From contig JAQWSN010000027.1 of NCBI GenBank assembly GCA_029243165.1, forward strand, positions 62,001 to 126,000: a DNA stretch of 64,000 bases, written 5' to 3'. This document shows positions 1 through 64,000 of this stretch, piece by piece. Source of the DNA: Flavobacteriaceae bacterium. Its GTDB lineage: Bacteria; Bacteroidota; Bacteroidia; Flavobacteriales; Flavobacteriaceae. Each line of letters opens with the position of its first letter. Position 1 is the first letter of the stretch. A program made the position numbers and the translations under genes. The notes beneath the pieces were generated by a model. That model saw only the letters and a list, made by a program, of their open reading frames with translations, ran no database searches and was not told the origin of the DNA.

Positions 1-3000
1 TCATAATAAGAACCCTTGATTAGAGGGAACATATCATAAATAAATTGTTTTGCTCCAAGTATTTTATTCATTGGAATATCAAGACCTCTTCTGTTACCAT
101 CAATATAATAACCATAACCTAAATAATAACTTTTCCATGATTCAAGGGTAAACCCTGAACAACATTTCCAAGGACTTAAAGCAGCCTCTAATCTTATATC
201 CTGATTTGGAATACTGGGGTCAGTTTTATCAAGATGTAAAAAGTCTTCAAGACCATCTGAAAAAAAATCTCCATCTGAATCTACTGGGAAAATACTTGGG
301 TTATTTCTGTCTCCCTGAAATTTATCTTCATCATAGTCAGAAAATCCGTCACCATCACTATCATCACCTGATTCGAATTTGCCATTATGATTTAGCCCGT
401 CAGAGAGACCATCCCGATCAGTGTCCCAAAAGTTTTTATCGGTTCCTATATGTATTTCGTAGGAATCTGATAATCCATCATTATCTGCATCAAATGTCTG
501 ATTTGACTCAGTCCAAACAAGTGGTTCAGGGTCAACAATATCAATAAAAGTATCATTATCGTCGTTTTTATCAGTCAGATCACCAATAAAATCTAGATCA
601 TTGTCTTGATCGTCTAATGGATCGTATACAGCAGTATCTAGAAAATTTAAAACCCCGTCTCCGTCAATATCATTGTCAAAAAAGTCATCTATCCCATCGC
701 CATCTGAATCCCAAAATTTGGAGGGATCATTTGGAAACATATCATACATGTAGTTATCAAAATTATCTGTACCAAATGGTAACCCATATATACTTAACCT
801 TTTCATAGAACAACATCCCGAACCATCTCCAGTTTCTTCAGGCTGAAATCTCCAGCCATATTCACTCCAAATATTGCTCCGGATAATTCCCGTATTGTAT
901 GCTGTAAGAGATGATATACTTTTTGTAAGTATAATTGGAGCTATGAGATTTACGGAATCATCTGAATTATTTGCTGACCTTATATGGAGTCTGTTTTGAT
1001 CTATCACAACACTTAATTGAACATTATTTATAGTTCCCTGCTCATCAATTTTTTGTTTTATAAATAGTAGCCAATCTTGTACTTTATATTGTTGATTACT
1101 AACCACATTAAATTCATACTCTTCATAATTGTCCCCACTTCCTATTATAAATTTATATTCTTCTGGTTCTAGCCACAAATCAGGATTAGCAACTATATAG
1201 GTTCTTTGCCACCCTGGTTTGCTAAATCGAAAAGATCTCCCGTCTGGTATACCATCATTATCTGAATCCCAATCTTGATAATTTGAAATTAAATTTCCGT
1301 CTTGATCAACTTTAGTTTGTTCATAATTATCTGACAAACCATCGTGGTCGTAATCTGAAATGGAATTTGAACTAACTAATGGATTTTCTCCGATGAATTC
1401 TTCATCAAAATCCATCATCCAATCATTATCATCATCCAAATCTATATCGTCAGGAATACCATCGGCATCAGAATCAAATACATATTTTTCGATGTAAGGG
1501 AGTTCGTCGTCGAAGTTCACAATTCCGTCACCATCTATATCATTATCAAGATTGTCTCCTAACCCATCACCATCAGTATCACTATATTCGGTTGGATCAT
1601 TTGGGAAAGCATCAATTAAATATTCCCTGTTTGTATTTCCATATATAACTCCATTATATTTAGTTAAAACTTCTCCAACATTTTCTGATGAAATACTACT
1701 TCTATACCAATCCCCCCTGTATCTGGCAATTTCTCTATCAATAGAAAATACTTTTAACCTTTTTTCGTCATTTATATAACCTAAATATGAATTAGTAGAA
1801 TAAAAATTAAATTGTTTTCTAATCTCACCAGTTGATGGGTTTGGTATTCCCCTTACTATCAAAAAATTTCCATCGATAAAAGTTTCAAAGTATGATCTAT
1901 TTTGATTACTTTCTTCTCTATCATAAGGTATATAATTTCTATCGCTTTGAAAACGGTTGTAGAAATAATCAAGAATATCTTTCCCTGTTTGTATGCTATT
2001 GTCTACAGTTAAGTAGTACTCAAAACCAGAATCATAGGGTTCAGAATCGTACCCTTGGATTCTCAAATAATAACTTTCTCCTAAAATTGGCTTGGCTTCA
2101 AGATCTGGAACCTCAATTGCATAAACCCAATTGTTATCTTCTCTATATGGATATTTATACCCATCACTATAGCCATCTCCATCGCTATCCCAATTAGCAG
2201 GATCACTGCCATTTACATTTATTTCGTAGTTATTAGAAAGTCCATCTCCATCATTGTCAAAATATTCAGATCCTGGAAAACTTTCAGGATTCAAGGGATC
2301 ACTACCATTAAATATTTCATCATCGTCTAAAAATGTATCTCCATCATCATCAAAATCTATTTCATCTGCAAAAGTATCCTCTTTTCTAAAATCATATTCT
2401 CCAGTGGAATTACAATGACACTCATCTGCTTCTTCTCCCCAAATGCCGTTATCATTATAATCGTGAATACCATCCCAATGTCCAAAGTCAGAATTTTTAG
2501 ATTGTAATCTATCATTAGGAAAAGCATCAATTAAAATCTCAACTTTGTAATCATCCTTGAAAGAATCTCCTTTTGTTATTTCAATAATAGAATAGGCTGT
2601 TTTACTTCTTGAAAACCTGTAGCTTTTATTTATTTTAAACTTCTTTTTGAATTTTTGGTTCCCTTTATGAATAACAACAAATAAATACGTTTCAAAAGCC
2701 CCTTTGAAATAAGGATTATTAATATCATACCTTTCAGATCCAGAATTGTTTGGGTCGGGCTCCATAGTAATAAGAGGCTCATTATCGTCAAAATAATACT
2801 TAAAAATTGTAGCGCTTGAATTATTTGATAAAACATCATCAATTTCAACCGTTGCATCAAAATTTTCTAATGAAGTTTCTGATCGAGTATGAGTTTTTAT
2901 TGAAGCAGTGGTAATAGATATATCCTCAATTGAAACTTTATCAAGGCCTTGGTTTGTGTGATCTGTTATCTGTATATAAAGTTTTTCATCAATACCGTCA

Positions 3001-6000
3001 CCATCAATATCTCTGTCTTTATTATCCCCAATTCCATCGTTATCATAATCAGACCATTCATCTAAATCCGTAGGGAATGCATCTGTTTTCCATCTGGTCT
3101 TAGGCATCCACCTATCATACTCTTCGACATACTCCCATTCTATATTTCCATTGGTTTGATCAAACCCAAAGCATTTTCTCCAATTTTGTTCATACCAAAC
3201 ATTACCCGATTGATCTTGAATTTTAATCCACTTTGAAGAATCGCATTCCCCATCCAAAAAACCATCACCGTCAGAATCGGGATTTGTAAGGCTTGAGCCA
3301 ATAAAATTTTCATATTCATCAGATAAACCATCTTCATCGGTATCTTTAGTCCCAGCAGTAGGTTTTGGATCATTTGGATCCCAAATTTCATTTGGAAAAT
3401 AATCGTTGAAATCATCAACTCCATCACCATCGGAATCAGCATTGTCTTTGTCTGTTTTTAAGAAAAATATTTCAACCCAATCTTCAACTCTGTCCTTATC
3501 AGAGTCAGTTATTAGTGAAGGGTCATTGGGCCAATCATCCCAACCATCTTCTGCCCAGTCACCATCTGAATTATTATTAAAGGGATCTGTGCCTGTACCA
3601 CCTTCAGATTCTGACAACTCTTCAATTACATCTGGTAAATAATCCCCATCTGAATCTAAAGGTTGAGAATCCCATTTTTTTGGATTTGTATTTATTCTGG
3701 GATGGATTTCATATACGTCAAGATATCCATCATTGTCATCATCCTCATCTTCAATGTCATCAATATCATCCCAATCTGTGTCTCGTAATTTATTAATGTC
3801 ATTTGGACTGTCATCTCTTACGATTATGATTCCATCTGAGGAAGTAAATAAACAATCAGAATTCCACTCATCCTGAGTTATTCTTCCATCTAGATTACAA
3901 TCTCTCTCAATTTCAACAAACCTGTAATAAACTAGCCATGGATCACAATCTTTTCCACATATAGCTACAAGTTTTTGAATAATCTCTTCTCTTTTATTCT
4001 TATCTACTCCGTCCCAACCATTATATAGGTCACCATCTGAATTTTTATTAAAGGGATCTGTTTTATTGAATTCTATTTCAAAATAGTCAGGTAATCCATC
4101 TCCATCAGAATCATATCTGTATAAAGAAGTTCTAGGAAACAAATCATCTTTATCGGACACACCGTCCGAATCTGTATCTGGATTGTATGGGTCTGTCCAT
4201 AACTTCTGTTCGTCTTCATCACTTATTTGATCTTTGTCACTATCTAAGTGCTCAAAATTAAGTCCTTTAATATTAGGTTCCATATCAAGACCGTCTAGAA
4301 CTCCATCTTCATCAATATCTGGATTGAAATCGTTATCATCCACACCAGCATCTAATCCGTCATTGTCTCGATCAAATTGTCTATTAGGATCTCTAGGAAA
4401 TTGATCATTCCCATCAAGAATTTTATCCCCGTCAGTATCTGATTTTAAAAAATTAGTCCCAATTGATAATTCAACCAAATCAGGTATCCCATCGTAATCC
4501 TGATCTTTCTTAAAGGCAGGGTTATTTGGATAAGCATCATCTGCATCAGCAACTCCATCGTTATCCGAATCAATAGTCGATTCATCAGGTTCGTCTCCTA
4601 TATCTAAGTTTCTTAGAGAGAACATATCACCAAACTCATCTATGGCAATTAATTTATTGTTGAGAGTCAAATCTATCCATCGCTTATTTTCTCCTATCCT
4701 TTTTGGTGTTGGAATTATAACACCATCATATATTCCCCAAACGTATAGTGCTCCAGTATCAGTTATACCAGCGACAGTAGCATCGTATATATTTTTTTGG
4801 CTGTTAACATTTGGGTATTTTGGGTTTTGGAAATTTTCAGAAATCTCTATTTTTTCCCAACTTAAATCCCTAATTACATCTGAGGAATTCCAATTTAAAA
4901 CAGGTGTTGGAAAAGGTATAAATATATCTATCCCCAAATTCTTTTCTATATTGACTGCTGGCATGAAATAATTTTCATCCGTAGGTTCTACATTATAATT
5001 CTTGTGTTTACTAATTTCGTAATCATAGGTATCAATCCCACCGTAAACAGTTCCCCATGCATATAATTTTTTAGAATCTTTTTCTATACCAAACGCAAAA
5101 GTCTTACCGAATGCAAAATCATGAAAATAAATTGTTCCTTCACTTAAATTCAATTCATTATCAATGTAAGTCTCTACATTGATCCAGTCAGCAATATCCA
5201 TGGGTTTATTTGGGTCCGTACCAATTAGTTCTTCAAAAGCATTTGAAAAGAAATCAAAGTCATCATCTGGTGGACTATTTGCAGAATTTTCAGAATAGTC
5301 ATTGGTATTTTCAGTATCATATAGTTGTTCGTCAAAGTTATAATACAAATCATTATCACTATCCATGGCACCCCAAAAATCATCATTCGGAAGAGTTTTG
5401 ATTTTTACGGGTGTATAGTAAATATCAATACTAGGTTTTTTTTCCTTTCTATCTTCTTCGTTAGGGTTTACATAATTAAACATTAAGGATTCTTCCCTAC
5501 TAATCATCTTGGGGATAATTCTTTTATCATTACTACCCCAAGCCCATAATTCGCCTTTATCATTCAAAGCCATGGTAGTTTTGTAATGTGTTTTAACCTT
5601 TATCCAGTTTTGCAATTTATCGTCATATTTTACCTTTCCTATGGTATCTCCGACTGAAAAAGTTTTTCCGCCCTGATATCTAACAAATTCAGGAATTTCA
5701 AATGTTTGTTTTGGTAATATAGCCCAACCATCAGTTGTGGTAAAACTAGCTATGTTTGTTTTGATTTGTTCACTACCAATTTCAAGAATCCATTCATATT
5801 CGTAAGTTGTATCAGAACTCAATCCTGTTATTACTTTATCAAAATATCCAAGATTAAAATCTTGCGTATTGCTTATAGTTCCAACTAAAGTGTTGGTTGT
5901 TAATTCGGATGTACTAGAACCTTGTGATGAAATTAATTTATTAACTACTAATCTAATTTGACCATTAAATAGTTCATCTGTAGCCTTATTAACCTCAAGA

Positions 6001-6149
6001 GATAATTTTACATTATCATAATGAATTTCAGTTCCAGGCAAATCATTATTCAATAAAATTCTTCTTTCTTGAGAAAAAGCTGAATAACTTAGGCAAGAGC
6101 CTAAGAAAATTGCTAAAAATATATTAAATAAATTCTTTGTTATTCTCAT
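1..6149 (-). CDS. Giant secreted protein with RCC1-like segments and thrombospondin type-3-like repeats (3' end outside window)
   Basis: The frame is open from an ATG at 6149 to the left edge (2,049 complete codons) with no stop that I could find in the rows I checked; the C terminus lies outside. Residues 1-27 form a signal peptide (basic MRITK, hydrophobic core, cleavage near SAFSQ). Roughly residues 180-500 contain three segments like RCC1 blades (ELWAWGSND, KLYAWGTVYGG, ALYVWGIYDG). From about residue 520 on, the chain is dominated by acidic DSDGDGxxD units, the calcium-binding style of thrombospondin type-3 repeats, often in blocks such as DAFPNDP followed by DGDGLGDN. Longer non-repeat segments interrupt them near plus-strand positions 830-1230, 1620-2150 and 2580-2990. 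Such proteins in Flavobacteriia are usually surface or adhesion proteins, often exported by type IX secretion; that role is inference, because a C-terminal sorting domain cannot be seen. A promoter lies just upstream. Confidence 0.9.
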   Translation of the reverse strand, partial: MRITKNLFNIFLAIFLGSCLSYSAFSQERRILLNNDLPGTEIHYDNVKLSLEVNKATDELFNGQIRLVVNKLISSQGSSTSELTTNTLVGTISNTQDFNLGYFDKVITGLSSDTTYEYEWILEIGSEQIKTNIASFTTTDGWAILPKQTFEIPEFVRYQGGKTFSVGDTIGKVKYDDKLQNWIKVKTHYKTTMALNDKGELWAWGSNDKRIIPKMISREESLMFNYVNPNEEDRKEKKPSIDIYYTPVKIKTLPNDDFWGAMDSDNDLYYNFDEQLYDTENTNDYSENSANSPPDDDFDFFSNAFEELIGTDPNKPMDIADWINVETYIDNELNLSEGTIYFHDFAFGKTFAFGIEKDSKKLYAWGTVYGGIDTYDYEISKHKNYNVEPTDENYFMPAVNIEKNLGIDIFIPFPTPVLNWNSSDVIRDLSWEKIEISENFQNPKYPNVNSQKNIYDATVAGITDTGALYVWGIYDGVIIPTPKRIGENKRWIDLTLNNKLIAIDEFGDMFSLRNLDIGDEPDESTIDSDNDGVADADDAYPNNPAFKKDQDYDGIPDLVELSIGTNFLKSDTDGDKILDGNDQFPRDPNRQFDRDNDGLDAGVDDNDFNPDIDEDGVLDGLDMEPNIKGLNFEHLDSDKDQISDEDEQKLWTDPYNPDTDSDGVSDKDDLFPRTSLYRYDSDGDGLPDYFEIEFNKTDPFNKNSDGDLYNGWDGVDKNKREEIIQKLVAICGKDCDPWLVYYRFVEIERDCNLDGRITQDEWNSDCLFTSSDGIIIVRDDSPNDINKLRDTDWDDIDDIEDEDDDNDGYLDVYEIHPRINTNPKKWDSQPLDSDGDYLPDVIEELSESEGGTGTDPFNNNSDGDWAEDGWDDWPNDPSLITDSDKDRVEDWVEIFFLKTDKDNADSDGDGVDDFNDYFPNEIWDPNDPKPTAGTKDTDEDGLSDEYENFIGSSLTNPDSDGDGFLDGECDSSKWIKIQDQSGNVWYEQNWRKCFGFDQTNGNIEWEYVEEYDRWMPKTRWKTDAFPTDLDEWSDYDNDGIGDNKDRDIDGDGIDEKLYIQITDHTNQGLDKVSIEDISITTASIKTHTRSETSLENFDATVEIDDVLSNNSSATIFKYYFDDNEPLITMEPDPNNSGSERYDINNPYFKGAFETYLFVVIHKGNQKFKKKFKINKSYRFSRSKTAYSIIEITKGDSFKDDYKVEILIDAFPNDRLQSKNSDFGHWDGIHDYNDNGIWGEEADECHCNSTGEYDFRKEDTFADEIDFDDDGDTFLDDDEIFNGSDPLNPESFPGSEYFDNDGDGLSNNYEINVNGSDPANWDSDGDGYSDGYKYPYREDNNWVYAIEVPDLEAKPILGESYYLRIQGYDSEPYDSGFEYYLTVDNSIQTGKDILDYFYNRFQSDRNYIPYDREESNQNRSYFETFIDGNFLIVRGIPNPSTGEIRKQFNFYSTNSYLGYINDEKRLKVFSIDREIARYRGDWYRSSISSENVGEVLTKYNGVIYGNTNREYLIDAFPNDPTEYSDTDGDGLGDNLDNDIDGDGIVNFDDELPYIEKYVFDSDADGIPDDIDLDDDNDWMMDFDEEFIGENPLVSSNSISDYDHDGLSDNYEQTKVDQDGNLISNYQDWDSDNDGIPDGRSFRFSKPGWQRTYIVANPDLWLEPEEYKFIIGSGDNYEEYEFNVVSNQQYKVQDWLLFIKQKIDEQGTINNVQLSVVIDQNRLHIRSANNSDDSVNLIAPIILTKSISSLTAYNTGIIRSNIWSEYGWRFQPEETGDGSGCCSMKRLSIYGLPFGTDNFDNYMYDMFPNDPSKFWDSDGDGIDDFFDNDIDGDGVLNFLDTAVYDPLDDQDNDLDFIGDLTDKNDDNDTFIDIVDPEPLVWTESNQTFDADNDGLSDSYEIHIGTDKNFWDTDRDGLSDGLNHNGKFESGDDSDGDGFSDYDEDKFQGDRNNPSIFPVDSDGDFFSDGLEDFLHLDKTDPSIPNQDIRLEAALSPWKCCSGFTLESWKSYYLGYGYYIDGNRRGLDIPMNKILGAKQFIYDMFPLIKGSYY

Positions 6150-6180
6150 AACTAATAAAAAGGATTTAAAAGCTTTGCCT

Positions 6181-6210
6181 CAAATTCAAATGATTTACAG
6201 TTCTTAACAA
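6181..6210 (-). promoter_or_regulatory. Promoter of the giant repeat protein gene
   Basis: Reading the minus strand there is TTG (6210-6208), 19 bases, then TGAATTTG (6188-6181), one mismatch from the Bacteroidota consensus TTG-N19-TAnnTTTG. Transcription would start near 6177, leaving a leader of about 28 nt before the ATG at 6149. Confidence 0.5.
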
Positions 6211-6242
6211 GTAAAATTAGGTAATTTTATCTGAATTTAAAC

Positions 6243-6273
6243 AAAAAAAGCCCTCCATTTCACTGGAAAGCTT
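6243..6273 (-). terminator. Intrinsic terminator downstream of tRNA-Asp
   Basis: On the minus strand a 10-bp stem (AAGCTTTCCA with TGGAGGGCTT, two G-U pairs) closes a 6-base loop and is followed directly by seven T. It lies about 60 bases past the tRNA 3' end and separates the tRNA from the giant gene. Confidence 0.7.
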
Positions 6274-6333
6274 CTCACTGGTTGAAAACATCGAACAAAA
6301 TTCGATTTAACAACACACAACTTCTTAAAAAAG

Positions 6334-6407
6334 CGGTCTGGACGGGACTCGAACCCGCGACCCCATGCGTGACAGGCATGTATTCTAACCAACTGAACTA
6401 CCAGACC
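6334..6407 (-). tRNA. tRNA-Asp (anticodon GTC)
   Basis: The minus strand folds as a 74-nt cloverleaf. The acceptor stem is GGTCTGG with CCAGACC and discriminator G; the D arm contains AGTTCAGTTGGTTAGAA, the anticodon loop reads CTGTCAC (GTC), and the T arm reads GGGTTCGAGTCCC. It closely resembles other bacterial tRNA-Asp sequences. The CCA end is not encoded. It has its own promoter and terminator, so it is probably a single-gene transcription unit. Confidence 0.97.
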
Positions 6408-6420
6408 TAATTAGCGTGTG

Positions 6421-6450
6421 CAAATATACGTTCCTATTTCAATTTGCCAA
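6421..6450 (-). promoter_or_regulatory. Consensus promoter of tRNA-Asp
   Basis: Minus strand: TTG (6450-6448), exactly 19 bases, then TATATTTG (6428-6421), a full match to the Bacteroidota TTG-N19-TAnnTTTG consensus. The predicted start near 6417 leaves a 10-nt tRNA 5' leader. The perfect match fits a highly expressed stable-RNA gene and supports the phylum call. Confidence 0.8.
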
Positions 6451-6496
6451 ACAAATACCGACAAAAAGAAAATTAAAAACAAAGATGTTGTGAAGC

Positions 6497-6814
6497 CTAA
6501 ATTACAGCGTCTAGAGCCTCGGCATAAGCCGTCTTGGGTGAAACACCAACATGCCTCCCAACCAATTCTCCTTTGTCAAAAACTAAAACTGTAGGGATGT
6601 TTCGAACACCATACTTGGCAGCAAATTCCTGATTAGCATCTACATCCACCTTTCCTACAACGGCTTTACCGTCATAATCTTGACTTATTTCGTCTATGAT
6701 AGGTCCTACCATTCGACAAGGACCGCACCATGCCGCCCAAAAATCAACCAGTACTGGTTTCTCTGATTTTAATACTACTTCTTCAAATGTTGCATCTGTT
6801 ATTTCTAATGCCAT
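6497..6814 (-). CDS. trxA: Thioredoxin
   Basis: Thiol-disulfide oxidoreductase of 105 residues, the normal length for a cytoplasmic thioredoxin. The active site WCGPC has its cysteines at residues 30 and 33, preceded by VLVDFWAA; the conserved cis-proline motif is seen as RNIPT. There is no signal peptide. It reduces protein disulfides and supplies electrons to enzymes such as ribonucleotide reductase. It sits downstream of dnaE in the same direction, about 96 bases away, with a possible -7 box in the gap, so it could be transcribed alone. Confidence 0.97.
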   Translation of the reverse strand: MALEITDATFEEVVLKSEKPVLVDFWAAWCGPCRMVGPIIDEISQDYDGKAVVGKVDVDANQEFAAKYGVRNIPTVLVFDKGELVGRHVGVSPKTAYAEALDAVI

Positions 6815-6872
6815 ATTAAATATTTTAAGCGTAAAGTTAAATAATTAATGGATTTTCACTCGGTTTTAAAAT

Positions 6873-6905
6873 CAAATTTACTTATCCAATTATACCTTTT
6901 CCCAA
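6873..6905 (-). promoter_or_regulatory. Possible promoter of trxA
   Basis: On the minus strand TAAATTTG (6880-6873) is a full match to the Bacteroidota -7 box. The nearest usable TTG (6905-6903) is 22 bases away, longer than the usual 19-20, so the call is weak. Confidence 0.35.
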
Positions 6906-6910
6906 TTGAT

Positions 6911-9900
6911 TCAATTGAGTTTGTAATGCCAGGATTCTTGGTCTAAATACTGAAGTAAATCGGATGTAATTTTTACCTTTTGCTTCTTACTGTTCAGCAT
7001 TAGCTTTACTTTCTTTTTGGAATCGTAAACGCTAAAATACAAAGACTGATCCCCCTTGTAAGACTTTAAATTATCTTGTAATATCAAAATCTGCTCCTCT
7101 TTAAGTTGATGAATATCCAGCTGGAGTGTCAACTTTTTTGCATTAGTTTCAATGGTGTTTTGTAACATTTCAAACTGCAAATACTGCATTCTTGGCGCTC
7201 CAACTTTTCCGGTTTCTCTATTTGTCCAACCCTCACGTATAGAAATTCGAACCCTAATAAATTGGTTTACAACCAGAAAATGACGGTATTTTAAATAATC
7301 TTCTCCAAAAATTCGAAATTCATACTGATCTGTAAAATCCTCCAGAGTAAAACGCGCCCAACCTTTTCCGTTTCGACTCTCTAAATGCTGGACATCATTA
7401 ACGATCCCTCCCAAGCTTAATTCTCGCCTTACCAAATGACTCAAATCACCCAAATGATTCAGAGAGATATTCATAAAATGTTTCATTTCATGGGTGAAAT
7501 CGTCCAAGGGGTGGGAGGAAATGTAAATTCCTACAACTTCTTTTTCTTTTTTCAAACGAATTAAATTCGTCCAGGATTCACAATTCGGAATGGTCAAATC
7601 CTGATAGGTCTCATTGGTCGCATCACTGAACAAACTGGTTTGAGAAGAATTTAAGTTTTCTTGATATTTTGCTCCAAAACGGAGGGCTTTTTCTAAAAAA
7701 GTAATCCCATCTCCATCTGGATTAAAATATTGAGCACGATGCACATTTGACAACGAATCCAATCCGCCCGCCAAAACCAAATTTTCAAATGCTTTTTTGT
7801 TTGCTGCACGAAGGTCTATTCGTTTAACAAGATCAAATATGGAAGTGTACTTTTGTTCCTTTCTCTGTTCAATAATCGTTTCTACAGCACCCCGCCCAAC
7901 TCCTTTTATGGCTCCCATCCCAAAGCGAATTGCTTGTTGGTCATTTACAGTAAACTTATAAAAGGACTCATTGACGTCGGGACCTAAAACTTTAAGTCCC
8001 ATACGACGGCATTCTTCCATGAAAAAAGTGACTTGTTTGATGTCGTTCATATTATTGGAAAGTACTGCAGCCATGTATTCTGCAGGATAATGCGCTTTTA
8101 AATATGCCGTTTGATATCCAATCCAAGCATAACAAGTAGAATGAGATTTATTGAAAGCATATGCCGCAAAAGCTTCCCAATCCTTCCAGATTTTCTCTAA
8201 TACCTCCTCGGGGTGTCCATTTGCTTTACCTCCGTTTATGAATTGAGGTTTTAACTTTTGTAGCAATGCAAAAATCTTTTTCCCCATTGCTTTTCGCAAA
8301 ACATCAGCATCGCCCTTTGAAAAACCCGCAAGTTTTTGAGAAAGCAACATCACTTGCTCCTGATAAACTGTAATTCCGTAGGTTTCTTCCAAATACTCTG
8401 CCATTACTGGAAGGTCATAGCTAATTTCTTCCTGACCGTTTTTTCGATCTACAAAACTCGGAATGTACTCCAAAGGCCCTGGACGATACAGAGCATTCAT
8501 CGCAATCAAATCAGCAAAAACAGTCGGCTTTAAATCCTTTAAATACTTTTGCATTCCAGCAGATTCGTACTGGAAAATCCCGACTGTGTCCCCTCTTTGA
8601 AACAATTCATAGGTTTTTTGATCATCTAGAGGGAACGTATCCGGATCCAAATCTTCATTGTACTTGTATTTCACAAGTTTGACCGTGTCTTTTATGAGCG
8701 TGAGGGTCTTGAGACCCAGAAAATCCATTTTTAACAAACCTGCATCTTCTACAACCGAGTTATCAAACTGAGTTACATACAAGTCCGAATCTTTTGCCGT
8801 AGCCACAGGAACAAATTGAGTAATATCATCCGGAGTAATGATTACACCACAGGCGTGTGTACCCGTATTTCTTAGGGAACCCTCCAACACTTTAGCTTGT
8901 TGAATGGTCTCACCAGACAGACTTTCTTCTTCTGCTAAATTTTTGATTTCATTTACACGCAAAACTTCATCTGCTCTCAATTTTTCTTTCAATTCCTGAT
9001 CGGTTGAATTAAAGATTTTTGAAAGCTTAATATTAGGAAGTAACTTTGCTATCCGATCGGCTTCACCTAATGGCAAATCCAATACTCTAGCGGTATCCCG
9101 TATCGAAGATTTTGCTGCCATGGTTCCATAAGTAATGATTTGCGCTACCTGATTGGAACCGTATTTTTCTATGACATAGTCCATAACGCGACCCCTCCCT
9201 TCATCGTCAAAATCAATATCAATATCGGGCATACTTACCCGATCAGGATTTAGAAAACGCTCAAAAAGCAAATCGTACTCAATCGGATCAATATTGGTAA
9301 TCTTAAGGCAATAAGCCACCACCGATCCTGCTGCGGAACCCCTACCCGGACCCACGGAAACATCCATACTGCGGGCAGCAGCAATAAAATCTTGTACAAT
9401 TAAAAAATAGCCCGGGTAACCAGTATTGGCAATTACATCCAATTCAAAGTTGATCCGCTCTTTAATTTCCTCGGTCAGTTCTGCATAACGTTCTTTTGCT
9501 CCTTCATAAGTGAGAAAGCGCAGGTAATTATTTTCCCCTTCTTTGTCTTCTTCACCTGTGGTGTCTTGATATTCAACAGGAATTTCAAACTTGGGAAGCA
9601 AAACTTCTCGTGCCAGTTCAAAAGGCTCTATTTTGGATACTATTTCATCAATATTCAAAATGGCCTCAGGCAGATCTTGAAAGAGCACTTTCATCTCATC
9701 CTGTGACTTGAAATAGTATTCCTGATTGGGGAAGCCATAGCGAAACCCTCTTCCTCGTCCTATGGGAGTCGCTTGTTTTTCCCCTTCTTTTACACAAAGT
9801 AAAATATCGTGGGCATTAGCCTCCTCTTTATTGGTGTAGTAGGTATTGTTGGTCGCAATTAATGGAATGTTGTGCTTTTTAGAAAACTGAATTAAAACCT

Positions 9901-11221
9901 CATTCGCACGATCTTCTCCTTCTTCTCCATGCCGCATCAATTCAATGTAAAAATCGGCTCCAAACTCAGCATGCCACCATTGCAAAGCCTCTTCTGCCTG
10001 CCGATCCCCAATATTTAGAATTTTTGAGGGCACTTCTCCATAAGTGTTTCCCGTCAGAACAATCAAATCTTCCTTGTACTGCTTTATCAATTCACGATCA
10101 ATCCTAGGGACATAATAAAATCCAGAAACATAGGCTGCTGAAGTTAGCTTTGCCAAGTTGTGATATCCTCTTTTGTTTTTTGCCAAAAAAACAATCTGAT
10201 ATCCATCGTCTCTTCTGGTCTTATCCAAATGATCCTCACAAACGTAAAATTCGCAACCGATGATGGGTTTGATTTTTTGTTCAGCCTCCTTGTTGTAGGC
10301 ATTCAAAGCTTTAATAAAATGAAAAGCACCCATTAAATTGGCATGATCTGTAAGTGCCACAGCAGGCATCTTGTACATGGCAGCCGCCTCAACTAACTGA
10401 CTAATTCTTGAAGTAGCTTGCAGAACCGAAAACTGACTGTGGTTGTGAAGATGGACAAAAGAAGCTTCTGTCAAAATTCCTTCCTCAATATTTCCTGTTT
10501 GTTGGGGTGTTGAAGGACTTACTTCTTTTTTTAACTTTTTTGATGCCTCCTTTAGGTTTTGATGTTGAAGCCCGATCAGTTTAAAAGCATGTGGATGGGC
10601 TTTCAATTCGGCGACTAACTCAGCGGAGGTCAAAACCTGTGGGTGTAGCTTGTCTTGACGTATCAATTCTAAAAAAGCTCTGGAGGTAGCCTCTACATCA
10701 GCTGTGGCATTATGCGCCTCTTCAAAACTCTGTTGAAATAAAAAATGATAGAGTTCCCCTAAAGTTGGCAATTTAAATTTCCCCCCACGACCCCCAGGGA
10801 GTTGGCACAACTGAGCGGTCTCCTCAGTACATGTATCGATTACGGGCTTCTCTTCTAAAGGGTCCGACAAACCTGCTCTTAAAAATTCTGCCCCCATAAT
10901 GTTTCGGTCGAAGGAAACATTGTGACCTACAATGTAATGGACTCCGTCTAATGCCTTTTGGAAATCAGCCAAAACGGTGGCCAAAGAGACACCTTCGGCC
11001 ATAGCCAAAGCTGTAGAAATTCCGTGAATCTGTTCCGAGTCAAAAGGTATGGTGAAATCTTCAGGCTGAATCAAATAGTCCTGATGCGCTACTAATCCAC
11101 CTTTCGAATCGTGAATTTGCCAAGCAATCTGGATACACCGTGGCCAGTTTTCACTGTCTGTTAAAGGTGCATCCCAGCGCTTGGGCAATCCTGTAGTCTC
11201 GGTGTCAAAAATCAAATACAT
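6911..11221 (-). CDS. dnaE: DNA polymerase III subunit alpha with N-terminal DnaQ-like exonuclease domain
   Basis: Replicative DNA polymerase of 1,436 residues. Residues 1 to about 185 form a DEDDh 3'-5' exonuclease domain: FDTETTG with D6 and E8, then HNVSFD, and HNATADVEAT with the late His/Asp. A PHP domain starts near residue 255 (HLHNHS, later ALTDHANL). The polymerase core has the catalytic PDIDIDFDDEGR near residue 667, followed by the fingers, helix-hairpin-helix and OB regions. QTSLF in the C-terminal third looks like the internal beta-clamp-binding motif. Proofreading is thus built into the alpha subunit, an arrangement common in Flavobacteriia, rather than supplied only by a separate epsilon subunit. 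The start is the ATG directly before YLIFDTETTG. Confidence 0.97.
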   Translation of the reverse strand: MYLIFDTETTGLPKRWDAPLTDSENWPRCIQIAWQIHDSKGGLVAHQDYLIQPEDFTIPFDSEQIHGISTALAMAEGVSLATVLADFQKALDGVHYIVGHNVSFDRNIMGAEFLRAGLSDPLEEKPVIDTCTEETAQLCQLPGGRGGKFKLPTLGELYHFLFQQSFEEAHNATADVEATSRAFLELIRQDKLHPQVLTSAELVAELKAHPHAFKLIGLQHQNLKEASKKLKKEVSPSTPQQTGNIEEGILTEASFVHLHNHSQFSVLQATSRISQLVEAAAMYKMPAVALTDHANLMGAFHFIKALNAYNKEAEQKIKPIIGCEFYVCEDHLDKTRRDDGYQIVFLAKNKRGYHNLAKLTSAAYVSGFYYVPRIDRELIKQYKEDLIVLTGNTYGEVPSKILNIGDRQAEEALQWWHAEFGADFYIELMRHGEEGEDRANEVLIQFSKKHNIPLIATNNTYYTNKEEANAHDILLCVKEGEKQATPIGRGRGFRYGFPNQEYYFKSQDEMKVLFQDLPEAILNIDEIVSKIEPFELAREVLLPKFEIPVEYQDTTGEEDKEGENNYLRFLTYEGAKERYAELTEEIKERINFELDVIANTGYPGYFLIVQDFIAAARSMDVSVGPGRGSAAGSVVAYCLKITNIDPIEYDLLFERFLNPDRVSMPDIDIDFDDEGRGRVMDYVIEKYGSNQVAQIITYGTMAAKSSIRDTARVLDLPLGEADRIAKLLPNIKLSKIFNSTDQELKEKLRADEVLRVNEIKNLAEEESLSGETIQQAKVLEGSLRNTGTHACGVIITPDDITQFVPVATAKDSDLYVTQFDNSVVEDAGLLKMDFLGLKTLTLIKDTVKLVKYKYNEDLDPDTFPLDDQKTYELFQRGDTVGIFQYESAGMQKYLKDLKPTVFADLIAMNALYRPGPLEYIPSFVDRKNGQEEISYDLPVMAEYLEETYGITVYQEQVMLLSQKLAGFSKGDADVLRKAMGKKIFALLQKLKPQFINGGKANGHPEEVLEKIWKDWEAFAAYAFNKSHSTCYAWIGYQTAYLKAHYPAEYMAAVLSNNMNDIKQVTFFMEECRRMGLKVLGPDVNESFYKFTVNDQQAIRFGMGAIKGVGRGAVETIIEQRKEQKYTSIFDLVKRIDLRAANKKAFENLVLAGGLDSLSNVHRAQYFNPDGDGITFLEKALRFGAKYQENLNSSQTSLFSDATNETYQDLTIPNCESWTNLIRLKKEKEVVGIYISSHPLDDFTHEMKHFMNISLNHLGDLSHLVRRELSLGGIVNDVQHLESRNGKGWARFTLEDFTDQYEFRIFGEDYLKYRHFLVVNQFIRVRISIREGWTNRETGKVGAPRMQYLQFEMLQNTIETNAKKLTLQLDIHQLKEEQILILQDNLKSYKGDQSLYFSVYDSKKKVKLMLNSKKQKVKITSDLLQYLDQESWHYKLN

Positions 11222-11396
11222 CCTAACGAAAATAGCAAATAATTACGGGGGTTGAAAAAGGAGTTGTACGGACTTATTAACGGTTTTAAAATTCTGATTT
11301 CTTTAATCACTGAAAACCCTTTAAAACGAATAAAATTTATGGATTGTGAATATAAATTCTGGATTTGTACCTTTAACTTGAAAAAGAAAAAAACGT

Positions 11397-12398
11397 ATGC
11401 CACTGCTGGAATTTACCTCCAAGGGAATTTACTGTAAACAAGCCGACGTCTATCTGGATCCCTGGCGGGGAGTAGATAAAGCCCTTGTGTCGCACGGGCA
11501 TTCCGATCATGCACGTTGGGGAAGCCAACACTACATTACCCAAGAAATCAATGTCCCTGTTCTAAAACATCGTTTAGGAAGCATAAGTGTTAGCGGCAAA
11601 AAATACAATGAGACCTTTACAATAAACGGTGTTCAATTTTCTTTTCATCCAGCAGGTCATGTACCTGGTTCCTCGCAAATTCGTGCCGAGCATAAAGGGG
11701 AGATATGGGTTTTTACTGGTGATTACAAAACCCAATCGGACGGTATTTCAACCGAATTTGAACCTGTTCCGTGTCATACATTTATTACGGAAAGCACCTT
11801 TGGCCTACCGGTTTTCCAATGGGAAAATCCACGCCAAGTACACGAACAAATCAACCAATGGTGGGCTGCAAATCAGGCTGAAAAAACAACCAGCTTATTG
11901 ATGGGTTATTCATTGGGAAAAGTGCAGCGACTACTCAAACATTTAGATCCTTCTATCGGAAAGATTTTTACCCATGGAGCTAGCGAACACATGACCCAAG
12001 TCCTTCGTCAGTTTATTGATTTTCCAGAAACAGAATTGATTACACGAGACACAACTAAAAAACAAATAGAAGGAAATTTGGTGCTGGCTCCTCCCGCTGT
12101 TTTAGGAAGTGCTTGGGTCAAAAAACTAGGAGTTGTCGCTACAGGATATGCCTCAGGCTGGATGGCATTTCGAGGAGCAAGAAGAAGACGTGCCGTGGAT
12201 CGCGCCTTTGTTTTATCAGATCATGCTGACTGGAAAGGGTTACTCTCTGCAATTAAAGCAACTGGGTGCGAAAACGTAATTACTACACACGGCTACACTG
12301 AAATTTTTGCTCAGTATTTAAACGAGCAGGGGTGGAATGCAAAAACACAAAAAACACAATACGAATCCGAAACAGAGGAAAAAGCACTTGCCGAATGA
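11397..12398 (+). CDS. Ligase-associated DNA exonuclease (MBL fold, beta-CASP type)
   Basis: A 333-residue metallo-beta-lactamase-fold nuclease. The metal-binding motif HGHSDH is near residue 35, further ligands occur in the FTGDYK region, and LSDHADW and TTHGYTE follow near the C terminus. It belongs to the family found beside ATP-dependent ligases in bacteria and related to SNM1/CPSF nucleases, so it probably processes DNA ends. It is the first gene of a four-gene operon; its TGA overlaps the ligase ATG (ATGA at 12395). It is divergent from dnaE across a 175-bp gap in which I find no convincing consensus promoter. Confidence 0.92.
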   Translation: MPLLEFTSKGIYCKQADVYLDPWRGVDKALVSHGHSDHARWGSQHYITQEINVPVLKHRLGSISVSGKKYNETFTINGVQFSFHPAGHVPGSSQIRAEHKGEIWVFTGDYKTQSDGISTEFEPVPCHTFITESTFGLPVFQWENPRQVHEQINQWWAANQAEKTTSLLMGYSLGKVQRLLKHLDPSIGKIFTHGASEHMTQVLRQFIDFPETELITRDTTKKQIEGNLVLAPPAVLGSAWVKKLGVVATGYASGWMAFRGARRRRAVDRAFVLSDHADWKGLLSAIKATGCENVITTHGYTEIFAQYLNEQGWNAKTQKTQYESETEEKALAE

Positions 12399-13981
12399 GA
12401 CGTTTTGCTGCTTTGATTGAAACTCTGGATGCCACCAATAAAACAAATAAAAAGGTAGAGGCACTGAGTCTGTATTTTCAAAATACACCCAAAAAAGATG
12501 CTCTTTGGGCGGTTGCACTTTTATCACATCGACGTCCATCCAGACCCGTAACCACAACTCTTATGCGTACGTGGGCAGCGGAACTTGCAGCATTGCCTGA
12601 ATGGCTGTTTGAAGAAACCTACCACATTGTAGGCGATTTAGCCGAAACCATTGCCTTACTTATTCAAAAAGAAGGTTCGGGAGCTCCTCCCTCTCTATCA
12701 CTATGCATAGAGAATATCATCGCCTTAAAACCCAAAACCGAACAAGAAAAAAAAGATTACATATTAAATCAATGGCAAAACTTAAATCATTTTGAGCGTT
12801 TTGTTTTTAACAAGATTTTGACGGGTGGTTTTCGCATAGGGGTAAGTCAAAAGTTAATGACTCGGGCACTTTCAAAAGCCGTCGCTATTGATGAAACTAT
12901 TTTGGCTCACCGATTGATGGGACAATGGAGTCCGCAAACCACAACTTTTGATCAACTGATCCTACATCCCAATCCGGAAGATCAGATTTCTCAACCCTAC
13001 CCCTTTTTTCTAGCACACCCTGTAGAGGATCCCTTTTTCAATAAAGAAAACCCTCAGAAGTGGCACGTCGAACACAAATGGGATGGTATGCGTGCCCAAC
13101 TGATTCTCAGAAAAGGAAAACACTTTTTATGGAGCCGAGGAGAAGAGTTGATTACGGATAAATTCCCTGAACTTGAAGTATTGAAAAACAAACTCCCAGA
13201 AGGAACTGTAATTGATGGTGAATTGATTCCTTTTAATGAAAATATTATTGGGAACTTTCAAGAGCTTCAAAAACGTATTGGACGTAAAACAGTTTCCCAA
13301 AAACTACTTAAAGACATCCCCATTGTCTTGATGGCGTACGATTTACTCGAATTAGACGGACTGGATCTACGACCACTTCCACTTAGCGAACGGCAAGAAA
13401 AATTGACCAAACTTTGTCAAGAAAATTGCAGTCCTAATCTGCCTCTTTTGCAATCAAAAATTTATCATTTTTCTGACTGGGAAGCAGTACGAGCAGAAAG
13501 AGAAAAAGCAGATGAAAAACGCAGTGAGGGACTTATGATAAAAAATAAAGAAGCTCCCTATGGTGTTGGTCGAAAAAAGGGAAGTTGGTGGAAGTGGAAA
13601 TCTGATCCGAAAAATATTGATGCCGTTTTAACCTACGCCATGCGTGGTCACGGAAGAAGAACGAACTTGTACACCGACTACACCTTTGCCCTTTGGCATA
13701 AAGGAGCCTTAGTGACTTTTGCGAAAGCCTATTCAGGACTTACAGATGCTGAGATCAAAAAACTAGATCAATTTATTAAACAGAATACATTGGATCGTTT
13801 TGGTCCAGTTCGTCAGGTAAAACCCGCTTTGGTTTTTGAAATTGCCTTTGAAGGAATTGCTCCTTCTTCTCGACATAAAAGCGGCATTGCAGTTCGGTTT
13901 CCAAGAATTTCAAGATGGCGACACGATAAAAAATTGGAAGATGCCAACAGCCTCGACGACTTAAAAAAATTGTTGCCATGA
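12395..13981 (+). CDS. ATP-dependent DNA ligase (repair cluster type)
   Basis: A 528-residue ligase. The ATG at 12395 is preferred over a longer upstream start because it overlaps the previous stop as ATGA and gives the usual N terminus MRRFAAL. The adenylation motif EHKWDG places the nucleotidyl-accepting lysine at residue 228, and the later ligase motifs are seen as DGELIPF, GLMIKNK and KKGSWWKWK. An alpha-helical N-terminal domain precedes the catalytic core and an OB domain follows it. It seals nicks using ATP, in addition to the housekeeping NAD ligase expected elsewhere in the genome. It overlaps the helicase gene by ATGA at 13978. The cluster is thought to act in DNA damage repair. Confidence 0.95.
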   Translation: MRRFAALIETLDATNKTNKKVEALSLYFQNTPKKDALWAVALLSHRRPSRPVTTTLMRTWAAELAALPEWLFEETYHIVGDLAETIALLIQKEGSGAPPSLSLCIENIIALKPKTEQEKKDYILNQWQNLNHFERFVFNKILTGGFRIGVSQKLMTRALSKAVAIDETILAHRLMGQWSPQTTTFDQLILHPNPEDQISQPYPFFLAHPVEDPFFNKENPQKWHVEHKWDGMRAQLILRKGKHFLWSRGEELITDKFPELEVLKNKLPEGTVIDGELIPFNENIIGNFQELQKRIGRKTVSQKLLKDIPIVLMAYDLLELDGLDLRPLPLSERQEKLTKLCQENCSPNLPLLQSKIYHFSDWEAVRAEREKADEKRSEGLMIKNKEAPYGVGRKKGSWWKWKSDPKNIDAVLTYAMRGHGRRTNLYTDYTFALWHKGALVTFAKAYSGLTDAEIKKLDQFIKQNTLDRFGPVRQVKPALVFEIAFEGIAPSSRHKSGIAVRFPRISRWRHDKKLEDANSLDDLKKLLP

Positions 13982-16398
13982 AGAATGTAGAACAATGGTT
14001 TAAGTCTCAAAAATGGAACGCTCAATCGTTTCAAAAACAGTGTTGGAAAGCCTATGCAGCAGGAAAAAACGGGATGCTTCATGCTCCTACTGGAAGCGGG
14101 AAAACCTATGCGCTATGGGGTGGAATTGTGGCAGAAATGACGCAAACGCAAAAACCTCCAAAAGGACTTAATGCCCTCTGGATCACTCCCCTTCGTGCTT
14201 TGGGTGTAGAGATTCAGAAATCAACTCAAAAAATGCTAGCCGATTTTAATCCTGAACTCCATGTAGGACTTAGAACCGCAGATACTCCACAAAATCAACG
14301 AGCAAAACTTTTAAAAACACCCCCCTTTGGGTTGGTGAGTACCCCAGAGAGTGTTCATGTTCTTTTGGCAAATAAAAATCACCAACGCTATTTCAGCCAG
14401 CTTAAAGTAGTTGTAGTGGACGAATGGCACGAACTTTTAGGAAGTAAAAGAGGGGTACAAGTAGAATTGGCTTTAGCTTACTTGCGTTCGCTACTTCCCA
14501 ATCTAAAAGTTTGGGGTATTTCAGCCACACTAGGTAACAAAGAATTGGCTCGAGAAATTCTTCTCGGGCCTACAGTCAATTTTGCTGTCATAGAAGCTAA
14601 AATTCAAAAAAAAATTAGAGTTCATTCGTTACTCCCCAAAACCATGCAACGATTCCCTTGGCGGGGTCATTTGGGAATCCATTTACTCCCACAAGTGCTG
14701 AAAATTGTTCAAAAAAATAAAAGCACCCTTATCTTCACCAATACTCGTGCGCAATGTGAAATTTGGTTTCACCGGATTTTAGAAGCCTCTCCCGAATTGG
14801 CTGGATCAATTGCCATGCACCACGGTAGTATCGATAAAAAAATTCGCCTCTGGGTCGAGGAAGCCTTACGAAATGAAACGCTGAAAGTAGTGGTTTGTAC
14901 CTCGAGTTTGGACTTAGGAGTTGATTTTAGCCCTGTGGAAAACTGCATCCAAATTGGAAGTCCAAAAGGAGTAGGACGATTTATTCAACGTGCCGGACGT
15001 AGCGGTCATCAGCCCAAAGCTGGGAGTTCTATTTATTTCTTACCGACCCATGCCATGGAACTAATCGAGTCGGTAGCTTTACAAAAGGGCATTAAAAATC
15101 AACAAATTGAAGACCGTATTCCCTACCTCAATAGCTACGATGTTCTGATTCAGTTCCTGATGACCTTAGCCGTAGGAGCCGGTTTTGATCCTGTAAAAAT
15201 CTATCCTGTTGTAACCTCCAGTTTTTGTTTTCAAGCACTTGATCAAGAGCGTTGGCGGTGGATTCTCAACTTTTTGATACGAGGAAGTCAATCCTTACAA
15301 CACTATGACGAATACAAAAAATTAATTTCCTCAGAGGAAGGCTTACTCAAAGCTGCCAATAAAGGGATTGCACTCCGGCATCGCCTGTCAATGGGGACCA
15401 TCGTAAGCGGAAATGATTTGAAAATCCGCTACCAAAAAGGGGGGTATTTGGGTTCCATTGAGGAATGGTTTATTGCCAAATTAAAACCCGGAGACACTTT
15501 TGCTTTTTCAGGAAAAAATCTCGAACTCTTACGTATTCAAAAAATGGAAGTAATCGTAAAAAAATCCAAAGTAAAGCAAGCTAAAATACCTGCATGGATG
15601 GGAGGTCGAATGAGTTTTAGTGCGCATTTAAGTGATTTGCTAAAAGAAGCACTTTTTGAAGATCAAAATAAAACTACACGAGAATTTCAATCCTTACTTC
15701 CTGTTTTTGATCAACAAAAAAAGGAGTCTGTAGTTCCCCAACCCCATGAATTACTCATTGAACGTTTCGAGACCAAAGAGGGGTTTCATACTGTTTTTTA
15801 TCCTTTTGAGGGATACGCACTTCACGAAGCCATGGCTAGTCTATTGGCCTATCGAATTAGTTTACTTTCACCCATTTCCTTTAGTATGTCTTACAACGAT
15901 TACGGATTTGAATTACTTTCCGATCAAGCCTTTAGCCAGGAAGCTTTTATGGACAACAACCTTTTTTCTTCAGAACATCTTTTTGAAGATCTTGTACAAA
16001 GTATTAATATCTCAGAAATGGCAAGAAGAAGATTTCGAGACATAGCGGTAATTTCAGGATTAGTTTTTCAAGGGTTTCCAAACAAACCTATCAAATCAAA
16101 ACATTTACAATCAGGATCCCAATTATTTTTTGAAGTCTTTAAAGACTACGAGCCTGATAATTTGTTGTACCAACAAGCCATCGAAGAAACTTTTGATCAC
16201 GGAATGGAACGCGGAAGGATGCAACTCGTATTTGAAGCATTGGAACAAAAAACCATTGTATGGAAAAATTGTTCCCAACCTACTCCATTTTCTTTTCCAC
16301 TAATTACGGATCGTATGCGCTCTAAGCTCTCTTCTGAAAGTGTAGAAGATCGTATTAAAAAAATGTATTTGCAACTGGAAAAAGCGGCAACAGAATGA
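13978..16398 (+). CDS. Ligase-associated DEXH-box DNA helicase (Lhr-like)
   Basis: Superfamily 2 helicase of 806 residues. Walker A is APTGSGKT (Lys42) and the Walker B DEXH box reads DEWH near residue 148. The ISATLGN motif and a RecA-like second domain (VVCTSSLDLGVDF, QRAGRSGH) follow. The remaining ~400 residues match the layout of Lhr-type helicases. It is likely to unwind or remodel DNA for the neighbouring exonuclease and ligase. Start and stop both overlap neighbours by four bases, so the four genes are probably translationally coupled. Confidence 0.94.
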   Translation: MKNVEQWFKSQKWNAQSFQKQCWKAYAAGKNGMLHAPTGSGKTYALWGGIVAEMTQTQKPPKGLNALWITPLRALGVEIQKSTQKMLADFNPELHVGLRTADTPQNQRAKLLKTPPFGLVSTPESVHVLLANKNHQRYFSQLKVVVVDEWHELLGSKRGVQVELALAYLRSLLPNLKVWGISATLGNKELAREILLGPTVNFAVIEAKIQKKIRVHSLLPKTMQRFPWRGHLGIHLLPQVLKIVQKNKSTLIFTNTRAQCEIWFHRILEASPELAGSIAMHHGSIDKKIRLWVEEALRNETLKVVVCTSSLDLGVDFSPVENCIQIGSPKGVGRFIQRAGRSGHQPKAGSSIYFLPTHAMELIESVALQKGIKNQQIEDRIPYLNSYDVLIQFLMTLAVGAGFDPVKIYPVVTSSFCFQALDQERWRWILNFLIRGSQSLQHYDEYKKLISSEEGLLKAANKGIALRHRLSMGTIVSGNDLKIRYQKGGYLGSIEEWFIAKLKPGDTFAFSGKNLELLRIQKMEVIVKKSKVKQAKIPAWMGGRMSFSAHLSDLLKEALFEDQNKTTREFQSLLPVFDQQKKESVVPQPHELLIERFETKEGFHTVFYPFEGYALHEAMASLLAYRISLLSPISFSMSYNDYGFELLSDQAFSQEAFMDNNLFSSEHLFEDLVQSINISEMARRRFRDIAVISGLVFQGFPNKPIKSKHLQSGSQLFFEVFKDYEPDNLLYQQAIEETFDHGMERGRMQLVFEALEQKTIVWKNCSQPTPFSFPLITDRMRSKLSSESVEDRIKKMYLQLEKAATE

Positions 16399-17033
16399 AC
16401 GTTCAAATCAATAACAATCATTTCATCTTGCATCCGAGTGGTGCCGTTTATTGGGAAGAAAAGCAAACCTTACTTCTCGCAGATGTACACTTGGGAAAAG
16501 TGGCTCATTTTCGGAAAAACGGGATCGCTGTTCCCCGTAAGGCTGAAGGTTCTTTTTATCAGAAAATGGAAGTCATTGGCTCTCGCTTTTCAATAGAACG
16601 CATTCTCTTTCTGGGAGATTTGTTCCACAGCTTTCAAAATAACGAATGGTATTTGTTCGAAGCCTGGGTCAAACAACAAACGTTTGAGATGGTTTTAATT
16701 ACTGGAAATCATGACGTTATCCCCGCATGGAAATTTGAAGCGCTTGGACTTACGGTAGAAAAGCAACGAGAAGAAGCAACTTTTTTCTTTTGCCACTTTC
16801 CAAATCCAAAAACAAAACGTTTTGTTTTTTGCGGACATTTACATCCTGGAGTACGGCTCACTGGTGTGGGCAAACAGCAACTAAAACTCCCGTGTTTTTA
16901 TCAAAGTTTTAATCAACTTATTCTCCCGGCTTTTGGAGCGTTTACGGGCTTACATCTGGTCAAGCCCAAAGTAGAAGAACGCATCTATGTAACCACAGGA
17001 AAAGAAGTAATGGAGGTGAAAAAAACTTCTTAA
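16395..17033 (+). CDS. pdeM: Ligase-associated DNA damage response endonuclease PdeM
   Basis: Calcineurin-like metallophosphoesterase of 212 residues and last gene of the ligase cluster. The two-metal motifs are complete: LADVHLGK, FLGDLFHS, ITGNHD, CHFP and FCGHLHPG. There is no signal peptide. The ATG at 16395 overlaps the helicase stop. In this operon it is expected to be a nuclease or phosphodiesterase acting with the exonuclease, ligase and helicase; its substrate is not evident from sequence. Confidence 0.93.
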   Translation: MNVQINNNHFILHPSGAVYWEEKQTLLLADVHLGKVAHFRKNGIAVPRKAEGSFYQKMEVIGSRFSIERILFLGDLFHSFQNNEWYLFEAWVKQQTFEMVLITGNHDVIPAWKFEALGLTVEKQREEATFFFCHFPNPKTKRFVFCGHLHPGVRLTGVGKQQLKLPCFYQSFNQLILPAFGAFTGLHLVKPKVEERIYVTTGKEVMEVKKTS

Positions 17034-17078
17034 TTCGTTACATCAAAGTTTTCCCAAAAAGCGGTATTTGTTTTCACT

Positions 17079-20000
17079 TTGTCCAGTCTGGATTGTTCCT
17101 TTTTAAAACTTATTTGGTTAAATCTTAAAGGTATTAAATTATCTTTACCAAAAAAAGCAATCAATACACTGTTAAATTCATTTGACGGGCTTGCTTCTCA
17201 AAAAGCACTTGAATCGGCGTTTTTTGAGAAAACTTGTGTCCATTTACGAGGTTTGGTGGGTTCTGGGATGAGTTTTCGAGTGGCCTCTGCCTTTCAAAAA
17301 AACCAACAGTTTTTGCTGCTGGTGTTGGATGATCCTGAACAAGCAGCCTATTGTTTGAATGATTTAGAGCGCTTACTCTCTCCCAATGAAGTGCTTTATT
17401 TTCCAGCAAGTTACCGCCAACCTTATGCTCCGGAAACTACAGACAATGCCAATATTCTTTTAAGAGCAGAGGTTCTAAAAAAACTAAGTACTTCTAAAAA
17501 ACCCAGGATCGTCGTTACTTATCCACAGGCTGTTTTTGAAAAATTGATTTCCCACAGGACGCTAAAGCGCATTGGTTTAACCTTAAAAAAAGATCATGTT
17601 GTTCCACTTTCTCATCTCAACGAGCGTCTTTTTGAAATGGGTTTTGAACGGGTTGACTTTGTTGCAGAACCCGGTGAATTTGCGGTCAGAGGGGGAATTA
17701 TTGATGTGTTTTCTTTTGCCTACCAACATCCCTACAGAATTGAATTTTTTGATGATACCCTAGAACGTCTTTCCAGTTTTCAAGTTGAAAATCAAAGGTC
17801 GATTGCAGCTTATGACACCATCGAGATCTTACCTGATACTTCCAATTTAGAAACTACGGATCATCGTAAAACCATTTTGGAATTTTTTCCCTCCAACAGC
17901 AGTTTTATCTTTGGAAATTTAGATAAAATTACCCGTCAGCTCAAAACGTTCTACAACAAAGCCAAAGAAACCTACAAAAGTGAAGGAATCGAATCCCAAT
18001 ACCCTCCAGAAACTCTTTATGTGAGTCCTGAAGAATGGATTGCAGACTGTAAAGAAAAATCATTATTTCTTTTAGAGCGTTCGGATCAAATGGATGTGAG
18101 TCGTCAAATTTCATTCAAACAAAGTCCACAACCCGCCTTTAATAAAAAATTTGATTTGCTTATTGAGTACCTCAATAAAAACAACGAAAAAGGATATCAA
18201 AATACCCTGTTTTGCAGTCATGAACAGCAGGCAAAACGCTTTCATGATATTTTTCAAGAGCAAGAAGAAACGGTTCATTACACAACCCAAGTGCTCCCTA
18301 TTTTTGAAGGTTTTGAAGACATCGAAGCGCAATGGGCTTGTTTTTCAGATCATCAAATTTTTGAACGCTATCACAAGTTCCGATTGAAGTCAGATCGCAC
18401 TAAAAAACAAGCGCTCAGCCTAAAAGAACTTACCCAAATGGAGGTCGGTGACTATGTGACCCACATTGACCACGGTATTGGGAAATTTGGAGGACTCCAA
18501 AAAATTGAGGTTGAAGGAAATACCCAAGAGGCCATTAAATTAATTTATGGAGAGCGAGATATTTTATACCTAAGCATTCACTCTCTTCACAAAATTAGCA
18601 AGTTTAACGGTAAAGATGGGGCACCTCCCAAGTTGTACAAACTGGGATCAAAAGCGTGGAAGGCACTCAAGCAAAAAACCAAAAAACGTGTTAAAGAAAT
18701 TGCATTTGACCTGATTCAACTTTATGCCAAACGAAGACAAAAGATTGGATTTGCCTACCCTCCGGATAGTTATTTACAATGGGAACTTGAAGCCTCTTTT
18801 TTGTTTGAAGACACTCCGGACCAAAGCAAGACTACTGCTGCCATAAAAAAAGATATGGAATCTACCCAACCCATGGATCGTCTTGTATGTGGAGATGTTG
18901 GATTTGGGAAAACAGAGCTAGCCATACGTGCTGCTTTTAAAGCAGTAGACAATAGTAAACAAGTAGTGGTTCTGGTACCAACCACCATATTGGCCTTTCA
19001 GCATTTTAAAACCTTTTCTGCACGCCTCAAAGCCCTCCCTGTTCGGGTAGATTATCTGAATCGTTTTCGATCTACCAAAGACAAAAATCAAATCTTGAGT
19101 GATCTTGCTGAAGGTAAAATTGATATTCTCATCGGTACGCACCAATTGGTAAATAAGAATGTTACATTTAAAGATTTAGGTCTTTTGATTGTTGACGAAG
19201 AACAAAAATTTGGTGTGGCTGTCAAAGAAAAAATTCGCTCTCTAAAAGCCAATATTGACGTGCTAACCCTCACTGCCACCCCCATACCTCGAACCCTCCA
19301 ATTTAGTCTGATGGCAGCACGAGATTTATCCGTCATCGCTACTCCTCCTCCCAATCGCTATCCCATAGAGAGCGAAGTGATTCGCTTTAGCGAACTCCAA
19401 ATACGCGATGGAATACTCTACGAACTTCAGCGCGGAGGACAAGTCTATTTTATTCATAATCGAGTAGAAAATATCAACGAGGTTGCTGGACTGATTCAAC
19501 GTTTGGTCCCCGATGCCCGCGTGGGTATTGGTCATGGACAAATGGAGGGAAACAAACTCGAAAAAACACTTTTGGGCTTTATGGAAGGGGAATTTGATAT
19601 TCTCATCGCTACTACCATCATCGAGAACGGTTTGGACGTTCCCAATGCCAATACAATGTTTATCCACAATGCTCAAAATTTTGGTTTAAGTGATCTTCAC
19701 CAAATGAGAGGTCGTGTAGGAAGAAGCAATAAAAAAGCATTTTGTTATTTCCTAACTCCTCCCCTGAGTGCTATGAGTAGTGATGCTCAGAAAAGGATTA
19801 AAACAATTGAACAATTTTCAGCCTTAGGTTCAGGAATTCAAATTGCCATGAAAGATCTAGAAATTCGTGGTGCAGGAGATTTGTTAGGAGGAGAACAAAG
19901 TGGCTTTATCAATGAAATTGGATTTGAAACCTATCAAAAAATCTTGCAAGAAGCTATTGATGAATTGAAGGAAAATGAATTTAAAACGCTTTATCAAGAA

Positions 20001-20513
20001 GAACAAAACGATACACTTAGAACCTATGTCAAAGAGGTTCAGATTGACACGGACTTAGAGGTGTTCCTTCCTGATAATTACATCAATATCGTTAAAGAAC
20101 GTTTGGCTTTGTATCAGAAACTCAGTACACTGAAAACCCAAGACGAATTGAATGACTTTGAAAACCAACTGATCGATCGCTTTGGTCCACTTCCCAAAGA
20201 GGCGCAAGAGTTAATTGAAAGTGTTCGGTTAAAATGGATTGCTACCCAATTGGGTATGGAGCGTTTGTTAATTAAAAAAAATCTCTGCATTTGCTATTTT
20301 ATTGCAGATCAGCAAAGCGCTTTTTTCCAAACCCAAAATTTTACTCATATTTTGAACCAAGTGCAACAAAATCAGGAGCAAATGGTCCTCAAGGAAAAAA
20401 AGACCCCACAAGGACTCAAACTACTCTTGAGAATCCATATGGCAGACAGCATGCAAACGGTTAAAGAATGGCTCGAAAAACTTCTTTTGCCTAAAGCTGC
20501 TTCAAATTCTTAA
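17079..20513 (+). CDS. mfd: Transcription-repair coupling factor
   Basis: Large ATP-dependent translocase (1,144 residues) that removes stalled RNA polymerase and recruits UvrA. The UvrB-like N-terminal region is followed by a CarD-like RNA-polymerase-interacting domain near residues 450-510 (VGDYVTHIDHGIGKF), helicase motifs GDVGFGKTE (near 605), DEEQ and ATPIPRTL, then a C-terminal TRCF domain. No ATG exists in any plus-strand frame from the pdeM stop to 17266, although the protein clearly starts earlier. The TTG at 17079 is chosen as the only conventional alternative start, but the true start may lie up to 30 codons downstream. The 3' end overlaps the convergent next gene by 23 bases. Confidence 0.95.
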   Translation: MSSLDCSFLKLIWLNLKGIKLSLPKKAINTLLNSFDGLASQKALESAFFEKTCVHLRGLVGSGMSFRVASAFQKNQQFLLLVLDDPEQAAYCLNDLERLLSPNEVLYFPASYRQPYAPETTDNANILLRAEVLKKLSTSKKPRIVVTYPQAVFEKLISHRTLKRIGLTLKKDHVVPLSHLNERLFEMGFERVDFVAEPGEFAVRGGIIDVFSFAYQHPYRIEFFDDTLERLSSFQVENQRSIAAYDTIEILPDTSNLETTDHRKTILEFFPSNSSFIFGNLDKITRQLKTFYNKAKETYKSEGIESQYPPETLYVSPEEWIADCKEKSLFLLERSDQMDVSRQISFKQSPQPAFNKKFDLLIEYLNKNNEKGYQNTLFCSHEQQAKRFHDIFQEQEETVHYTTQVLPIFEGFEDIEAQWACFSDHQIFERYHKFRLKSDRTKKQALSLKELTQMEVGDYVTHIDHGIGKFGGLQKIEVEGNTQEAIKLIYGERDILYLSIHSLHKISKFNGKDGAPPKLYKLGSKAWKALKQKTKKRVKEIAFDLIQLYAKRRQKIGFAYPPDSYLQWELEASFLFEDTPDQSKTTAAIKKDMESTQPMDRLVCGDVGFGKTELAIRAAFKAVDNSKQVVVLVPTTILAFQHFKTFSARLKALPVRVDYLNRFRSTKDKNQILSDLAEGKIDILIGTHQLVNKNVTFKDLGLLIVDEEQKFGVAVKEKIRSLKANIDVLTLTATPIPRTLQFSLMAARDLSVIATPPPNRYPIESEVIRFSELQIRDGILYELQRGGQVYFIHNRVENINEVAGLIQRLVPDARVGIGHGQMEGNKLEKTLLGFMEGEFDILIATTIIENGLDVPNANTMFIHNAQNFGLSDLHQMRGRVGRSNKKAFCYFLTPPLSAMSSDAQKRIKTIEQFSALGSGIQIAMKDLEIRGAGDLLGGEQSGFINEIGFETYQKILQEAIDELKENEFKTLYQEEQNDTLRTYVKEVQIDTDLEVFLPDNYINIVKERLALYQKLSTLKTQDELNDFENQLIDRFGPLPKEAQELIESVRLKWIATQLGMERLLIKKNLCICYFIADQQSAFFQTQNFTHILNQVQQNQEQMVLKEKKTPQGLKLLLRIHMADSMQTVKEWLEKLLLPKAASNS

Positions 20514-21150
20514 TCACCCTAAAAGCTGTATTAACCTGATCTTCGTGCATCAGTATTGTGAACTCATTCGAAGTTGAGATGACTTCGTTAATGTTAACCC
20601 CCTCCCAAGATAGGCGCTGAAAAATAAAATAATAAATTCCAGGTATGGTTACATTCTCAATGGGAAGTTTCATAGTGATCGAGGAAAGGTTTTCTGTTTT
20701 CGAAAAACAAGTTTCTTCTTTAAATAAGTCATCTACGAGAGGGGCAATATTCTGACTAACAATAATATTACTTTCAGAAACCCCTCGTGAAGAGGTGTAA
20801 AAAACTTCTTGCTGTTGTTCTATTGCTTTTAGTAAATTGGATTGGGCAAAAAGCAAACTCTCTGAGATTAGAAAACTGTAATCGACCAAAGAAGACCGAA
20901 CGGTAATATCGCCAAGGTTCTTCAAAACTTTAATAATTTGTTTGGTTTGAACAAAATCAGCTGTATCTGAAATTCGCTTTAAGGCCATTACAATGGCTCC
21001 AGGCTTTACAGGCTTTTTGGTTCGTTCTTCAATATCTTCTTGAATGTTTCTTGCAAGAGATGTTAGATTAATAATTCCATCGGAAAGTGCCGAAGATAAA
21101 TAGGGTTTGGTTTTGATGTATTCTACTACGGTAGCCGCAATTGTTTTCAT
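20491..21150 (-). CDS. Conserved Bacteroidota protein with C-terminal ACT-like domain
   Basis: A 219-residue soluble protein without a signal peptide. I recognise it as a family common in Flavobacteriia, sometimes loosely labelled aspartate kinase because of its C-terminal region. The N-terminal ~70 residues look helical and winged-helix-like (INLTSLARNIQ, GAIVMALKRI). The C-terminal ~70 residues (PGIYYFIFQRLSWEGVN, STSNEFTILMHE) resemble an ACT ligand-binding domain. No kinase motif is present. A regulator that senses a small molecule is plausible but unproven. Its promoter overlaps a palindrome, which may mean autoregulation. The last 23 bases overlap the end of mfd on the other strand. Confidence 0.8.
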   Translation of the reverse strand: MKTIAATVVEYIKTKPYLSSALSDGIINLTSLARNIQEDIEERTKKPVKPGAIVMALKRISDTADFVQTKQIIKVLKNLGDITVRSSLVDYSFLISESLLFAQSNLLKAIEQQQEVFYTSSRGVSESNIIVSQNIAPLVDDLFKEETCFSKTENLSSITMKLPIENVTIPGIYYFIFQRLSWEGVNINEVISTSNEFTILMHEDQVNTAFRVIKNLKQL

Positions 21151-21170
21151 TTCAATTTACTTTTATTTAA

Positions 21171-21202
21171 CAAAAGTAATTATTTAACACAAAATGTTAA
21201 AT
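21171..21202 (-). promoter_or_regulatory. Promoter with overlapping palindromic operator candidate
   Basis: On the minus strand TACTTTTG (21178-21171) is a full match to the -7 box, 17 nt upstream of the predicted leader end at 21150. The spacer just upstream carries a perfect inverted repeat ATTTAACA-N5-TGTTAAAT (21182-21202). With a 19-base spacer the -33 position reads TTA instead of TTG. A dyad placed between the -33 and -7 elements is the classic position for a repressor site. Confidence 0.5.
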
Positions 21203-21210
21203 TTAAAACA

Positions 21211-21573
21211 TTATTCCCAAGCATAAAATGCATTTTTTATGTGGTTTATGAACCATTTGTCTTTCTTTCGAGTTAGGGCAATGACATCAAACCGAACTTC
21301 TAAATCAAGTTCATTTTCTTCAATGAAGTGATCTACCGCCTGGACCAACAGCTTGATTTTTTTTGAAGAAATAAAACTTTCAGGAGTTCCAAAAAAGGTA
21401 GTACTTCTAGCCTTGACCTCAACACAGATTAACTCATTTTTATGGCGAACTAACAAATCCACTTCGGCATGTCGGTAACGGTAGTTTTTTTCTAAAAAGA
21501 TGTATCCTTTTTCAATAAGAAAAGTGAGGGCTCTTTCCTCAGCTTGTTTCCCAAAGAGATTGTGTTGCGCCAT
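21211..21573 (-). CDS. yraN: YraN family endonuclease-like protein (UPF0102)
   Basis: A 120-residue protein with the Holliday-junction-resolvase-like fold of the YraN family: [12 protein letters not shown] at the N terminus, then EVDLLVRH and ICVEVKARS, which form the expected D-(X)n-EXK nuclease-like centre. The function in cells is not established. The start ATG gives [12 protein letters not shown], as is usual. It is divergent from metG across a short gap that holds the metG promoter. Confidence 0.92.
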
Positions 21574-21635
21574 GTCAATTGATTTGGAGTCAATTAAAGA
21601 TACAATGTTAAGCTCTAAAAAGAATGAGATTTACG

Positions 21636-21643
21636 TATTTTTG
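21636..21643 (+). promoter_or_regulatory. -7 element of the metG promoter
   Basis: TATTTTTG matches the Bacteroidota -7 consensus fully and would start transcription about 15 nt before the metG ATG at 21662. No TTG is found 19-20 bases upstream, so only the -7 element is claimed. Confidence 0.4.
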
Positions 21644-21661
21644 GAAAAATTTAAATCATCC

Positions 21662-23716
21662 ATGCCGAAACGCTACACAGTTACCGCTGCCCTACCTTAC
21701 ACTAACGGTCCGATTCATATTGGACATCTTGCAGGAGTTTACATTCCAGCAGACATTTACAGCCGTTATCTGAGAGGCAGAAAAAAAGATGTGGCTTTTA
21801 TTTGTGGTAGCGATGAACACGGGGTTGCAATTGCTTTAAAGGCAAAAAAAGAAGGGAAAACACCCCAACAAATCATCGATCAATACGATCAACTCATTCG
21901 AGAATCTTTTGAATCTTTTGGAATTTCTTTTGATCATTATTCAAGAACCTCACGGAAAATACATCACGAAACCGCGCAAGAGTTTTTTAAAACACTTTAC
22001 GAAAAAGGGGTTTTTGAAGAAAAAGATTCAGAACAATTATTTGATGCTGAAGCACAGCAGTTCCTAGCCGACCGATTTGTTACTGGAACTTGTCCCCTTT
22101 GCCAAAATCCAGAAGCTTATGGCGATCAATGTGAGAGTTGTGGAAGTAGTTTGAGTGCAACCGAATTGATTCAGCCAAAATCCACTTTGAGCGGAGCCCA
22201 ACCAGAACTTAAAAAAACAAAGCATTGGTACCTCCCCTTAAACCAATTTGAGGACTTTATTAAAGAGTGGATTCTTGATGAACATCAAAACGATTGGAAA
22301 CCCAATGTTTACGGTCAGGTCAAATCTTGGATTACTAATGGTCTTCAAGCGCGTGCGGTAACACGTGATCTAGACTGGGGAATCCCAGTCCCGTTAGAGG
22401 GAGCCGAAGGAAAGGTCCTTTATGTTTGGTTTGATGCGCCCATCGGTTACATCTCTTCTACCAAAGAGTGGGCAGCAGCAAAGGGAGTGGACTGGAAACC
22501 TTATTGGTGCGATGAAGACACTCAGTTAGTTCACTTTATTGGGAAAGATAATATCGTATTTCACTGTATCATTTTTCCTGTGATGCTCAAAGCCTCTGGA
22601 CAGTACATTCTTCCTGAGAATGTTCCTGCGAATGAATTTTTAAATCTAGAAGGGCAAAAAATTTCAACCTCAAAAAATTGGGCCGTCTGGCTCCACGAAT
22701 ACTTGGAGACCTTTCCTGAACAACAAGATGTTTTGCGTTATGTACTAACGGCTAATGCACCAGAAACTAAAGATAACGACTTTACTTGGGAAGAATTTCA
22801 AGCTCGAAACAACAATGAACTGGTTGCCATTTTTGGAAATTTTATCAACCGAGTAATGGTGTTGACACACAAGTATTACCGAGGAACCGTTCCTGAAGCG
22901 GGAGACTTACAATCAGAAGATGTTAAAGTATTGGAAGAAATGGCACAACTGCCCGAAAAAATCGGCCAGTCAATTGAAGCCTATCGTTTTAGAGAAGCCA
23001 GTCAAAGTTTAATTCGCTTAGCTCGTTTGGGAAATAAATATTTAGCCGATGCAGAGCCCTGGAAATTAATTAAAACTGACCCAGATCGAGTAAAAACCAT
23101 CATGAATACTGCACTACAACTTTCGTGTGGATTGAGTATTCTAAGCGAACCCTTGCTGCCCTTTACTTCTTTAAAACTGAAGAAGATGCTAAATCTTCAA
23201 AACGAAAAACTCAATTGGGAGTCAATTACTGAAGCCAAGGTCTTGATAAAAGCCGAACATACTTTAGGAGAGGCTGCTCTTCTGTTTCAACCCATCGAAG
23301 ATAGTCAAATGGAAGCCCAGAGAGAAAAACTCAGATCGGACGCTAAAGAGAACGATCTGGAAGAAAAAGATCTTGCACCATTGAAACCAACTGTCTCATT
23401 TGAATCATTCGATGCCTTAGATTTTAGGATTGCAGAAATTATTGAAGCGAAAAAGGTGAAGAAGACTAAAAAATTAATGGAACTAACCGTTCGATTAGGA
23501 GATGAAATCCGCACCGTAGTATCTGGTATTGCACAAGATTTTGATGAAGCTGATCTACTCGGTAAAAAAGTAACTCTTTTGGCCAATCTAAAGCCTAGAA
23601 CCCTTAAAGGTATCGAGAGTCAAGGAATGATACTTTTGGGAGAAAACAGTAAAGGCAAGTTTGTTTTTGTAGGACCTGAAGATGTAAGCGTGAACTCCGA
23701 TACTTCCATTAAATAG
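21662..23716 (+). CDS. metG: Methionine--tRNA ligase
   Basis: Charges tRNA-Met. It has 684 residues when started at the ATG giving [16 protein letters not shown]; an upstream in-frame ATG would add 54 residues without family similarity and run into yraN. Class I motifs are PIHIGHLAG (HIGH) and QKISTSKN (KMSKS equivalent). Zinc-knuckle cysteines occur in CPLCQNP and CESCGSS. The C-terminal ~110 residues are the dimerising tRNA-binding OB domain ([30 protein letters not shown]). Overall length fits the long bacterial form. Confidence 0.97.
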
Positions 23717-23732
23717 TAGTTTTATCAGCGCT

Positions 23733-24632
23733 ATTCCTATTGCATACCATCCAATCTACCGATTGCCTTTGCCAGAAAATCATAGGTTTCCCATGGAAAA
23801 ATATGAGTTACTCCCCCAACAACTTATTTTAGAGGGAACGTGTAAAAGAGAAGATTTTTTTGAACCTAAGCCAGCTTCGATAGAACAGGTAATTCGTGTT
23901 CACGATCCACTTTATGTAAAACAACTTTCTAAATTAAACTTGAATAAAAGTGAGGTTAGAAAAATTGGTTTTCCGTTGAGCAAAGCACTTGTTCAAAGAG
24001 AGTTTACCATTGCAGGAGGAACAGTAATGGGAGCAGAAAAGGCACTTAAAAGCGGGATTGCAATGAATATTGCAGGTGGAACTCACCACGCATTTAGAGC
24101 TCATGGGGAAGCTTTTTGTTTATTAAACGATCAAGCCATAGCAGCACAATACCTTTTGGATAAGGGCAAAGCTAAAAAGATTTTAATCCTTGATCTAGAT
24201 GTCCACCAAGGAAATGGAACAGCGGAGATTTTTAAAAGCAATGATTTCATTTTTACTTGTTCAGTTCACGGTGCAAAAAATTATCCTTTTAAAAAAGAAG
24301 AAAGTGATCTTGATTTAGCCCTTGAAGATCAAACAAAAGATGAAGCTTACTTAGAAAAAATACAGCTTCTTTTACCTGATCTGATTGATAAAATTAAGCC
24401 TGATTTTATTTTTTACCTCTGTGGTGTTGACATCCTAGGTACGGACAAATTAGGACGGTTAGATTTGTCACTAGAGGGCTGTAAAAATCGTGATCGACTT
24501 GTGCTTCAACAGTGTCATCGTCAGGGGATTCCAGTACAATGTAGTATGGGTGGAGGGTACTCAAAAGACATTAACGTCATTGTTGAGGCCCATGCAAATA
24601 CGTACCGCGAAGCTGCAAAATTGTACTTTTAA
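23733..24632 (+). CDS. Histone deacetylase family protein (AcuC-like)
   Basis: Zinc-dependent deacetylase fold of about 300 residues. Catalytic and zinc motifs are present: GGTHHAF (paired histidines), LDLDVHQGNG, CGVDILGTDKLGR and MGGGYS with the catalytic tyrosine region. Family members normally begin with a strand followed by IAFHPIYxHPLPENHRFP; here IAYHPIYRLPLPENHRFP is encoded, but part of it lies upstream of the TTG at 23763, and no ATG is available. I therefore place the start at the ATT at 23733, 16 bases after the metG stop; this is uncertain. The stop codon interlocks with that of the CBS-domain gene on the other strand. Substrate unknown: acetyl-lysine in proteins or an acetylated small molecule. 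Confidence 0.88.
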   Translation: MPIAYHPIYRLPLPENHRFPMEKYELLPQQLILEGTCKREDFFEPKPASIEQVIRVHDPLYVKQLSKLNLNKSEVRKIGFPLSKALVQREFTIAGGTVMGAEKALKSGIAMNIAGGTHHAFRAHGEAFCLLNDQAIAAQYLLDKGKAKKILILDLDVHQGNGTAEIFKSNDFIFTCSVHGAKNYPFKKEESDLDLALEDQTKDEAYLEKIQLLLPDLIDKIKPDFIFYLCGVDILGTDKLGRLDLSLEGCKNRDRLVLQQCHRQGIPVQCSMGGGYSKDINVIVEAHANTYREAAKLYF

Positions 24633-25096
24633 GAACGCCAAGTTTGACTTTTCATTTCCAAGGCAGCGATAACAATATCTTTCCTGCTGACTTGCCCTAC
24701 AAGTTGGTTGTTTTCCAGCACAGGATATCTTCTTCTACTGCTTTTAGAAAATAGAGCTGCAGCGTCAAAAACACTTGTGTTTGATTCAATGGTATCAACC
24801 TTTTTACTCATAAAATGTGCTACGGATTTGTCTAAAATTGGCATATTAAAATAGCGACTATCTGAAATTTCTTTCATACAATCCGCCTCCGAAATCACTC
24901 CAACCAACGTTCCCGATTCGTCCACCACTGGACCACCAGAAATTCGATGCTTAATAAACGCTCTCATTACTTCATGAATGGACTGCTCTGGTGCAAAAAT
25001 AACCAATTGACGTTTCATGATGTCTGACACGGTTAATTTACTGGGAGTTACCCTTGCTTTTTTGGCTCTTTCTCCTTGAAAACTTTTTATCGGCAT
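24629..25096 (-). CDS. CBS domain protein
   Basis: A 155-residue cytoplasmic protein consisting almost entirely of two CBS domains (a Bateman pair), at about residues 22-80 and 85-150 (VSDIMKRQLVIFAPEQSI, GGPVVDESGTLVGVISE; VAHFMSKKVDTIESNTSV, RYPVLENNQLVGQVSRKD). Such pairs bind adenosine nucleotides and sense energy state. The partner is unknown. It faces the HDAC-family gene tail to tail with interlocked stop codons, recalling the acuB-acuC pair of Bacillus, though that operon is co-directional and AcuB also has an ACT domain, absent here. Confidence 0.92.
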   Translation of the reverse strand: MPIKSFQGERAKKARVTPSKLTVSDIMKRQLVIFAPEQSIHEVMRAFIKHRISGGPVVDESGTLVGVISEADCMKEISDSRYFNMPILDKSVAHFMSKKVDTIESNTSVFDAAALFSKSSRRRYPVLENNQLVGQVSRKDIVIAALEMKSQTWRS

Positions 25097-25202
25097 AACT
25101 ATTTGATTTTAGGTCTTTTCAAGATACAATTTTTAATTGAATTTTAAAAACTGCCTTTTAAAAGGGTGAGATTAAATAAAATATATCTGTATTATTGTCA
25201 AA

Positions 25203-26006
25203 ATGGAACAGGTGAAACAAGTGGGTATTTTAGGGTGTGGCTGGCTAGGAACAAAACTCGCCATGAAGTTAAGCGCTCAAAACTGGAATGTAAATGTTTC
25301 AAGTACTTCCGTAGAAGGGATGAATGCCCTCAAAGAAAAGGGATTGAATAGTTTTCAACTTAGATTGTCAGAAAATTCTTTGGAGGGAGACTCCGCTTTT
25401 TTCGATGGACTGGACCAACTTGTAATATCAATCCCTCCTAAACGAACTGAAACAGATCCTTACAGTCAAAAAATTAGGTTTTTATTAAAATTTCTCCAAT
25501 TAAAAATTAACTGTAGGGTTATTTTCCTGAGCAGTACATCTGTGTATGGAAAAAAGAAAGGAACTTATCATGAAGGGAGTCTCTTATCCCCCGACACACC
25601 CTCTTCCTTTCAGCTTATTCAAAGTGAAAAAATGATTCTTGAATCCTCAAATCCTGGGGTTGTTGTTCGCTTGGGCGGTTTAGTCGGACCTGACAGAAAT
25701 CCTATTTTCAAACTGTACCATAAGCTGATTCCCAATCCCGATGGAGTTCTCAATTTCATTCATGAAACTGATGCCGTAGAGGGTATTGTACAACTTTTGA
25801 CCCATAATGAATTGGAGGGTGTCTTCAATTTAGTAAGCCCTCACCATCCCAAAAGGAAAGACTACTACCTTTACATGGCAAATAAGTTTTTACTTCCTAC
25901 CCCTAAATTTGCATTTCACGATCCTCCTTTAGAGCGAATGATTGATGGCTCAAAAATTGAAAACCAAACTAGTTTTTCTTATCAAGTTGACAATTTGTTA
26001 ATATAA
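25203..26006 (+). CDS. NAD(P)-binding Rossmann-fold protein (SDR/epimerase-like)
   Basis: A 267-residue protein with an N-terminal dinucleotide-binding motif GILGCGWLG and a layout like the atypical SDR/NAD-dependent epimerases (FLSSTSVYGKKKGTYHE, VRLGGLVGP, NFIHETDAVEGI). The usual YxxxK catalytic pair is not evident; the equivalent region reads FQLIQSEK, so classical epimerase activity is doubtful. No signal peptide. It starts about 100 bases from the divergent CBS gene; the substrate cannot be predicted. Confidence 0.82.
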   Translation: MEQVKQVGILGCGWLGTKLAMKLSAQNWNVNVSSTSVEGMNALKEKGLNSFQLRLSENSLEGDSAFFDGLDQLVISIPPKRTETDPYSQKIRFLLKFLQLKINCRVIFLSSTSVYGKKKGTYHEGSLLSPDTPSSFQLIQSEKMILESSNPGVVVRLGGLVGPDRNPIFKLYHKLIPNPDGVLNFIHETDAVEGIVQLLTHNELEGVFNLVSPHHPKRKDYYLYMANKFLLPTPKFAFHDPPLERMIDGSKIENQTSFSYQVDNLLI

Positions 26007-26056
26007 ATTTTGTCATTAATTGAATTGAACTGAACGATTTGGTAAATTGGGGTACT

Positions 26057-26503
26057 ATGTTAAAGCAAAGTCAATACATCGCGATTTTAGAAAAAATTTT
26101 AACCCATCTAAAAAACTCAAAACTTGAATATTTTAAGGCTTCCGATCATGCCGTTAGTCCAGATCAAAAGCGATTTTTCAATCAGCAAGGCTTGCAAAGA
26201 AATCGTTTCTTTCAAAACGTTTTAAGTGAATTACAACAACTAGGGGTGTCATCTGATGACCTGATCATTAGTAAATTTAATTTTGATCAATTGTTAATAT
26301 CAACCATTGATACGCTTAAGGCTTCCGCTTTAGAAAAATGTTTGCATTCGGATGAATCTCTTTTAGAAATGTACACTGAATTGGAAGGCTACACAAATAC
26401 AAACTTAAATTTGGCCAAACATATTGAAACTCTTGAAGGGGCTATTTCTCAAAACAAAGAATGGGTATCAAACTTTAAAGTAAAAAGTAAAAAGTCAATC
26501 TAA
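26057..26503 (+). CDS. Four-helix-bundle protein, DUF2383/PA2169-like
   Basis: A 148-residue, almost entirely helical protein. The ATG at 26057 is preferred over a TTG six codons upstream. The layout, with paired helices beginning LEKILTHLKNSKLEYFKAS and later SALEKCLHSDESLLEMYTEL, resembles ferritin-like DUF2383 proteins that are often stress-associated. The family call rests on overall pattern rather than on conserved metal ligands. Its stop interlocks (CTAA) with the lipoprotein gene on the opposite strand. Confidence 0.6.
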   Translation: MLKQSQYIAILEKILTHLKNSKLEYFKASDHAVSPDQKRFFNQQGLQRNRFFQNVLSELQQLGVSSDDLIISKFNFDQLLISTIDTLKASALEKCLHSDESLLEMYTELEGYTNTNLNLAKHIETLEGAISQNKEWVSNFKVKSKKSI

Positions 26504-27030
26504 TTCTCGGTTTGAGAGTCAGTTTCAAAATCTTGATCTTCATTTTGTAGAGAAATCATTCTTGAAATAAATCCATTGTAGTATTCATACAATAGATTCA
26601 GAGCAGGGATCAGGGAATCTGTCTTGTAATGTTTGGTGAAGTAACGTGTCTTTTGAACTTGCATTTCCACTACTTTTAAACGGCTCTTTATTTGAGGATA
26701 TTCCAGTTTCCTTGGCATTGGCCCTGAACGTAAATCTTTAACAGTCGAGTTTAGTGCAATCAAATCAACTTCTATTCCGTCAAAATTCAATTCTTTAATC
26801 CGTTCCATAGATTTGTGAAGGTTTTGAAGACCTTCCCAATCATCGATTCCATTTTCTATTAAAAAGGCATCAGGATAATCAATTAAGCTAAGATTAGGCG
26901 CGATCAATGAGTCCGTATCCTTGGTTACTTCTGTTGTGTTAGAGGTAGTCGTGGTTTGAATTTTCTTATTATCGGCACAGGATGAGAATAAAACAACAAA
27001 TAACAGTAAAAAAGTGTTTTGATTAAGCAT
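26500..27030 (-). CDS. Lipoprotein at the end of the carotenoid operon
   Basis: A 176-residue protein with a lipoprotein signal: hydrophobic stretch then LFSSC, with the lipidated cysteine at residue 18. The mature part is hydrophilic and helical with no domain I recognise; a Ser/Thr-rich linker (TTTTSNTTEVTKDTDS) follows the lipobox. It starts only 10 bases after cruF, so it is probably cotranscribed with crtA-crtD-cruF. A role in holding or placing pigment in the outer membrane is a guess only. Its last codon overlaps the convergent DUF2383-like gene. Confidence 0.75.
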   Translation of the reverse strand: MLNQNTFLLLFVVLFSSCADNKKIQTTTTSNTTEVTKDTDSLIAPNLSLIDYPDAFLIENGIDDWEGLQNLHKSMERIKELNFDGIEVDLIALNSTVKDLRSGPMPRKLEYPQIKSRLKVVEMQVQKTRYFTKHYKTDSLIPALNLLYEYYNGFISRMISLQNEDQDFETDSQTEN

Positions 27031-27040
27031 GCATGTTTTT

Positions 27041-27694
27041 TTAAATCCCCACAGAATTGATTTTAATCAAAAGTAGGGTAAAGAATAAGAATTGAAGAAC
27101 GTAAAGATGAAAAGGATAAGCCCCTTCAATTTTAATTTCCCATTTGTGAAAAATCATTTGAAGAGGAAGTGCTACCAAACCCCAACCCACATAATTGTGC
27201 AAAGAAGCCATCCCATCAGCAAAAGTCCAAAAATCCAAAACCGGGGCAACCGGTTCAATAACTAGATCCAAGCTTAACATCAACCCCACACCAACAAGAG
27301 TTTTAATCCAAAATGAATGTGTAAAAAAACTCGCAATACTCCCCGTAATAAAGATCAAAATACACCAATTGATACCGATGAGGAGCGGAACCTCCATAAA
27401 TTTGATCCCTAACACAGCTCCGTAAGAATACTCCCCGAAAATAAAACCGTAACGAACCCCAATAATTTCGGCTGCCATTCCCACCGTAAAACAACTTAAA
27501 AATAAGATCAGAGCCCTTTTGGATAACTTGGTGTTAATCAGCAGTAATAAAAAACTCAAGAGAAGATTTATGGGTGTTGCCCCAATGAACCAAGAGGCAT
27601 CACTGTAGATGATCCCAATAATCCCTGAAACGTGAAATAGCCATATAAAAAATAGGGACAAATTCTGTTTTGTAAGAAGCACTTTATTACTCAT
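27041..27694 (-). CDS. cruF: Carotenoid biosynthesis protein, CruF family (carotenoid 1,2-hydratase)
   Basis: A 217-residue integral membrane protein with six or seven hydrophobic helices. Family marks include AAEIIGVRYGFIFGEYSYG, VPLLIGINWCILIF and DLVIEPVAPVLDFW, the acidic/histidine-poor core typical of DUF422/CruF. Characterised CruF enzymes add water across the psi end of acyclic carotenoids to give a 1-hydroxy group. It overlaps crtD by one base and is followed by the lipoprotein gene. Placement next to crtD matches its predicted place in the pathway, before 3,4-desaturation. Confidence 0.88.
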   Translation of the reverse strand: MSNKVLLTKQNLSLFFIWLFHVSGIIGIIYSDASWFIGATPINLLLSFLLLLINTKLSKRALILFLSCFTVGMAAEIIGVRYGFIFGEYSYGAVLGIKFMEVPLLIGINWCILIFITGSIASFFTHSFWIKTLVGVGLMLSLDLVIEPVAPVLDFWTFADGMASLHNYVGWGLVALPLQMIFHKWEIKIEGAYPFHLYVLQFLFFTLLLIKINSVGI

Positions 27695-29163
27695 TAGCTA
27701 ACTTTTGGGATCATATCATCTACAATTTTAGCAGAAAGAAGACACAGAGGTATTCCTCCACCTGGGTGCACGCTCCCTCCACAAAAATATAAGTTTTTTA
27801 TGCGTTTTGAAAAATTGGCATGCCTTAAAAATGCAGCCATAGTATTGTTACTAGAAGCTCCGTATAAAGCTCCCAAATGAGATTGTGTTTTATCTTGAAT
27901 TAAAGGGGGCGTAAGGACCTCTTCACAAGAAATTAAGGGTTCGATCTCTGTTCCGAGTTCTTCAGATACTTTTGATAGTATCCTTTCACGTAGACGGGCT
28001 ACTATTTCATCCCAATCTTGACCATGATCTGCCGGGGTATTGATCATGACAAACCAGTTTTCACATCCTTTTGGAGCATCAGTAGGTACATCTTTAGAGG
28101 TAATATTGATGTAAATGGTTGGATCTTCGCATACGGTTAAATCTTCAAAAATGGCTTTAAATTCTTGCTGATAGTCCTCTGAGAAAAAAATATTATGAAG
28201 TTCCAAGGCTTCAAATGATTTTTTAATTCCCCAATAAAAAATTACAGCTGAGCTGGATCGCTCTTGTTTGAGAATTTTAGTTGGCGATTTCAATTTGGGT
28301 AATAATTTCTTGTAAGTAGGGTAGATATCCATATTGGAGACCACTAGGTTGGCAGGAAAAAAATTGGATTTTACTTGGACTCCTTGTACTCTATTTTGGT
28401 CAACTTTAATTTCAGTAACCTCAGTGTCAAAATGAAATTCTACACCGAGTTCGACAGCCAATTTATGAAGGGCTTGAGTAATAGAAACCATCCCTCCTTT
28501 TGGAACGAATGTACCGTAATGTCCTTCCAAATGTTGAATTAATGTCATGATCCCCGAAGTTTGGAAAGGATCCGAACCGTTGTAAGTAGCATAACGATCA
28601 AAAAGTTGAACTAGCTGAGGAGAAGAAAAGGACTCTTCATTTACCTGATGTAATGTTTTGGGTAGTTCCAATACCTTTAGGTTTGCTAAAGCTTTGATCG
28701 TTGCAGGAGTTAAATAGGTTTTTAGTTTATGCAGTGAATTTTCTAAAAAAAGAGAATGTGTCAAAGCATATTTTTTGTGAGCCCTATTAAGGTATTGCTC
28801 TACCTTTTCTTTGGGCTCTTCAAAAACACTCTCAATTTCATTTAAAAATAAGTCGCGATCAGCGAAGGCTCTGAATTTTTTTTTATCCGACCAAAAATAA
28901 TGGCATCCTACCTCTTTTTTCTTGTAATCAAAATAGCTTTTATGATCTACCCCTGCCATTTCAAAAAGTTGAGTTACAAAATGCGGCATGGTAAACAATG
29001 AAGGGCCTGCATCAAAACGAAAACCATTCAATTCAAAAGCAGAGAGCTTGCCGCCAGGATACGTATTTGATTCAAAAACCGTTACCCTGTATCCTTTTAT
29101 TGCCAAGCGGACACTAGTTGCTAATCCTGCTATTCCCGAACCTACAATTATGGCATGATTCAT
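27694..29163 (-). CDS. crtD: CrtI-family carotenoid desaturase, probably CrtD (1-hydroxycarotenoid 3,4-desaturase)
   Basis: A 489-residue FAD-dependent desaturase. The dinucleotide motif IIVGSGIAGLATSVRLA lies at the N terminus, followed by VFESNTYPGGK and FRFDAGPSLFTMP. The C-terminal family motif reads NLYFCGGSVHPGGGIPLCL. It is a paralogue of CrtI at 31734 in this window. The tight operon with cruF and a crtA homologue argues for a CrtD role, adding a 3,4 double bond to a 1-hydroxylated end, rather than phytoene desaturation. It is 4 bases downstream of crtA. Confidence 0.85.
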   Translation of the reverse strand: MNHAIIVGSGIAGLATSVRLAIKGYRVTVFESNTYPGGKLSAFELNGFRFDAGPSLFTMPHFVTQLFEMAGVDHKSYFDYKKKEVGCHYFWSDKKKFRAFADRDLFLNEIESVFEEPKEKVEQYLNRAHKKYALTHSLFLENSLHKLKTYLTPATIKALANLKVLELPKTLHQVNEESFSSPQLVQLFDRYATYNGSDPFQTSGIMTLIQHLEGHYGTFVPKGGMVSITQALHKLAVELGVEFHFDTEVTEIKVDQNRVQGVQVKSNFFPANLVVSNMDIYPTYKKLLPKLKSPTKILKQERSSSAVIFYWGIKKSFEALELHNIFFSEDYQQEFKAIFEDLTVCEDPTIYINITSKDVPTDAPKGCENWFVMINTPADHGQDWDEIVARLRERILSKVSEELGTEIEPLISCEEVLTPPLIQDKTQSHLGALYGASSNNTMAAFLRHANFSKRIKNLYFCGGSVHPGGGIPLCLLSAKIVDDMIPKVS

Positions 29164-29167
29164 TGAC

Positions 29168-29851
29168 TCATTTTTTTACAGTATCTGAAAGTAAATAAAA
29201 CCGTGAAAATAGATCTTCTTTGTACCATTTCTTTTGTCGTGTCTGTTGAACGATTTTCGCATGTTGCTTTCCCTGATAAGCAAATGTATTAACAGCATCA
29301 AAATCATCCCAAATACTTACCGTTGCTTGTTGGATAAAAGGCCATTCGCCAATCCCCTTGTAATAAGAAACCCCCTTGGCTTGCTTAATTGCTCTGCTCG
29401 CAGCAGGAACAGCTTTCCAAAAGGAAAGTAAACGACTCCATCGTAAAGTTGCCCTAGTAATTACCACTGCTTGAAGCTTTTCAGTAGTATTTTGATCTAA
29501 ATCACCCTCCTGTTTTTTAAAAGGGTTGGTTCCACTCCATTGTCCATAACTTTTAACTGCTTTTAATTTCAAATCCCTCTGAACAAATGCTTTGTTTTGG
29601 TATTCCAAAAAAACAGGATGCTCTTCAAAACATTTAACATAATCCGATTCATCCTCCCAAACCCCAAGAAAAGCATAGGTCGAGAAGTCGGGTCTTAGAC
29701 TGAATCCATCTCCACCCCCAGTTCCTAAAAATTTGTAAAACTCTAATCCTTTTACAGAATTCATTTGAAATCCAACACTTCCCATCCTTCTAAATGCCCA
29801 AAATTTATGCTTTCGAAATGAAAAAAAAGTTAAGGTTGTGACTTTCGACAT
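29168..29851 (-). CDS. crtA: Spheroidene monooxygenase-like protein (CrtA family)
   Basis: A 227-residue protein that aligns by eye along its length with purple-bacterial CrtA: LTFFSFRKHKFWAFRRM at the start, FYKFLGTGGGDGFSLRPD, RATLRWSRLLSFWKAVP, YKGIGEWPFIQQATVSIW and a C-terminal KWYKEDLFSRF. CrtA enzymes introduce a 2-keto group on acyclic carotenoid ends. It is the first gene of the crtA-crtD-cruF-lipoprotein operon. Together the set predicts a carotenoid with a 1-hydroxy, 3,4-unsaturated and possibly 2-keto psi end. No clear consensus promoter is seen upstream, only TACTTTTT. Confidence 0.87.
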   Translation of the reverse strand: MSKVTTLTFFSFRKHKFWAFRRMGSVGFQMNSVKGLEFYKFLGTGGGDGFSLRPDFSTYAFLGVWEDESDYVKCFEEHPVFLEYQNKAFVQRDLKLKAVKSYGQWSGTNPFKKQEGDLDQNTTEKLQAVVITRATLRWSRLLSFWKAVPAASRAIKQAKGVSYYKGIGEWPFIQQATVSIWDDFDAVNTFAYQGKQHAKIVQQTRQKKWYKEDLFSRFYLLSDTVKK

Positions 29852-30201
29852 GATCGTTTTTAAAAAGTATTAGCTGTTACTCTAATATAGCTGAAATTTT
29901 GAGGGCACGAACGAAAAAGGAAAAAGAAAACGTCTCTGCTTTGGATTTTAGAATTTAACTTTTGGAAGTAATCTTGCAGAGACGTTTGAAACCAAATTGA
30001 ATTTAAACTTGTTTAAAGATAAATAAAAAAGGTTACACAAACTATTCTTTTGATATTATTTTTTTAAAAGAAATATTGATTTTTATTAGTTCTTTTATCA
30101 AAAAAATATTTATCTAATTGTAAATCATTAAGTTATATTTTATAATTAATAAATTTATATAGTAAAAAAATTTAATTTAAATTCACTAAAAATATTTTCA
30201 G
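29852..30201. other. AT-rich intergenic region between divergent carotenoid operon and potassium channel gene
   Basis: This 350-base stretch holds no coding frame. It is strongly AT-rich, especially 30000-30201. It contains the start regions of two divergent genes and the inverted repeat at 29928-29987. I find no full TTG-N19-TAnnTTTG promoter in it, so the control of the carotenoid operon is not explained by the standard promoter. Confidence 0.6.
29928..29987. repeat. Perfect 12-bp inverted repeat with 36-base spacer
   Basis: AAACGTCTCTGC at 29928-29939 and GCAGAGACGTTT at 29976-29987 are exact reverse complements. They flank 36 AT-rich bases and are far more GC-rich than their surroundings. 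No T tract follows on either side, so it is not a standard terminator. It may be a REP/MITE-like remnant or a hairpin in the 5' region of the divergent transcripts. Confidence 0.6.
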
Positions 30202-30894
30202 ATGAAAAAAATGAATCGTTTTGATTTTTTTATTTACGTTCTTATCATTGGAAACATTGTTGCGATGGTATTAGAATCACATCAATCGATTCAAATTAGA
30301 TTTTCAGAATTCTTTCATTATTTCGAACTCATTTCCATTTTAATCTTTTCGTTTGAATACCTCTACAGAATCGTAGTTAGCTACAAAGAAAAACAGTGGT
30401 CAGGTGTAAAAAATTATGTCTTTAGCTTTTTTGGATTGATTGATCTGGTTTCAATACTCCCATTCTACCTCAAACAGTTCGTCCTTTTAGATGGGCGTTT
30501 TTTCAGGATACTTCGATTGTTTAGACTCACTCGTGTATTTAAATTAGGGCGTGACAGTAAGTCGCTAAAGCTTTTTATCAAAGCACTCTCGGCAGTAAAA
30601 AGTGAATTAAAGTTTACTTTATTTTTGTCCGTCTTGACTATTCTATTTTCTGCCTCAGCCATATATTTTTTAGAAAACAAGGCCCAGCCAGAGGTATTTT
30701 CAAGTATTACGGCTTCTATTTGGTGGGCTACAGTTTCGTTAGCTACCGTGGGTTACGGTGATATTGTCCCTGTAACCATCTGGGGAAAAGTGTTTGCTTC
30801 AATTATTTCTCTTGTAGGTATCGGGATAGTAGCTATTCCTACAGGAATCATAAGTGCATCTTTTGTCGAAGAAATTCACAATTCTAAAAGATAA
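30202..30894 (+). CDS. Voltage-gated potassium channel / ion transporter
   Basis: A 230-residue six-helix channel subunit. The selectivity filter TVGYGD spans residues 182-187 between the pore helix (ITASIWWATVSLA) and the last membrane helix (FASIISLVGIGIVAIPTG). An arginine-rich S4-like segment (RFFRILRLFRLTRVFKLGR) precedes it, so voltage sensing is likely. There is no cytoplasmic RCK domain. It forms tetramers in the inner membrane. Neighbouring genes give no hint of a specific role. Confidence 0.93.
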   Translation: MKKMNRFDFFIYVLIIGNIVAMVLESHQSIQIRFSEFFHYFELISILIFSFEYLYRIVVSYKEKQWSGVKNYVFSFFGLIDLVSILPFYLKQFVLLDGRFFRILRLFRLTRVFKLGRDSKSLKLFIKALSAVKSELKFTLFLSVLTILFSASAIYFLENKAQPEVFSSITASIWWATVSLATVGYGDIVPVTIWGKVFASIISLVGIGIVAIPTGIISASFVEEIHNSKR

Positions 30895-30953
30895 TGCCTA
30901 GTAATTTTTTTTAAATTTAAAAATCACGAAATTGTTCAATCAATTCTAAGAAC

Positions 30954-31673
30954 ATGAAAAAAAATATTGTTACCACCATACTCTTTTGCTTTTGTTCAAC
31001 GCTAATGATTGCTCAAAAGTCAGTTGAAGGAAAAAATATTCTTATTGTTTATGGCGGATGGGATGGTCATAATCCCGAGTTTTTTGCAAAAAAAATGGCG
31101 GCTTGGCTTGAAGAACGTAAGGCGAATGTTATCCTTTCTGAAAGTACAGCATCATACACAGACAAAGAGTTGATGCAATCTCTAGACCTTGTTATCCAAC
31201 ACATTACAATGAGTAAAATGTCTGCTAGGGAATCTAATAGATTAAGAAAAGCTATTGCTAATGGGGTTGGTCTAGCGGGCTGTCATGGTGGATTGGGAGA
31301 TTCCTTTAGGGATGATACCGAATACCAATTTATGATTGGTGGGCAGTTTGTTAAACATCCTGGAGGCCAAATCAACTACAAAGTAACTATTTCAGACACC
31401 AATGATCCTATTACTAAAGGGTTGAGTGACTTTGAATTGAAAACAGAACAATACTACATGCACATTGATCCCGTAATAGAAGTCCTTGCAACCACAAAAT
31501 TCAGTGGAGAACACGATTCTTGGATTGAGGGAGTTGAAATGCCCGTAGTATGGAAAAAACCTTACGGTAAGGGTCGAGTATTTTATTCAGCTTTAGGACA
31601 TTCAAATGATATTTATGAAATACCTGAAGTTTGGAGCATCATGACCCAAGGTTTGATGTGGGCTATGAAATAA
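30954..31673 (+). CDS. ThuA-like domain protein, exported
   Basis: A 239-residue protein with a signal peptide (MKKNIVTTILFCFCSTLMIAQ). The mature part matches ThuA/trehalose-utilisation-type proteins with a flavodoxin- or glutamine-amidotransferase-like fold: ILIVYGGWDGHNPEFFA, AGCHGGLGDSFRDD, GGQFVKHPGG and GRVFYSALGHSND. This family is linked to sugar metabolism in several bacteria but its reaction is not settled. It lies 60 bases after the channel gene and 60 bases before crtI. Confidence 0.88.
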   Translation: MKKNIVTTILFCFCSTLMIAQKSVEGKNILIVYGGWDGHNPEFFAKKMAAWLEERKANVILSESTASYTDKELMQSLDLVIQHITMSKMSARESNRLRKAIANGVGLAGCHGGLGDSFRDDTEYQFMIGGQFVKHPGGQINYKVTISDTNDPITKGLSDFELKTEQYYMHIDPVIEVLATTKFSGEHDSWIEGVEMPVVWKKPYGKGRVFYSALGHSNDIYEIPEVWSIMTQGLMWAMK

Positions 31674-31718
31674 AAGTAATCCCTTCTTAACTATTTTACA
31701 TTCCCTTTTATTTTGGGT

Positions 31719-31726
31719 TATCTTTG
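31719..31726 (+). promoter_or_regulatory. -7 element of the crtI promoter
   Basis: TATCTTTG is a full match to the Bacteroidota -7 box and would start transcription near 31730, only about 4 nt before the crtI ATG at 31734, giving an almost leaderless mRNA. The -33 position (31696-31698) reads TTA with a 20-base spacer. Confidence 0.5.
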
Positions 31727-31733
31727 TATTGTT

Positions 31734-33209
31734 ATGAAAAGAAAAATTGCAATCATAGGCTCGGGGTTTTCTTCTCTCTCGGCGGCGTCTTATCTCGCAA
31801 AACAAAATTTTGAGGTTCACGTTTTTGAAAAAAACAGTACCCTTGGTGGTAGAGCAAGACAACTTAAAAAGGATGGGTTTACTTTTGATATGGGCCCTTC
31901 ATGGTATTGGATGCCTGATGTTTTTGAGTCTTTTTACAATGATTTTGGAACAACTACCAGTGACCTGTATGAGTTGGAACGTTTAGATCCTGGATATCAA
32001 GTTGTTTTCGGTGAAAAAGAGTCCATTTCGATAGGGGATTCCCTAGAAAAAATTTATGAAGTCTTTGAACAAGAAGAAACCGGTAGCCAAAAAAAATTAG
32101 AGCGATTTATGGCATCAGCTAAGGAAAATTATGACATCGCCATAAAAGATTTAGTGTACCGTCCAGGGATATCTCCCTTAGAACTGGTCACTCCAGTTAC
32201 AATAAAAAAAATCAACTATTTCTTAAGCACCATCAAAAAAGACGTTTACAAGGAATTTAAAAGTCCTAAACTTCGTCAAATACTTCAATTCCCAGTACTC
32301 TTTTTAGGAGCCAAACCGTCCAACACACCCTCTTTTTATAATTTTATGAATTGGGCTGATTTTGGATTGGGAACCTGGCATCCGAAAAATGGAATGTATC
32401 GTATTGTTGAGGGTATGGTGCAAATTGCTGAATCTTTGGGGGTTGTTTTCCACACAAATGCATCAGTAGAAAAAATTCAAGTGAATTCCTCAGGGAAAGC
32501 AGAAGGTATTGTTGTAAATGGAGATTTGATCGATGCAGACATAGTGCTTTCAGGTGCTGATTACCATCATACAGAAACTCTATTAGATCAATCCTACCGT
32601 GCTTACAGTGAAAGCTATTGGGACAAAAAAGTATTTGCTCCCTCGTCCCTTTTATTTTATGTCGGGGTAAACAAAAAAGTTAGAGACGTGCATCACCACA
32701 ACCTCTTTTTTGATGTTGATTTTGATACGCATGCGCAAGCAATTTACGACACCCCGAAGTGGCCTGAAAAACCTCTTTTTTATGCAAATTTCCCCTCAGT
32801 AACGGACCCCTCCATGGCTCCTGAAGGAAAAGAAGCTTGTTTTTTGTTGATTCCCATAGCACCCGGCATAGAAGATACTTCAGCATTGAGGTCACATTAT
32901 TATGATTTGGTAATGTCGCGTTTAGAAAAACTTACAGGACAAAATTTGAAGAAGCATGTGGAGTTTGTCGAATCATTTTGTGTTAACGATTTTGTAAAGG
33001 AGTACAATTCATACAAAGGAAATGCTTACGGCTTGGCCAATACACTACTTCAAACCGCTTTTTTAAGACCCAAACTCAAAAGCAAAAAAGTAAACGACTT
33101 GTATTTTACTGGACAGCTCACAGTACCAGGTCCTGGAGTACCTCCTGCACTTATTTCTGGCAAACTAGTTGCTGATTTGATATCAAAAAAACTTAATCTT
33201 TCGGATTAA
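31734..33209 (+). CDS. crtI: Phytoene desaturase
   Basis: FAD-dependent desaturase of 491 residues that converts phytoene to lycopene or a related acyclic carotene. The N-terminal FAD motif is IAIIGSGFSSLSAASYLA, followed by HVFEKNSTLGGRARQ and FTFDMGPSWYWMPDVF. The C-terminal motif reads DLYFTGQLTVPGPGVPPALISG. The ATG at 31734 is chosen over a TTG seven codons upstream because it begins MKRKIAII and sits next to a -7 box. In Flavobacteriia crtI is usually followed by crtB; here it is not, and the gene instead overlaps a convergent gene by 17 bases. Confidence 0.93.
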   Translation: MKRKIAIIGSGFSSLSAASYLAKQNFEVHVFEKNSTLGGRARQLKKDGFTFDMGPSWYWMPDVFESFYNDFGTTTSDLYELERLDPGYQVVFGEKESISIGDSLEKIYEVFEQEETGSQKKLERFMASAKENYDIAIKDLVYRPGISPLELVTPVTIKKINYFLSTIKKDVYKEFKSPKLRQILQFPVLFLGAKPSNTPSFYNFMNWADFGLGTWHPKNGMYRIVEGMVQIAESLGVVFHTNASVEKIQVNSSGKAEGIVVNGDLIDADIVLSGADYHHTETLLDQSYRAYSESYWDKKVFAPSSLLFYVGVNKKVRDVHHHNLFFDVDFDTHAQAIYDTPKWPEKPLFYANFPSVTDPSMAPEGKEACFLLIPIAPGIEDTSALRSHYYDLVMSRLEKLTGQNLKKHVEFVESFCVNDFVKEYNSYKGNAYGLANTLLQTAFLRPKLKSKKVNDLYFTGQLTVPGPGVPPALISGKLVADLISKKLNLSD

Positions 33210-34131
33210 GAACCCACCAAATAAATTCGTATTCACTGTCCCTAACTGCAATTACTGAGTCTAACATCTTTGTACTGGAAACAAGAGATTCCTTGTAGAT
33301 TTGCAATTGCTCTTGCACTGAATATTCCCACAATTCCAAGCGTTTATACAAATTGTATTTAATGAATTTATCACTTTGAATGTATTTTCTGTTTTCAATC
33401 CAAAATTCGTTGTAATCAACATCAACCCAAGGTAAATCATACACCCATTTTGTGGCAATGCGATTGGTAAATTGATTCACTAGACTTTCTTCTATTTTCC
33501 CTGTATTTTCGATCAAATAACTCAGTTCTACACCATCATAAATTTTAGTCATCTCCAATCCTACCTCTTTGGGTAACAACCGAAACGTTCCATCTAATTT
33601 TATGGCATCAAAATTAACTCTAGGCGGATTAAAGGGATCTCTCTGGGTGTATCCTCCCATGGGAGCGAAATAATATTTGCCATCGGGTTCTTCCTCGTCC
33701 TCGATATTATCAATAAAAACACTGTCATTTTCTTTTTCCCAGCGATCGTATTGTTGTCGATACATGTTAACTACCCAGTCGATTTGCTCGATATAAGTAT
33801 CCGTGTATGAAATCATTTCGTCCACTTCTTCTCTAAGATTTACAAGGTTTTCTATCCCATCAGATCGGTTTTCAGATTCTCCTCCCTGCTGCTCAATTCC
33901 AAAAGATACCGTGACACCAAAAACAAGGATGATAAATTCTACAATTGATTTTTTAAATCGATCAAAAAAGTCTTTGATATCAAATCGATCACCAAGTGTT
34001 ATTAAACGTAAAAACCAATTTAACTTTTCCTTTTCAACTCCAGCAGTTTTGGAGGCATTCGCGTATTCTTCTCTAGAAATATACCCGTCCTTATTACTGT
34101 CTATCTTGTCAAAATCATCTTTATTTCCCAT
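33193..34131 (-). CDS. EF-hand protein with one transmembrane helix and a large C-terminal domain
   Basis: A 312-residue protein. Residues 11-22 form a canonical EF-hand loop (DSNKDGYISREE) with calcium ligands D11, N13, D15, S19 and E22. A single membrane helix spans about residues 63-79 (IVEFIILVFGVTVSFGI), preceded by lysines that favour a cytoplasmic N terminus. The remaining ~230 residues are probably periplasmic, with many aromatic and acidic residues. The helix followed by a coiled region resembles the DUF6090-type membrane proteins of this phylum; that comparison is tentative. Function unknown. Confidence 0.75.
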   Translation of the reverse strand: MGNKDDFDKIDSNKDGYISREEYANASKTAGVEKEKLNWFLRLITLGDRFDIKDFFDRFKKSIVEFIILVFGVTVSFGIEQQGGESENRSDGIENLVNLREEVDEMISYTDTYIEQIDWVVNMYRQQYDRWEKENDSVFIDNIEDEEEPDGKYYFAPMGGYTQRDPFNPPRVNFDAIKLDGTFRLLPKEVGLEMTKIYDGVELSYLIENTGKIEESLVNQFTNRIATKWVYDLPWVDVDYNEFWIENRKYIQSDKFIKYNLYKRLELWEYSVQEQLQIYKESLVSSTKMLDSVIAVRDSEYEFIWWVLNPKD

Positions 34132-34207
34132 GAATTAAATATAATAGTGAGCAGTGTTACGCTAAGATAATTAAAAATGAACGAAATCACGCTTTACAAA
34201 AAGCACT

Positions 34208-36928
34208 TTAACTCTTATCTGTGGTCTGTTCAAATGGAATTTTTGGATCATATATTTCTGCAAACAGTTTGAAGAGTTGTTTTTCAAACATCTTTAAAAC
34301 TTCTGAATCGATGGATAAAGCACCCTTTCCCCCTTTTTCCTGATTTCTTACCGATAAAAATTGATTATCAAAATTTTTAAGGGGAATTATCCCTGAATTC
34401 ACAGGGGTTTTATCTTTTAAAGCATAAGCGTAAAGCATGACTTGAAAAAGTGGTCCTTTTTTGGGATTTGTTACCAGTTCCTCCCAATTTACAAAGCTTA
34501 AATCTGCAGCGTTAACATTGCCCGTTTTATAATCTACAATTCGAGAAATCCCATTCAAGTTATCAATTCGATCAACCGTCCCTTTCAAATAAACCTCTTT
34601 ATTAATGACAGGTACAAAAACGGGTAAATGGAATTTTTTTTCCAAACCCTTTATTGTGAGTTCATTTCCATTTTCCACAAAACTTTTTTCGCGTTCAATA
34701 AACTGTTTTAGTATGCGACAGGTCACTTCTAGGATTAAATAATTTTTACCCGTGTAAAGTGCTTCATGAGGATACTTCTCTTTAAAAATTAAATTCAATT
34801 TATCTGGAAGTATTTTTAGCATTTCATCATAGTGTTTTGGCTCCATCACCTTATCCAGAAAAGGTTCGTATAAAAACTCTAAAATTTTGTGAATTATTGT
34901 TCCTTTATCTGCAGCATTAATGTCACTTTCAAATTCATCCTCTGGTCTTATCCCTAACAAGCGTTGCTCGTAAAACTGATAAGGATCTCGTAAGTATTGC
35001 AAAAGAGAAGAAGGAGAAAATCCTTGAGTACCTACCGCTACCAAACGATCCATTACAGCAGCAGATTTGACAGCTTGTTTGGGGGTCAACGACTGGGCTT
35101 GGAGTTGAAAATCAAGTTGCTTGAATTTTATTTCATGATTGGGGAGTTTAAAATACTCCAGCTGAATCAAAAATCGACTCTTTTCTCCAGAAAAGAGTCC
35201 TTCAGAAGCATCATTATAAAAAAGGCTTATTTTCTTGGCTCGTTGCAACAACCTAAAAAAGTGATAGGCATACAAATGATCTTGCTCTACAAAAGTATTG
35301 AGTCCGAACTTTTTACGCACATCAAAAGGTATCCATGAAAAAGGAGTTTTTCCAAAGGGAAGAATCCCTTCATTAACGTGAGTAATAATCACATGATCAA
35401 AATCCAAAACGCGTGTTTCTAAAACTCCCATAATTTGAATTCCAGAAAATGGGTCTCCAGCAAAATCAACAGTCTCTTTCTCTAATAGCTTTAAGAAAAT
35501 CAGTTCAAGTTCATCAAGGGCTTTTATTTCAGGGTTGGCAATCGTGAACTCCAAAACCTGTTCCCATAGTTTCAACAACTGATCCGTACAGTAAATATCT
35601 AGTTTTGAAAAGGAGTATTTCTTTTGGTGTTTTTTGATCAATTCAGAAAGCCTGATCATACGCTCTACAAATGTAATTGGAGTTTCAAATGAGTTGAAAA
35701 TTAGATCTCCCTCAATTGATTTTCCCATAATTGTTTCGCTACTTATTTTTGCCGTGCGTTTGCTTTGTTGCAGTTGTAGCATCTTTTTTAGAGGTAAACC
35801 TGAGTCTTTCAAAAGGCCCTCTAAAGCTTTATTCTCTGATAACTCGATAACAGTCGATAGGGAAAATTGCCCGTTTTCAAAGGCTTTAAATAATTCAAAT
35901 ATTTTAAGAAATGACGTTACCGTTCCCAAATCTTTTAAAGGATAGCCCATGGAGGCATTCCAAGGAACATTTTCTGATGAAATAGCCGTCAAAACGGGGT
36001 GTAAAATCCCTTCATCTCCCAATACAAGAACAATTTTATCTTCTGGATGGGCCTTGTAGATTTCAATTGCTTTTTGAACAGCAGCTCTTGCTTGCGATAA
36101 GTTTTTACTTACATTGATTATCTCAATTTGTTTACTTTCTGAAAAATGATTCGATAATTCAGAGGAAGGATTTTGATTTAAAAAAGCCCATTGTTTTGTG
36201 TATTTTCTGATAAAATAGGCCGCACTATGATGAGGATCTTGATAGAAATATTGATCCAAATCCCAAATTACCTCTGCCTTTTCTTCGGCAATTAGTTCTT
36301 GAATGATGGTTTCCTCGGCTTTGGTCAACGCATTAAATCCAACAAAATAGTGATAGGGAAGTTTTGATTGTAAATAATGACCTAAGTTTTGGGTAGCCTC
36401 CCGATACTGCAATCCTGAATAGCCTTTTTGTTGGTTTTGAAGTTGCAGATACAATTCTGAATAGTACTTAGGGACTCTTTCTTGGAATTTAAAAAACTGC
36501 TTGCTCAGGTCTCCTTGTTTTTTGGGGTCCCATTGTTCAATCCTTTCTACTGCACTCATGAAACTAAAAATTTCTTCTGTAGGAACCAATTGGACATCAA
36601 TCTCATTAAACTCCTGTAAAAGTGAAGGTGCCCAATTAAAAAACTGGCTAAAAGAATTTTGTTCTTTTTCAGGAGTAAGCTCTTGGTAAATCTTAAAAAA
36701 TGTAAAAAGGAGGTCAATATTCGAAGCTTTTTGAATCCCTGATAAATTTGTTATAAAACTTTCAATACTTACTATTTCTGGGGCTATCGTGGGATGTTTT
36801 AGTTCATTTTTTATTGCCTCTTTTAAGAATTTGATTGCCCGAATACTCGGTACAATAACTTTAATCTGATCCAACTTCTTGTCAGATTCAGTGATTTTTT
36901 TCGCAACATCATTTAAAAAAAATTGCAT
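34208..36928 (-). CDS. addB: PD-(D/E)XK nuclease family protein, AddB-like
   Basis: A 906-residue protein in the position and layout of AddB, the partner of the AddA helicase upstream. The C-terminal nuclease domain has GTIIHKILE, GTVDRIDN and RIVDYKTGN (the D-X-K core near residue 796). No Walker A motif is evident in the N-terminal part, which is unlike Bacillus AddB. The segment where AddB proteins usually have the first iron-sulfur cysteine reads LQYLRDPYQFYEQRLLGI, with no cysteine. The pair is expected to process double-strand breaks for recombination. It starts 72 bases after addA, so an operon is likely. Confidence 0.85.
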   Translation of the reverse strand: MQFFLNDVAKKITESDKKLDQIKVIVPSIRAIKFLKEAIKNELKHPTIAPEIVSIESFITNLSGIQKASNIDLLFTFFKIYQELTPEKEQNSFSQFFNWAPSLLQEFNEIDVQLVPTEEIFSFMSAVERIEQWDPKKQGDLSKQFFKFQERVPKYYSELYLQLQNQQKGYSGLQYREATQNLGHYLQSKLPYHYFVGFNALTKAEETIIQELIAEEKAEVIWDLDQYFYQDPHHSAAYFIRKYTKQWAFLNQNPSSELSNHFSESKQIEIINVSKNLSQARAAVQKAIEIYKAHPEDKIVLVLGDEGILHPVLTAISSENVPWNASMGYPLKDLGTVTSFLKIFELFKAFENGQFSLSTVIELSENKALEGLLKDSGLPLKKMLQLQQSKRTAKISSETIMGKSIEGDLIFNSFETPITFVERMIRLSELIKKHQKKYSFSKLDIYCTDQLLKLWEQVLEFTIANPEIKALDELELIFLKLLEKETVDFAGDPFSGIQIMGVLETRVLDFDHVIITHVNEGILPFGKTPFSWIPFDVRKKFGLNTFVEQDHLYAYHFFRLLQRAKKISLFYNDASEGLFSGEKSRFLIQLEYFKLPNHEIKFKQLDFQLQAQSLTPKQAVKSAAVMDRLVAVGTQGFSPSSLLQYLRDPYQFYEQRLLGIRPEDEFESDINAADKGTIIHKILEFLYEPFLDKVMEPKHYDEMLKILPDKLNLIFKEKYPHEALYTGKNYLILEVTCRILKQFIEREKSFVENGNELTIKGLEKKFHLPVFVPVINKEVYLKGTVDRIDNLNGISRIVDYKTGNVNAADLSFVNWEELVTNPKKGPLFQVMLYAYALKDKTPVNSGIIPLKNFDNQFLSVRNQEKGGKGALSIDSEVLKMFEKQLFKLFAEIYDPKIPFEQTTDKS

Positions 36929-37000
36929 TCTTAAAAGTACTAAAATAGTGTAAGGCAGATTCCATACTCATTGAGAAGTTCATGAGAAGTATTCCATCGC

Positions 37001-40000
37001 TTACCCTTTTGAAATTATCTTGATTTCATTATTGATGTAAACCAATTTTGACTTCACTTGCTTAAATCCCAATTGAATCAGTGCATTTCTATAACTTTCA
37101 ATTTGTTCTTCATCTTCAATTTTTGGGGTTCCTGTTTTGTAATCCAAAACCGTGGCGCTTCCGTCTGAAGTGATATTAATCCGATCTGGTCGTAAGATTG
37201 GTCCATTTGGAATTAGAATTTCACGCTCGCATAGGACCCTGTCAGTTCCCTCAAAATAGGTTTCCAATTCCGGATGGTTTATGATTTGATTGATCTCATG
37301 TTCCATAATGTTTTTGGTTCCCTCCGAAATTATTCCCAGTTGAAATTCTTCATCCATTACTTCTGAAAGTAAGTCCTTATGGGTTATTTTAGAAAGAAGA
37401 TCATGCATAAGCAATCCTTTTTCTTGTGCGCTTGAAACCTCATCTGAGTCTCTAGATAAGACAATTAAATGGTCCTTCCAATGATTGGATATTCCAACCT
37501 CTACTTCTAGTTTATCATTTTCATTTATTACTTTTTCAGCGGAAGACCTAGGAATAGCTGCTCCCATCTCGAAAGGCGTATTTTGATCTAAATCATGTCC
37601 TTGGCCAAGGACATACGAAGTAAATAAATCGGCATAAGTTTTAGCTTCGGTTACTTCTTTGGTTTCTTGAGTAATCACGTACAATTGATTTTTAGCTCGT
37701 GTCAAGGCTACATAGAGCACATTTAAGGCATCCAATTCTTTGGCAATTAGTTCTTGCTCATAAAGAGATTTTGCAGCCTCTCCGTAAAGTGGCATCTGAC
37801 TTGAAAAATTGAACCATCCCCACTGGATATTTTCTAGTGATGAATTTTGAAATGAATACCAAATCTTATCCTTTAAATTCGGATGTATCGGTGTGTCCAT
37901 AAAAGGCAAAATGACAACTGGAAACTCCAAACCTTTCGCCTGATGAATGGTCATAATACGAATAGCGTTCATGTTTTCAGGGGTTGCCAGTCTCAATTTT
38001 TCTGATTGGGTTTCCCAGTAAATCAAATAATCCGAAAGTGACGCCTTTTTTTGTTTTGAAAACTCAAAAACATCTTCTAAAAAGGTAACGATAAATGGGT
38101 CGTTAGCATTTAAAAATGGAAAAGAAGCAATAATGTAATCAACCGTTTCTATCAGAGAAAACCCAGTCCGTTTATTTGGGCAATAGCTCGATCCATACGT
38201 CCTGTTTAAATGTTCGAAAAACTCGGAGGAGGAACGATGAATTAGATCTTTAACAACTCTAAAATATTCTGTTTTTTGACCCTTGTGCCACTCCCAAAAT
38301 TGATCAAAAATAAGCTTATGCTCAACCCCACTATTAGGCCGTTTTAAGAGTTTTAACGCTGCAATAACAGATTGCACCTGGGAAGATTTTCCCACAGCCA
38401 ATGCGTCTGAAGAAAGAATTTTGTATCCTTGAGAAGTAAGTCCTTCCCCAATAGCCACTGACTGTATTTTTTTACGAACCAATACAGCGATCTCTTTTTG
38501 TTGGTAATTAAGGTTTATTGCCTTTTCGATGGCTTCTAGTGTTTCCTGAACATAAAGTGGTATTTTTTCTTCTTGTTTTCCCCCTTGGGCAATCGCTTTG
38601 ACTTGGACATAGCCTCCAGGATTCTTCAACTTTTGTTGGCTTCCGTCTCCATAAATTGATTGAACTTCAATACTAGACCCCATGTGAGTTAAATGAGAGA
38701 AAAAAGTGTTATTGAACATAACAATAGCTTCGTCAGACCGATAGTTTACATCCAGATTTTTTATAAAAGCCTCAACTTGAAAAGGTTTGGACTTTTTATT
38801 TAAAAGATTAATAAACTGGGCAATATCTCCACCACGCCATCGGTAAATGGCTTGTTTTGGATCACCAACCAAAACAAGTGATCCTTGATCCCCTGATAGT
38901 GATTCAGACTCTAGAGCATTCCCAATTAAAGGAATCAAGTTCGACCATTGCAAGGCTGAAGTGTCCTGAAATTCATCTAAGAAAAAATGTTGGTACCGTT
39001 CTCCAAGTCTGGAGTAGATGTAAGGTGCCTCTTCTGCTTGAACTAATGAGCTGATTTTATGATTAAACTCTCCTAAAAGCCGAATTTCTTTTTCAATTTG
39101 AAGAGTTTCAAGTCCCTGTTCAATCTGTTGGAATATCAATCTAGGAGTCCAATATCTTAATGTTTTTTTTAGCAGTAGGCTAAATCCAATTTGCTTTTTT
39201 AAGCTTAAGAAAAGAGAATAAAGTTTTGGTCTTATTCTATCAATTTGTTCTTTTATTGAGGTTTCAGTGTTTTTTTTATAAAGAGAACCTTCACCACTAA
39301 GCATTGCTTCAAGCTTATTTTTGTAAAGCTTTTCATAGGCTCCTTTAAGTACAAAATCTAGGTGTTTATGAAGTATTTGACGGATAAAATCATCAGGCTT
39401 TAAAGTGTGATCTTCTAGTAGTTCTGTAAAATCGTTAACTAGAGCTTTTACCTTTATTTCTGAATTTTTTAAAGCACTTTCTAATTGCGCTTGATCCGAT
39501 TTATGTGTCTTTCTATTTTTTTCTCTGAGGTCTGCTAAAGGGATTCTATCGTTTTCATTGAGCAGTAAAGAAGCAAATTCCTCTAAATCTGTTTGAACGT
39601 CCCAACTCATTCCCTGATTCACTTTGGAAAGACTCAATTCAAGCAATAAATGAGAAATGTATTCATCTTTACCTATTTGGTCAATTATAGATCGAACTAC
39701 TTGATCCAATATGCTTTTTGAGTCAAGTACCACTTCAAATCCTTGAGGCAATTCAAATTCTCTGGCAAAGGTTCTAACTATTCTGTGGGTAAACTTGTCT
39801 AAAGTAATTACATCAAAGCTTCCGTATTCAAAAATGATATTTCGAAGCATTTTTTCTGCCCTATGCATCAATTCTTTAGGATCTATTCCAAGATCTAAGG
39901 CTAAATTTTTTTGGAGTTGCGGATCTTTTGGAGTCCTATGGGAAAGATCCTGTAGCGATTTCAATATCCTTGCCTTCATTTCGTTTACTGCTTTGTTTGT

Positions 40001-40138
40001 AAAAGTGAGTGCTAGCATATGCCTGTAAGGCCTTGGCGTTTTTGACCCAAGAAGTGCTCTGAGATAATACAAGACTAAGGTGTACGTTTTCCCCGATCCC
40101 GCAGCAGCATTTATAATATGAAAATTGGAATGAGTCAT
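37001..40138 (-). CDS. addA: UvrD/Rep-type helicase-nuclease, AddA-like
   Basis: Superfamily 1 helicase of 1,045 residues with a C-terminal nuclease. Motif I is INAAAGSGKTYTL at the N terminus; motif II DEFQDTSALQW, motif III VGDPKQAIYRWRGGD, motif V IHQAKGLEFPVVILP and motif VI YVALTRAKNQLY are all present. The last ~90 residues contain a RecB-type nuclease core (RPDRINI, TVLDYKTGTPK). The ATG at 40138 (MTHSNFHIINAA) is chosen over a TTG 12 codons upstream because it puts motif I at the usual distance. It works with the AddB-like protein in break processing. Confidence 0.92.
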   Translation of the reverse strand: MTHSNFHIINAAAGSGKTYTLVLYYLRALLGSKTPRPYRHMLALTFTNKAVNEMKARILKSLQDLSHRTPKDPQLQKNLALDLGIDPKELMHRAEKMLRNIIFEYGSFDVITLDKFTHRIVRTFAREFELPQGFEVVLDSKSILDQVVRSIIDQIGKDEYISHLLLELSLSKVNQGMSWDVQTDLEEFASLLLNENDRIPLADLREKNRKTHKSDQAQLESALKNSEIKVKALVNDFTELLEDHTLKPDDFIRQILHKHLDFVLKGAYEKLYKNKLEAMLSGEGSLYKKNTETSIKEQIDRIRPKLYSLFLSLKKQIGFSLLLKKTLRYWTPRLIFQQIEQGLETLQIEKEIRLLGEFNHKISSLVQAEEAPYIYSRLGERYQHFFLDEFQDTSALQWSNLIPLIGNALESESLSGDQGSLVLVGDPKQAIYRWRGGDIAQFINLLNKKSKPFQVEAFIKNLDVNYRSDEAIVMFNNTFFSHLTHMGSSIEVQSIYGDGSQQKLKNPGGYVQVKAIAQGGKQEEKIPLYVQETLEAIEKAINLNYQQKEIAVLVRKKIQSVAIGEGLTSQGYKILSSDALAVGKSSQVQSVIAALKLLKRPNSGVEHKLIFDQFWEWHKGQKTEYFRVVKDLIHRSSSEFFEHLNRTYGSSYCPNKRTGFSLIETVDYIIASFPFLNANDPFIVTFLEDVFEFSKQKKASLSDYLIYWETQSEKLRLATPENMNAIRIMTIHQAKGLEFPVVILPFMDTPIHPNLKDKIWYSFQNSSLENIQWGWFNFSSQMPLYGEAAKSLYEQELIAKELDALNVLYVALTRAKNQLYVITQETKEVTEAKTYADLFTSYVLGQGHDLDQNTPFEMGAAIPRSSAEKVINENDKLEVEVGISNHWKDHLIVLSRDSDEVSSAQEKGLLMHDLLSKITHKDLLSEVMDEEFQLGIISEGTKNIMEHEINQIINHPELETYFEGTDRVLCEREILIPNGPILRPDRINITSDGSATVLDYKTGTPKIEDEEQIESYRNALIQLGFKQVKSKLVYINNEIKIISKG

Positions 40139-40205
40139 GACAGTAGATGGCTTATTAAAAGTAATGCTTTTCAAAACTTAGACTCGTATTCAGAAAAGAA
40201 ATTTT

Positions 40206-40213
40206 TAATTTTG
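40206..40213 (+). promoter_or_regulatory. -7 element of the sod promoter
   Basis: TAATTTTG fully matches the -7 consensus; the -33 position 19 bases upstream reads TCG (40184-40186), one mismatch from TTG. The predicted start near 40217 gives a 19-nt leader before the ATG at 40236. Confidence 0.45.
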
Positions 40214-40235
40214 CATAAATCTTAAAATAAAAATT

Positions 40236-40844
40236 ATGGCTTTTGAATTACCCGCTCTATCATACAACTACGATGCCCTAGAGCCACACATTGATGCACG
40301 AACTATGGAAATTCACCATGGCAAACATCACAACGGTTACACAACCAAACTCAATGCTGCTATTGCAGACACTCCTCTAGCTGATCAGTCTATTGAAGAT
40401 ATTTTGACTAATCTTGATATGAACAATAAAGCTGTGAGAAACAACGGTGGTGGATTTTTTAATCACTGCCTTTTTTGGGAAATGATGTCTCCCAACGGAG
40501 GCGGATTACCAACAGGAAAATTGGCTGCTGCTATTGATGGTGAATTTGGTGGTTTTGAAGAATTCAAAACTGCTTTTGCAAATGCAGCAGCAACTCAATT
40601 TGGGTCTGGATGGGCATGGCTTTGTGCTCAAAAAGACGGAAGTGTTAAAGTCTGTGCAACTGCAAATCAGGATAATCCACTAATGCCTGGAATTGGGTGT
40701 GGTGGAACTCCAATTTTAGGTATTGATGTTTGGGAACATGCATATTACCTAAATTATCAAAACCGTCGTCCAGATTATATTAATGCTTTTTTTAATGTAA
40801 TTGATTGGAATAAAGTAGGCTCTCTTTTCGAAAAAGAAATTTAG
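40236..40844 (+). CDS. sodA: Superoxide dismutase (Mn/Fe family)
   Basis: A 202-residue cytoplasmic enzyme that dismutates superoxide. Metal ligands appear in order: H27 in [12 protein letters not shown], the His of GFFNHCLFW, and Asp and His in [20 protein letters not shown]. The glutamine in [10 protein letters not shown] is placed as in manganese or cambialistic enzymes, so the metal is probably Mn, though sequence alone cannot exclude Fe. There is no signal peptide. It is a single-gene unit ended by the hairpin at 40859-40886. Confidence 0.96.
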
Positions 40845-40858
40845 AATAAGTGTAAAAT

Positions 40859-40886
40859 AAAAGGGAGGAATAAATTCCTCCCTTTT
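40859..40886. terminator. Bidirectional intrinsic terminator, first copy
   Basis: A perfect 12-bp stem (AAAAGGGAGGAA with TTCCTCCCTTTT) around the loop TAAA, starting 14 bases after the sod stop. A on one side and T on the other let it work in both directions. It could end sod on the plus strand and the small-RNA candidate on the minus strand. Confidence 0.8.
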
Positions 40887-40929
40887 GCCCCAAATCTTAC
40901 CATGAACTTAACCTACTTATGTTCTGGTT
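40859..40929 (-). ncRNA. Candidate 71-nt structured small RNA, copy 1
   Basis: On the minus strand a -7-like box TACATTTA (40940-40933) is followed four bases later by a hairpin (ACCAGAAC, 13-base loop, GTTC-A-TGGT with one bulge; 40928-40899). Twelve linker bases follow, then the 12-bp terminator stem (40886-40859). The 42-base block 40887-40928 is identical to copy 2. The layout is that of a short RNA ending in its own terminator, but no TTG lies at the right distance (nearest gives a 22-base spacer). I do not recognise the sequence. Confidence 0.4.
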
Positions 40930-41026
40930 TTGTAAATGTATCTTTACTGGTGAAGGCTTAACCAATTCATCGTTTAAAAGTCATTTTTTTGGATAATGCG
41001 TTTAGGGATGGAACTGTTGTAAAAAT

Positions 41027-41054
41027 AAAAAGGAGGAATAAATTCCTCCTTTTT
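41027..41054. terminator. Bidirectional intrinsic terminator, second copy
   Basis: Perfect 12-bp stem (AAAAAGGAGGAA with TTCCTCCTTTTT) around the loop TAAA. Compared with the first copy one G-C pair is replaced by A-T, so both arms changed together and pairing is kept. It could terminate purF transcription on the minus strand. Confidence 0.75.
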
Positions 41055-41097
41055 GCCCCAAATCTTACCATGAACTTAACCTACTTATGTTCTGGTG
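41027..41097 (-). ncRNA. Candidate 71-nt structured small RNA, copy 2
   Basis: Same architecture as copy 1: -7-like box CATATTTG (41108-41101) on the minus strand, four bases, the bulged hairpin (41096-41067), the 12-base linker and the terminator stem (41054-41027). The -7-like box lies at exactly the same distance from the hairpin in both copies although the bases between the units have diverged. Alternatively the element is just part of the purF 3' untranslated region. Confidence 0.4.
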
Positions 41098-41170
41098 ATT
41101 CAAATATGGACTAACTTAACTTCTGAAATGAATTAATTCGTTTAAATGCTATTTTTATGGGTAAAGTGTT

Positions 41171-43069
41171 TTAATACGCTCTCTTGTTGTTCTTTTCAAC
41201 AAAATTGACAAAAGCTTGGTTAACTACTCTACACCCTCCGGGGGTAGGATAATCTCCTGTAAAGTACCAATCTCCTAAGTTTTTGGGACAAGCTTCATGC
41301 AGTCCATCAACGGTCTGAAAAATTACTTCAACCTCAGCTCGAATACTATCATTCTTAAGAAGTTCTGAAATCTTACTCGATATTTGTTCGTTTGAGTACG
41401 GAGCATAAATCGATTTAACAAAGTTTGGTGGGGCTGATTCTTTTTCGTCTAGACTCTGTTTGCATTTTTTGTAAACAGAATGAATCACTTTTTCATAATT
41501 TCCGTCTTCTTCAAGTAATGCAAGTGCGGCTCTAAAAGCAATGAACTCCTCCAGCTTTGCCATGTCAATACCATAACAATCAGGATAACGAATTTGTGGG
41601 GCACTAGATACTACCACTATTTTTTTTGGACCTAAACGATCCAACATACGTAAAATACTTTTTTGTAAAGTGGTCCCTCGGACGATACTATCATCTATGA
41701 TAACCAAATTATCTGATGGCTTTACCACCCCATAGGTGATGTCATAAACATGAGCCACTAGATCATCCCGATCACTATCCTCAGTAATAAAGGTTCTAAG
41801 TTTAGCGTCTTTAATTGCAATTTTTTCAATCCGTGGTTTAAGTGATAGCAGTTTTGATAGTGCCTCACTATCGGGTTGACTTGATTTGAAAAGTTCTTCG
41901 TGCAGGGTTTTGCGTACATGATCTTGAACAGCGCCAATAAGTCCATAAAATGATGTTTCTGCTGTATTGGGGATAAATGAAAAAACACTGTTTTCTAAGT
42001 CACCACCAATGGCAGTATGCACTAATGGGAAAAGTGCTTTCCCTAAATTCTTACGTTCTTGATAAATTTCTGCGTCCCCCCCTCTGGAAAAGTAAATTCG
42101 TTCAAAGGAACACGCTTTCTTTTCTTGTGGTTCAATGATTTTTTTTATGGAAGTACCTCCCACTTTTTTTGTAATTAAGGCGTGACCTGGCTCGAGTTCT
42201 TCAACCTTATCATAGTCTACATTAAATACGGTTTGAATTACAGGGCGTTCGGAAGCTACAACTACAATTTCATCGTCAGAATAATAATAAACGGGTCTTA
42301 TTCCTACAGGATCTCTCAAAACAAACGAATCTCCATGTCCTAATAATCCTGCCATAGCGTACCCTCCATCCCAATTTTTTGAAGCTTTGCGGAGAATTTT
42401 AGACAGCTTGAGTCGTTCCGCAATTAATGGAGATGCTTCCTTTTTTGTGTAGCCTTCTTTTCGCAGTTTTTTGTAGATTTTGGCTACGGCGTCATCTAGG
42501 AAGTGGCCGATCTTTTCCATTACAGTAATGGTGTCCGCTTTTTCTTTTGGATGCTGACCGAGATCGACCAAATTTTCAAAAAGCTCATTAACATTGGTTA
42601 GGTTAAAATTCCCAGCCACTATCAAATTTCGATGCATCCAATTGTTTTGCCTTAAAAATGGGTGTACGCTTTCAATATTATTCTTTCCAAAGGTTCCATA
42701 CCGCACATGTCCCAACATCAATTCCCCTACATAGGGAATTTTATTTTTAACTTCTTGAGAGTCAGAAAGGATTTCGGGATTACTCTTTATCTCCTTTTGA
42801 ATCCGAGTATTGATGGTTTTAAATATTTTTTGAATGGGTTGTTGTTCCGCAGAACGCACTCTACTGATGTAACGCTGACCCGGTTTCATGTCGTATTTGA
42901 TACTGGCAAATCCTGCACCATCTTGACCTCGATTGTGTTGTTTCTCCATCAACAAATACATTTTATTAATCCCATAAAACGTACTCCCGTATTTTTCTTT
43001 GTAAAAGGATAACGGTTTTTTTAGTTGTAGAAGGGCAATTCCACATTCGTGCTTGATCGCATCACTCAT
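41171..43069 (-). CDS. purF: Amidophosphoribosyltransferase
   Basis: First committed enzyme of purine synthesis, making phosphoribosylamine from PRPP and glutamine. The catalytic nucleophile is probably C9, exposed after removal of an 8-residue propeptide (MSDAIKHE-CGIALL). Glutaminase motifs follow (NRGQDGAGFA, LGHVRYGTFG). The PRPP-binding loop is VIIDDSIVRGTTLQKS. At 632 residues it is about 120 longer than the Escherichia coli enzyme, with extra helical segments in the first half, as I recall for Bacteroidota forms. It is the last gene of a minus-strand purN-rnhA-pfkB-purF group, 7 bases after pfkB. Confidence 0.93.
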   Translation of the reverse strand: MSDAIKHECGIALLQLKKPLSFYKEKYGSTFYGINKMYLLMEKQHNRGQDGAGFASIKYDMKPGQRYISRVRSAEQQPIQKIFKTINTRIQKEIKSNPEILSDSQEVKNKIPYVGELMLGHVRYGTFGKNNIESVHPFLRQNNWMHRNLIVAGNFNLTNVNELFENLVDLGQHPKEKADTITVMEKIGHFLDDAVAKIYKKLRKEGYTKKEASPLIAERLKLSKILRKASKNWDGGYAMAGLLGHGDSFVLRDPVGIRPVYYYSDDEIVVVASERPVIQTVFNVDYDKVEELEPGHALITKKVGGTSIKKIIEPQEKKACSFERIYFSRGGDAEIYQERKNLGKALFPLVHTAIGGDLENSVFSFIPNTAETSFYGLIGAVQDHVRKTLHEELFKSSQPDSEALSKLLSLKPRIEKIAIKDAKLRTFITEDSDRDDLVAHVYDITYGVVKPSDNLVIIDDSIVRGTTLQKSILRMLDRLGPKKIVVVSSAPQIRYPDCYGIDMAKLEEFIAFRAALALLEEDGNYEKVIHSVYKKCKQSLDEKESAPPNFVKSIYAPYSNEQISSKISELLKNDSIRAEVEVIFQTVDGLHEACPKNLGDWYFTGDYPTPGGCRVVNQAFVNFVEKNNKRAY

Positions 43070-43076
43070 CAGATAC

Positions 43077-44006
43077 TCATGTTATTTCGATTTCAAATTC
43101 GGTTAGTGATTTAAAGGCTTGGATTCTTTGTGCTAATTGAACAAAGGTCATTTTTTCTAGAGCTTTAGTGCCAAATTCCTGAACAGTAAATGAAGCTAAA
43201 GCAGATCCTACAATAACTGCTGTTTTCATGTCATCAAAAGTAATTTTCCCCCGCTGGACTAAGTAAGCAGTAAAACCGCCAATAAAACTATCGCCAGCTC
43301 CTGTTGGGTCAAACACCTCTTCTAAAGGCAAGCCAGGCGCACAGAAAATATCATCTCCATTGAACAATAAGGCACCGTGTTCTCCTTTTTTAATAACAAC
43401 ATATTGAGGTCCCATAGCATGCAATTCTTTGGCGGCTTCAACCAAGGAATGTTTTTGAGTGATTTGTCTTGCTTCTTCATCGTTTATTGAAATTACATCG
43501 ACCTTTGCTATGAGTTCATCCAGTTTTTCTCTGTAACTCTCAATCCAAAAATTCATGGTATCCATAACAACTAAATCTGGTTTTTGAGTCATTTGACTCA
43601 ACACTTCCAGCTGGAGATTGGGATCTAGATTACCCAATAGGACCACACTTGCATCTTTAAAATCTTCAGGAACTTTGGGCTTGAATTTTGTAAGTACGTT
43701 AAGCTGCGTATCAATTGTTGTACGAGTGTTTAAATCGTTGTGGTATTTCCCACTCCAAAAGAATGTTTTTTCTCCCTCAAGTTGTTCAACACCTTCTAGG
43801 TCAAGTTTTTTGGACTTCAACAAGTCTAGGTGTTGGGTCTCAAAGTCAGACCCAATGATAGATAACAATCCGCATTGTGTTTTAAAGTGTGATGCTGCAA
43901 GACCAATGTAAGTGGCGCAACCCCCTAGAATTTTTCCTGTTTTCCCGAAAGGGGTTTCAATAGCGTCATAAGCAATAGTACCTAAGACTAAAAGTTTATT
44001 GTTCAT
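43077..44006 (-). CDS. PfkB family carbohydrate kinase
   Basis: A 309-residue ribokinase-fold sugar or nucleoside kinase. The N terminus has LGTIAYDAIETPFG and GGCATYIGLAAS; the C-terminal signature FDPTGAGDSFIGGF contains the catalytic aspartate and anion hole. The substrate is not evident. Its position between rnhA and purF in a purine-linked operon makes a nucleoside or ribose-type substrate plausible, but this is inference. Confidence 0.93.
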   Translation of the reverse strand: MNNKLLVLGTIAYDAIETPFGKTGKILGGCATYIGLAASHFKTQCGLLSIIGSDFETQHLDLLKSKKLDLEGVEQLEGEKTFFWSGKYHNDLNTRTTIDTQLNVLTKFKPKVPEDFKDASVVLLGNLDPNLQLEVLSQMTQKPDLVVMDTMNFWIESYREKLDELIAKVDVISINDEEARQITQKHSLVEAAKELHAMGPQYVVIKKGEHGALLFNGDDIFCAPGLPLEEVFDPTGAGDSFIGGFTAYLVQRGKITFDDMKTAVIVGSALASFTVQEFGTKALEKMTFVQLAQRIQAFKSLTEFEIEIT

Positions 44007-44078
44007 ATTACAAAAGTAAAAAACTCTTGAAGCCTATCGAGTTAAATTTTAAACAATTATCAAGCAAAAGTAAACAAC

Positions 44079-44570
44079 CTAAGAAGCCCTGCCATTTTGT
44101 TTTTCTATTTGTTCAAAAAAAGTATCCGAAATCAAATTTTTACTTTTTGCGGCTTGAACTGCCAATTGATCGCACCGCTCGTTTTGCGGATGCATATTGT
44201 GTCCTTTAATCCACTGAAAATGAATTTTATGTTTTCTGTACACTATTAAAAATCGTTTCCAAAGGTCAACGTTTTTCTTGTCTTTAAAGTTTTTTTTCTC
44301 CCAACCAAAAAGCCATTTCTTCTCAACGGCATCCACCACGTATTTGGAATCAGAATACACCACAATTTCCAAAGGAATTTTTTTGAGTTTTTCTAGCCCT
44401 ACAATCACCGCCAACAATTCCATTCGATTGTTTGTAGTTCGGACAAATCCCTGTGAAAATTCTTTGACATAGGACATCCCCGCCCACTCTAGTATTAATC
44501 CATAACCTCCGGGGCCTGGATTCCCAAGTGACGATCCGTCCGTGTAGAGGTAAACTGTTTTAGACTTCAT
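44079..44570 (-). CDS. rnhA: Ribonuclease HI
   Basis: Degrades RNA in RNA-DNA hybrids. It has 163 residues, close to the usual ~155. The four acidic catalytic residues are seen as YTDGSSLGNPG (D11), NNRMELLAV (E), VYSDSKYV (D) and ERCDQLA (D). The basic-protrusion tryptophan region KKWLFGWEKKNFKDKKN and WIKGHNMHPQNE are intact. Its start lies inside the end of purN (11-base overlap), consistent with one transcript. Confidence 0.95.
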   Translation of the reverse strand: MKSKTVYLYTDGSSLGNPGPGGYGLILEWAGMSYVKEFSQGFVRTTNNRMELLAVIVGLEKLKKIPLEIVVYSDSKYVVDAVEKKWLFGWEKKNFKDKKNVDLWKRFLIVYRKHKIHFQWIKGHNMHPQNERCDQLAVQAAKSKNLISDTFFEQIEKQNGRAS

Positions 44571-45141
44571 TGGACTCCTTTTTTAAAAGCTGATCAATTA
44601 CTGAAGGGAAATGACGATGTTCCAACGTATGTACTTTTTTTGCAATATCCTCTACCCTATCCTCATCCGTTAGTTGAACTTCTTCTTGAAAAATAATAGC
44701 TCCCTCATCATAAGCTTCGTTTACATAGTGTATGGTAATCCCTGTAACTCTTTCCCCATTGGCTTTCACTGCTTTATGTACGTGATGACCGTACATACCT
44801 TTACCTCCGTACTTAGGAAGGAGTGCAGGATGAATGTTAATTATTTTGTTTGGAAAAGTATTTACCCAATCGTTCCCTATCTTCCATAAAAACCCAGCCA
44901 AAACAATTAGATCTGGTTTTAAATCAATGACCTTTTTTAACAAACCTCCTTCAGTAAAGTCAGCTTTATTAAACACTTCTGCCTTCAAACCAAACTGCTT
45001 GACACGTTGAATCACCCCTGCATTTAAATTATTTGTTAAGACCGCTACCACGGTTACTGATAGGTCTTGTTCAAAAAAGCGGCAGATTTCCTCTACATTT
45101 GATCCGTTACCCGAAGCAAACAATATTATTCTTTTTGTCAT
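44560..45141 (-). CDS. purN: Phosphoribosylglycinamide formyltransferase
   Basis: Transfers a formyl group from 10-formyl-tetrahydrofolate to GAR in purine synthesis. It has 193 residues from the ATG at 45141 (MTKRIILFASGNGSNVEEI); the longer form starting at a GTG is less likely. Family motifs are IINIHPALLPKYGGKGMYG and GITIHYVNEAYDEGAIIFQ, with the catalytic Asn-His-Asp set in place. It is the first gene of the purN-rnhA-pfkB-purF group and divergent from acpP. Confidence 0.95.
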   Translation of the reverse strand: MTKRIILFASGNGSNVEEICRFFEQDLSVTVVAVLTNNLNAGVIQRVKQFGLKAEVFNKADFTEGGLLKKVIDLKPDLIVLAGFLWKIGNDWVNTFPNKIINIHPALLPKYGGKGMYGHHVHKAVKANGERVTGITIHYVNEAYDEGAIIFQEEVQLTDEDRVEDIAKKVHTLEHRHFPSVIDQLLKKESNEV

Positions 45142-45234
45142 TAAAAATGAGTTAATACGCAGTAAATATAACACAATACGACACCATGTACTGCTATGAA
45201 ATAAAATTGAGACTGAATATTCAACATCAATTTA

Positions 45235-45263
45235 TTGTAATCTTTCAAAGTTTTATATTTTTG
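45235..45263 (+). promoter_or_regulatory. Promoter of the acpP operon
   Basis: TTG (45235-45237), 18 bases, then TATTTTTG (45256-45263) matches the Bacteroidota consensus apart from a spacer one base short. Transcription would start near 45267, giving a 25-nt leader before acpP at 45292. Confidence 0.65.
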
Positions 45264-45291
45264 CTAAAGATAAATTTAACTAAACTAAATC

Positions 45292-45525
45292 ATGTCAGAC
45301 ATTTCCTCAAGAGTAAAAGCCATCATAGTAGACAAACTAGGTGTTGATGAAAACGAAGTTGTAGCAGAAGCAAGCTTTACAAACGACTTAGGAGCGGACT
45401 CATTAGATACCGTGGAATTGATCATGGAGTTCGAGAAAGAATTTGATATTCAAATTCCAGATGACCAAGCAGAGAACATTGCAACGGTTGGTCAAGCGAT
45501 TCAATTTATTGAACAAGCTGACTAA
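45292..45525 (+). CDS. acpP: Acyl carrier protein
   Basis: A 77-residue acidic carrier of fatty acyl chains. The 4'-phosphopantetheine attachment site is S37 in [16 protein letters not shown]. Length and helix pattern are normal. It is the first gene of acpP-fabF-rnc and sits 9 bases before fabF, with its own promoter upstream. Confidence 0.98.
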
Positions 45526-45534
45526 TTAAGACTT

Positions 45535-46785
45535 ATGAAACCAAGACGTGTAGTTGTTACCGGATTGGGAGCCCTTACACCAATAGGCAATACCCTCTCA
45601 GAATATTGGGAGGGTTTGCTTTCTGGTGAAAGTGGGGCTGCACCCATTACTTATTTTGATCCTACCTTATTCAAAACGCAGTTTGCTTGCGAACTGAAAA
45701 ACTTTGATCCACTGGATCATTTTGACAGAAAAGAAGCTCGTAAATACGATCGTTTTGCCCAATATGCAATGGTAACCGTTGCGGAGGCGCTACACGATTC
45801 AAAACTCTCCTTAGATGAAATTGACAAGGATCGGGTTGGAGTTATTTGGGGTGCCGGTATCGGTGGTTTGGAAACCTTCCAAAATGAAGTGCTTAATTTT
45901 GCTGCATCAAACGAAAATCCCAGATTCAATCCTTTCTTTATTCCTAAAATGATAGCGGACATTGCACCGGGATTAATTTCGATTAAATATGGGTTTAGAG
46001 GACCCAACTTTGCAACCGTTTCCGCCTGTGCCTCAGCTTCTAATGCAATGATAGATGCCCTCAATTACATACGTCTAGGTTATGCAGACGTCATGGTTAC
46101 GGGAGGCTCTGAAGCGGCAGTTACAAAAGCAGGTATTGGAGGATTCAACGCCATGCACGCTCTTTCAAAACGCAATGACGACCCTAAAACAGCTTCGAGA
46201 CCTTTTGATAAAGATCGCGACGGTTTTGTACTTGGAGAAGGGTCTGGTGCACTAATTTTAGAATCTTATGACCATGCTATTGCTAGGGGTGCAACCATCT
46301 ATGCAGAACTAGCAGGAGGTGGACTTTCAGCTGATGCACATCATATGACAGCTCCCCATCCAGAAGGCTTGGGCGCAATAAAAGTAATGGAAAACTGCCT
46401 TCGCGATGCGCAACTTCAACCCGAAGATGTTGACATCATTAACATGCACGGTACCTCAACACCCCTTGGAGATATTGCAGAATCCAATGCCATTATTTCA
46501 GTATTCAAAGAGCATGCATTTAAGATGAATATTAATTCAACAAAATCCATGACGGGTCATTTACTCGGTGCAGCTGGAGCGGTTGAAGCCATCGCTTCTA
46601 TTATGGCGATGAAGCACAATATTGTGCCCCCTACAATCAATCATCAAACGCCCGATGAGGGAATTGACCAAAAGATCAATTTTACTTTCCATAAACCCCA
46701 AAAAAGAACAGTTAATGTTGCCCTTTCCAACACATTTGGTTTTGGAGGACACAATGCCTGTGTATTGTTTAAAAAAATCCCTTAA
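45535..46785 (+). CDS. fabF: Beta-ketoacyl-ACP synthase II
   Basis: Condensing enzyme of fatty acid elongation, 416 residues. The Cys-His-His triad appears as VSACASASNAM (active cysteine), MHGTSTPLGD and GHLLGAAGAVEA. The N-terminal VVVTGLGALTPIGN and C-terminal NTFGFGGHNA are typical for FabF. It directly follows its carrier acpP and precedes rnc, a conserved order in Flavobacteriia. Confidence 0.98.
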   Translation: MKPRRVVVTGLGALTPIGNTLSEYWEGLLSGESGAAPITYFDPTLFKTQFACELKNFDPLDHFDRKEARKYDRFAQYAMVTVAEALHDSKLSLDEIDKDRVGVIWGAGIGGLETFQNEVLNFAASNENPRFNPFFIPKMIADIAPGLISIKYGFRGPNFATVSACASASNAMIDALNYIRLGYADVMVTGGSEAAVTKAGIGGFNAMHALSKRNDDPKTASRPFDKDRDGFVLGEGSGALILESYDHAIARGATIYAELAGGGLSADAHHMTAPHPEGLGAIKVMENCLRDAQLQPEDVDIINMHGTSTPLGDIAESNAIISVFKEHAFKMNINSTKSMTGHLLGAAGAVEAIASIMAMKHNIVPPTINHQTPDEGIDQKINFTFHKPQKRTVNVALSNTFGFGGHNACVLFKKIP

Positions 46786-46794
46786 TTTTAAGGT

Positions 46795-47532
46795 GTGAAA
46801 ATATTTGATTACATATTTAATTCCCGAACAGAAACGTCCGGGAATTTTTTTTTAGAGCTTCGTAAAAAGCTCCAAATCAAAACACAAAATCACAAACTCT
46901 ACAAAGAAGCCTTCACCCACAGCTCTGTTAATCTGAAAAATAATTCTGGAGATCCCATAAATTTTGAGCGTCTAGAATTTTTAGGAGATGCCATACTAAA
47001 TTCGATCATTGCAGAATTTCTATTCCGTTATTATCCTACTGCCAAAGAAGGATCTCTGACCAAACTTAGAGCTAAAATTGTAAGCCGAACGAAACTCAAT
47101 CAAATTGGAAAAGAATTGGAACTCCATGCAATAGCAGAAATTGCAGATCACCATAAATTTTTTGGGGAAAATATCCACGGCAATCTGCTAGAATCTTTAA
47201 TTGGAGCACTTTTTGTAGATAAAGGATATGAGAAAACCAAAACCTACGTAATCTACCACATCATTCTTCCCTATGTCAATATGGAGGGGTTGGATTCCTT
47301 AATCTTGAGTCATAAAGCGTTGTTGACTGAATGGAGTCAAAAAAATAAAAAATCCATTGAATTTAAAACAGATAAAGATCTCGGGAACCATCCTAAAGTA
47401 ACCTATTTATGTCTGCTTTTTTTAAATAATAAATGCATTGCCAAAGCAAAGGACTCCTCTAAGAAAAAAGCTGAAGAAAAAGCTGCAAAAATAGCCGTAA
47501 GGGTCCTTAAAATTAAACCCAATGCACAATGA
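46795..47532 (+). CDS. rnc: Ribonuclease III
   Basis: Double-strand-specific endoribonuclease, 245 residues. The catalytic signature is FERLEFLGDAILN, with a second acidic site in GNLLESLIGALFVDKGY. The C-terminal double-stranded RNA-binding domain spans about the last 70 residues and ends in a Lys/Ala-rich helix (SSKKKAEEKAAKIA). The start codon is GTG at 46795, ten bases after the fabF stop. It overlaps the next gene by 4 bases (ATGA). Confidence 0.96.
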   Translation: MKIFDYIFNSRTETSGNFFLELRKKLQIKTQNHKLYKEAFTHSSVNLKNNSGDPINFERLEFLGDAILNSIIAEFLFRYYPTAKEGSLTKLRAKIVSRTKLNQIGKELELHAIAEIADHHKFFGENIHGNLLESLIGALFVDKGYEKTKTYVIYHIILPYVNMEGLDSLILSHKALLTEWSQKNKKSIEFKTDKDLGNHPKVTYLCLLFLNNKCIAKAKDSSKKKAEEKAAKIAVRVLKIKPNAQ

Positions 47533-48005
47533 AATCTGGAACTAAAGTACACTTATTAACCTATGAAGATCAGGACTTAGAAGACTACTTGTTAGGTATC
47601 CACACTGATTTAGAAGCATTTCAAATTGCCTTTTCTCTCAATAAATTCTGTGAAGCAAAGTTCGCGAGAATCGAAGATATTTTGCTCAATAACCATAAAG
47701 CTGCTTTTTGTTTGTATGAATGGAAAAATATTCTGATGGATGTCAATACGTTACTTTTCTCGAACAAATACAAACAAGAATCAATCCAAGAAAATACAAA
47801 TATTGATACATTATTTGACCTTCCTTTAAGAAATGAAGTATCTTTAATTCCTGAATTTAAACAGATCGACTTTTTCATAAAATCCAGCCATTTGGAAACC
47901 ATACAAACACTTTCCAAATCTCTAATTCCAGAGAGAGGAATAACGATGACATATGAGGTCCCTTCAAATAAAATAAAAAACCGATTGAACTTAATATTTG
48001 ATTAA
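47529..48005 (+). CDS. IPExxxVDY family protein
   Basis: A 158-residue soluble protein of the Bacteroidota family named for its IPExxxVDY motif, here IPEFKQIDF. No catalytic residues are recognisable. The gene is regularly found between rnc and pyk in Flavobacteriia, as here, with 4-base and 1-base overlaps on its two sides, so it is translated from the same mRNA. Function unknown. Confidence 0.88.
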   Translation: MKSGTKVHLLTYEDQDLEDYLLGIHTDLEAFQIAFSLNKFCEAKFARIEDILLNNHKAAFCLYEWKNILMDVNTLLFSNKYKQESIQENTNIDTLFDLPLRNEVSLIPEFKQIDFFIKSSHLETIQTLSKSLIPERGITMTYEVPSNKIKNRLNLIFD

Positions 48006-49432
48006 TGAACATTATCAAAAAAACTAAAATTGTTGCTACCCTTGGTCCTGCAACTTCTTCAGAAGAAGTCATTGAAAAAATGATCTTAGCAGGAGTAAAC
48101 GTCTTTAGAATCAATTTTTCTCATGCAGATTACAGCGATGTAAGTGATCGAATCCAAATGATTCGTAAAGTAGATGAAAAGCTGAATACCAATACTGCAA
48201 TTTTGGGTGACCTTCAAGGCCCCAAACTTAGAGTTGGTAAAATTGAAGAAGGTGTTGTCGTAAGTCCAGGAGATAAAGTTCTCTTTTCTACAGACGAACC
48301 TTTTCTAGGAAATGCCAAAAAGGCTTACATGAATTACCAAAACTTTCCCAAAGACGTTTCCGAAGGAGAACATATTTTATTAGATGATGGTAAGTTAATT
48401 TTTGAAGTCTCAAAAACCAATAAAAAGAATGAAGTTGAGGCGGTTGTAATTCAAGGAGGTCCTTTTAAATCAAACAAAGGAGTTAACTTACCCAATACGA
48501 ACATTTCCCTACCCGCATTAACTGAGAAAGATGTCGAAGACGCAAAGTTTATTTTTAAACAAGATGTGGATTGGATTGCGTTATCTTTTGTTCGTTTCAG
48601 TCAAGATTTAATCGATTTAAAAGAATTGATGGCTGAACATACGGATCGAGAGATTCCAATCATCTCAAAGATTGAAAAGCCCGAGGCTATTGAAAATATT
48701 GATAAAATTATTGCCTACAGTGATGGTCTCATGGTAGCACGAGGAGACCTGGGTGTAGAAGTTCCCGCACAGGAAGTTCCTTTGATTCAAAAAAAATTGG
48801 TCCTTCTTGCAAAAACAGCTAGGATTCCAATCATTATTGCTACTCAAATGATGGAAACCATGATCGATAGTTTAACCCCTACCCGAGCGGAAGTAAACGA
48901 TGTGGCTAACTCGGTAATGGACGGTGCTGACGCAGTAATGCTTTCAGGAGAAACTTCCGTAGGAAAATATCCAGTTGAAGTCATTAAAACCATGTCTGAT
49001 ATTTTAACAACGGTAGAGAATTCAGAATTGATTGAGGTTCCTCATGATCCTCCAACCATTCGAACCAAACGGTTCATTACAAAATCTATTTGTTATCACG
49101 CCGCTCATTTAGCGAATGATATTGATGCTAAAGCCATTTGTACCCTTACAAATAGTGGTTATACTGCCTATCAAATTTCTGCGTGGAGACCCCAGGCTCA
49201 TGTTCTAGTTTACACTTCAAATAGAAGGATTTTAAACCAATTGAATCTGCTATGGGGGGTAAAGGCTTTTTACTACAACAACCTCAACAGCACTGATAAA
49301 ACTGTTGAAGAAATCAATCAAATTGCTTGGGACAAAGGATATGTCGAAAAAGAAGACATGCTAGTGAATCTAACTGCAATGCCAATTGAATCTAAAGGAA
49401 TGGTCAATACATTAAGGGTTTCGGTTATCTAA
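48005..49432 (+). CDS. pyk: Pyruvate kinase
   Basis: Last step of glycolysis, 475 residues. Motifs are KIVATLGPATSS at the N terminus, FRINFSHADYSD, the active-site segment IPIISKIEKPEAIENI, MVARGDLGVE and IATQMMETMIDSLTPTRAEVND. The C-terminal regulatory domain is present (ICTLTNSGYTA). The ATG shares a base with the preceding stop (TAATG). Its stop interlocks with that of dinB on the other strand. Confidence 0.97.
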   Translation: MNIIKKTKIVATLGPATSSEEVIEKMILAGVNVFRINFSHADYSDVSDRIQMIRKVDEKLNTNTAILGDLQGPKLRVGKIEEGVVVSPGDKVLFSTDEPFLGNAKKAYMNYQNFPKDVSEGEHILLDDGKLIFEVSKTNKKNEVEAVVIQGGPFKSNKGVNLPNTNISLPALTEKDVEDAKFIFKQDVDWIALSFVRFSQDLIDLKELMAEHTDREIPIISKIEKPEAIENIDKIIAYSDGLMVARGDLGVEVPAQEVPLIQKKLVLLAKTARIPIIIATQMMETMIDSLTPTRAEVNDVANSVMDGADAVMLSGETSVGKYPVEVIKTMSDILTTVENSELIEVPHDPPTIRTKRFITKSICYHAAHLANDIDAKAICTLTNSGYTAYQISAWRPQAHVLVYTSNRRILNQLNLLWGVKAFYYNNLNSTDKTVEEINQIAWDKGYVEKEDMLVNLTAMPIESKGMVNTLRVSVI

Positions 49433-50529
49433 AAAGGAAGGCTTAATTGCTCACTTTTAAGCATTTTTTTGGAAGGTGGTTTATTGACTTTGTTCACGTT
49501 TAAGTTGGATAAAGAGATCCCAATCAGTCGGACTGAATTCAATAATTTTTCTTGATACAAAAGGTTTTTTGCTTCTTCTAAAATCAAATCTTTATTGGAA
49601 AGATAAAGGTTCCCTGTTTTACTTCTTGTTTGCTGAATAAAATCACTGTATTTTATTTTTAGAGTTAATGTTTTGCCTGCTACTTTATTCTTTTTTAACC
49701 TTTTATCTAAATTTTCCGCCAATTCCTTTAGCTTCTCTTCTAGAAATAATTCACTAGTAAGGTTCGAACTAAAAGTTCGTTCAATTCCTACTGATTTTGG
49801 AATTCTGTGTGGTTTTACAACACTGTTATGAATCCCTCGAACAACATGGTAGTAATAGGATCCTGCTTTACCAAAATGCTTTGTCAAAAAGGAATCGGAT
49901 TGGCCTTTCAAGTCTTTACCGGTGTAAATTCCCAGATGATACATTTTGAGCTTGGTTTTTTTTCCAATACCATGAAATTTTTTTACATCTAAGGACTCTA
50001 AAAAAGAAATTACTTCGTTAGGAGGAAGAGTTTTCTGTCCATTAGGCTTGTTCCAATCACTTGCGATTTTGGCTAAAAACTTATTTATTGAGATTCCTGC
50101 CGAAGCGGTAAGATGGGTTTGAGATTCAATTTTTCTTCTGATTTCTTCTGCTATTAGAGTAGCCGAAGGATACTCTGAGACATCCAAATAAGCTTCATCT
50201 AATGATAGCGGCTCTACCAGTGGGGTGTATTCTAAAAAAATAGCTCGGATGGTTTCAGAAATTTCCTTGTAACGATCAAAACGTGGCTTGGTAAAAATTA
50301 GATGGGGACAGAGTTCCTTAGCCCTACGCCCGTTCATTGCGCTTCGCACCCCGAATTTACGAGCTTCATAGCTTGCTGCAGCCACCACCCCTCGATTTCC
50401 ACCACCTCCTACCGCAAGGGCTTTCCCACGCCATTCGGGATGGTCTAATTGTTCTACTGAAGCAAAAAAAGCATCCATGTCGATATGAATGATTTTACGT
50501 TGATCTAGGGGTAAGTTTACTGACATCAA
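49429..50529 (-). CDS. dinB: DNA polymerase IV
   Basis: Y-family translesion polymerase of 366 residues. Catalytic acidic residues are in IHIDMDAFFASVEQ and SLDEAYLDVSE, and the substrate loop is AAASYEARKFGVRSAM. The little-finger domain follows (KSVGIERTFSSNL). The extreme C terminus EQLSLPF fits a beta-clamp-binding motif, as in other Pol IV enzymes. No LexA-type operator was identified upstream. It converges on pyk with a 4-base overlap. Confidence 0.96.
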   Translation of the reverse strand: MMSVNLPLDQRKIIHIDMDAFFASVEQLDHPEWRGKALAVGGGGNRGVVAAASYEARKFGVRSAMNGRRAKELCPHLIFTKPRFDRYKEISETIRAIFLEYTPLVEPLSLDEAYLDVSEYPSATLIAEEIRRKIESQTHLTASAGISINKFLAKIASDWNKPNGQKTLPPNEVISFLESLDVKKFHGIGKKTKLKMYHLGIYTGKDLKGQSDSFLTKHFGKAGSYYYHVVRGIHNSVVKPHRIPKSVGIERTFSSNLTSELFLEEKLKELAENLDKRLKKNKVAGKTLTLKIKYSDFIQQTRSKTGNLYLSNKDLILEEAKNLLYQEKLLNSVRLIGISLSNLNVNKVNKPPSKKMLKSEQLSLPF

Positions 50530-50544
50530 TAAATCGTTAAAGAT

Positions 50545-50868
50545 TTAATTTATTTCAGAAGAATGAAAATTATACTCACGTTCTACGCGACAAATTTTTA
50601 GATCAAAATTGGCATACGCATGATCTTTCCCGTAACGCTGTGCCAAAAGGTGTTTGGTGTTTTGCTTCCAAGTCTCAATCGATTCAGTAGTTTTCCAATA
50701 ACTAATAGTTACACCCTTTCCAGAATCTTCCCGATAACTTTCCATTCCCAAAAATCCAGGTGTATTTTGAACCTCCTCTTTCATTTGATTGGAAAATTCA
50801 TGATACACTGGATCCATCACATCATTTAAAGTATTCGAAAAAATTACTGCAAAATAAACTCCTTTCAC
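50545..50868 (-). CDS. Antibiotic biosynthesis monooxygenase (ABM) domain protein
   Basis: A 107-residue ferredoxin-like-fold protein of the ABM family (GFLGMESYREDSGKGVTISYWKTTESIETWKQN). Such small dimeric proteins include quinone monooxygenases and haem-degrading enzymes; no residues here decide the substrate. The start is GTG at 50868, which overlaps the TGA of the upstream peptidase gene (GTGA), implying translational coupling. Confidence 0.88.
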   Translation of the reverse strand: MKGVYFAVIFSNTLNDVMDPVYHEFSNQMKEEVQNTPGFLGMESYREDSGKGVTISYWKTTESIETWKQNTKHLLAQRYGKDHAYANFDLKICRVEREYNFHSSEIN

Positions 50869-51899
50869 TCGTCTTTGTAAATTTTTACGGTTTGCTTCCC
50901 ATTATTATCCACATGTGCTCTGTACATGCCTGGAGTATTCATCTCCATAGCAATATTGCCTTGGTTATCAATCCCTACAATACCTCCATCACCTCCTAAA
51001 CTCGCAACTTTTTCATGTATTACTATCCGAGATGCTTCTTGAATTGAAAGCCCTTTGTACTCCATAAGAGCAGAAATATCATGAGCCACAACGGAACGTA
51101 TAAAAAACTCTCCCCAACCCGTAGCAGAAATTGCACAAGTTGCATTATTTGCATAAGTACCTGCTCCAATAATCGGTGCATCCCCAATTCTATTCCATTT
51201 TTTATTGGTCATTCCTCCTGTTGAGGTTCCCGCAGCAAGATTCCCATTTTGATCCAAGGCAACACAGCCAACGGTTCCATAGCGTTGATTTTTCAAAAAG
51301 GCTTGTTCTGTAGCTGTAGTCTCTTTTTTCTTTTGCTCCGATTCTTTGACTCTTTTAAGAGCTTGAATTCTGCGTTCTGTAAAAAAATATTCTGGTGCTA
51401 CTATTTCTAATCCTTGCTCACTTGCAAATACATCTGCCCCTTTGCCAGACAACATAACATGAGGCGAATTTTCCATCACTTGAATAGCAGCAGAAATAGG
51501 ATTTTTAATCGTCCTAACACCTGAGATTGCACCTGCATCCAGAGTAGCTCCATTCATAAAAGAAGCATCCAGTTCTATTGTCTCGTCCGAATTGAGTACA
51601 GCGCCTTTTCCTGCGTTAAATAGGGGTGAGTCCTCCATTACATGAATTGTTTTTTCAACAGCTTCTTTACTGCTTCCCCCCTTTTTTAAAATCTCATAAC
51701 CTACTTGAACCGCTTCTGCTAATACCTTTCTGTATGCCGCTTCTTTTTCTGGAGTCATATTTTTCCTTAAAATTGTTCCCGCACCTCCGTGAATAACTAT
51801 CCCAATGGGTTGAGGTGTTGCCTTATTCTCTTTTTTTGATGAAGTACAAGCCCACATCATTGAAACGACAAAAACTATACTTAAAACTCTAAATTGCAT
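50865..51899 (-). CDS. Isoaspartyl peptidase / L-asparaginase, lipoprotein
   Basis: N-terminal-nucleophile hydrolase of 344 residues that cleaves isoaspartyl dipeptides or asparagine. Self-cleavage should occur before the threonine of RYGTVGCVALD, giving alpha and beta chains; GGMTNKKWNRIGDAPIIGAGTY follows. The ATG at 51899 is preferred over a start 29 codons upstream because it gives a lipoprotein signal (MQFRVLSIVF, then MMWAC with Cys18). The enzyme is therefore probably anchored in the cell envelope. It overlaps the ABM gene by 4 bases. Confidence 0.93.
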   Translation of the reverse strand: MQFRVLSIVFVVSMMWACTSSKKENKATPQPIGIVIHGGAGTILRKNMTPEKEAAYRKVLAEAVQVGYEILKKGGSSKEAVEKTIHVMEDSPLFNAGKGAVLNSDETIELDASFMNGATLDAGAISGVRTIKNPISAAIQVMENSPHVMLSGKGADVFASEQGLEIVAPEYFFTERRIQALKRVKESEQKKKETTATEQAFLKNQRYGTVGCVALDQNGNLAAGTSTGGMTNKKWNRIGDAPIIGAGTYANNATCAISATGWGEFFIRSVVAHDISALMEYKGLSIQEASRIVIHEKVASLGGDGGIVGIDNQGNIAMEMNTPGMYRAHVDNNGKQTVKIYKDE

Positions 51900-52012
51900 C
51901 TGTTTTTTTTCTTTAAAGTTAAGTTTTTTCTTTTTTTGAGCGAAGTCATTTATAAAAATGGAAATTACAATTCCTTCATTACCCAAAATAAAGTATTTTT
52001 ATAAAAAAAAGT

Positions 52013-52450
52013 ATGTATTCTATTTTAAAGAGCGTCCACTCCTATTGGGCATTTTTTGTACTTATCATTTTGGTTATTGCTATTTTAAAAGCCTTCCTCG
52101 GCAAGTCTAAGGGAAGAGAATTTAGTACTACCGATTTACGAATCAGTCTTTTTGGTCTTATTTTTTCTCATATCCAATTGTTAATAGGACTGATTATTTA
52201 CTTTGTGTCTCCTTGGTTTGACCAGTGGAGTGCCTTGGGAATGGGAGGGGTAATGAAAGACGCTCAAACACGATTGTATTTAGTTGAACACCCCGTCACA
52301 AACTTACTTGCTATTGTTTTGATCACTATGGGCTGGTCACTGCACAAAAGGCAATCGCTTTCCTCAAAAAAGTTTTTACGAATTGGTTTGTTCTACACTT
52401 TAGGATTACTTTTACTATTAAGTAGAATTCCATGGGATTCTTGGTTATAA
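52013..52450 (+). CDS. Four-helix membrane protein, possible cytochrome b-like
   Basis: A 145-residue protein with four hydrophobic helices (YWAFFVLIILVIAILKAF; LFGLIFSHIQLLIGLIIYF; NLLAIVLITMGWSL; IGLFYTLGLLLLLSRIPW). Histidines at residue 9, in SHIQ, in VEHPVTN and in SLHK could ligate haem, which is why similar Flavobacterial proteins are sometimes called cytochrome b; this is weak evidence. A near-consensus -7 box TATTTTTA lies upstream. It precedes gpsA by 19 bases. Confidence 0.75.
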   Translation: MYSILKSVHSYWAFFVLIILVIAILKAFLGKSKGREFSTTDLRISLFGLIFSHIQLLIGLIIYFVSPWFDQWSALGMGGVMKDAQTRLYLVEHPVTNLLAIVLITMGWSLHKRQSLSSKKFLRIGLFYTLGLLLLLSRIPWDSWL

Positions 52451-52469
52451 CTGGACTGCATTATTCATA

Positions 52470-53492
52470 ATGAATTTTACTGGCTCCAACTCTACCTCTT
52501 CAAATAAAGATTCCTTTGCAGTTATTGGAAATGGCAGCTGGGCTACTGCTCTAGTCAAAATATTTACAGACAGTGGAATTCATGTCAACTGGTATTTTAG
52601 AAAAAAGGAGAAAGCAACTTACATCGAAAAGTATTTGCATAATCAAGACTATTTGACCCAAGTCAAATTTAATCCTGAAAAAATTACTCCAAATTCAGAT
52701 ATTAACGAGCTTATTCAAAAAAGCAAGTGGCTTGTTCTAGCAACCCCGTCATTATATTTAGAAGCGCTTTTAGAACAAGTTAAAACTCCACTATCAGAAA
52801 AAATTGTGATCTCTGGAGTGAAAGGTATTTTACCTAAAAGTAATCTCCTTCCGGGGGCTTATTTAAACACAAATCTGGGACTCCCAAGAGCTCATTTTGT
52901 GGTTCTTGCCGGACCTTCTCATGCAGAAGAAATTGCATTAAATCGACTCTCTTTCTTAACGATTGGCTGTAGTGATTTAAATATTGCAAGTTTCCTAAAA
53001 CAAAAAATGAAAGCTCCTTACCTTAAATTGAAAACCTCTGATGATGTACTAGGTATTGAATATTCCGCTACTTTAAAAAATATTTTTGCCTTGGCGGCTG
53101 GCATTGCCAAAGGATTGAATTACGGTGATAATTTTCAAAGCGTCTTGATAAGTAATTCCGTCATGGAAATGAAACGACTTCTAAAAAAAATATCCCCCTC
53201 AAAAAGAAACATAAACCATTCCGTGTATTTGGGGGATTTACTGGTTACAGCTTATTCCATTCACAGCAGAAACAGACGCTTTGGAGAATTGATCGGTAAA
53301 GGGTTGCGACAAGAGCAAGTTCAAAAACAAATGAAAATGGTTGCAGAAGGTTACTTTGCCTCTAAAACAATTTATGATCTTAAACGGGATCTAGACGTTA
53401 AAACTCCCATTATCGATGCTGTGTACGCAATCCTTTATCAGCAAGAATCTCCTGAAAAAAGTTTTAAAAATTTGGTTCAAGAACTTACCTAA
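52470..53492 (+). CDS. gpsA: Glycerol-3-phosphate dehydrogenase [NAD(P)+]
   Basis: Makes sn-glycerol-3-phosphate for phospholipids from dihydroxyacetone phosphate; 340 residues. The Rossmann motif is [16 protein letters not shown], the catalytic lysine region is GVKGILP, and [10 protein letters not shown] and [20 protein letters not shown] are family marks. The N-terminal ~15 residues before the nucleotide motif are Ser/Thr/Asn-rich and may be an over-long start. Its stop interlocks with that of pheS on the other strand. Confidence 0.94.
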
Positions 53493-54505
53493 AGTGTGGC
53501 TTTAAATTGTTTTAAAAAACGAATGTCGTTTTCAAAAAACAAACGGATATCACTGATTTGGTACAAAAGCATGGCAATACGCTCAATACCCATACCAAAT
53601 GCGTAACCTGAATAAATTTCAGGATCAATACCACAATTTTCAAGCACATTCGGATCTACCATTCCACAACCCATGATTTCCAACCAACCCGTTCCTTTAG
53701 TTATTCTGTAATCTGTTTCTGTTTCTAATCCCCAATAGATATCTACCTCAGCACTAGGCTCTGTAAAGGGAAAATAAGAAGGCCGCAATCGAATTTTGGA
53801 ATTCCCAAATAACGCATTGGTGAAGTATTGCAAGGTTTGTTTTAGATCTGCAAAAGAAACATCCTTTGCAATGTAAAGACCCTCAATTTGATGAAATATG
53901 CAATGCGATCGTGCAGAAATCGCTTCATTTCTGAAAACACGACCTGGGGAAATCGTTCGAATAGGAGGTTGGTTTTTTTCCATGTACCGTACCTGAACAG
54001 ATGATGTATGTGTTCGCAATAAAATATCTGGGTCGGTTTGAATAAAAAAAGTATCCTGCATATCGCGCGCCGGGTGGTGTTCTGGTAAATTTAACGCAGT
54101 AAAATTATGCCAATCGTCCTCAATTTCCGGTCCTTCTGAAATTGTAAATCCGATTTGAGTAAAAATATCTATGATTCTGTTTTTCACCACGGAAAGAGGA
54201 TGTCGGTTTCCTGATTCGATCGGAAACGGGGTCCTGCTAGGATCCTTTATTTGAAAGTCATTTGAAGTTGATTGCAGTTGTGACTGGAGAAATTTGATTT
54301 TTTCGCTTACCGCTTTTTTAAGATGATTTAGTTCTTGTCCGTATGCTTTTTTTTCTTCATTAGGAACCGTTCGAAATGCAGCAAACAAGTCATTTAAAAT
54401 TCCTTTTTTACCGGCATAGCTAATCCTAAAATTCTCAATGGCTTTTGGATCCTTACTCGAGAAGGCGTCGACCTCTTTCAAATATTTTTTTACTTCTTCA
54501 ATCAT
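53489..54505 (-). CDS. pheS: Phenylalanine--tRNA ligase alpha subunit
   Basis: Class II synthetase subunit of 338 residues, usual length. The N-terminal coiled coil (about 1-90) is followed by the catalytic core with motif 2 [23 protein letters not shown] and motif 3 [12 protein letters not shown]. The other subunit, pheT, is not in this window, so the two genes are unlinked here. It lies 20 bases after the small hypothetical gene in the same direction. Confidence 0.97.
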
Positions 54506-54525
54506 AAAGCAAAAATAGGATAGTT

Positions 54526-54891
54526 TTATGAAATGACTCCTTGTCGAACAAAGTAATCTACTACTGCACTTTTTACCAAGATACTCTGCTCCCCTGGCTT
54601 TAAGTTTGGTAATTGCTCAACCAACTCGAAATGGGGCCATCCTTGAGCATCAATGAAATCAAAGCGATAATAACCAAAAGGTTCTAGGACTGTACACAAA
54701 CCTACATGAATAAGGTTGACATTGTCTTCTTTTTTAAAATGGTCGTGGGGCTTACCGTACTCCTGAAGACCGATGAGATAAAGTACGCCTTCCACATCAA
54801 CCTCATCCCCTTCTGAAAATTTTTCAGTCAGTAGTTCAATGATCTGCTCCCAACGGCGTTTCAACCGTTTATCTCTGGTATTATCAGCCAT
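54526..54891 (-). CDS. Conserved Bacteroidota hypothetical protein
   Basis: A 121-residue soluble, acidic protein I recognise only as a conserved hypothetical of this phylum. Visible features are a basic N-terminal helix ([16 protein letters not shown]), a central segment [11 protein letters not shown] and a C-terminal helix ending YFVRQGVIS. No catalytic motif is evident. The ATG at 54891 is preferred over a TTG two codons upstream. A perfect -7 box ends four bases before the ATG, so its mRNA may be leaderless. It is likely cotranscribed with pheS. Confidence 0.82.
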
Positions 54892-54894
54892 ACA

Positions 54895-54902
54895 CAAAGA
54901 TA
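54895..54902 (-). promoter_or_regulatory. -7 element placed for a leaderless transcript
   Basis: On the minus strand TATCTTTG (54902-54895) matches the -7 consensus fully. With the spacing seen in other promoters here, transcription would begin at or next to the A of the ATG at 54891. The -33 position is not TTG (TCG-like at 19 bases). Confidence 0.45.
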
Positions 54903-54978
54903 TTATTTCTCAAACTTTTAGCGATTAAAAAATGATTTATCCCTTAAAATTAGATTAAAAAAAGCAGTACTTTAGAAT

Positions 54979-55488
54979 ATGAATATTTTGGATGTTATCG
55001 TGTTGTGTTGTTTGAGTTACGGTCTTATTCGAGGACTTATCAAAGGGTTTGTCGTTGAAATTGCTGGTGTTGTTGCTCTTTTTGTCGGAGTATTAGGAGC
55101 CTTCAAATTTGCATCTACTTTTGCTTTCTACATCCATTCATTTGTCGAGTTAAATCCAAAAGTGGTTCAAGGGGTCAGTTTTTTGCTGCTTTTCATTGGG
55201 ATTGTTTACGGGATTTCTCTTTTAGCTAAAATGCTAACCAAGACTTTACAAATTGTTGCTTTGGGTCTCTTAAATCGATTGGCAGGAGGGCTCTTTGGAC
55301 TCGTTAAATGGACTGTCATTCTCAGCGCATTGACCTTAGCACTGAATCAAATAGAAAGTGTCATTTCTTTAGTTCCTGAAACCCTGAAAGAAGAATCTTT
55401 TAGCCTTCCCTTTTTAATTGAATTTGGAGACTTTTTATTTGAATGGATTTTACAAAACAACTCGTTGAGCGAGCAAAAACTTATTTAG
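54979..55488 (+). CDS. cvpA: CvpA family membrane protein
   Basis: A 169-residue inner-membrane protein with four helices; the CvpA family pattern begins ILDVIVLCCLSYGLIRGLIKGFVVEI and continues VVQGVSFLLLFIGIVYGISLL and RLAGGLFGLVKWTVILSALTL. Members are linked to colicin V export and envelope integrity, but the mechanism is not settled. It is divergent from the pheS pair and ends one base from the batE stop. Confidence 0.92.
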   Translation: MNILDVIVLCCLSYGLIRGLIKGFVVEIAGVVALFVGVLGAFKFASTFAFYIHSFVELNPKVVQGVSFLLLFIGIVYGISLLAKMLTKTLQIVALGLLNRLAGGLFGLVKWTVILSALTLALNQIESVISLVPETLKEESFSLPFLIEFGDFLFEWILQNNSLSEQKLI

Positions 55489-55489
55489 T

Positions 55490-56287
55490 TTACTTATTCA
55501 AATTTCTTAAGTCCGCATTTAGCAACCACCCCTCAGAACCATTTGCTATTCTAATTTTTTGCCATTCTGCCAATGAATCCAAAAGTTGAAGTTTTGTTCC
55601 TTCATGCAAAACAAACAACAGATCTCCCTGTTGGTTAGGCTCTGACCAAGTGTCAATTTGTTTTGAAAAAAGAATTGCATATTGGGTTTGTTGTGAGGTA
55701 CTATCCTTAAAAAAAGTAATCAAAAAGCTGCCCATAAAGAAAAGAAACAAAACAAGAGATAAAAAAAAGTATCCTCTTTTGAGTCGAGTGGTTTGGGTAA
55801 ATAAATATCCTAAAAACAAAAGAGCTGAGAGCCAGAGCAGCAACAAGGTCAATTTCGACCACATGTCGGTACTGAACAATTCGAAAACTCGCTTTTGAAT
55901 CTGAGCAAGTTGTGACTCTGGTAACGGTTCAATAGCATCTAAAGTCATGTTTTGGGCAAAAGAACTATTGATTTGAATGTCTTGATTTTCAGGAGCCAGT
56001 TGTTTTGCCTTTTCAAAAAAGTAGATGCTCTCCGCAACTTGATTTAAACGATAATAAGCATTTCCAAGATTGTAGTACAGTTCCGAACTGTGTTTACCGT
56101 CATTCAAAATTTGTTCATACAATGTAATTGCTTTTCCATAGTCTCCGTCATTGTATGCCTTATTTCCTTGAGAAAAAAGTTCACCGGATGATTCTTGTGC
56201 ATTTGAGGCAAATACATTGAAAATTAAAACAAGACCTAGAGCGAGGAAATTGTCCAATTGAAAAAAAGAATTTATTAATGGTTTCAT
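55490..56287 (-). CDS. batE: BatE, tetratricopeptide and SH3-like protein
   Basis: Last gene of the Bat operon, 265 residues. A signal peptide (ending FASNAQ) is followed by TPR units (NKAYNDGDYGKAITLYEQIL, LYYNLGNAYYRLNQVAESIYFFEKA), two membrane helices (LLLLWLSALLFLGYLF, FFLSLVLFLFFMGSFLITFF) and a C-terminal SH3-like segment (LHEGTKLQLLDSLAEWQKI). It is thought to be part of an envelope complex with BatA-D. The ATG overlaps the batD stop by four bases. Confidence 0.9.
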   Translation of the reverse strand: MKPLINSFFQLDNFLALGLVLIFNVFASNAQESSGELFSQGNKAYNDGDYGKAITLYEQILNDGKHSSELYYNLGNAYYRLNQVAESIYFFEKAKQLAPENQDIQINSSFAQNMTLDAIEPLPESQLAQIQKRVFELFSTDMWSKLTLLLLWLSALLFLGYLFTQTTRLKRGYFFLSLVLFLFFMGSFLITFFKDSTSQQTQYAILFSKQIDTWSEPNQQGDLLFVLHEGTKLQLLDSLAEWQKIRIANGSEGWLLNADLRNLNK

Positions 56288-58056
56288 AATTGTCTGTCTA
56301 TTGTCGCCATAACACTACTGGCCCGCTCATAATCTGCTTGAATACTTACTGTTGAACCCGGTGCGTAGCGAGCCAATTCGCAATTTTCAACAAGGGCGAT
56401 AAAGTCTTTTGCTAACTGAATTTCTACATTTTTTTCTCTCAATAAATCTTCTATTTTAGATTTGCTAAGTTCATTGGTTTCAATTTTAAGTTTGGCTTTT
56501 AAATAATTGTGTAATGCCCGCTCCAAGGCCTCATAAAATTGAACTTGATTCCCAAATGCTTTTTTAGCAGAACTTAAATATTTTCTAGCAAGTTTTTGAG
56601 CTAAACGCTGTTTTGTACTGGCCCTATCTTCTGTTTTTTGAAAAATAAAGCGGTTTATTAAATATCCCAAAATTAGTATCAAAAAGGGGAGTGTAAATAA
56701 AATCCAAAACTTGTAACTCAACCAAAATGACATTGATTTTATGGGTCGAAGATTCGTTTCCAACTGAATGAATCTAAAGGCGCTATTTGATGTTGTTGGT
56801 AAAGATTTCTTTGATGCAATTTGATTTGTGTTTACATTGGAAGTTCCTGCAGTAGGCCCTTCGTAAACATCAACAATTAATTCCTGAGACCTTAAGGTTT
56901 TGTATGTTTTTGTTTTGGGATTAAAAAATGAAAAACGAATTGAAGGTACTGGATACTTGCCCTGAAACTGAGGGACTATGGTGTAGGTTGATTCAACTGC
57001 TCCTTCGTTCCCAGCTAGGGTCGTCTTGATGTTTTCACTCCGCTCTGGTTCATAGACTTCAAGAGTTTTGGGAACATTAATCTCAGGTAATTTAAAGAGA
57101 TTTAAATTCCCCTTGCCATTAACTTTAATTTTAGCTTGAAAAGACTCAGAAGCTTTAAGAGCTTCTTTTGTTAGGATCACATCAAAATCAAATTGCCCCA
57201 CCGCTCCAGAGAAACTGTCGGGTTGACCTTCTTTAGGAAGAGGTTTAACGTTGAGTACGCGCCTTCCTGCTGTAATTGTTTTTTGGGCTTGGGTCAGAAT
57301 TCTCATACCAAATAAATCACGCCGATTGCTAGGTGCAGTAAGGCTTAAATTTAATGTTAAAGGTTCTAAGCTTAACCTACCCGATTTTTGAGGATAGAGT
57401 ACTACTTTTTGCCATATTACTTCGTTGTAAGGTTCTCCTTTGTAACTACCCCTTGGATTTACTTGTACTCTTCCAATGTTAATTTTGCTACTCCAAAAAT
57501 CACCATAGCTGGGTGATTCAAGCTCTTGGACATCCGTAATTGAAATGGGATTTCTGAAATAGAGTTTGTACACCACACTAATACCCTCATTCAGATAGGG
57601 GGACGCATTGGAAATTTCCGCAACTAAGTGAATGTTTTCATCAGTAAGGTAATCAATATTATTAGGATCGTTAGGCTTTTTAACTGCTTCTGTGACCTGG
57701 ATTTCAATAGGAGAGGTTTTGTAAACTTCTCCCTGAATGGTTATTGCTGCCTGCCCTAGAGTAACCTTCCCTTTTGCTTTTGGTGTCAAAAAATAGGTGT
57801 AGGTTTTCGAAAAACTACTGACCCCGTTTACCCAAGATCGATTTACTGATTGCTGAGGGCCGCTAACCACTACAAAGTTTAAAAAATTAGGGGGAGTAAA
57901 ATTATCTCCATTTTCATTCATCACAAAATCAATACGAAGCCGTTCATTTAAACCTAGCCTTTTTTTACTGACCTTTGCGTCAAAAGTAATTTGGGCTTGA
58001 AGGCTAAATGTAACTCCTACAAGGAAAAAAAAGAGGAATAATAACGTTTTCTTCAT
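56284..58056 (-). CDS. batD: BatD, oxygen-tolerance family protein
   Basis: A 590-residue exported protein. The ATG at 58056 (MKKTLLFLFFFLVGVTFS, cleavage after LQAQ) is preferred over a TTG three codons upstream. The periplasmic part contains repeated Ig-like beta domains (ITFDAKVSKKRLGLNERL, GEVYKTSPIEI). One membrane helix lies near residue 460 (YKFWILFTLPFLILILGYLI), and a cytoplasmic helical tail follows. BatD proteins are predicted scaffolds of the Bat system; the molecular role is not known. It follows batC after 2 bases. Confidence 0.92.
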   Translation of the reverse strand: MKKTLLFLFFFLVGVTFSLQAQITFDAKVSKKRLGLNERLRIDFVMNENGDNFTPPNFLNFVVVSGPQQSVNRSWVNGVSSFSKTYTYFLTPKAKGKVTLGQAAITIQGEVYKTSPIEIQVTEAVKKPNDPNNIDYLTDENIHLVAEISNASPYLNEGISVVYKLYFRNPISITDVQELESPSYGDFWSSKINIGRVQVNPRGSYKGEPYNEVIWQKVVLYPQKSGRLSLEPLTLNLSLTAPSNRRDLFGMRILTQAQKTITAGRRVLNVKPLPKEGQPDSFSGAVGQFDFDVILTKEALKASESFQAKIKVNGKGNLNLFKLPEINVPKTLEVYEPERSENIKTTLAGNEGAVESTYTIVPQFQGKYPVPSIRFSFFNPKTKTYKTLRSQELIVDVYEGPTAGTSNVNTNQIASKKSLPTTSNSAFRFIQLETNLRPIKSMSFWLSYKFWILFTLPFLILILGYLINRFIFQKTEDRASTKQRLAQKLARKYLSSAKKAFGNQVQFYEALERALHNYLKAKLKIETNELSKSKIEDLLREKNVEIQLAKDFIALVENCELARYAPGSTVSIQADYERASSVMATIDRQL

Positions 58057-58058
58057 AG

Positions 58059-58898
58059 TTACCAATCTTTTTTCCCTCTAACCGGTACCCCTTTTACTTT
58101 TTTAGCATTGACTTTATCCTGAACTTTTTTCTCTTGATTGTTCATAGCCTCTAATAAACTCTGTACCTGCTGAGGGGATAACTGCCCTTTTTTTGGAGCT
58201 TGCTTTTTATTTTCAGGCTTTTTGTTTTGCTCGTCCTGTTTGTTTTTATTTTGATCTCCTTCGTTTTTGGGCTTCCCTTCGTCTTTATCTTCGTCTCCTT
58301 CATCGCCTTCTTTGTTAGGGTCTTTTTCATCCTTGTTTTCCTGATCCCCTTCCTGATCATTGTTGTCCTTTTCTTGATCTTCTTCTTTTTCTTGATCTTG
58401 CTGATCTTTTTGGTCTTTCTTATCGTCTTGTTCTTGCTCTTCAGGAGGTTTTTCGTTTTCTAAAAGTTCCTTTGCCAAAGCATAGTTGTATCGAGTTTCG
58501 TCGTCAGAAGGGTTGTTCCTAAGTGCGTTTTTGTAAGCTTCAACTGCTTTTTGATATTCCTTTTTCTTCATAAAAACATTTCCCATATTATGAAATGCTT
58601 TGTGTTTATCTTCTTTTGAAGAGGCAAATTTTTGTGTCTGAAAAAAACGCTGTGAGGCCTCGTCATATTGTTTATCTAAAAAATGAATATTTCCTAAATT
58701 GTAAAGAGCAGTTGATTTTTCAGGAGCCATAGACAATGCTTTTCGAAATGATTTTTCTGCACCAGCATAAGCCTCTTCCTCAACCTGAGTGTTGCCCTCA
58801 TAAATGTGATTATTAACCTTTCCTTCCTGTGCTTGAAGCAAAGTAAAAGCACTCATAATAAAAATCCAAAACGCATTATTTTTCATTTTCATTTTCAT
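58059..58898 (-). CDS. batC: BatC, TPR protein with long charged tail
   Basis: A 279-residue exported protein. Three in-frame ATGs in the first five codons (MKMKM) leave the start open; the third, at 58886, gives the cleanest signal peptide (cleavage near LLQAQ). TPR repeats span about residues 30-150 (ALYNLGNIHFLDKQYDEAS, AFHNMGNVFMKKKEYQKAV). Residues ~155-245 are an extreme low-complexity tract of E, D, K, Q and N, followed by APKKGQLSPQQVQSLL. The tract is typical for BatC and probably disordered. The start overlaps batB by up to 23 bases. Confidence 0.92.
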   Translation of the reverse strand: MKMKMKNNAFWIFIMSAFTLLQAQEGKVNNHIYEGNTQVEEEAYAGAEKSFRKALSMAPEKSTALYNLGNIHFLDKQYDEASQRFFQTQKFASSKEDKHKAFHNMGNVFMKKKEYQKAVEAYKNALRNNPSDDETRYNYALAKELLENEKPPEEQEQDDKKDQKDQQDQEKEEDQEKDNNDQEGDQENKDEKDPNKEGDEGDEDKDEGKPKNEGDQNKNKQDEQNKKPENKKQAPKKGQLSPQQVQSLLEAMNNQEKKVQDKVNAKKVKGVPVRGKKDW

Positions 58899-59922
58899 TA
58901 AAAAGGTTCAACTTTTGCACCCATTTTGTTTTGGTTTCAAACAAAAATAAGTCCATTAAAAGAAAAATTAAAGCTCCGATCAAAAAAGGTTGAAAACGGT
59001 CTTTGTAACTCACAAACTTTTTAGCTTCAAATTCTTTTTTATCCATTGCTTTCAATTGTTCTGAAACAAAATCTAAAACGGCTTGCGTATCATTTCCATC
59101 TTGGTACAACCCATCGGTTGCTGCTGCAATGGATTCCAGTACAACTGCATTGCGTTTGGTAATCACAACTTCTCCGTCAAAATCTTTTTTGTACGACTCT
59201 GTCACTCCATTGCGCTTCAACGGAATGGGAGCTCCATTTTCAGTACCTACTCCTAAAGTAAAAATCTTGATTCCCAGATCGGCTGCTCGAGCTGCTGCAT
59301 TGGCTGCCTCATCAGAATGATCTTCTCCGTCCGAGATCAAGAAAATAACCCGATTTGTTTGGTCTTCATCATCAAAAAACGTGCCTGCTAGATCAATTGC
59401 GTTGTCAAGGGCTGTTCCCTGCGAAGATAACATATCCGTATTCAGTGCTTGTAAAAACATTTTTGCTGCACCGTAATCTGTTGTAATGGGAAGCTGGGGT
59501 ATTGCTTGTGCAGCATAGGCAATGATTCCAACACGGTCGCTAGCTAGTTGATTGAGTATGGCTGAAACCAAACGTTTCGACTTTTCAATTCGGTTGGGTG
59601 CAATATCTTCAGCTAACATACTTTTTGATACATCAATCGCGAAAACGATATCCACTCCTTCTCGTTTTACGGTTTCCAATTGAGTTCCGATTTTTGGATT
59701 CATAAGGCCGAATACCATCAAAACAATTGAAAAACTAAAAAAAATGAGTTTTAAACTGGGTTTGAAATCCGATCGGGTGGGACTCAACTCTTTAAGTAAA
59801 GCTGGGTTTACAAATTGAGATTGTAATTTCCTTTTCCACCTCAACACGATAAAATAGACCACCCAAAATACTGGGAGCAAGCCCAATAAGTAAATAAAAT
59901 GATATGCGTCTATTTGATACAT
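58876..59922 (-). CDS. batB: BatB, von Willebrand factor A domain protein
   Basis: A 348-residue membrane protein. Two N-terminal helices are followed by a VWA domain whose metal-ion-dependent adhesion site is FAIDVSKSM (DxSxS), with further MIDAS residues in FLISDGEDHSDEA. A third helix near the C terminus (FLIGALIFLLMDLFLF) anchors the domain. It is a paralogue of BatA and shares TAATG with it at 59922. BatA/BatB are thought to form a complex with the MoxR ATPase. Confidence 0.94.
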   Translation of the reverse strand: MYQIDAYHFIYLLGLLPVFWVVYFIVLRWKRKLQSQFVNPALLKELSPTRSDFKPSLKLIFFSFSIVLMVFGLMNPKIGTQLETVKREGVDIVFAIDVSKSMLAEDIAPNRIEKSKRLVSAILNQLASDRVGIIAYAAQAIPQLPITTDYGAAKMFLQALNTDMLSSQGTALDNAIDLAGTFFDDEDQTNRVIFLISDGEDHSDEAANAAARAADLGIKIFTLGVGTENGAPIPLKRNGVTESYKKDFDGEVVITKRNAVVLESIAAATDGLYQDGNDTQAVLDFVSEQLKAMDKKEFEAKKFVSYKDRFQPFLIGALIFLLMDLFLFETKTKWVQKLNLFNENENEK

Positions 59923-60926
59923 TAAATAAAACTTTTAAATAAAGTGTTCCTTCCCAACCATTCTAGTGCAAGCAATACCAGCGCAATAAGTACCAAAATT
60001 CTGTATTTCTCTTCGTAATTGTAGTATTTGAATTCTTCGATTTCGGTCTTTTCCAGCTTATTTATTTCAGCATAAATTTCTTCTAATTTTTTATTGTCTG
60101 TTGCTCGAAAATAAACGCCCCCGGTTGCAGATGCAATTTCCTTGAGTAACGCTTCGTCAATCTCAACTTTAGTCATCCCGTATTTAAACTCCCCTGTTGG
60201 TAAAATTGCAACTGGGGCTCTTGCGGTTCCATTACTTCCTAACCCAATTGTGTAGGTTTTAATACCAAATTCTACAGCCAATTCAATTGCTATTTTAGGA
60301 TCGATAAAACCTGAATTGTTTACCCCATCAGTCAATAAAATGATCACTTTACTTTTGGCTCTGCTGTCTTTCAATCGGTTTACGGATGTAGCCAGACCCA
60401 TCCCAATGGCAGTCCCATCCTCAATTAAACCTTGATAAGCAATCTCTCTCAATGCACCCTTTACAATCGATTTATCACTAGTAATAGGGGTTTTGGTGTA
60501 ACTCTCTCCGGCATAAACGACCAATCCAATCCGATCTGAAAGTCGATCATCCACAAAAGCCGAGGCTACACGTTTTAAAGCACTTAGTCGATCGGGTTTT
60601 AAATCCTGAGCCAGCATACTCGATGAAACATCTATCGCCATGATAATATCGATCCCTTTGTTAGTTTTTGTTCGCGTGGATACATCCACCGTTTGGGGTC
60701 GAGCAATAGCCAGGATTATTAGTCCTAAAGCCAAAATTCTAAATATAAAAAGTAGGGGTCTAAGTAGGGTTAAAAGAGATCGCTTTTGTCCAAAACCTGA
60801 TAAAGAAGAGATTTTTAGACTTGCTTGTGTTTTTCTCCAAGTCAACACATGCCACACTGTTACAACAGGCAGCACACACATCAGCCAGAGGTAATTAGGA
60901 TTTGCAAAATAAATTCCTTCAAACAT
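59922..60926 (-). CDS. batA: BatA, von Willebrand factor A domain protein
   Basis: A 334-residue membrane protein with two N-terminal helices, a VWA domain (MAIDVSSSMLAQDLKPDRL; later ILLTDGVNNSGFIDP) with an intact MIDAS, and a C-terminal helix (ILVLIALVLLALEWLG). It lies between an unnamed two-TM gene (3-base gap) and batB (1-base overlap). Bacteroides Bat genes were linked to aerotolerance; the biochemical function remains unclear. Confidence 0.94.
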   Translation of the reverse strand: MFEGIYFANPNYLWLMCVLPVVTVWHVLTWRKTQASLKISSLSGFGQKRSLLTLLRPLLFIFRILALGLIILAIARPQTVDVSTRTKTNKGIDIIMAIDVSSSMLAQDLKPDRLSALKRVASAFVDDRLSDRIGLVVYAGESYTKTPITSDKSIVKGALREIAYQGLIEDGTAIGMGLATSVNRLKDSRAKSKVIILLTDGVNNSGFIDPKIAIELAVEFGIKTYTIGLGSNGTARAPVAILPTGEFKYGMTKVEIDEALLKEIASATGGVYFRATDNKKLEEIYAEINKLEKTEIEEFKYYNYEEKYRILVLIALVLLALEWLGRNTLFKSFI

Positions 60927-60929
60927 GGT

Positions 60930-62600
60930 TTAGAGTTCTTTAATTAAATCTAAACTATTAAGAATACGTTGCTCAATTTCTTGGCCGTATCGATCTTCCT
61001 TTTCATACATCAAGGTTAGAATAATGGTTCCTTGTTCAAAGGTAAACAGGTATGCGCTAAAATTACACCGAACTCGTTTGGTTTGTTTCTTTTTTGGGTA
61101 ATCCAAAGTACCGTAAACTTTAGCAACTGGAATCCCAGAGGGCAAGGTTACCGCATCATTTTTAATAAATATGTTCACTGCTCCTTCAGATTCAAAGTTT
61201 GAAATGATTGAGTTTACAAGTTCTTGTCCTTTTTCTAAATCAGCCTGTTTCGGATCTGCTGAAGGGGGTTCAGCTGCCTTGGCTTGATTCTTTGGAAAAT
61301 CAAAAGCAAGGTTGATGTAAAACGGACTGTCCAGCGATCCGAAACGAAATTGCTGCACGGGATCCTCGGAAGATGAGATGCGTTCAAGTATTTCTGGAGT
61401 TTCCACGGCTAACGGGGGAGTTCCGTACTGACTTTTAAACCATTGTCCGCTTACAAGAAGTTTTGTTGGGTATCTAAGGATTGTATCCCTTACAGGATAG
61501 TAACCGTAGACCAACATACAAATAACAAGTGCCAAAACGGTCAAAATTCCAGCTCCAGAAATTCCCCAAATCCATTGTTCTTTTCTCCTTTTTTTTGCCA
61601 AAAATTCTTGATAAGCAGCTTTTTCCCGAAGTTCTTCTTCAGTAGGCTCAGGAAGCGCTTCCTTAGTTTCTTTAACCACATGTTCAACTGCCTTACGATC
61701 TTCAGTAGCCGTGTAAATTTCAGGCAGTGATTTGGCAAATTTCACTAAGTCTGCGTTTTTTAAAACCTCTCTTAAGCTTTTAAGTGTTTTAGGATCCAAA
61801 TCAAGAGACCCTGAATCTTTACGAAGCTCCAACTTGACTAATAATTCCTCCGAAGTACTTTCAAGGGCATCAATTTTTGCCTCTTCTTCAAGATAGCGAC
61901 GAACAACATCGGTAAGTCTTGAATAATATCTTTTGAATTCCTCTTGCTCTGAAAGTATTTCGCTTTCTAATGCTCTGAGTTCTTCAATTGCTCGTTCAAA
62001 GGGCGGAAGTTCTCGTGCACGTAATTCTTTTTTTCGCTTTTGAAATAAATAAGTATAAAAAACCCCAATCAAAATAAGCCCTAACGCAAGCCCCCAAAGA
62101 ATCTGAGCGATCAAAGCATCGTAATTTTTTTTCACCTGAGTGAGTGGCTTAATATCATACAGTTTTTGCTTTGTAGTATCCACCACAACGGGATCTACAC
62201 GAATTGAAATTAAATCTGCTATTTTTGAAAAACCGTCAACCAAAACCTGCTGTTGAGGCAAAAAATAGTTCCCTGTATCAAACTGAATTAACGCATACTT
62301 CTTGGTGTACAAAAAATGAGATTGAGCACGAAGAGTATCTATTGGGCTTTCATCAAGTAATTCAAAGGGAGCAAAAATGGGCTGTTCAGGAAAACTAACT
62401 TGGGCTGTGCTATCCGCCTTCACTTGAATCGTGTAGTTGAGCTGTTCACCTATCTTAACTGTTGTTGTGTCCACGGCTACCTGCAACTCAGCTGATTGTT
62501 GTGACCAGATTACAAAAGGTGTAAGAAAGGTCAAAAGCCACAAACTGAATTGCTTTATTTTATCCACGTGCTTTAAAATATCCCAATAATTTTTTAACAT
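60930..62600 (-). CDS. Bat-operon membrane protein with two helices (unnamed, BatD-like N terminus)
   Basis: A 556-residue protein always seen, to my knowledge, between the DUF58 and batA genes in Flavobacteriia. A signal peptide (ending VIWSQ) leads to a periplasmic Ig-like domain (VAVDTTTVKIGEQLNYTIQV) similar to BatD. A helix (QILWGLALGLILIGVFYTY) near residue 170 is followed by a cytoplasmic coiled-coil-rich acidic region. A second helix (GILTVLALVICMLVYGYY) near 355 leads to a C-terminal domain of ~190 residues. It overlaps the DUF58 gene by 41 bases. Confidence 0.8.
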   Translation of the reverse strand: MLKNYWDILKHVDKIKQFSLWLLTFLTPFVIWSQQSAELQVAVDTTTVKIGEQLNYTIQVKADSTAQVSFPEQPIFAPFELLDESPIDTLRAQSHFLYTKKYALIQFDTGNYFLPQQQVLVDGFSKIADLISIRVDPVVVDTTKQKLYDIKPLTQVKKNYDALIAQILWGLALGLILIGVFYTYLFQKRKKELRARELPPFERAIEELRALESEILSEQEEFKRYYSRLTDVVRRYLEEEAKIDALESTSEELLVKLELRKDSGSLDLDPKTLKSLREVLKNADLVKFAKSLPEIYTATEDRKAVEHVVKETKEALPEPTEEELREKAAYQEFLAKKRRKEQWIWGISGAGILTVLALVICMLVYGYYPVRDTILRYPTKLLVSGQWFKSQYGTPPLAVETPEILERISSSEDPVQQFRFGSLDSPFYINLAFDFPKNQAKAAEPPSADPKQADLEKGQELVNSIISNFESEGAVNIFIKNDAVTLPSGIPVAKVYGTLDYPKKKQTKRVRCNFSAYLFTFEQGTIILTLMYEKEDRYGQEIEQRILNSLDLIKEL

Positions 62601-63426
62601 AACTCTCTTCTACGCTGCAACTCAAGTGTCCAGCCCCATTCATTTTGAATAATTCTTCAAAACTTCCTACACGAGTTGCGTAATGCGCTGCGTACTTTTT
62701 CCTAATTTGTTTAGAAAATGTATTGATCCATTTCGTGCTTCCTGTCTCCGCATCAACCATGGGTACCAAACCTAAATTAGGAAGCGTTTTCTCCATAGGA
62801 TCAAAAACACGTATTCCTGTTAAATCATGTTTCTTAGCAGCAATACGAAGTGTTTTTTCATACCCTTGATTCATAAAATCAGACAGCAAAAACACAATTG
62901 CCTTTTTCTTTAGAACGCTAGAAAGGAATTCTAGAGCAGAAGAAATATCTGTTTTTTTACTCAAAGGATTAAATTCTAATAACTCTCTAATGATTCTCAA
63001 CACATGAGATCGTCCTTTTTTAGGCGGTATGTACAATTCGATCTGGTCTGAAAACAAAACCAAACCCACTTTATCGTTGTTTTGTAGGGCAGAAAAGGCT
63101 AAAGTAGCTGCTATTTCTGTCAGGATTTCGCGCTTGAATTGTAATCTTGTCCCGAAGGATTCTGAACCACTTACATCTACAACCAACATTAATGTCAATT
63201 CTCGTTCCTCTTCGAAGACCTTTACAAAGGGCTCATTGTAACGTGCGGTAACATTCCAATCAATAGCCCGAACATCATCGCCAAACTGATACTGACGAAC
63301 TTCACTAAAAGTCATTCCACGTCCTTTAAAAGTTGAGTGGTACTCCCCACCAAAAACATGGTCACTCAAACGGCGAGTCTTGATTTCGATTTTACGAACT
63401 TTTTTAAGTAACGCTTTAGTGTCCAT
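62560..63426 (-). CDS. DUF58 domain protein (VWA-like), MoxR-associated
   Basis: A 288-residue soluble protein. The DUF58 signature is RQYQFGDDVRAIDWNVTARYNEPFVK, followed by a VWA-like core with VVDVSGSESFG (MIDAS-like) and VFLLSDFMNQGYE. It is the usual partner of MoxR AAA+ ATPases and follows moxR after about 44 bases. It is expected to act as the adaptor between MoxR and the membrane VWA proteins BatA/BatB. Confidence 0.93.
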   Translation of the reverse strand: MDTKALLKKVRKIEIKTRRLSDHVFGGEYHSTFKGRGMTFSEVRQYQFGDDVRAIDWNVTARYNEPFVKVFEEERELTLMLVVDVSGSESFGTRLQFKREILTEIAATLAFSALQNNDKVGLVLFSDQIELYIPPKKGRSHVLRIIRELLEFNPLSKKTDISSALEFLSSVLKKKAIVFLLSDFMNQGYEKTLRIAAKKHDLTGIRVFDPMEKTLPNLGLVPMVDAETGSTKWINTFSKQIRKKYAAHYATRVGSFEELFKMNGAGHLSCSVEESYVKKLLGYFKARG

Positions 63427-63470
63427 TAGGATGCTGTTCGTGAAAAGATTTTTAAATTGTATTGAGCTAA

Positions 63471-64000
63471 CTAGGGAACTTCGACTTCATTTATGATCTG
63501 AGTTATCAAATCTTCAGAAGTAATATTTTCTGCTTCAGCCTCATAAGTCAAGCCAATCCGATGTCTTAAAACATCATAAATTACCGCCCTTACATCTTCA
63601 GGAATTACATAGCCACGATGTCTTAAAAAGGCATGACATTTGGCTGCTGTTGCTAAATTAATACTCCCTCTGGGTGAAGCACCAAAGCTTATTAAAGGTT
63701 TGATTGATTCCAGATTGTACTTTTCAGGATAACGGGTAGCAAAGATCAGATTTAAAATATAATTTTCAATTTTTTCGTCCATGTAAACCTCTCGAATTGT
63801 ATCCTGAGCTGTTAAAATTTGTTTGGTAGTAACTACAGGGTTTACTTGAGTTGCAGTTCTGTTTAAGTTGTTTCTCACGATAAGTTGTTCTTCTTCCAGC
63901 TTAGGATAGTCTATCACAGCTTTTAACATAAATCGGTCTACTTGAGCTTCTGGCAAGGGATATGTCCCTTCTTGTTCTACTGGATTTTGGGTTGCCATTA
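63471..64000 (-). CDS. moxR: MoxR family AAA+ ATPase (N-terminal part outside window)
   Basis: Only the C-terminal ~176 residues are present; the frame runs off the right edge, and the first methionine here is internal, in the sensor-1 region MATQNPVEQEGTYPLPEAQVDRFML. The AAA lid follows, with FGASPRGSINLATAAKCHAFL and PEDVRAVIYDVLRHRIGLTYEAEAEN. MoxR proteins are chaperone-like ATPases that act with DUF58/VWA partners, which follow directly. The Walker motifs lie outside the window. Confidence 0.95.
   Translation of the reverse strand, partial: MATQNPVEQEGTYPLPEAQVDRFMLKAVIDYPKLEEEQLIVRNNLNRTATQVNPVVTTKQILTAQDTIREVYMDEKIENYILNLIFATRYPEKYNLESIKPLISFGASPRGSINLATAAKCHAFLRHRGYVIPEDVRAVIYDVLRHRIGLTYEAEAENITSEDLITQIINEVEVP

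Follow-up and report, generated by a model that had tools for sequence, protein, structure and literature searches.

Two tandem units between sod and purF

In the 64,000-nucleotide stretch of Flavobacteriaceae DNA analysed here (the window), a gene for an Fe/Mn superoxide dismutase (sod; 40236..40844, plus strand; assigned by Pfam and synteny) converges on a minus-strand gene at 41171..43069 that carries Pfam glutamine amidotransferase domains and that we take to be purF, as did an earlier note on the same DNA (the sequence-only reading). By synteny, sod is the conserved convergent neighbour, and purF the conserved upstream neighbour, of an array of two small RNAs (sRNAs) predicted on the minus strand: copy B, proximal to purF, spans 41021..41096 with a predicted 5′ end at 41096, and copy A, proximal to sod, spans 40853..40928 with a predicted 5′ end at 40928. 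These features rest on predicted folds and on a covariance model, R1, in which copies B and A score 109 and 108.6 bits, respectively, both copies being themselves members of the model.

The sequence-only reading had described two units with a period of 168, and they are present: positions 40854-40937 and 41022-41105 are 93% identical across 84 nt. The identical block reported within them also exists, its length being 46 nt (40883-40928) and not 42. On the minus strand, terminator hairpins lie at 41027..41054 in copy B and 40859..40886 in copy A; the two 13-nt arms of each hairpin show 100% complementarity, and one compensatory G-C/A-T pair distinguishes the two stems, as had been claimed. The symmetry of the copy B hairpin permits a plus-strand reading too, and the copy A hairpin is so placed that it probably also terminates sod on the plus strand.

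Minus-strand -7-type boxes, CATATTTG in copy B (41101..41108) and TACATTTA in copy A (40933..40940), occupy the same relative place in each copy, as the sequence-only reading had noted. The DNA around these boxes had been described as diverged, which is not the whole picture: a second repeated stretch (40970-41003 and 41138-41171, 79% identical) overlaps with the upstream portion of both promoters, a region in which many relatives also conserve a repeat. Each promoter contains a minus-strand direct repeat of two half-sites with a period of 20 bp: that upstream of copy B (41134..41168) resembles a LytTR site and scores z 5.3 against shuffles, and that upstream of copy A (40966..41000) scores z 4.0. 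The minus-strand order is the same in both copies: direct repeat, -7 box, ACCAGAACATAAGTAGGTTAAGTTCATGG (the 5′ hairpin), linker TAAGATTTGGGGC and terminator.

Folding of the two 76-nt units on the minus strand lies 3.8 and 4.1 SD below dinucleotide shuffles, none of 200 shuffles being as stable. By the same measure the plus strand of the units is at least equally stable, so the strand cannot be told from folding by itself; we assigned the minus strand from the layout of promoter and terminator. The 5′ hairpin was predicted in all seven sequences folded, and the linker is predicted to be single-stranded.

A predicted RNA with a near-invariant core across the Flavobacteriaceae

To define the distribution of the RNA, we used R1, built from 13 members, and a broader covariance model built from 81. 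Of 299 genomes sampled from the family to which the window belongs, the Flavobacteriaceae, R1 matches 258 at E≤0.01 and 237 at E≤5e-9; the remaining 21 matching genomes have best E values of 2.7e-6 to 7.6e-3 and may be terminator-only hits. The possibility, allowed for in the sequence-only reading, that this locus has no homologues elsewhere is disproved by the 258 genomes. Among the matches listed for the 81-member model, 32 of 246 genomes of the order match, all in the same family (40 sampled), and none of 206 genomes from other families of the order does. In a phylum-wide sample, again among the matches listed, 26 of 296 genomes match, all within the family (30 sampled), and none of the 266 outside it. 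In both samples, the numbers of genomes inside and outside the family were read from an ordering of the genomes by kinship. Both scans used strict filters, and a diverged member, in genome G801, escaped them and was found later; absence outside the family therefore means that the RNA was not detected there.

The 24-mer core occurs exactly in 78 stretches of a species-level genome collection, titled Flavobacteriaceae, Flavobacteriales, Flavobacteriia, Arcticimaribacter, Cryomorphaceae or Bacteroidetes. Within the window's own genus, a 34-mer is present within 3 mismatches in 18 of 37 genomes, a count in which many non-matching genomes are incomplete and several matches stop at contig ends. The core was not found in viral contigs.

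The neighbourhood is also conserved. Both purF and sod are nearby in 115 of 143 locus-copy rows (14 have purF only, 5 sod only and 9 neither), overlapping loci being counted more than once; in a wider set, purF was found within the available stretch at 29 of 30 loci and sod at 20 of 30. Tandem matches number 1-6 per carrier genome (26 genomes, phylum sample).

The two domains of the RNA are conserved in different ways: the letters of the terminator vary while its pairing is kept, and the 5′ domain is nearly invariant. In the terminator hairpin, which is accompanied by a T-run, both sides have changed in 10 of 12 pairs. Its covariation score was reached by none of 500 shuffles; pair types were no more numerous than in shuffles (473/500), and the 81-member alignment had been fitted to the structure tested. 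About 34 nt, including loop and linker, are almost invariant in the aligned members, and the core CATAAGTAGGTTAAGTTCATGGTAAGATTTGGGGC is retained in loop and linker as well, genus g147 showing a few changes. The 5′ stem predicted for the wider family pairs CCATAGC with GTT-C-ATGG, leaving one bulged C. In the 81-member alignment, none of the pairs of this hairpin has both its bases changed, and 56 of 74 rows lack the G5-C pairing; because the 5′ domain is nearly invariant, its pairing is only thinly supported. Single loci do vary: the internal A.A mismatch becomes C-G in L006, and both sides of the outer stem have changed in L020.

These patterns bear on whether the block makes an RNA at all. 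Hairpins symmetrical enough for both strands, together with plus-strand terminator matches, are what would be expected if it served the convergent genes purF and sod as a duplicated bidirectional terminator and nothing more, with no RNA product. Such a terminator would leave unexplained why the 5′ domain and the -7 box are conserved, along with the upstream repeat in most promoters, why the terminator changes in sequence and the 5′ domain hardly at all, and why copies are situated at priA/rpsF; we regard this explanation as very improbable. A small peptide read from a conserved ATG (ATG GTA AGA TTT GGG) was also considered, since the ATG lies within the conserved core of most aligned members. 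We rejected it: L020 has AAG in place of ATG, the frame is not kept from member to member, owing to the A-run and the length of the terminator, and conservation does not continue past the linker, so that hardly any likelihood is left to it.

At gathering thresholds, Rfam 15 found nothing in the window except a tRNA, and nothing in 18 loci of relatives. Matches such as sraA and the psbA 3′ UTR were set aside, as they align mainly to the terminator hairpin. An RNA present in about four of five sampled family genomes thus has no Rfam 15 model that reaches threshold.

Together, family-wide conservation, promoter elements, terminator covariation and the lack of an Rfam 15 match support the central claim of the sequence-only reading, namely that the minus strand encodes a matching pair of structured RNAs, both equipped with a promoter and a terminator of their own. 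Comparison among relatives shows a predicted stand-alone, promoter-driven and terminated RNA unit, and the near-invariance of a ~34-nt core across genomes this divergent suggests that the regulon is important.

A LytTR-like direct repeat in the promoter

TAnnTTTG is the promoter consensus of the phylum. In 136 non-redundant promoters of the RNA, a TAnnTTT -7 box is strong and fixed in position, and the -33 region is weak. Upstream of the -33 region lies a direct repeat with a period of exactly 20 bp (autocorrelation z 12.5, next best 2.3, in the same 136 promoters), a z value inflated by the relatedness of the promoters through descent. A matrix of the repeat scored z>2 in 59 of 64 other marine purF/sod promoters and in none of 132 controls taken 600 nt upstream; it had been trained on a wider set, and training and test promoters were never identical, although relatives may occur in both. 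Scores differed among promoter groups: 99 of 107 in the training set, 0 of 18 in an AT-rich group, 1 of 11 in a second promoter type and 0 of 6 among copies at the priA/rpsF site. Overall, 159 of 206 promoters had the repeat and 47 did not score.

The half-site TGCATTTTATCGA resembles the Escherichia coli YpdB site GGCATTTCAT (29 of 20000 shuffles were as good) and the Pseudomonas AlgR site CCGTTCGTC, described in PMC4064291 (as good a match arose in 71 of 20000 shuffles). None of the 136 promoters contains the exact AlgR site, and 8 contain GCATTTCATC. PMC4847170 lays out LytTR sites as repeats of 9-11 nt separated by spacers of 11-13 nt; a 20-bp period fits this plan as 9 nt plus an 11-nt spacer. 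The promoter repeat looks like a putative site of the LytTR response-regulator type.

In its own genome, the repeat pattern matched only the promoter of copy B, so no wider regulon is visible there; nor was the pattern found in 10 kb around the lytTR gene. Other promoter arrangements occur. A variant copy of the RNA (mostly AGTTTATGGTAAGATTTGGGACGAAAA) in L119, L124, L127-L129, L132, L138, L140-L142 and L168 has a different and very conserved promoter carrying ACCAGTAATTTAG or a near form, which suggests that one paralogue is controlled separately. In a small clade (L069, L077 and L090), the RNA is at purF/sod with a promoter that lacks the LytTR-like repeat.

An orphan LytTR protein as candidate activator

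The window's genome (G000) contains one LytTR-domain match, as does G023; in neither of the two was a LytTR protein other than the predicted activator found. In G000 it is an orphan receiver-LytTR protein of 231 aa whose gene adjoins priA and is divergent from rpsF. LytTR proteins as such were present in all 26 genomes tested, 10 of which were then scored RNA-negative; the association that we examined concerns the gene in the priA/rpsF slot.

That slot holds the regulator in 22 of 23 chosen RNA-positive genomes, the exception being G245. Nineteen genomes were at first taken as RNA-negative. In 18 of them the rpsF locus is present and no regulator gene was found there, the locus being cut at a contig edge 520 nt upstream in one of them (G187), which gave no regulator match at E≤1e-20. 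The nineteenth, G801, has the regulator gene and proved to carry the RNA as well: a diverged copy (36.6 bits) lies between purF and sod, and its repeat is visible. Among the weaker RNA-model matches, that in G178 reached 42.2 bits (E 2.9e-5), and the best in G239, G084 and G172 reached 31 to 33 bits. We judged the G178 match (L272) to be a non-member and kept that genome RNA-negative because the locus lacks purF and sod and retains little of the core.

The final tally is 23 genomes with RNA and regulator, 1 with the RNA only, 0 with the regulator only and 18 with neither: 42 genomes that were hand-picked from the family, order and phylum scans, fairly complete ones being preferred, giving a Fisher p of 5.4e-11 uncorrected for descent. 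On a tree of RpsF and RplI, the RNA requires 3 changes and the regulator 4. Well-supported branches provide two independent pairs, both concordant, and with just two a sign test cannot reach significance. With so few independent events, much of the association could be explained by descent.

G245, RNA-positive with the regulator gene missing, has its promoter in the group scoring 0/18 for the repeat. At eight loci without purF or sod, the RNA adjoins rpsF in all eight, which represent five distinct promoter sets, and the RNA copies beside rpsF score 0/6 for the promoter repeat. In L004, the RNA occupies, by coordinates, the regulator's slot and orientation. Regarding the layout of these loci, L004, L020, L074, L094 and L114 (three distinct sets) have the RNA on the rpsF side and priA on the other, with no regulator between; in L011, L071 and L101 only the rpsF side is present and the locus ends at a contig edge, so absence of the regulator is not visible there. 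A search for the sRNA near lytTR in 24 sources gave one weak match (L226, 30.2 bits).

The fact that LytTR proteins also occur in genomes scored RNA-negative, together with the small number of independent gains and losses, leaves room for a real RNA whose repeat is bound by another regulator, its co-occurrence with the priA/rpsF gene reflecting shared ancestry. The geometry of the repeat and its half-site fit LytTR sites, however; repeat and regulator are both missing in G245 and at the priA/rpsF-site copies; and no second LytTR protein was found in G000. We consider another regulator unlikely, though a serious competitor. Activation by the orphan LytTR protein is, on these comparative grounds, fairly well supported, and the protein is our candidate.

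Its receiver domain is degenerate in places. The receiver Asp is replaced by Ser in G000 and G023, by Lys in G236 and by Glu in G182 and G105; since this residue is the phospho-acceptor, the input to the regulator in those genomes is maybe not phosphorylation. The regulator genes that have lost the receiver Asp are L220:4151-4846 (+) and its orthologues in L222, L223, L237 and L240.

Predicted mode of action

We propose that the window carries, on the minus strand, two tandem copies of a Flavobacteriaceae-wide, LytTR-activated, multicopy, trans-acting sRNA, and we place the probability of this reading at roughly 0.7. Each copy would be expressed from its own promoter, comprising a TAnnTTT box, a weak -33 region and, just upstream, the direct repeat of 20-bp period; the orphan LytTR response regulator encoded in the priA/rpsF slot would bind this repeat and activate transcription. 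The predicted product begins with the 5′ hairpin, continues through a single-stranded linker that hardly varies, and ends in an intrinsic terminator. The 3′ side of the hairpin and the linker (UUCAUGGUAAGAUUUGGGGC) would then base-pair in trans with mRNAs near their start codons and block translation, and the tandem copies would raise the RNA dose. If true, this would provide a conserved RNA regulator and a candidate switch for these bacteria, many of which are ocean heterotrophs.

The last step, pairing at start codons, is a weakly supported prediction. Antisense matches to GCCCCAAATCTTACC with ≤3 mismatches occur at 35 places in the own genome (2 of them the RNA genes themselves), compared to 36 for a reversed control, and antisense matches to ATGAACTTAACCTACTTA at 5 places (again including the 2 RNA genes), compared to 12 for the control; the lack of excess over controls weakens the case for trans-pairing. 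We also computed duplex energies against the start regions of 51 window ORFs, which were kept by a mechanical rule that dropped any starting within 60 nt of an end. The best value (z -3.1) fell at 13978, in a gene assigned by Pfam to the Lhr-type helicases, where the pairing happens to include GCCATGAA; sod gave -1.44 and purF -0.93. Given the number of genes tested, we call no target.

The same antisense result would be expected if the RNA mainly bound and titrated an RNA-binding protein, the tandem copies adding binding sites and mRNA pairing being secondary. The near-invariant ~34 nt are longer than a typical pairing seed, and Bacteroides FopS is bound by the protein RbpB, according to PMC11697453. 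The linker is predicted to be single-stranded, however, as expected of a pairing seed, and protein titration appears to us improbable as the main function.

Comparison with known systems

Literature searches with exact core strings found no publication, and no title or abstract opening retrieved with related terms describes this RNA; most subscription journals lay outside both searches.

Against the Rfam family FopS (RF04319), this RNA scores 19.3 bits (E 0.28; 18.9 and 16.9 bits in another scan), below the gathering score of 56. Comparison with the conserved R1 seed sequence in the 5′ part of FopS gave matches of 9 nt and 6 nt, 2 nt apart: both the FopS consensus and this RNA have UUCAUGGUA..AGAUUU..GG. 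When sequences were shuffled 20000 times with dinucleotides preserved, a stretch as good arose 57 times with the window RNA, 96 times with L122 and 4181 times with the g147 version. In view of these counts, and of its having been noticed among thousands of families, the match is a lead only, and a motif common to this RNA and Bacteroides FopS is suggestive only. Separately, 16 viral contig stretches (L301-L316) have the exact FopS-type stretch TTCATGGTATTAGATTTAAGG in different surroundings; in L303, by eye, it follows an apparent 3′ part of a tRNA.

As described in PMC11697453, FopS/GibS of Bacteroides, which belongs to the same phylum, resembles this RNA in its shortness, its multiple copies and its terminator, and FopS acts near the start codons of susC-type mRNAs. 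In contrast to FopS, this RNA has an extra 5′ hairpin, tandem rather than dispersed copies, and a LytTR-like repeat in its promoter. A bolder reading, which we advance tentatively and hold to be doubtful in its entirety, combines these threads: an old Flavobacteriaceae module in which an orphan LytTR protein, its receiver sometimes degenerate, would drive a near-invariant RNA array of ~75-nt units that block start codons via a seed shared with FopS, some lineages having lost the regulator and carrying the RNA in its slot with a repeat-free promoter. If this were true, one sRNA seed would be common to the whole phylum.

The proposed LytTR-activated sRNA can also be set beside transcripts of Flavobacterium psychrophilum, whose catalogue (PMC9723704) names Rfp1-89. 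This RNA may be among them, Rfp18 included. Rfp18 is likewise an sRNA with a strong predicted structure, conserved in the genus Flavobacterium. It is predicted to pair through a third stem-loop, whereas the RNA described here has two.

PrrF1/F2 of Pseudomonas, a different sRNA pair, likewise has its duplicated genes together at a single locus; the likeness is one of layout. For the proposed control, precedents exist in AgrA-RNAIII and VirR-VR-RNA, in which a LytTR regulator binds direct repeats upstream of a regulatory RNA. Those pairs involve other RNAs, other phyla and another layout: here, an orphan regulator would act far from its own gene on tandem, very short RNAs.
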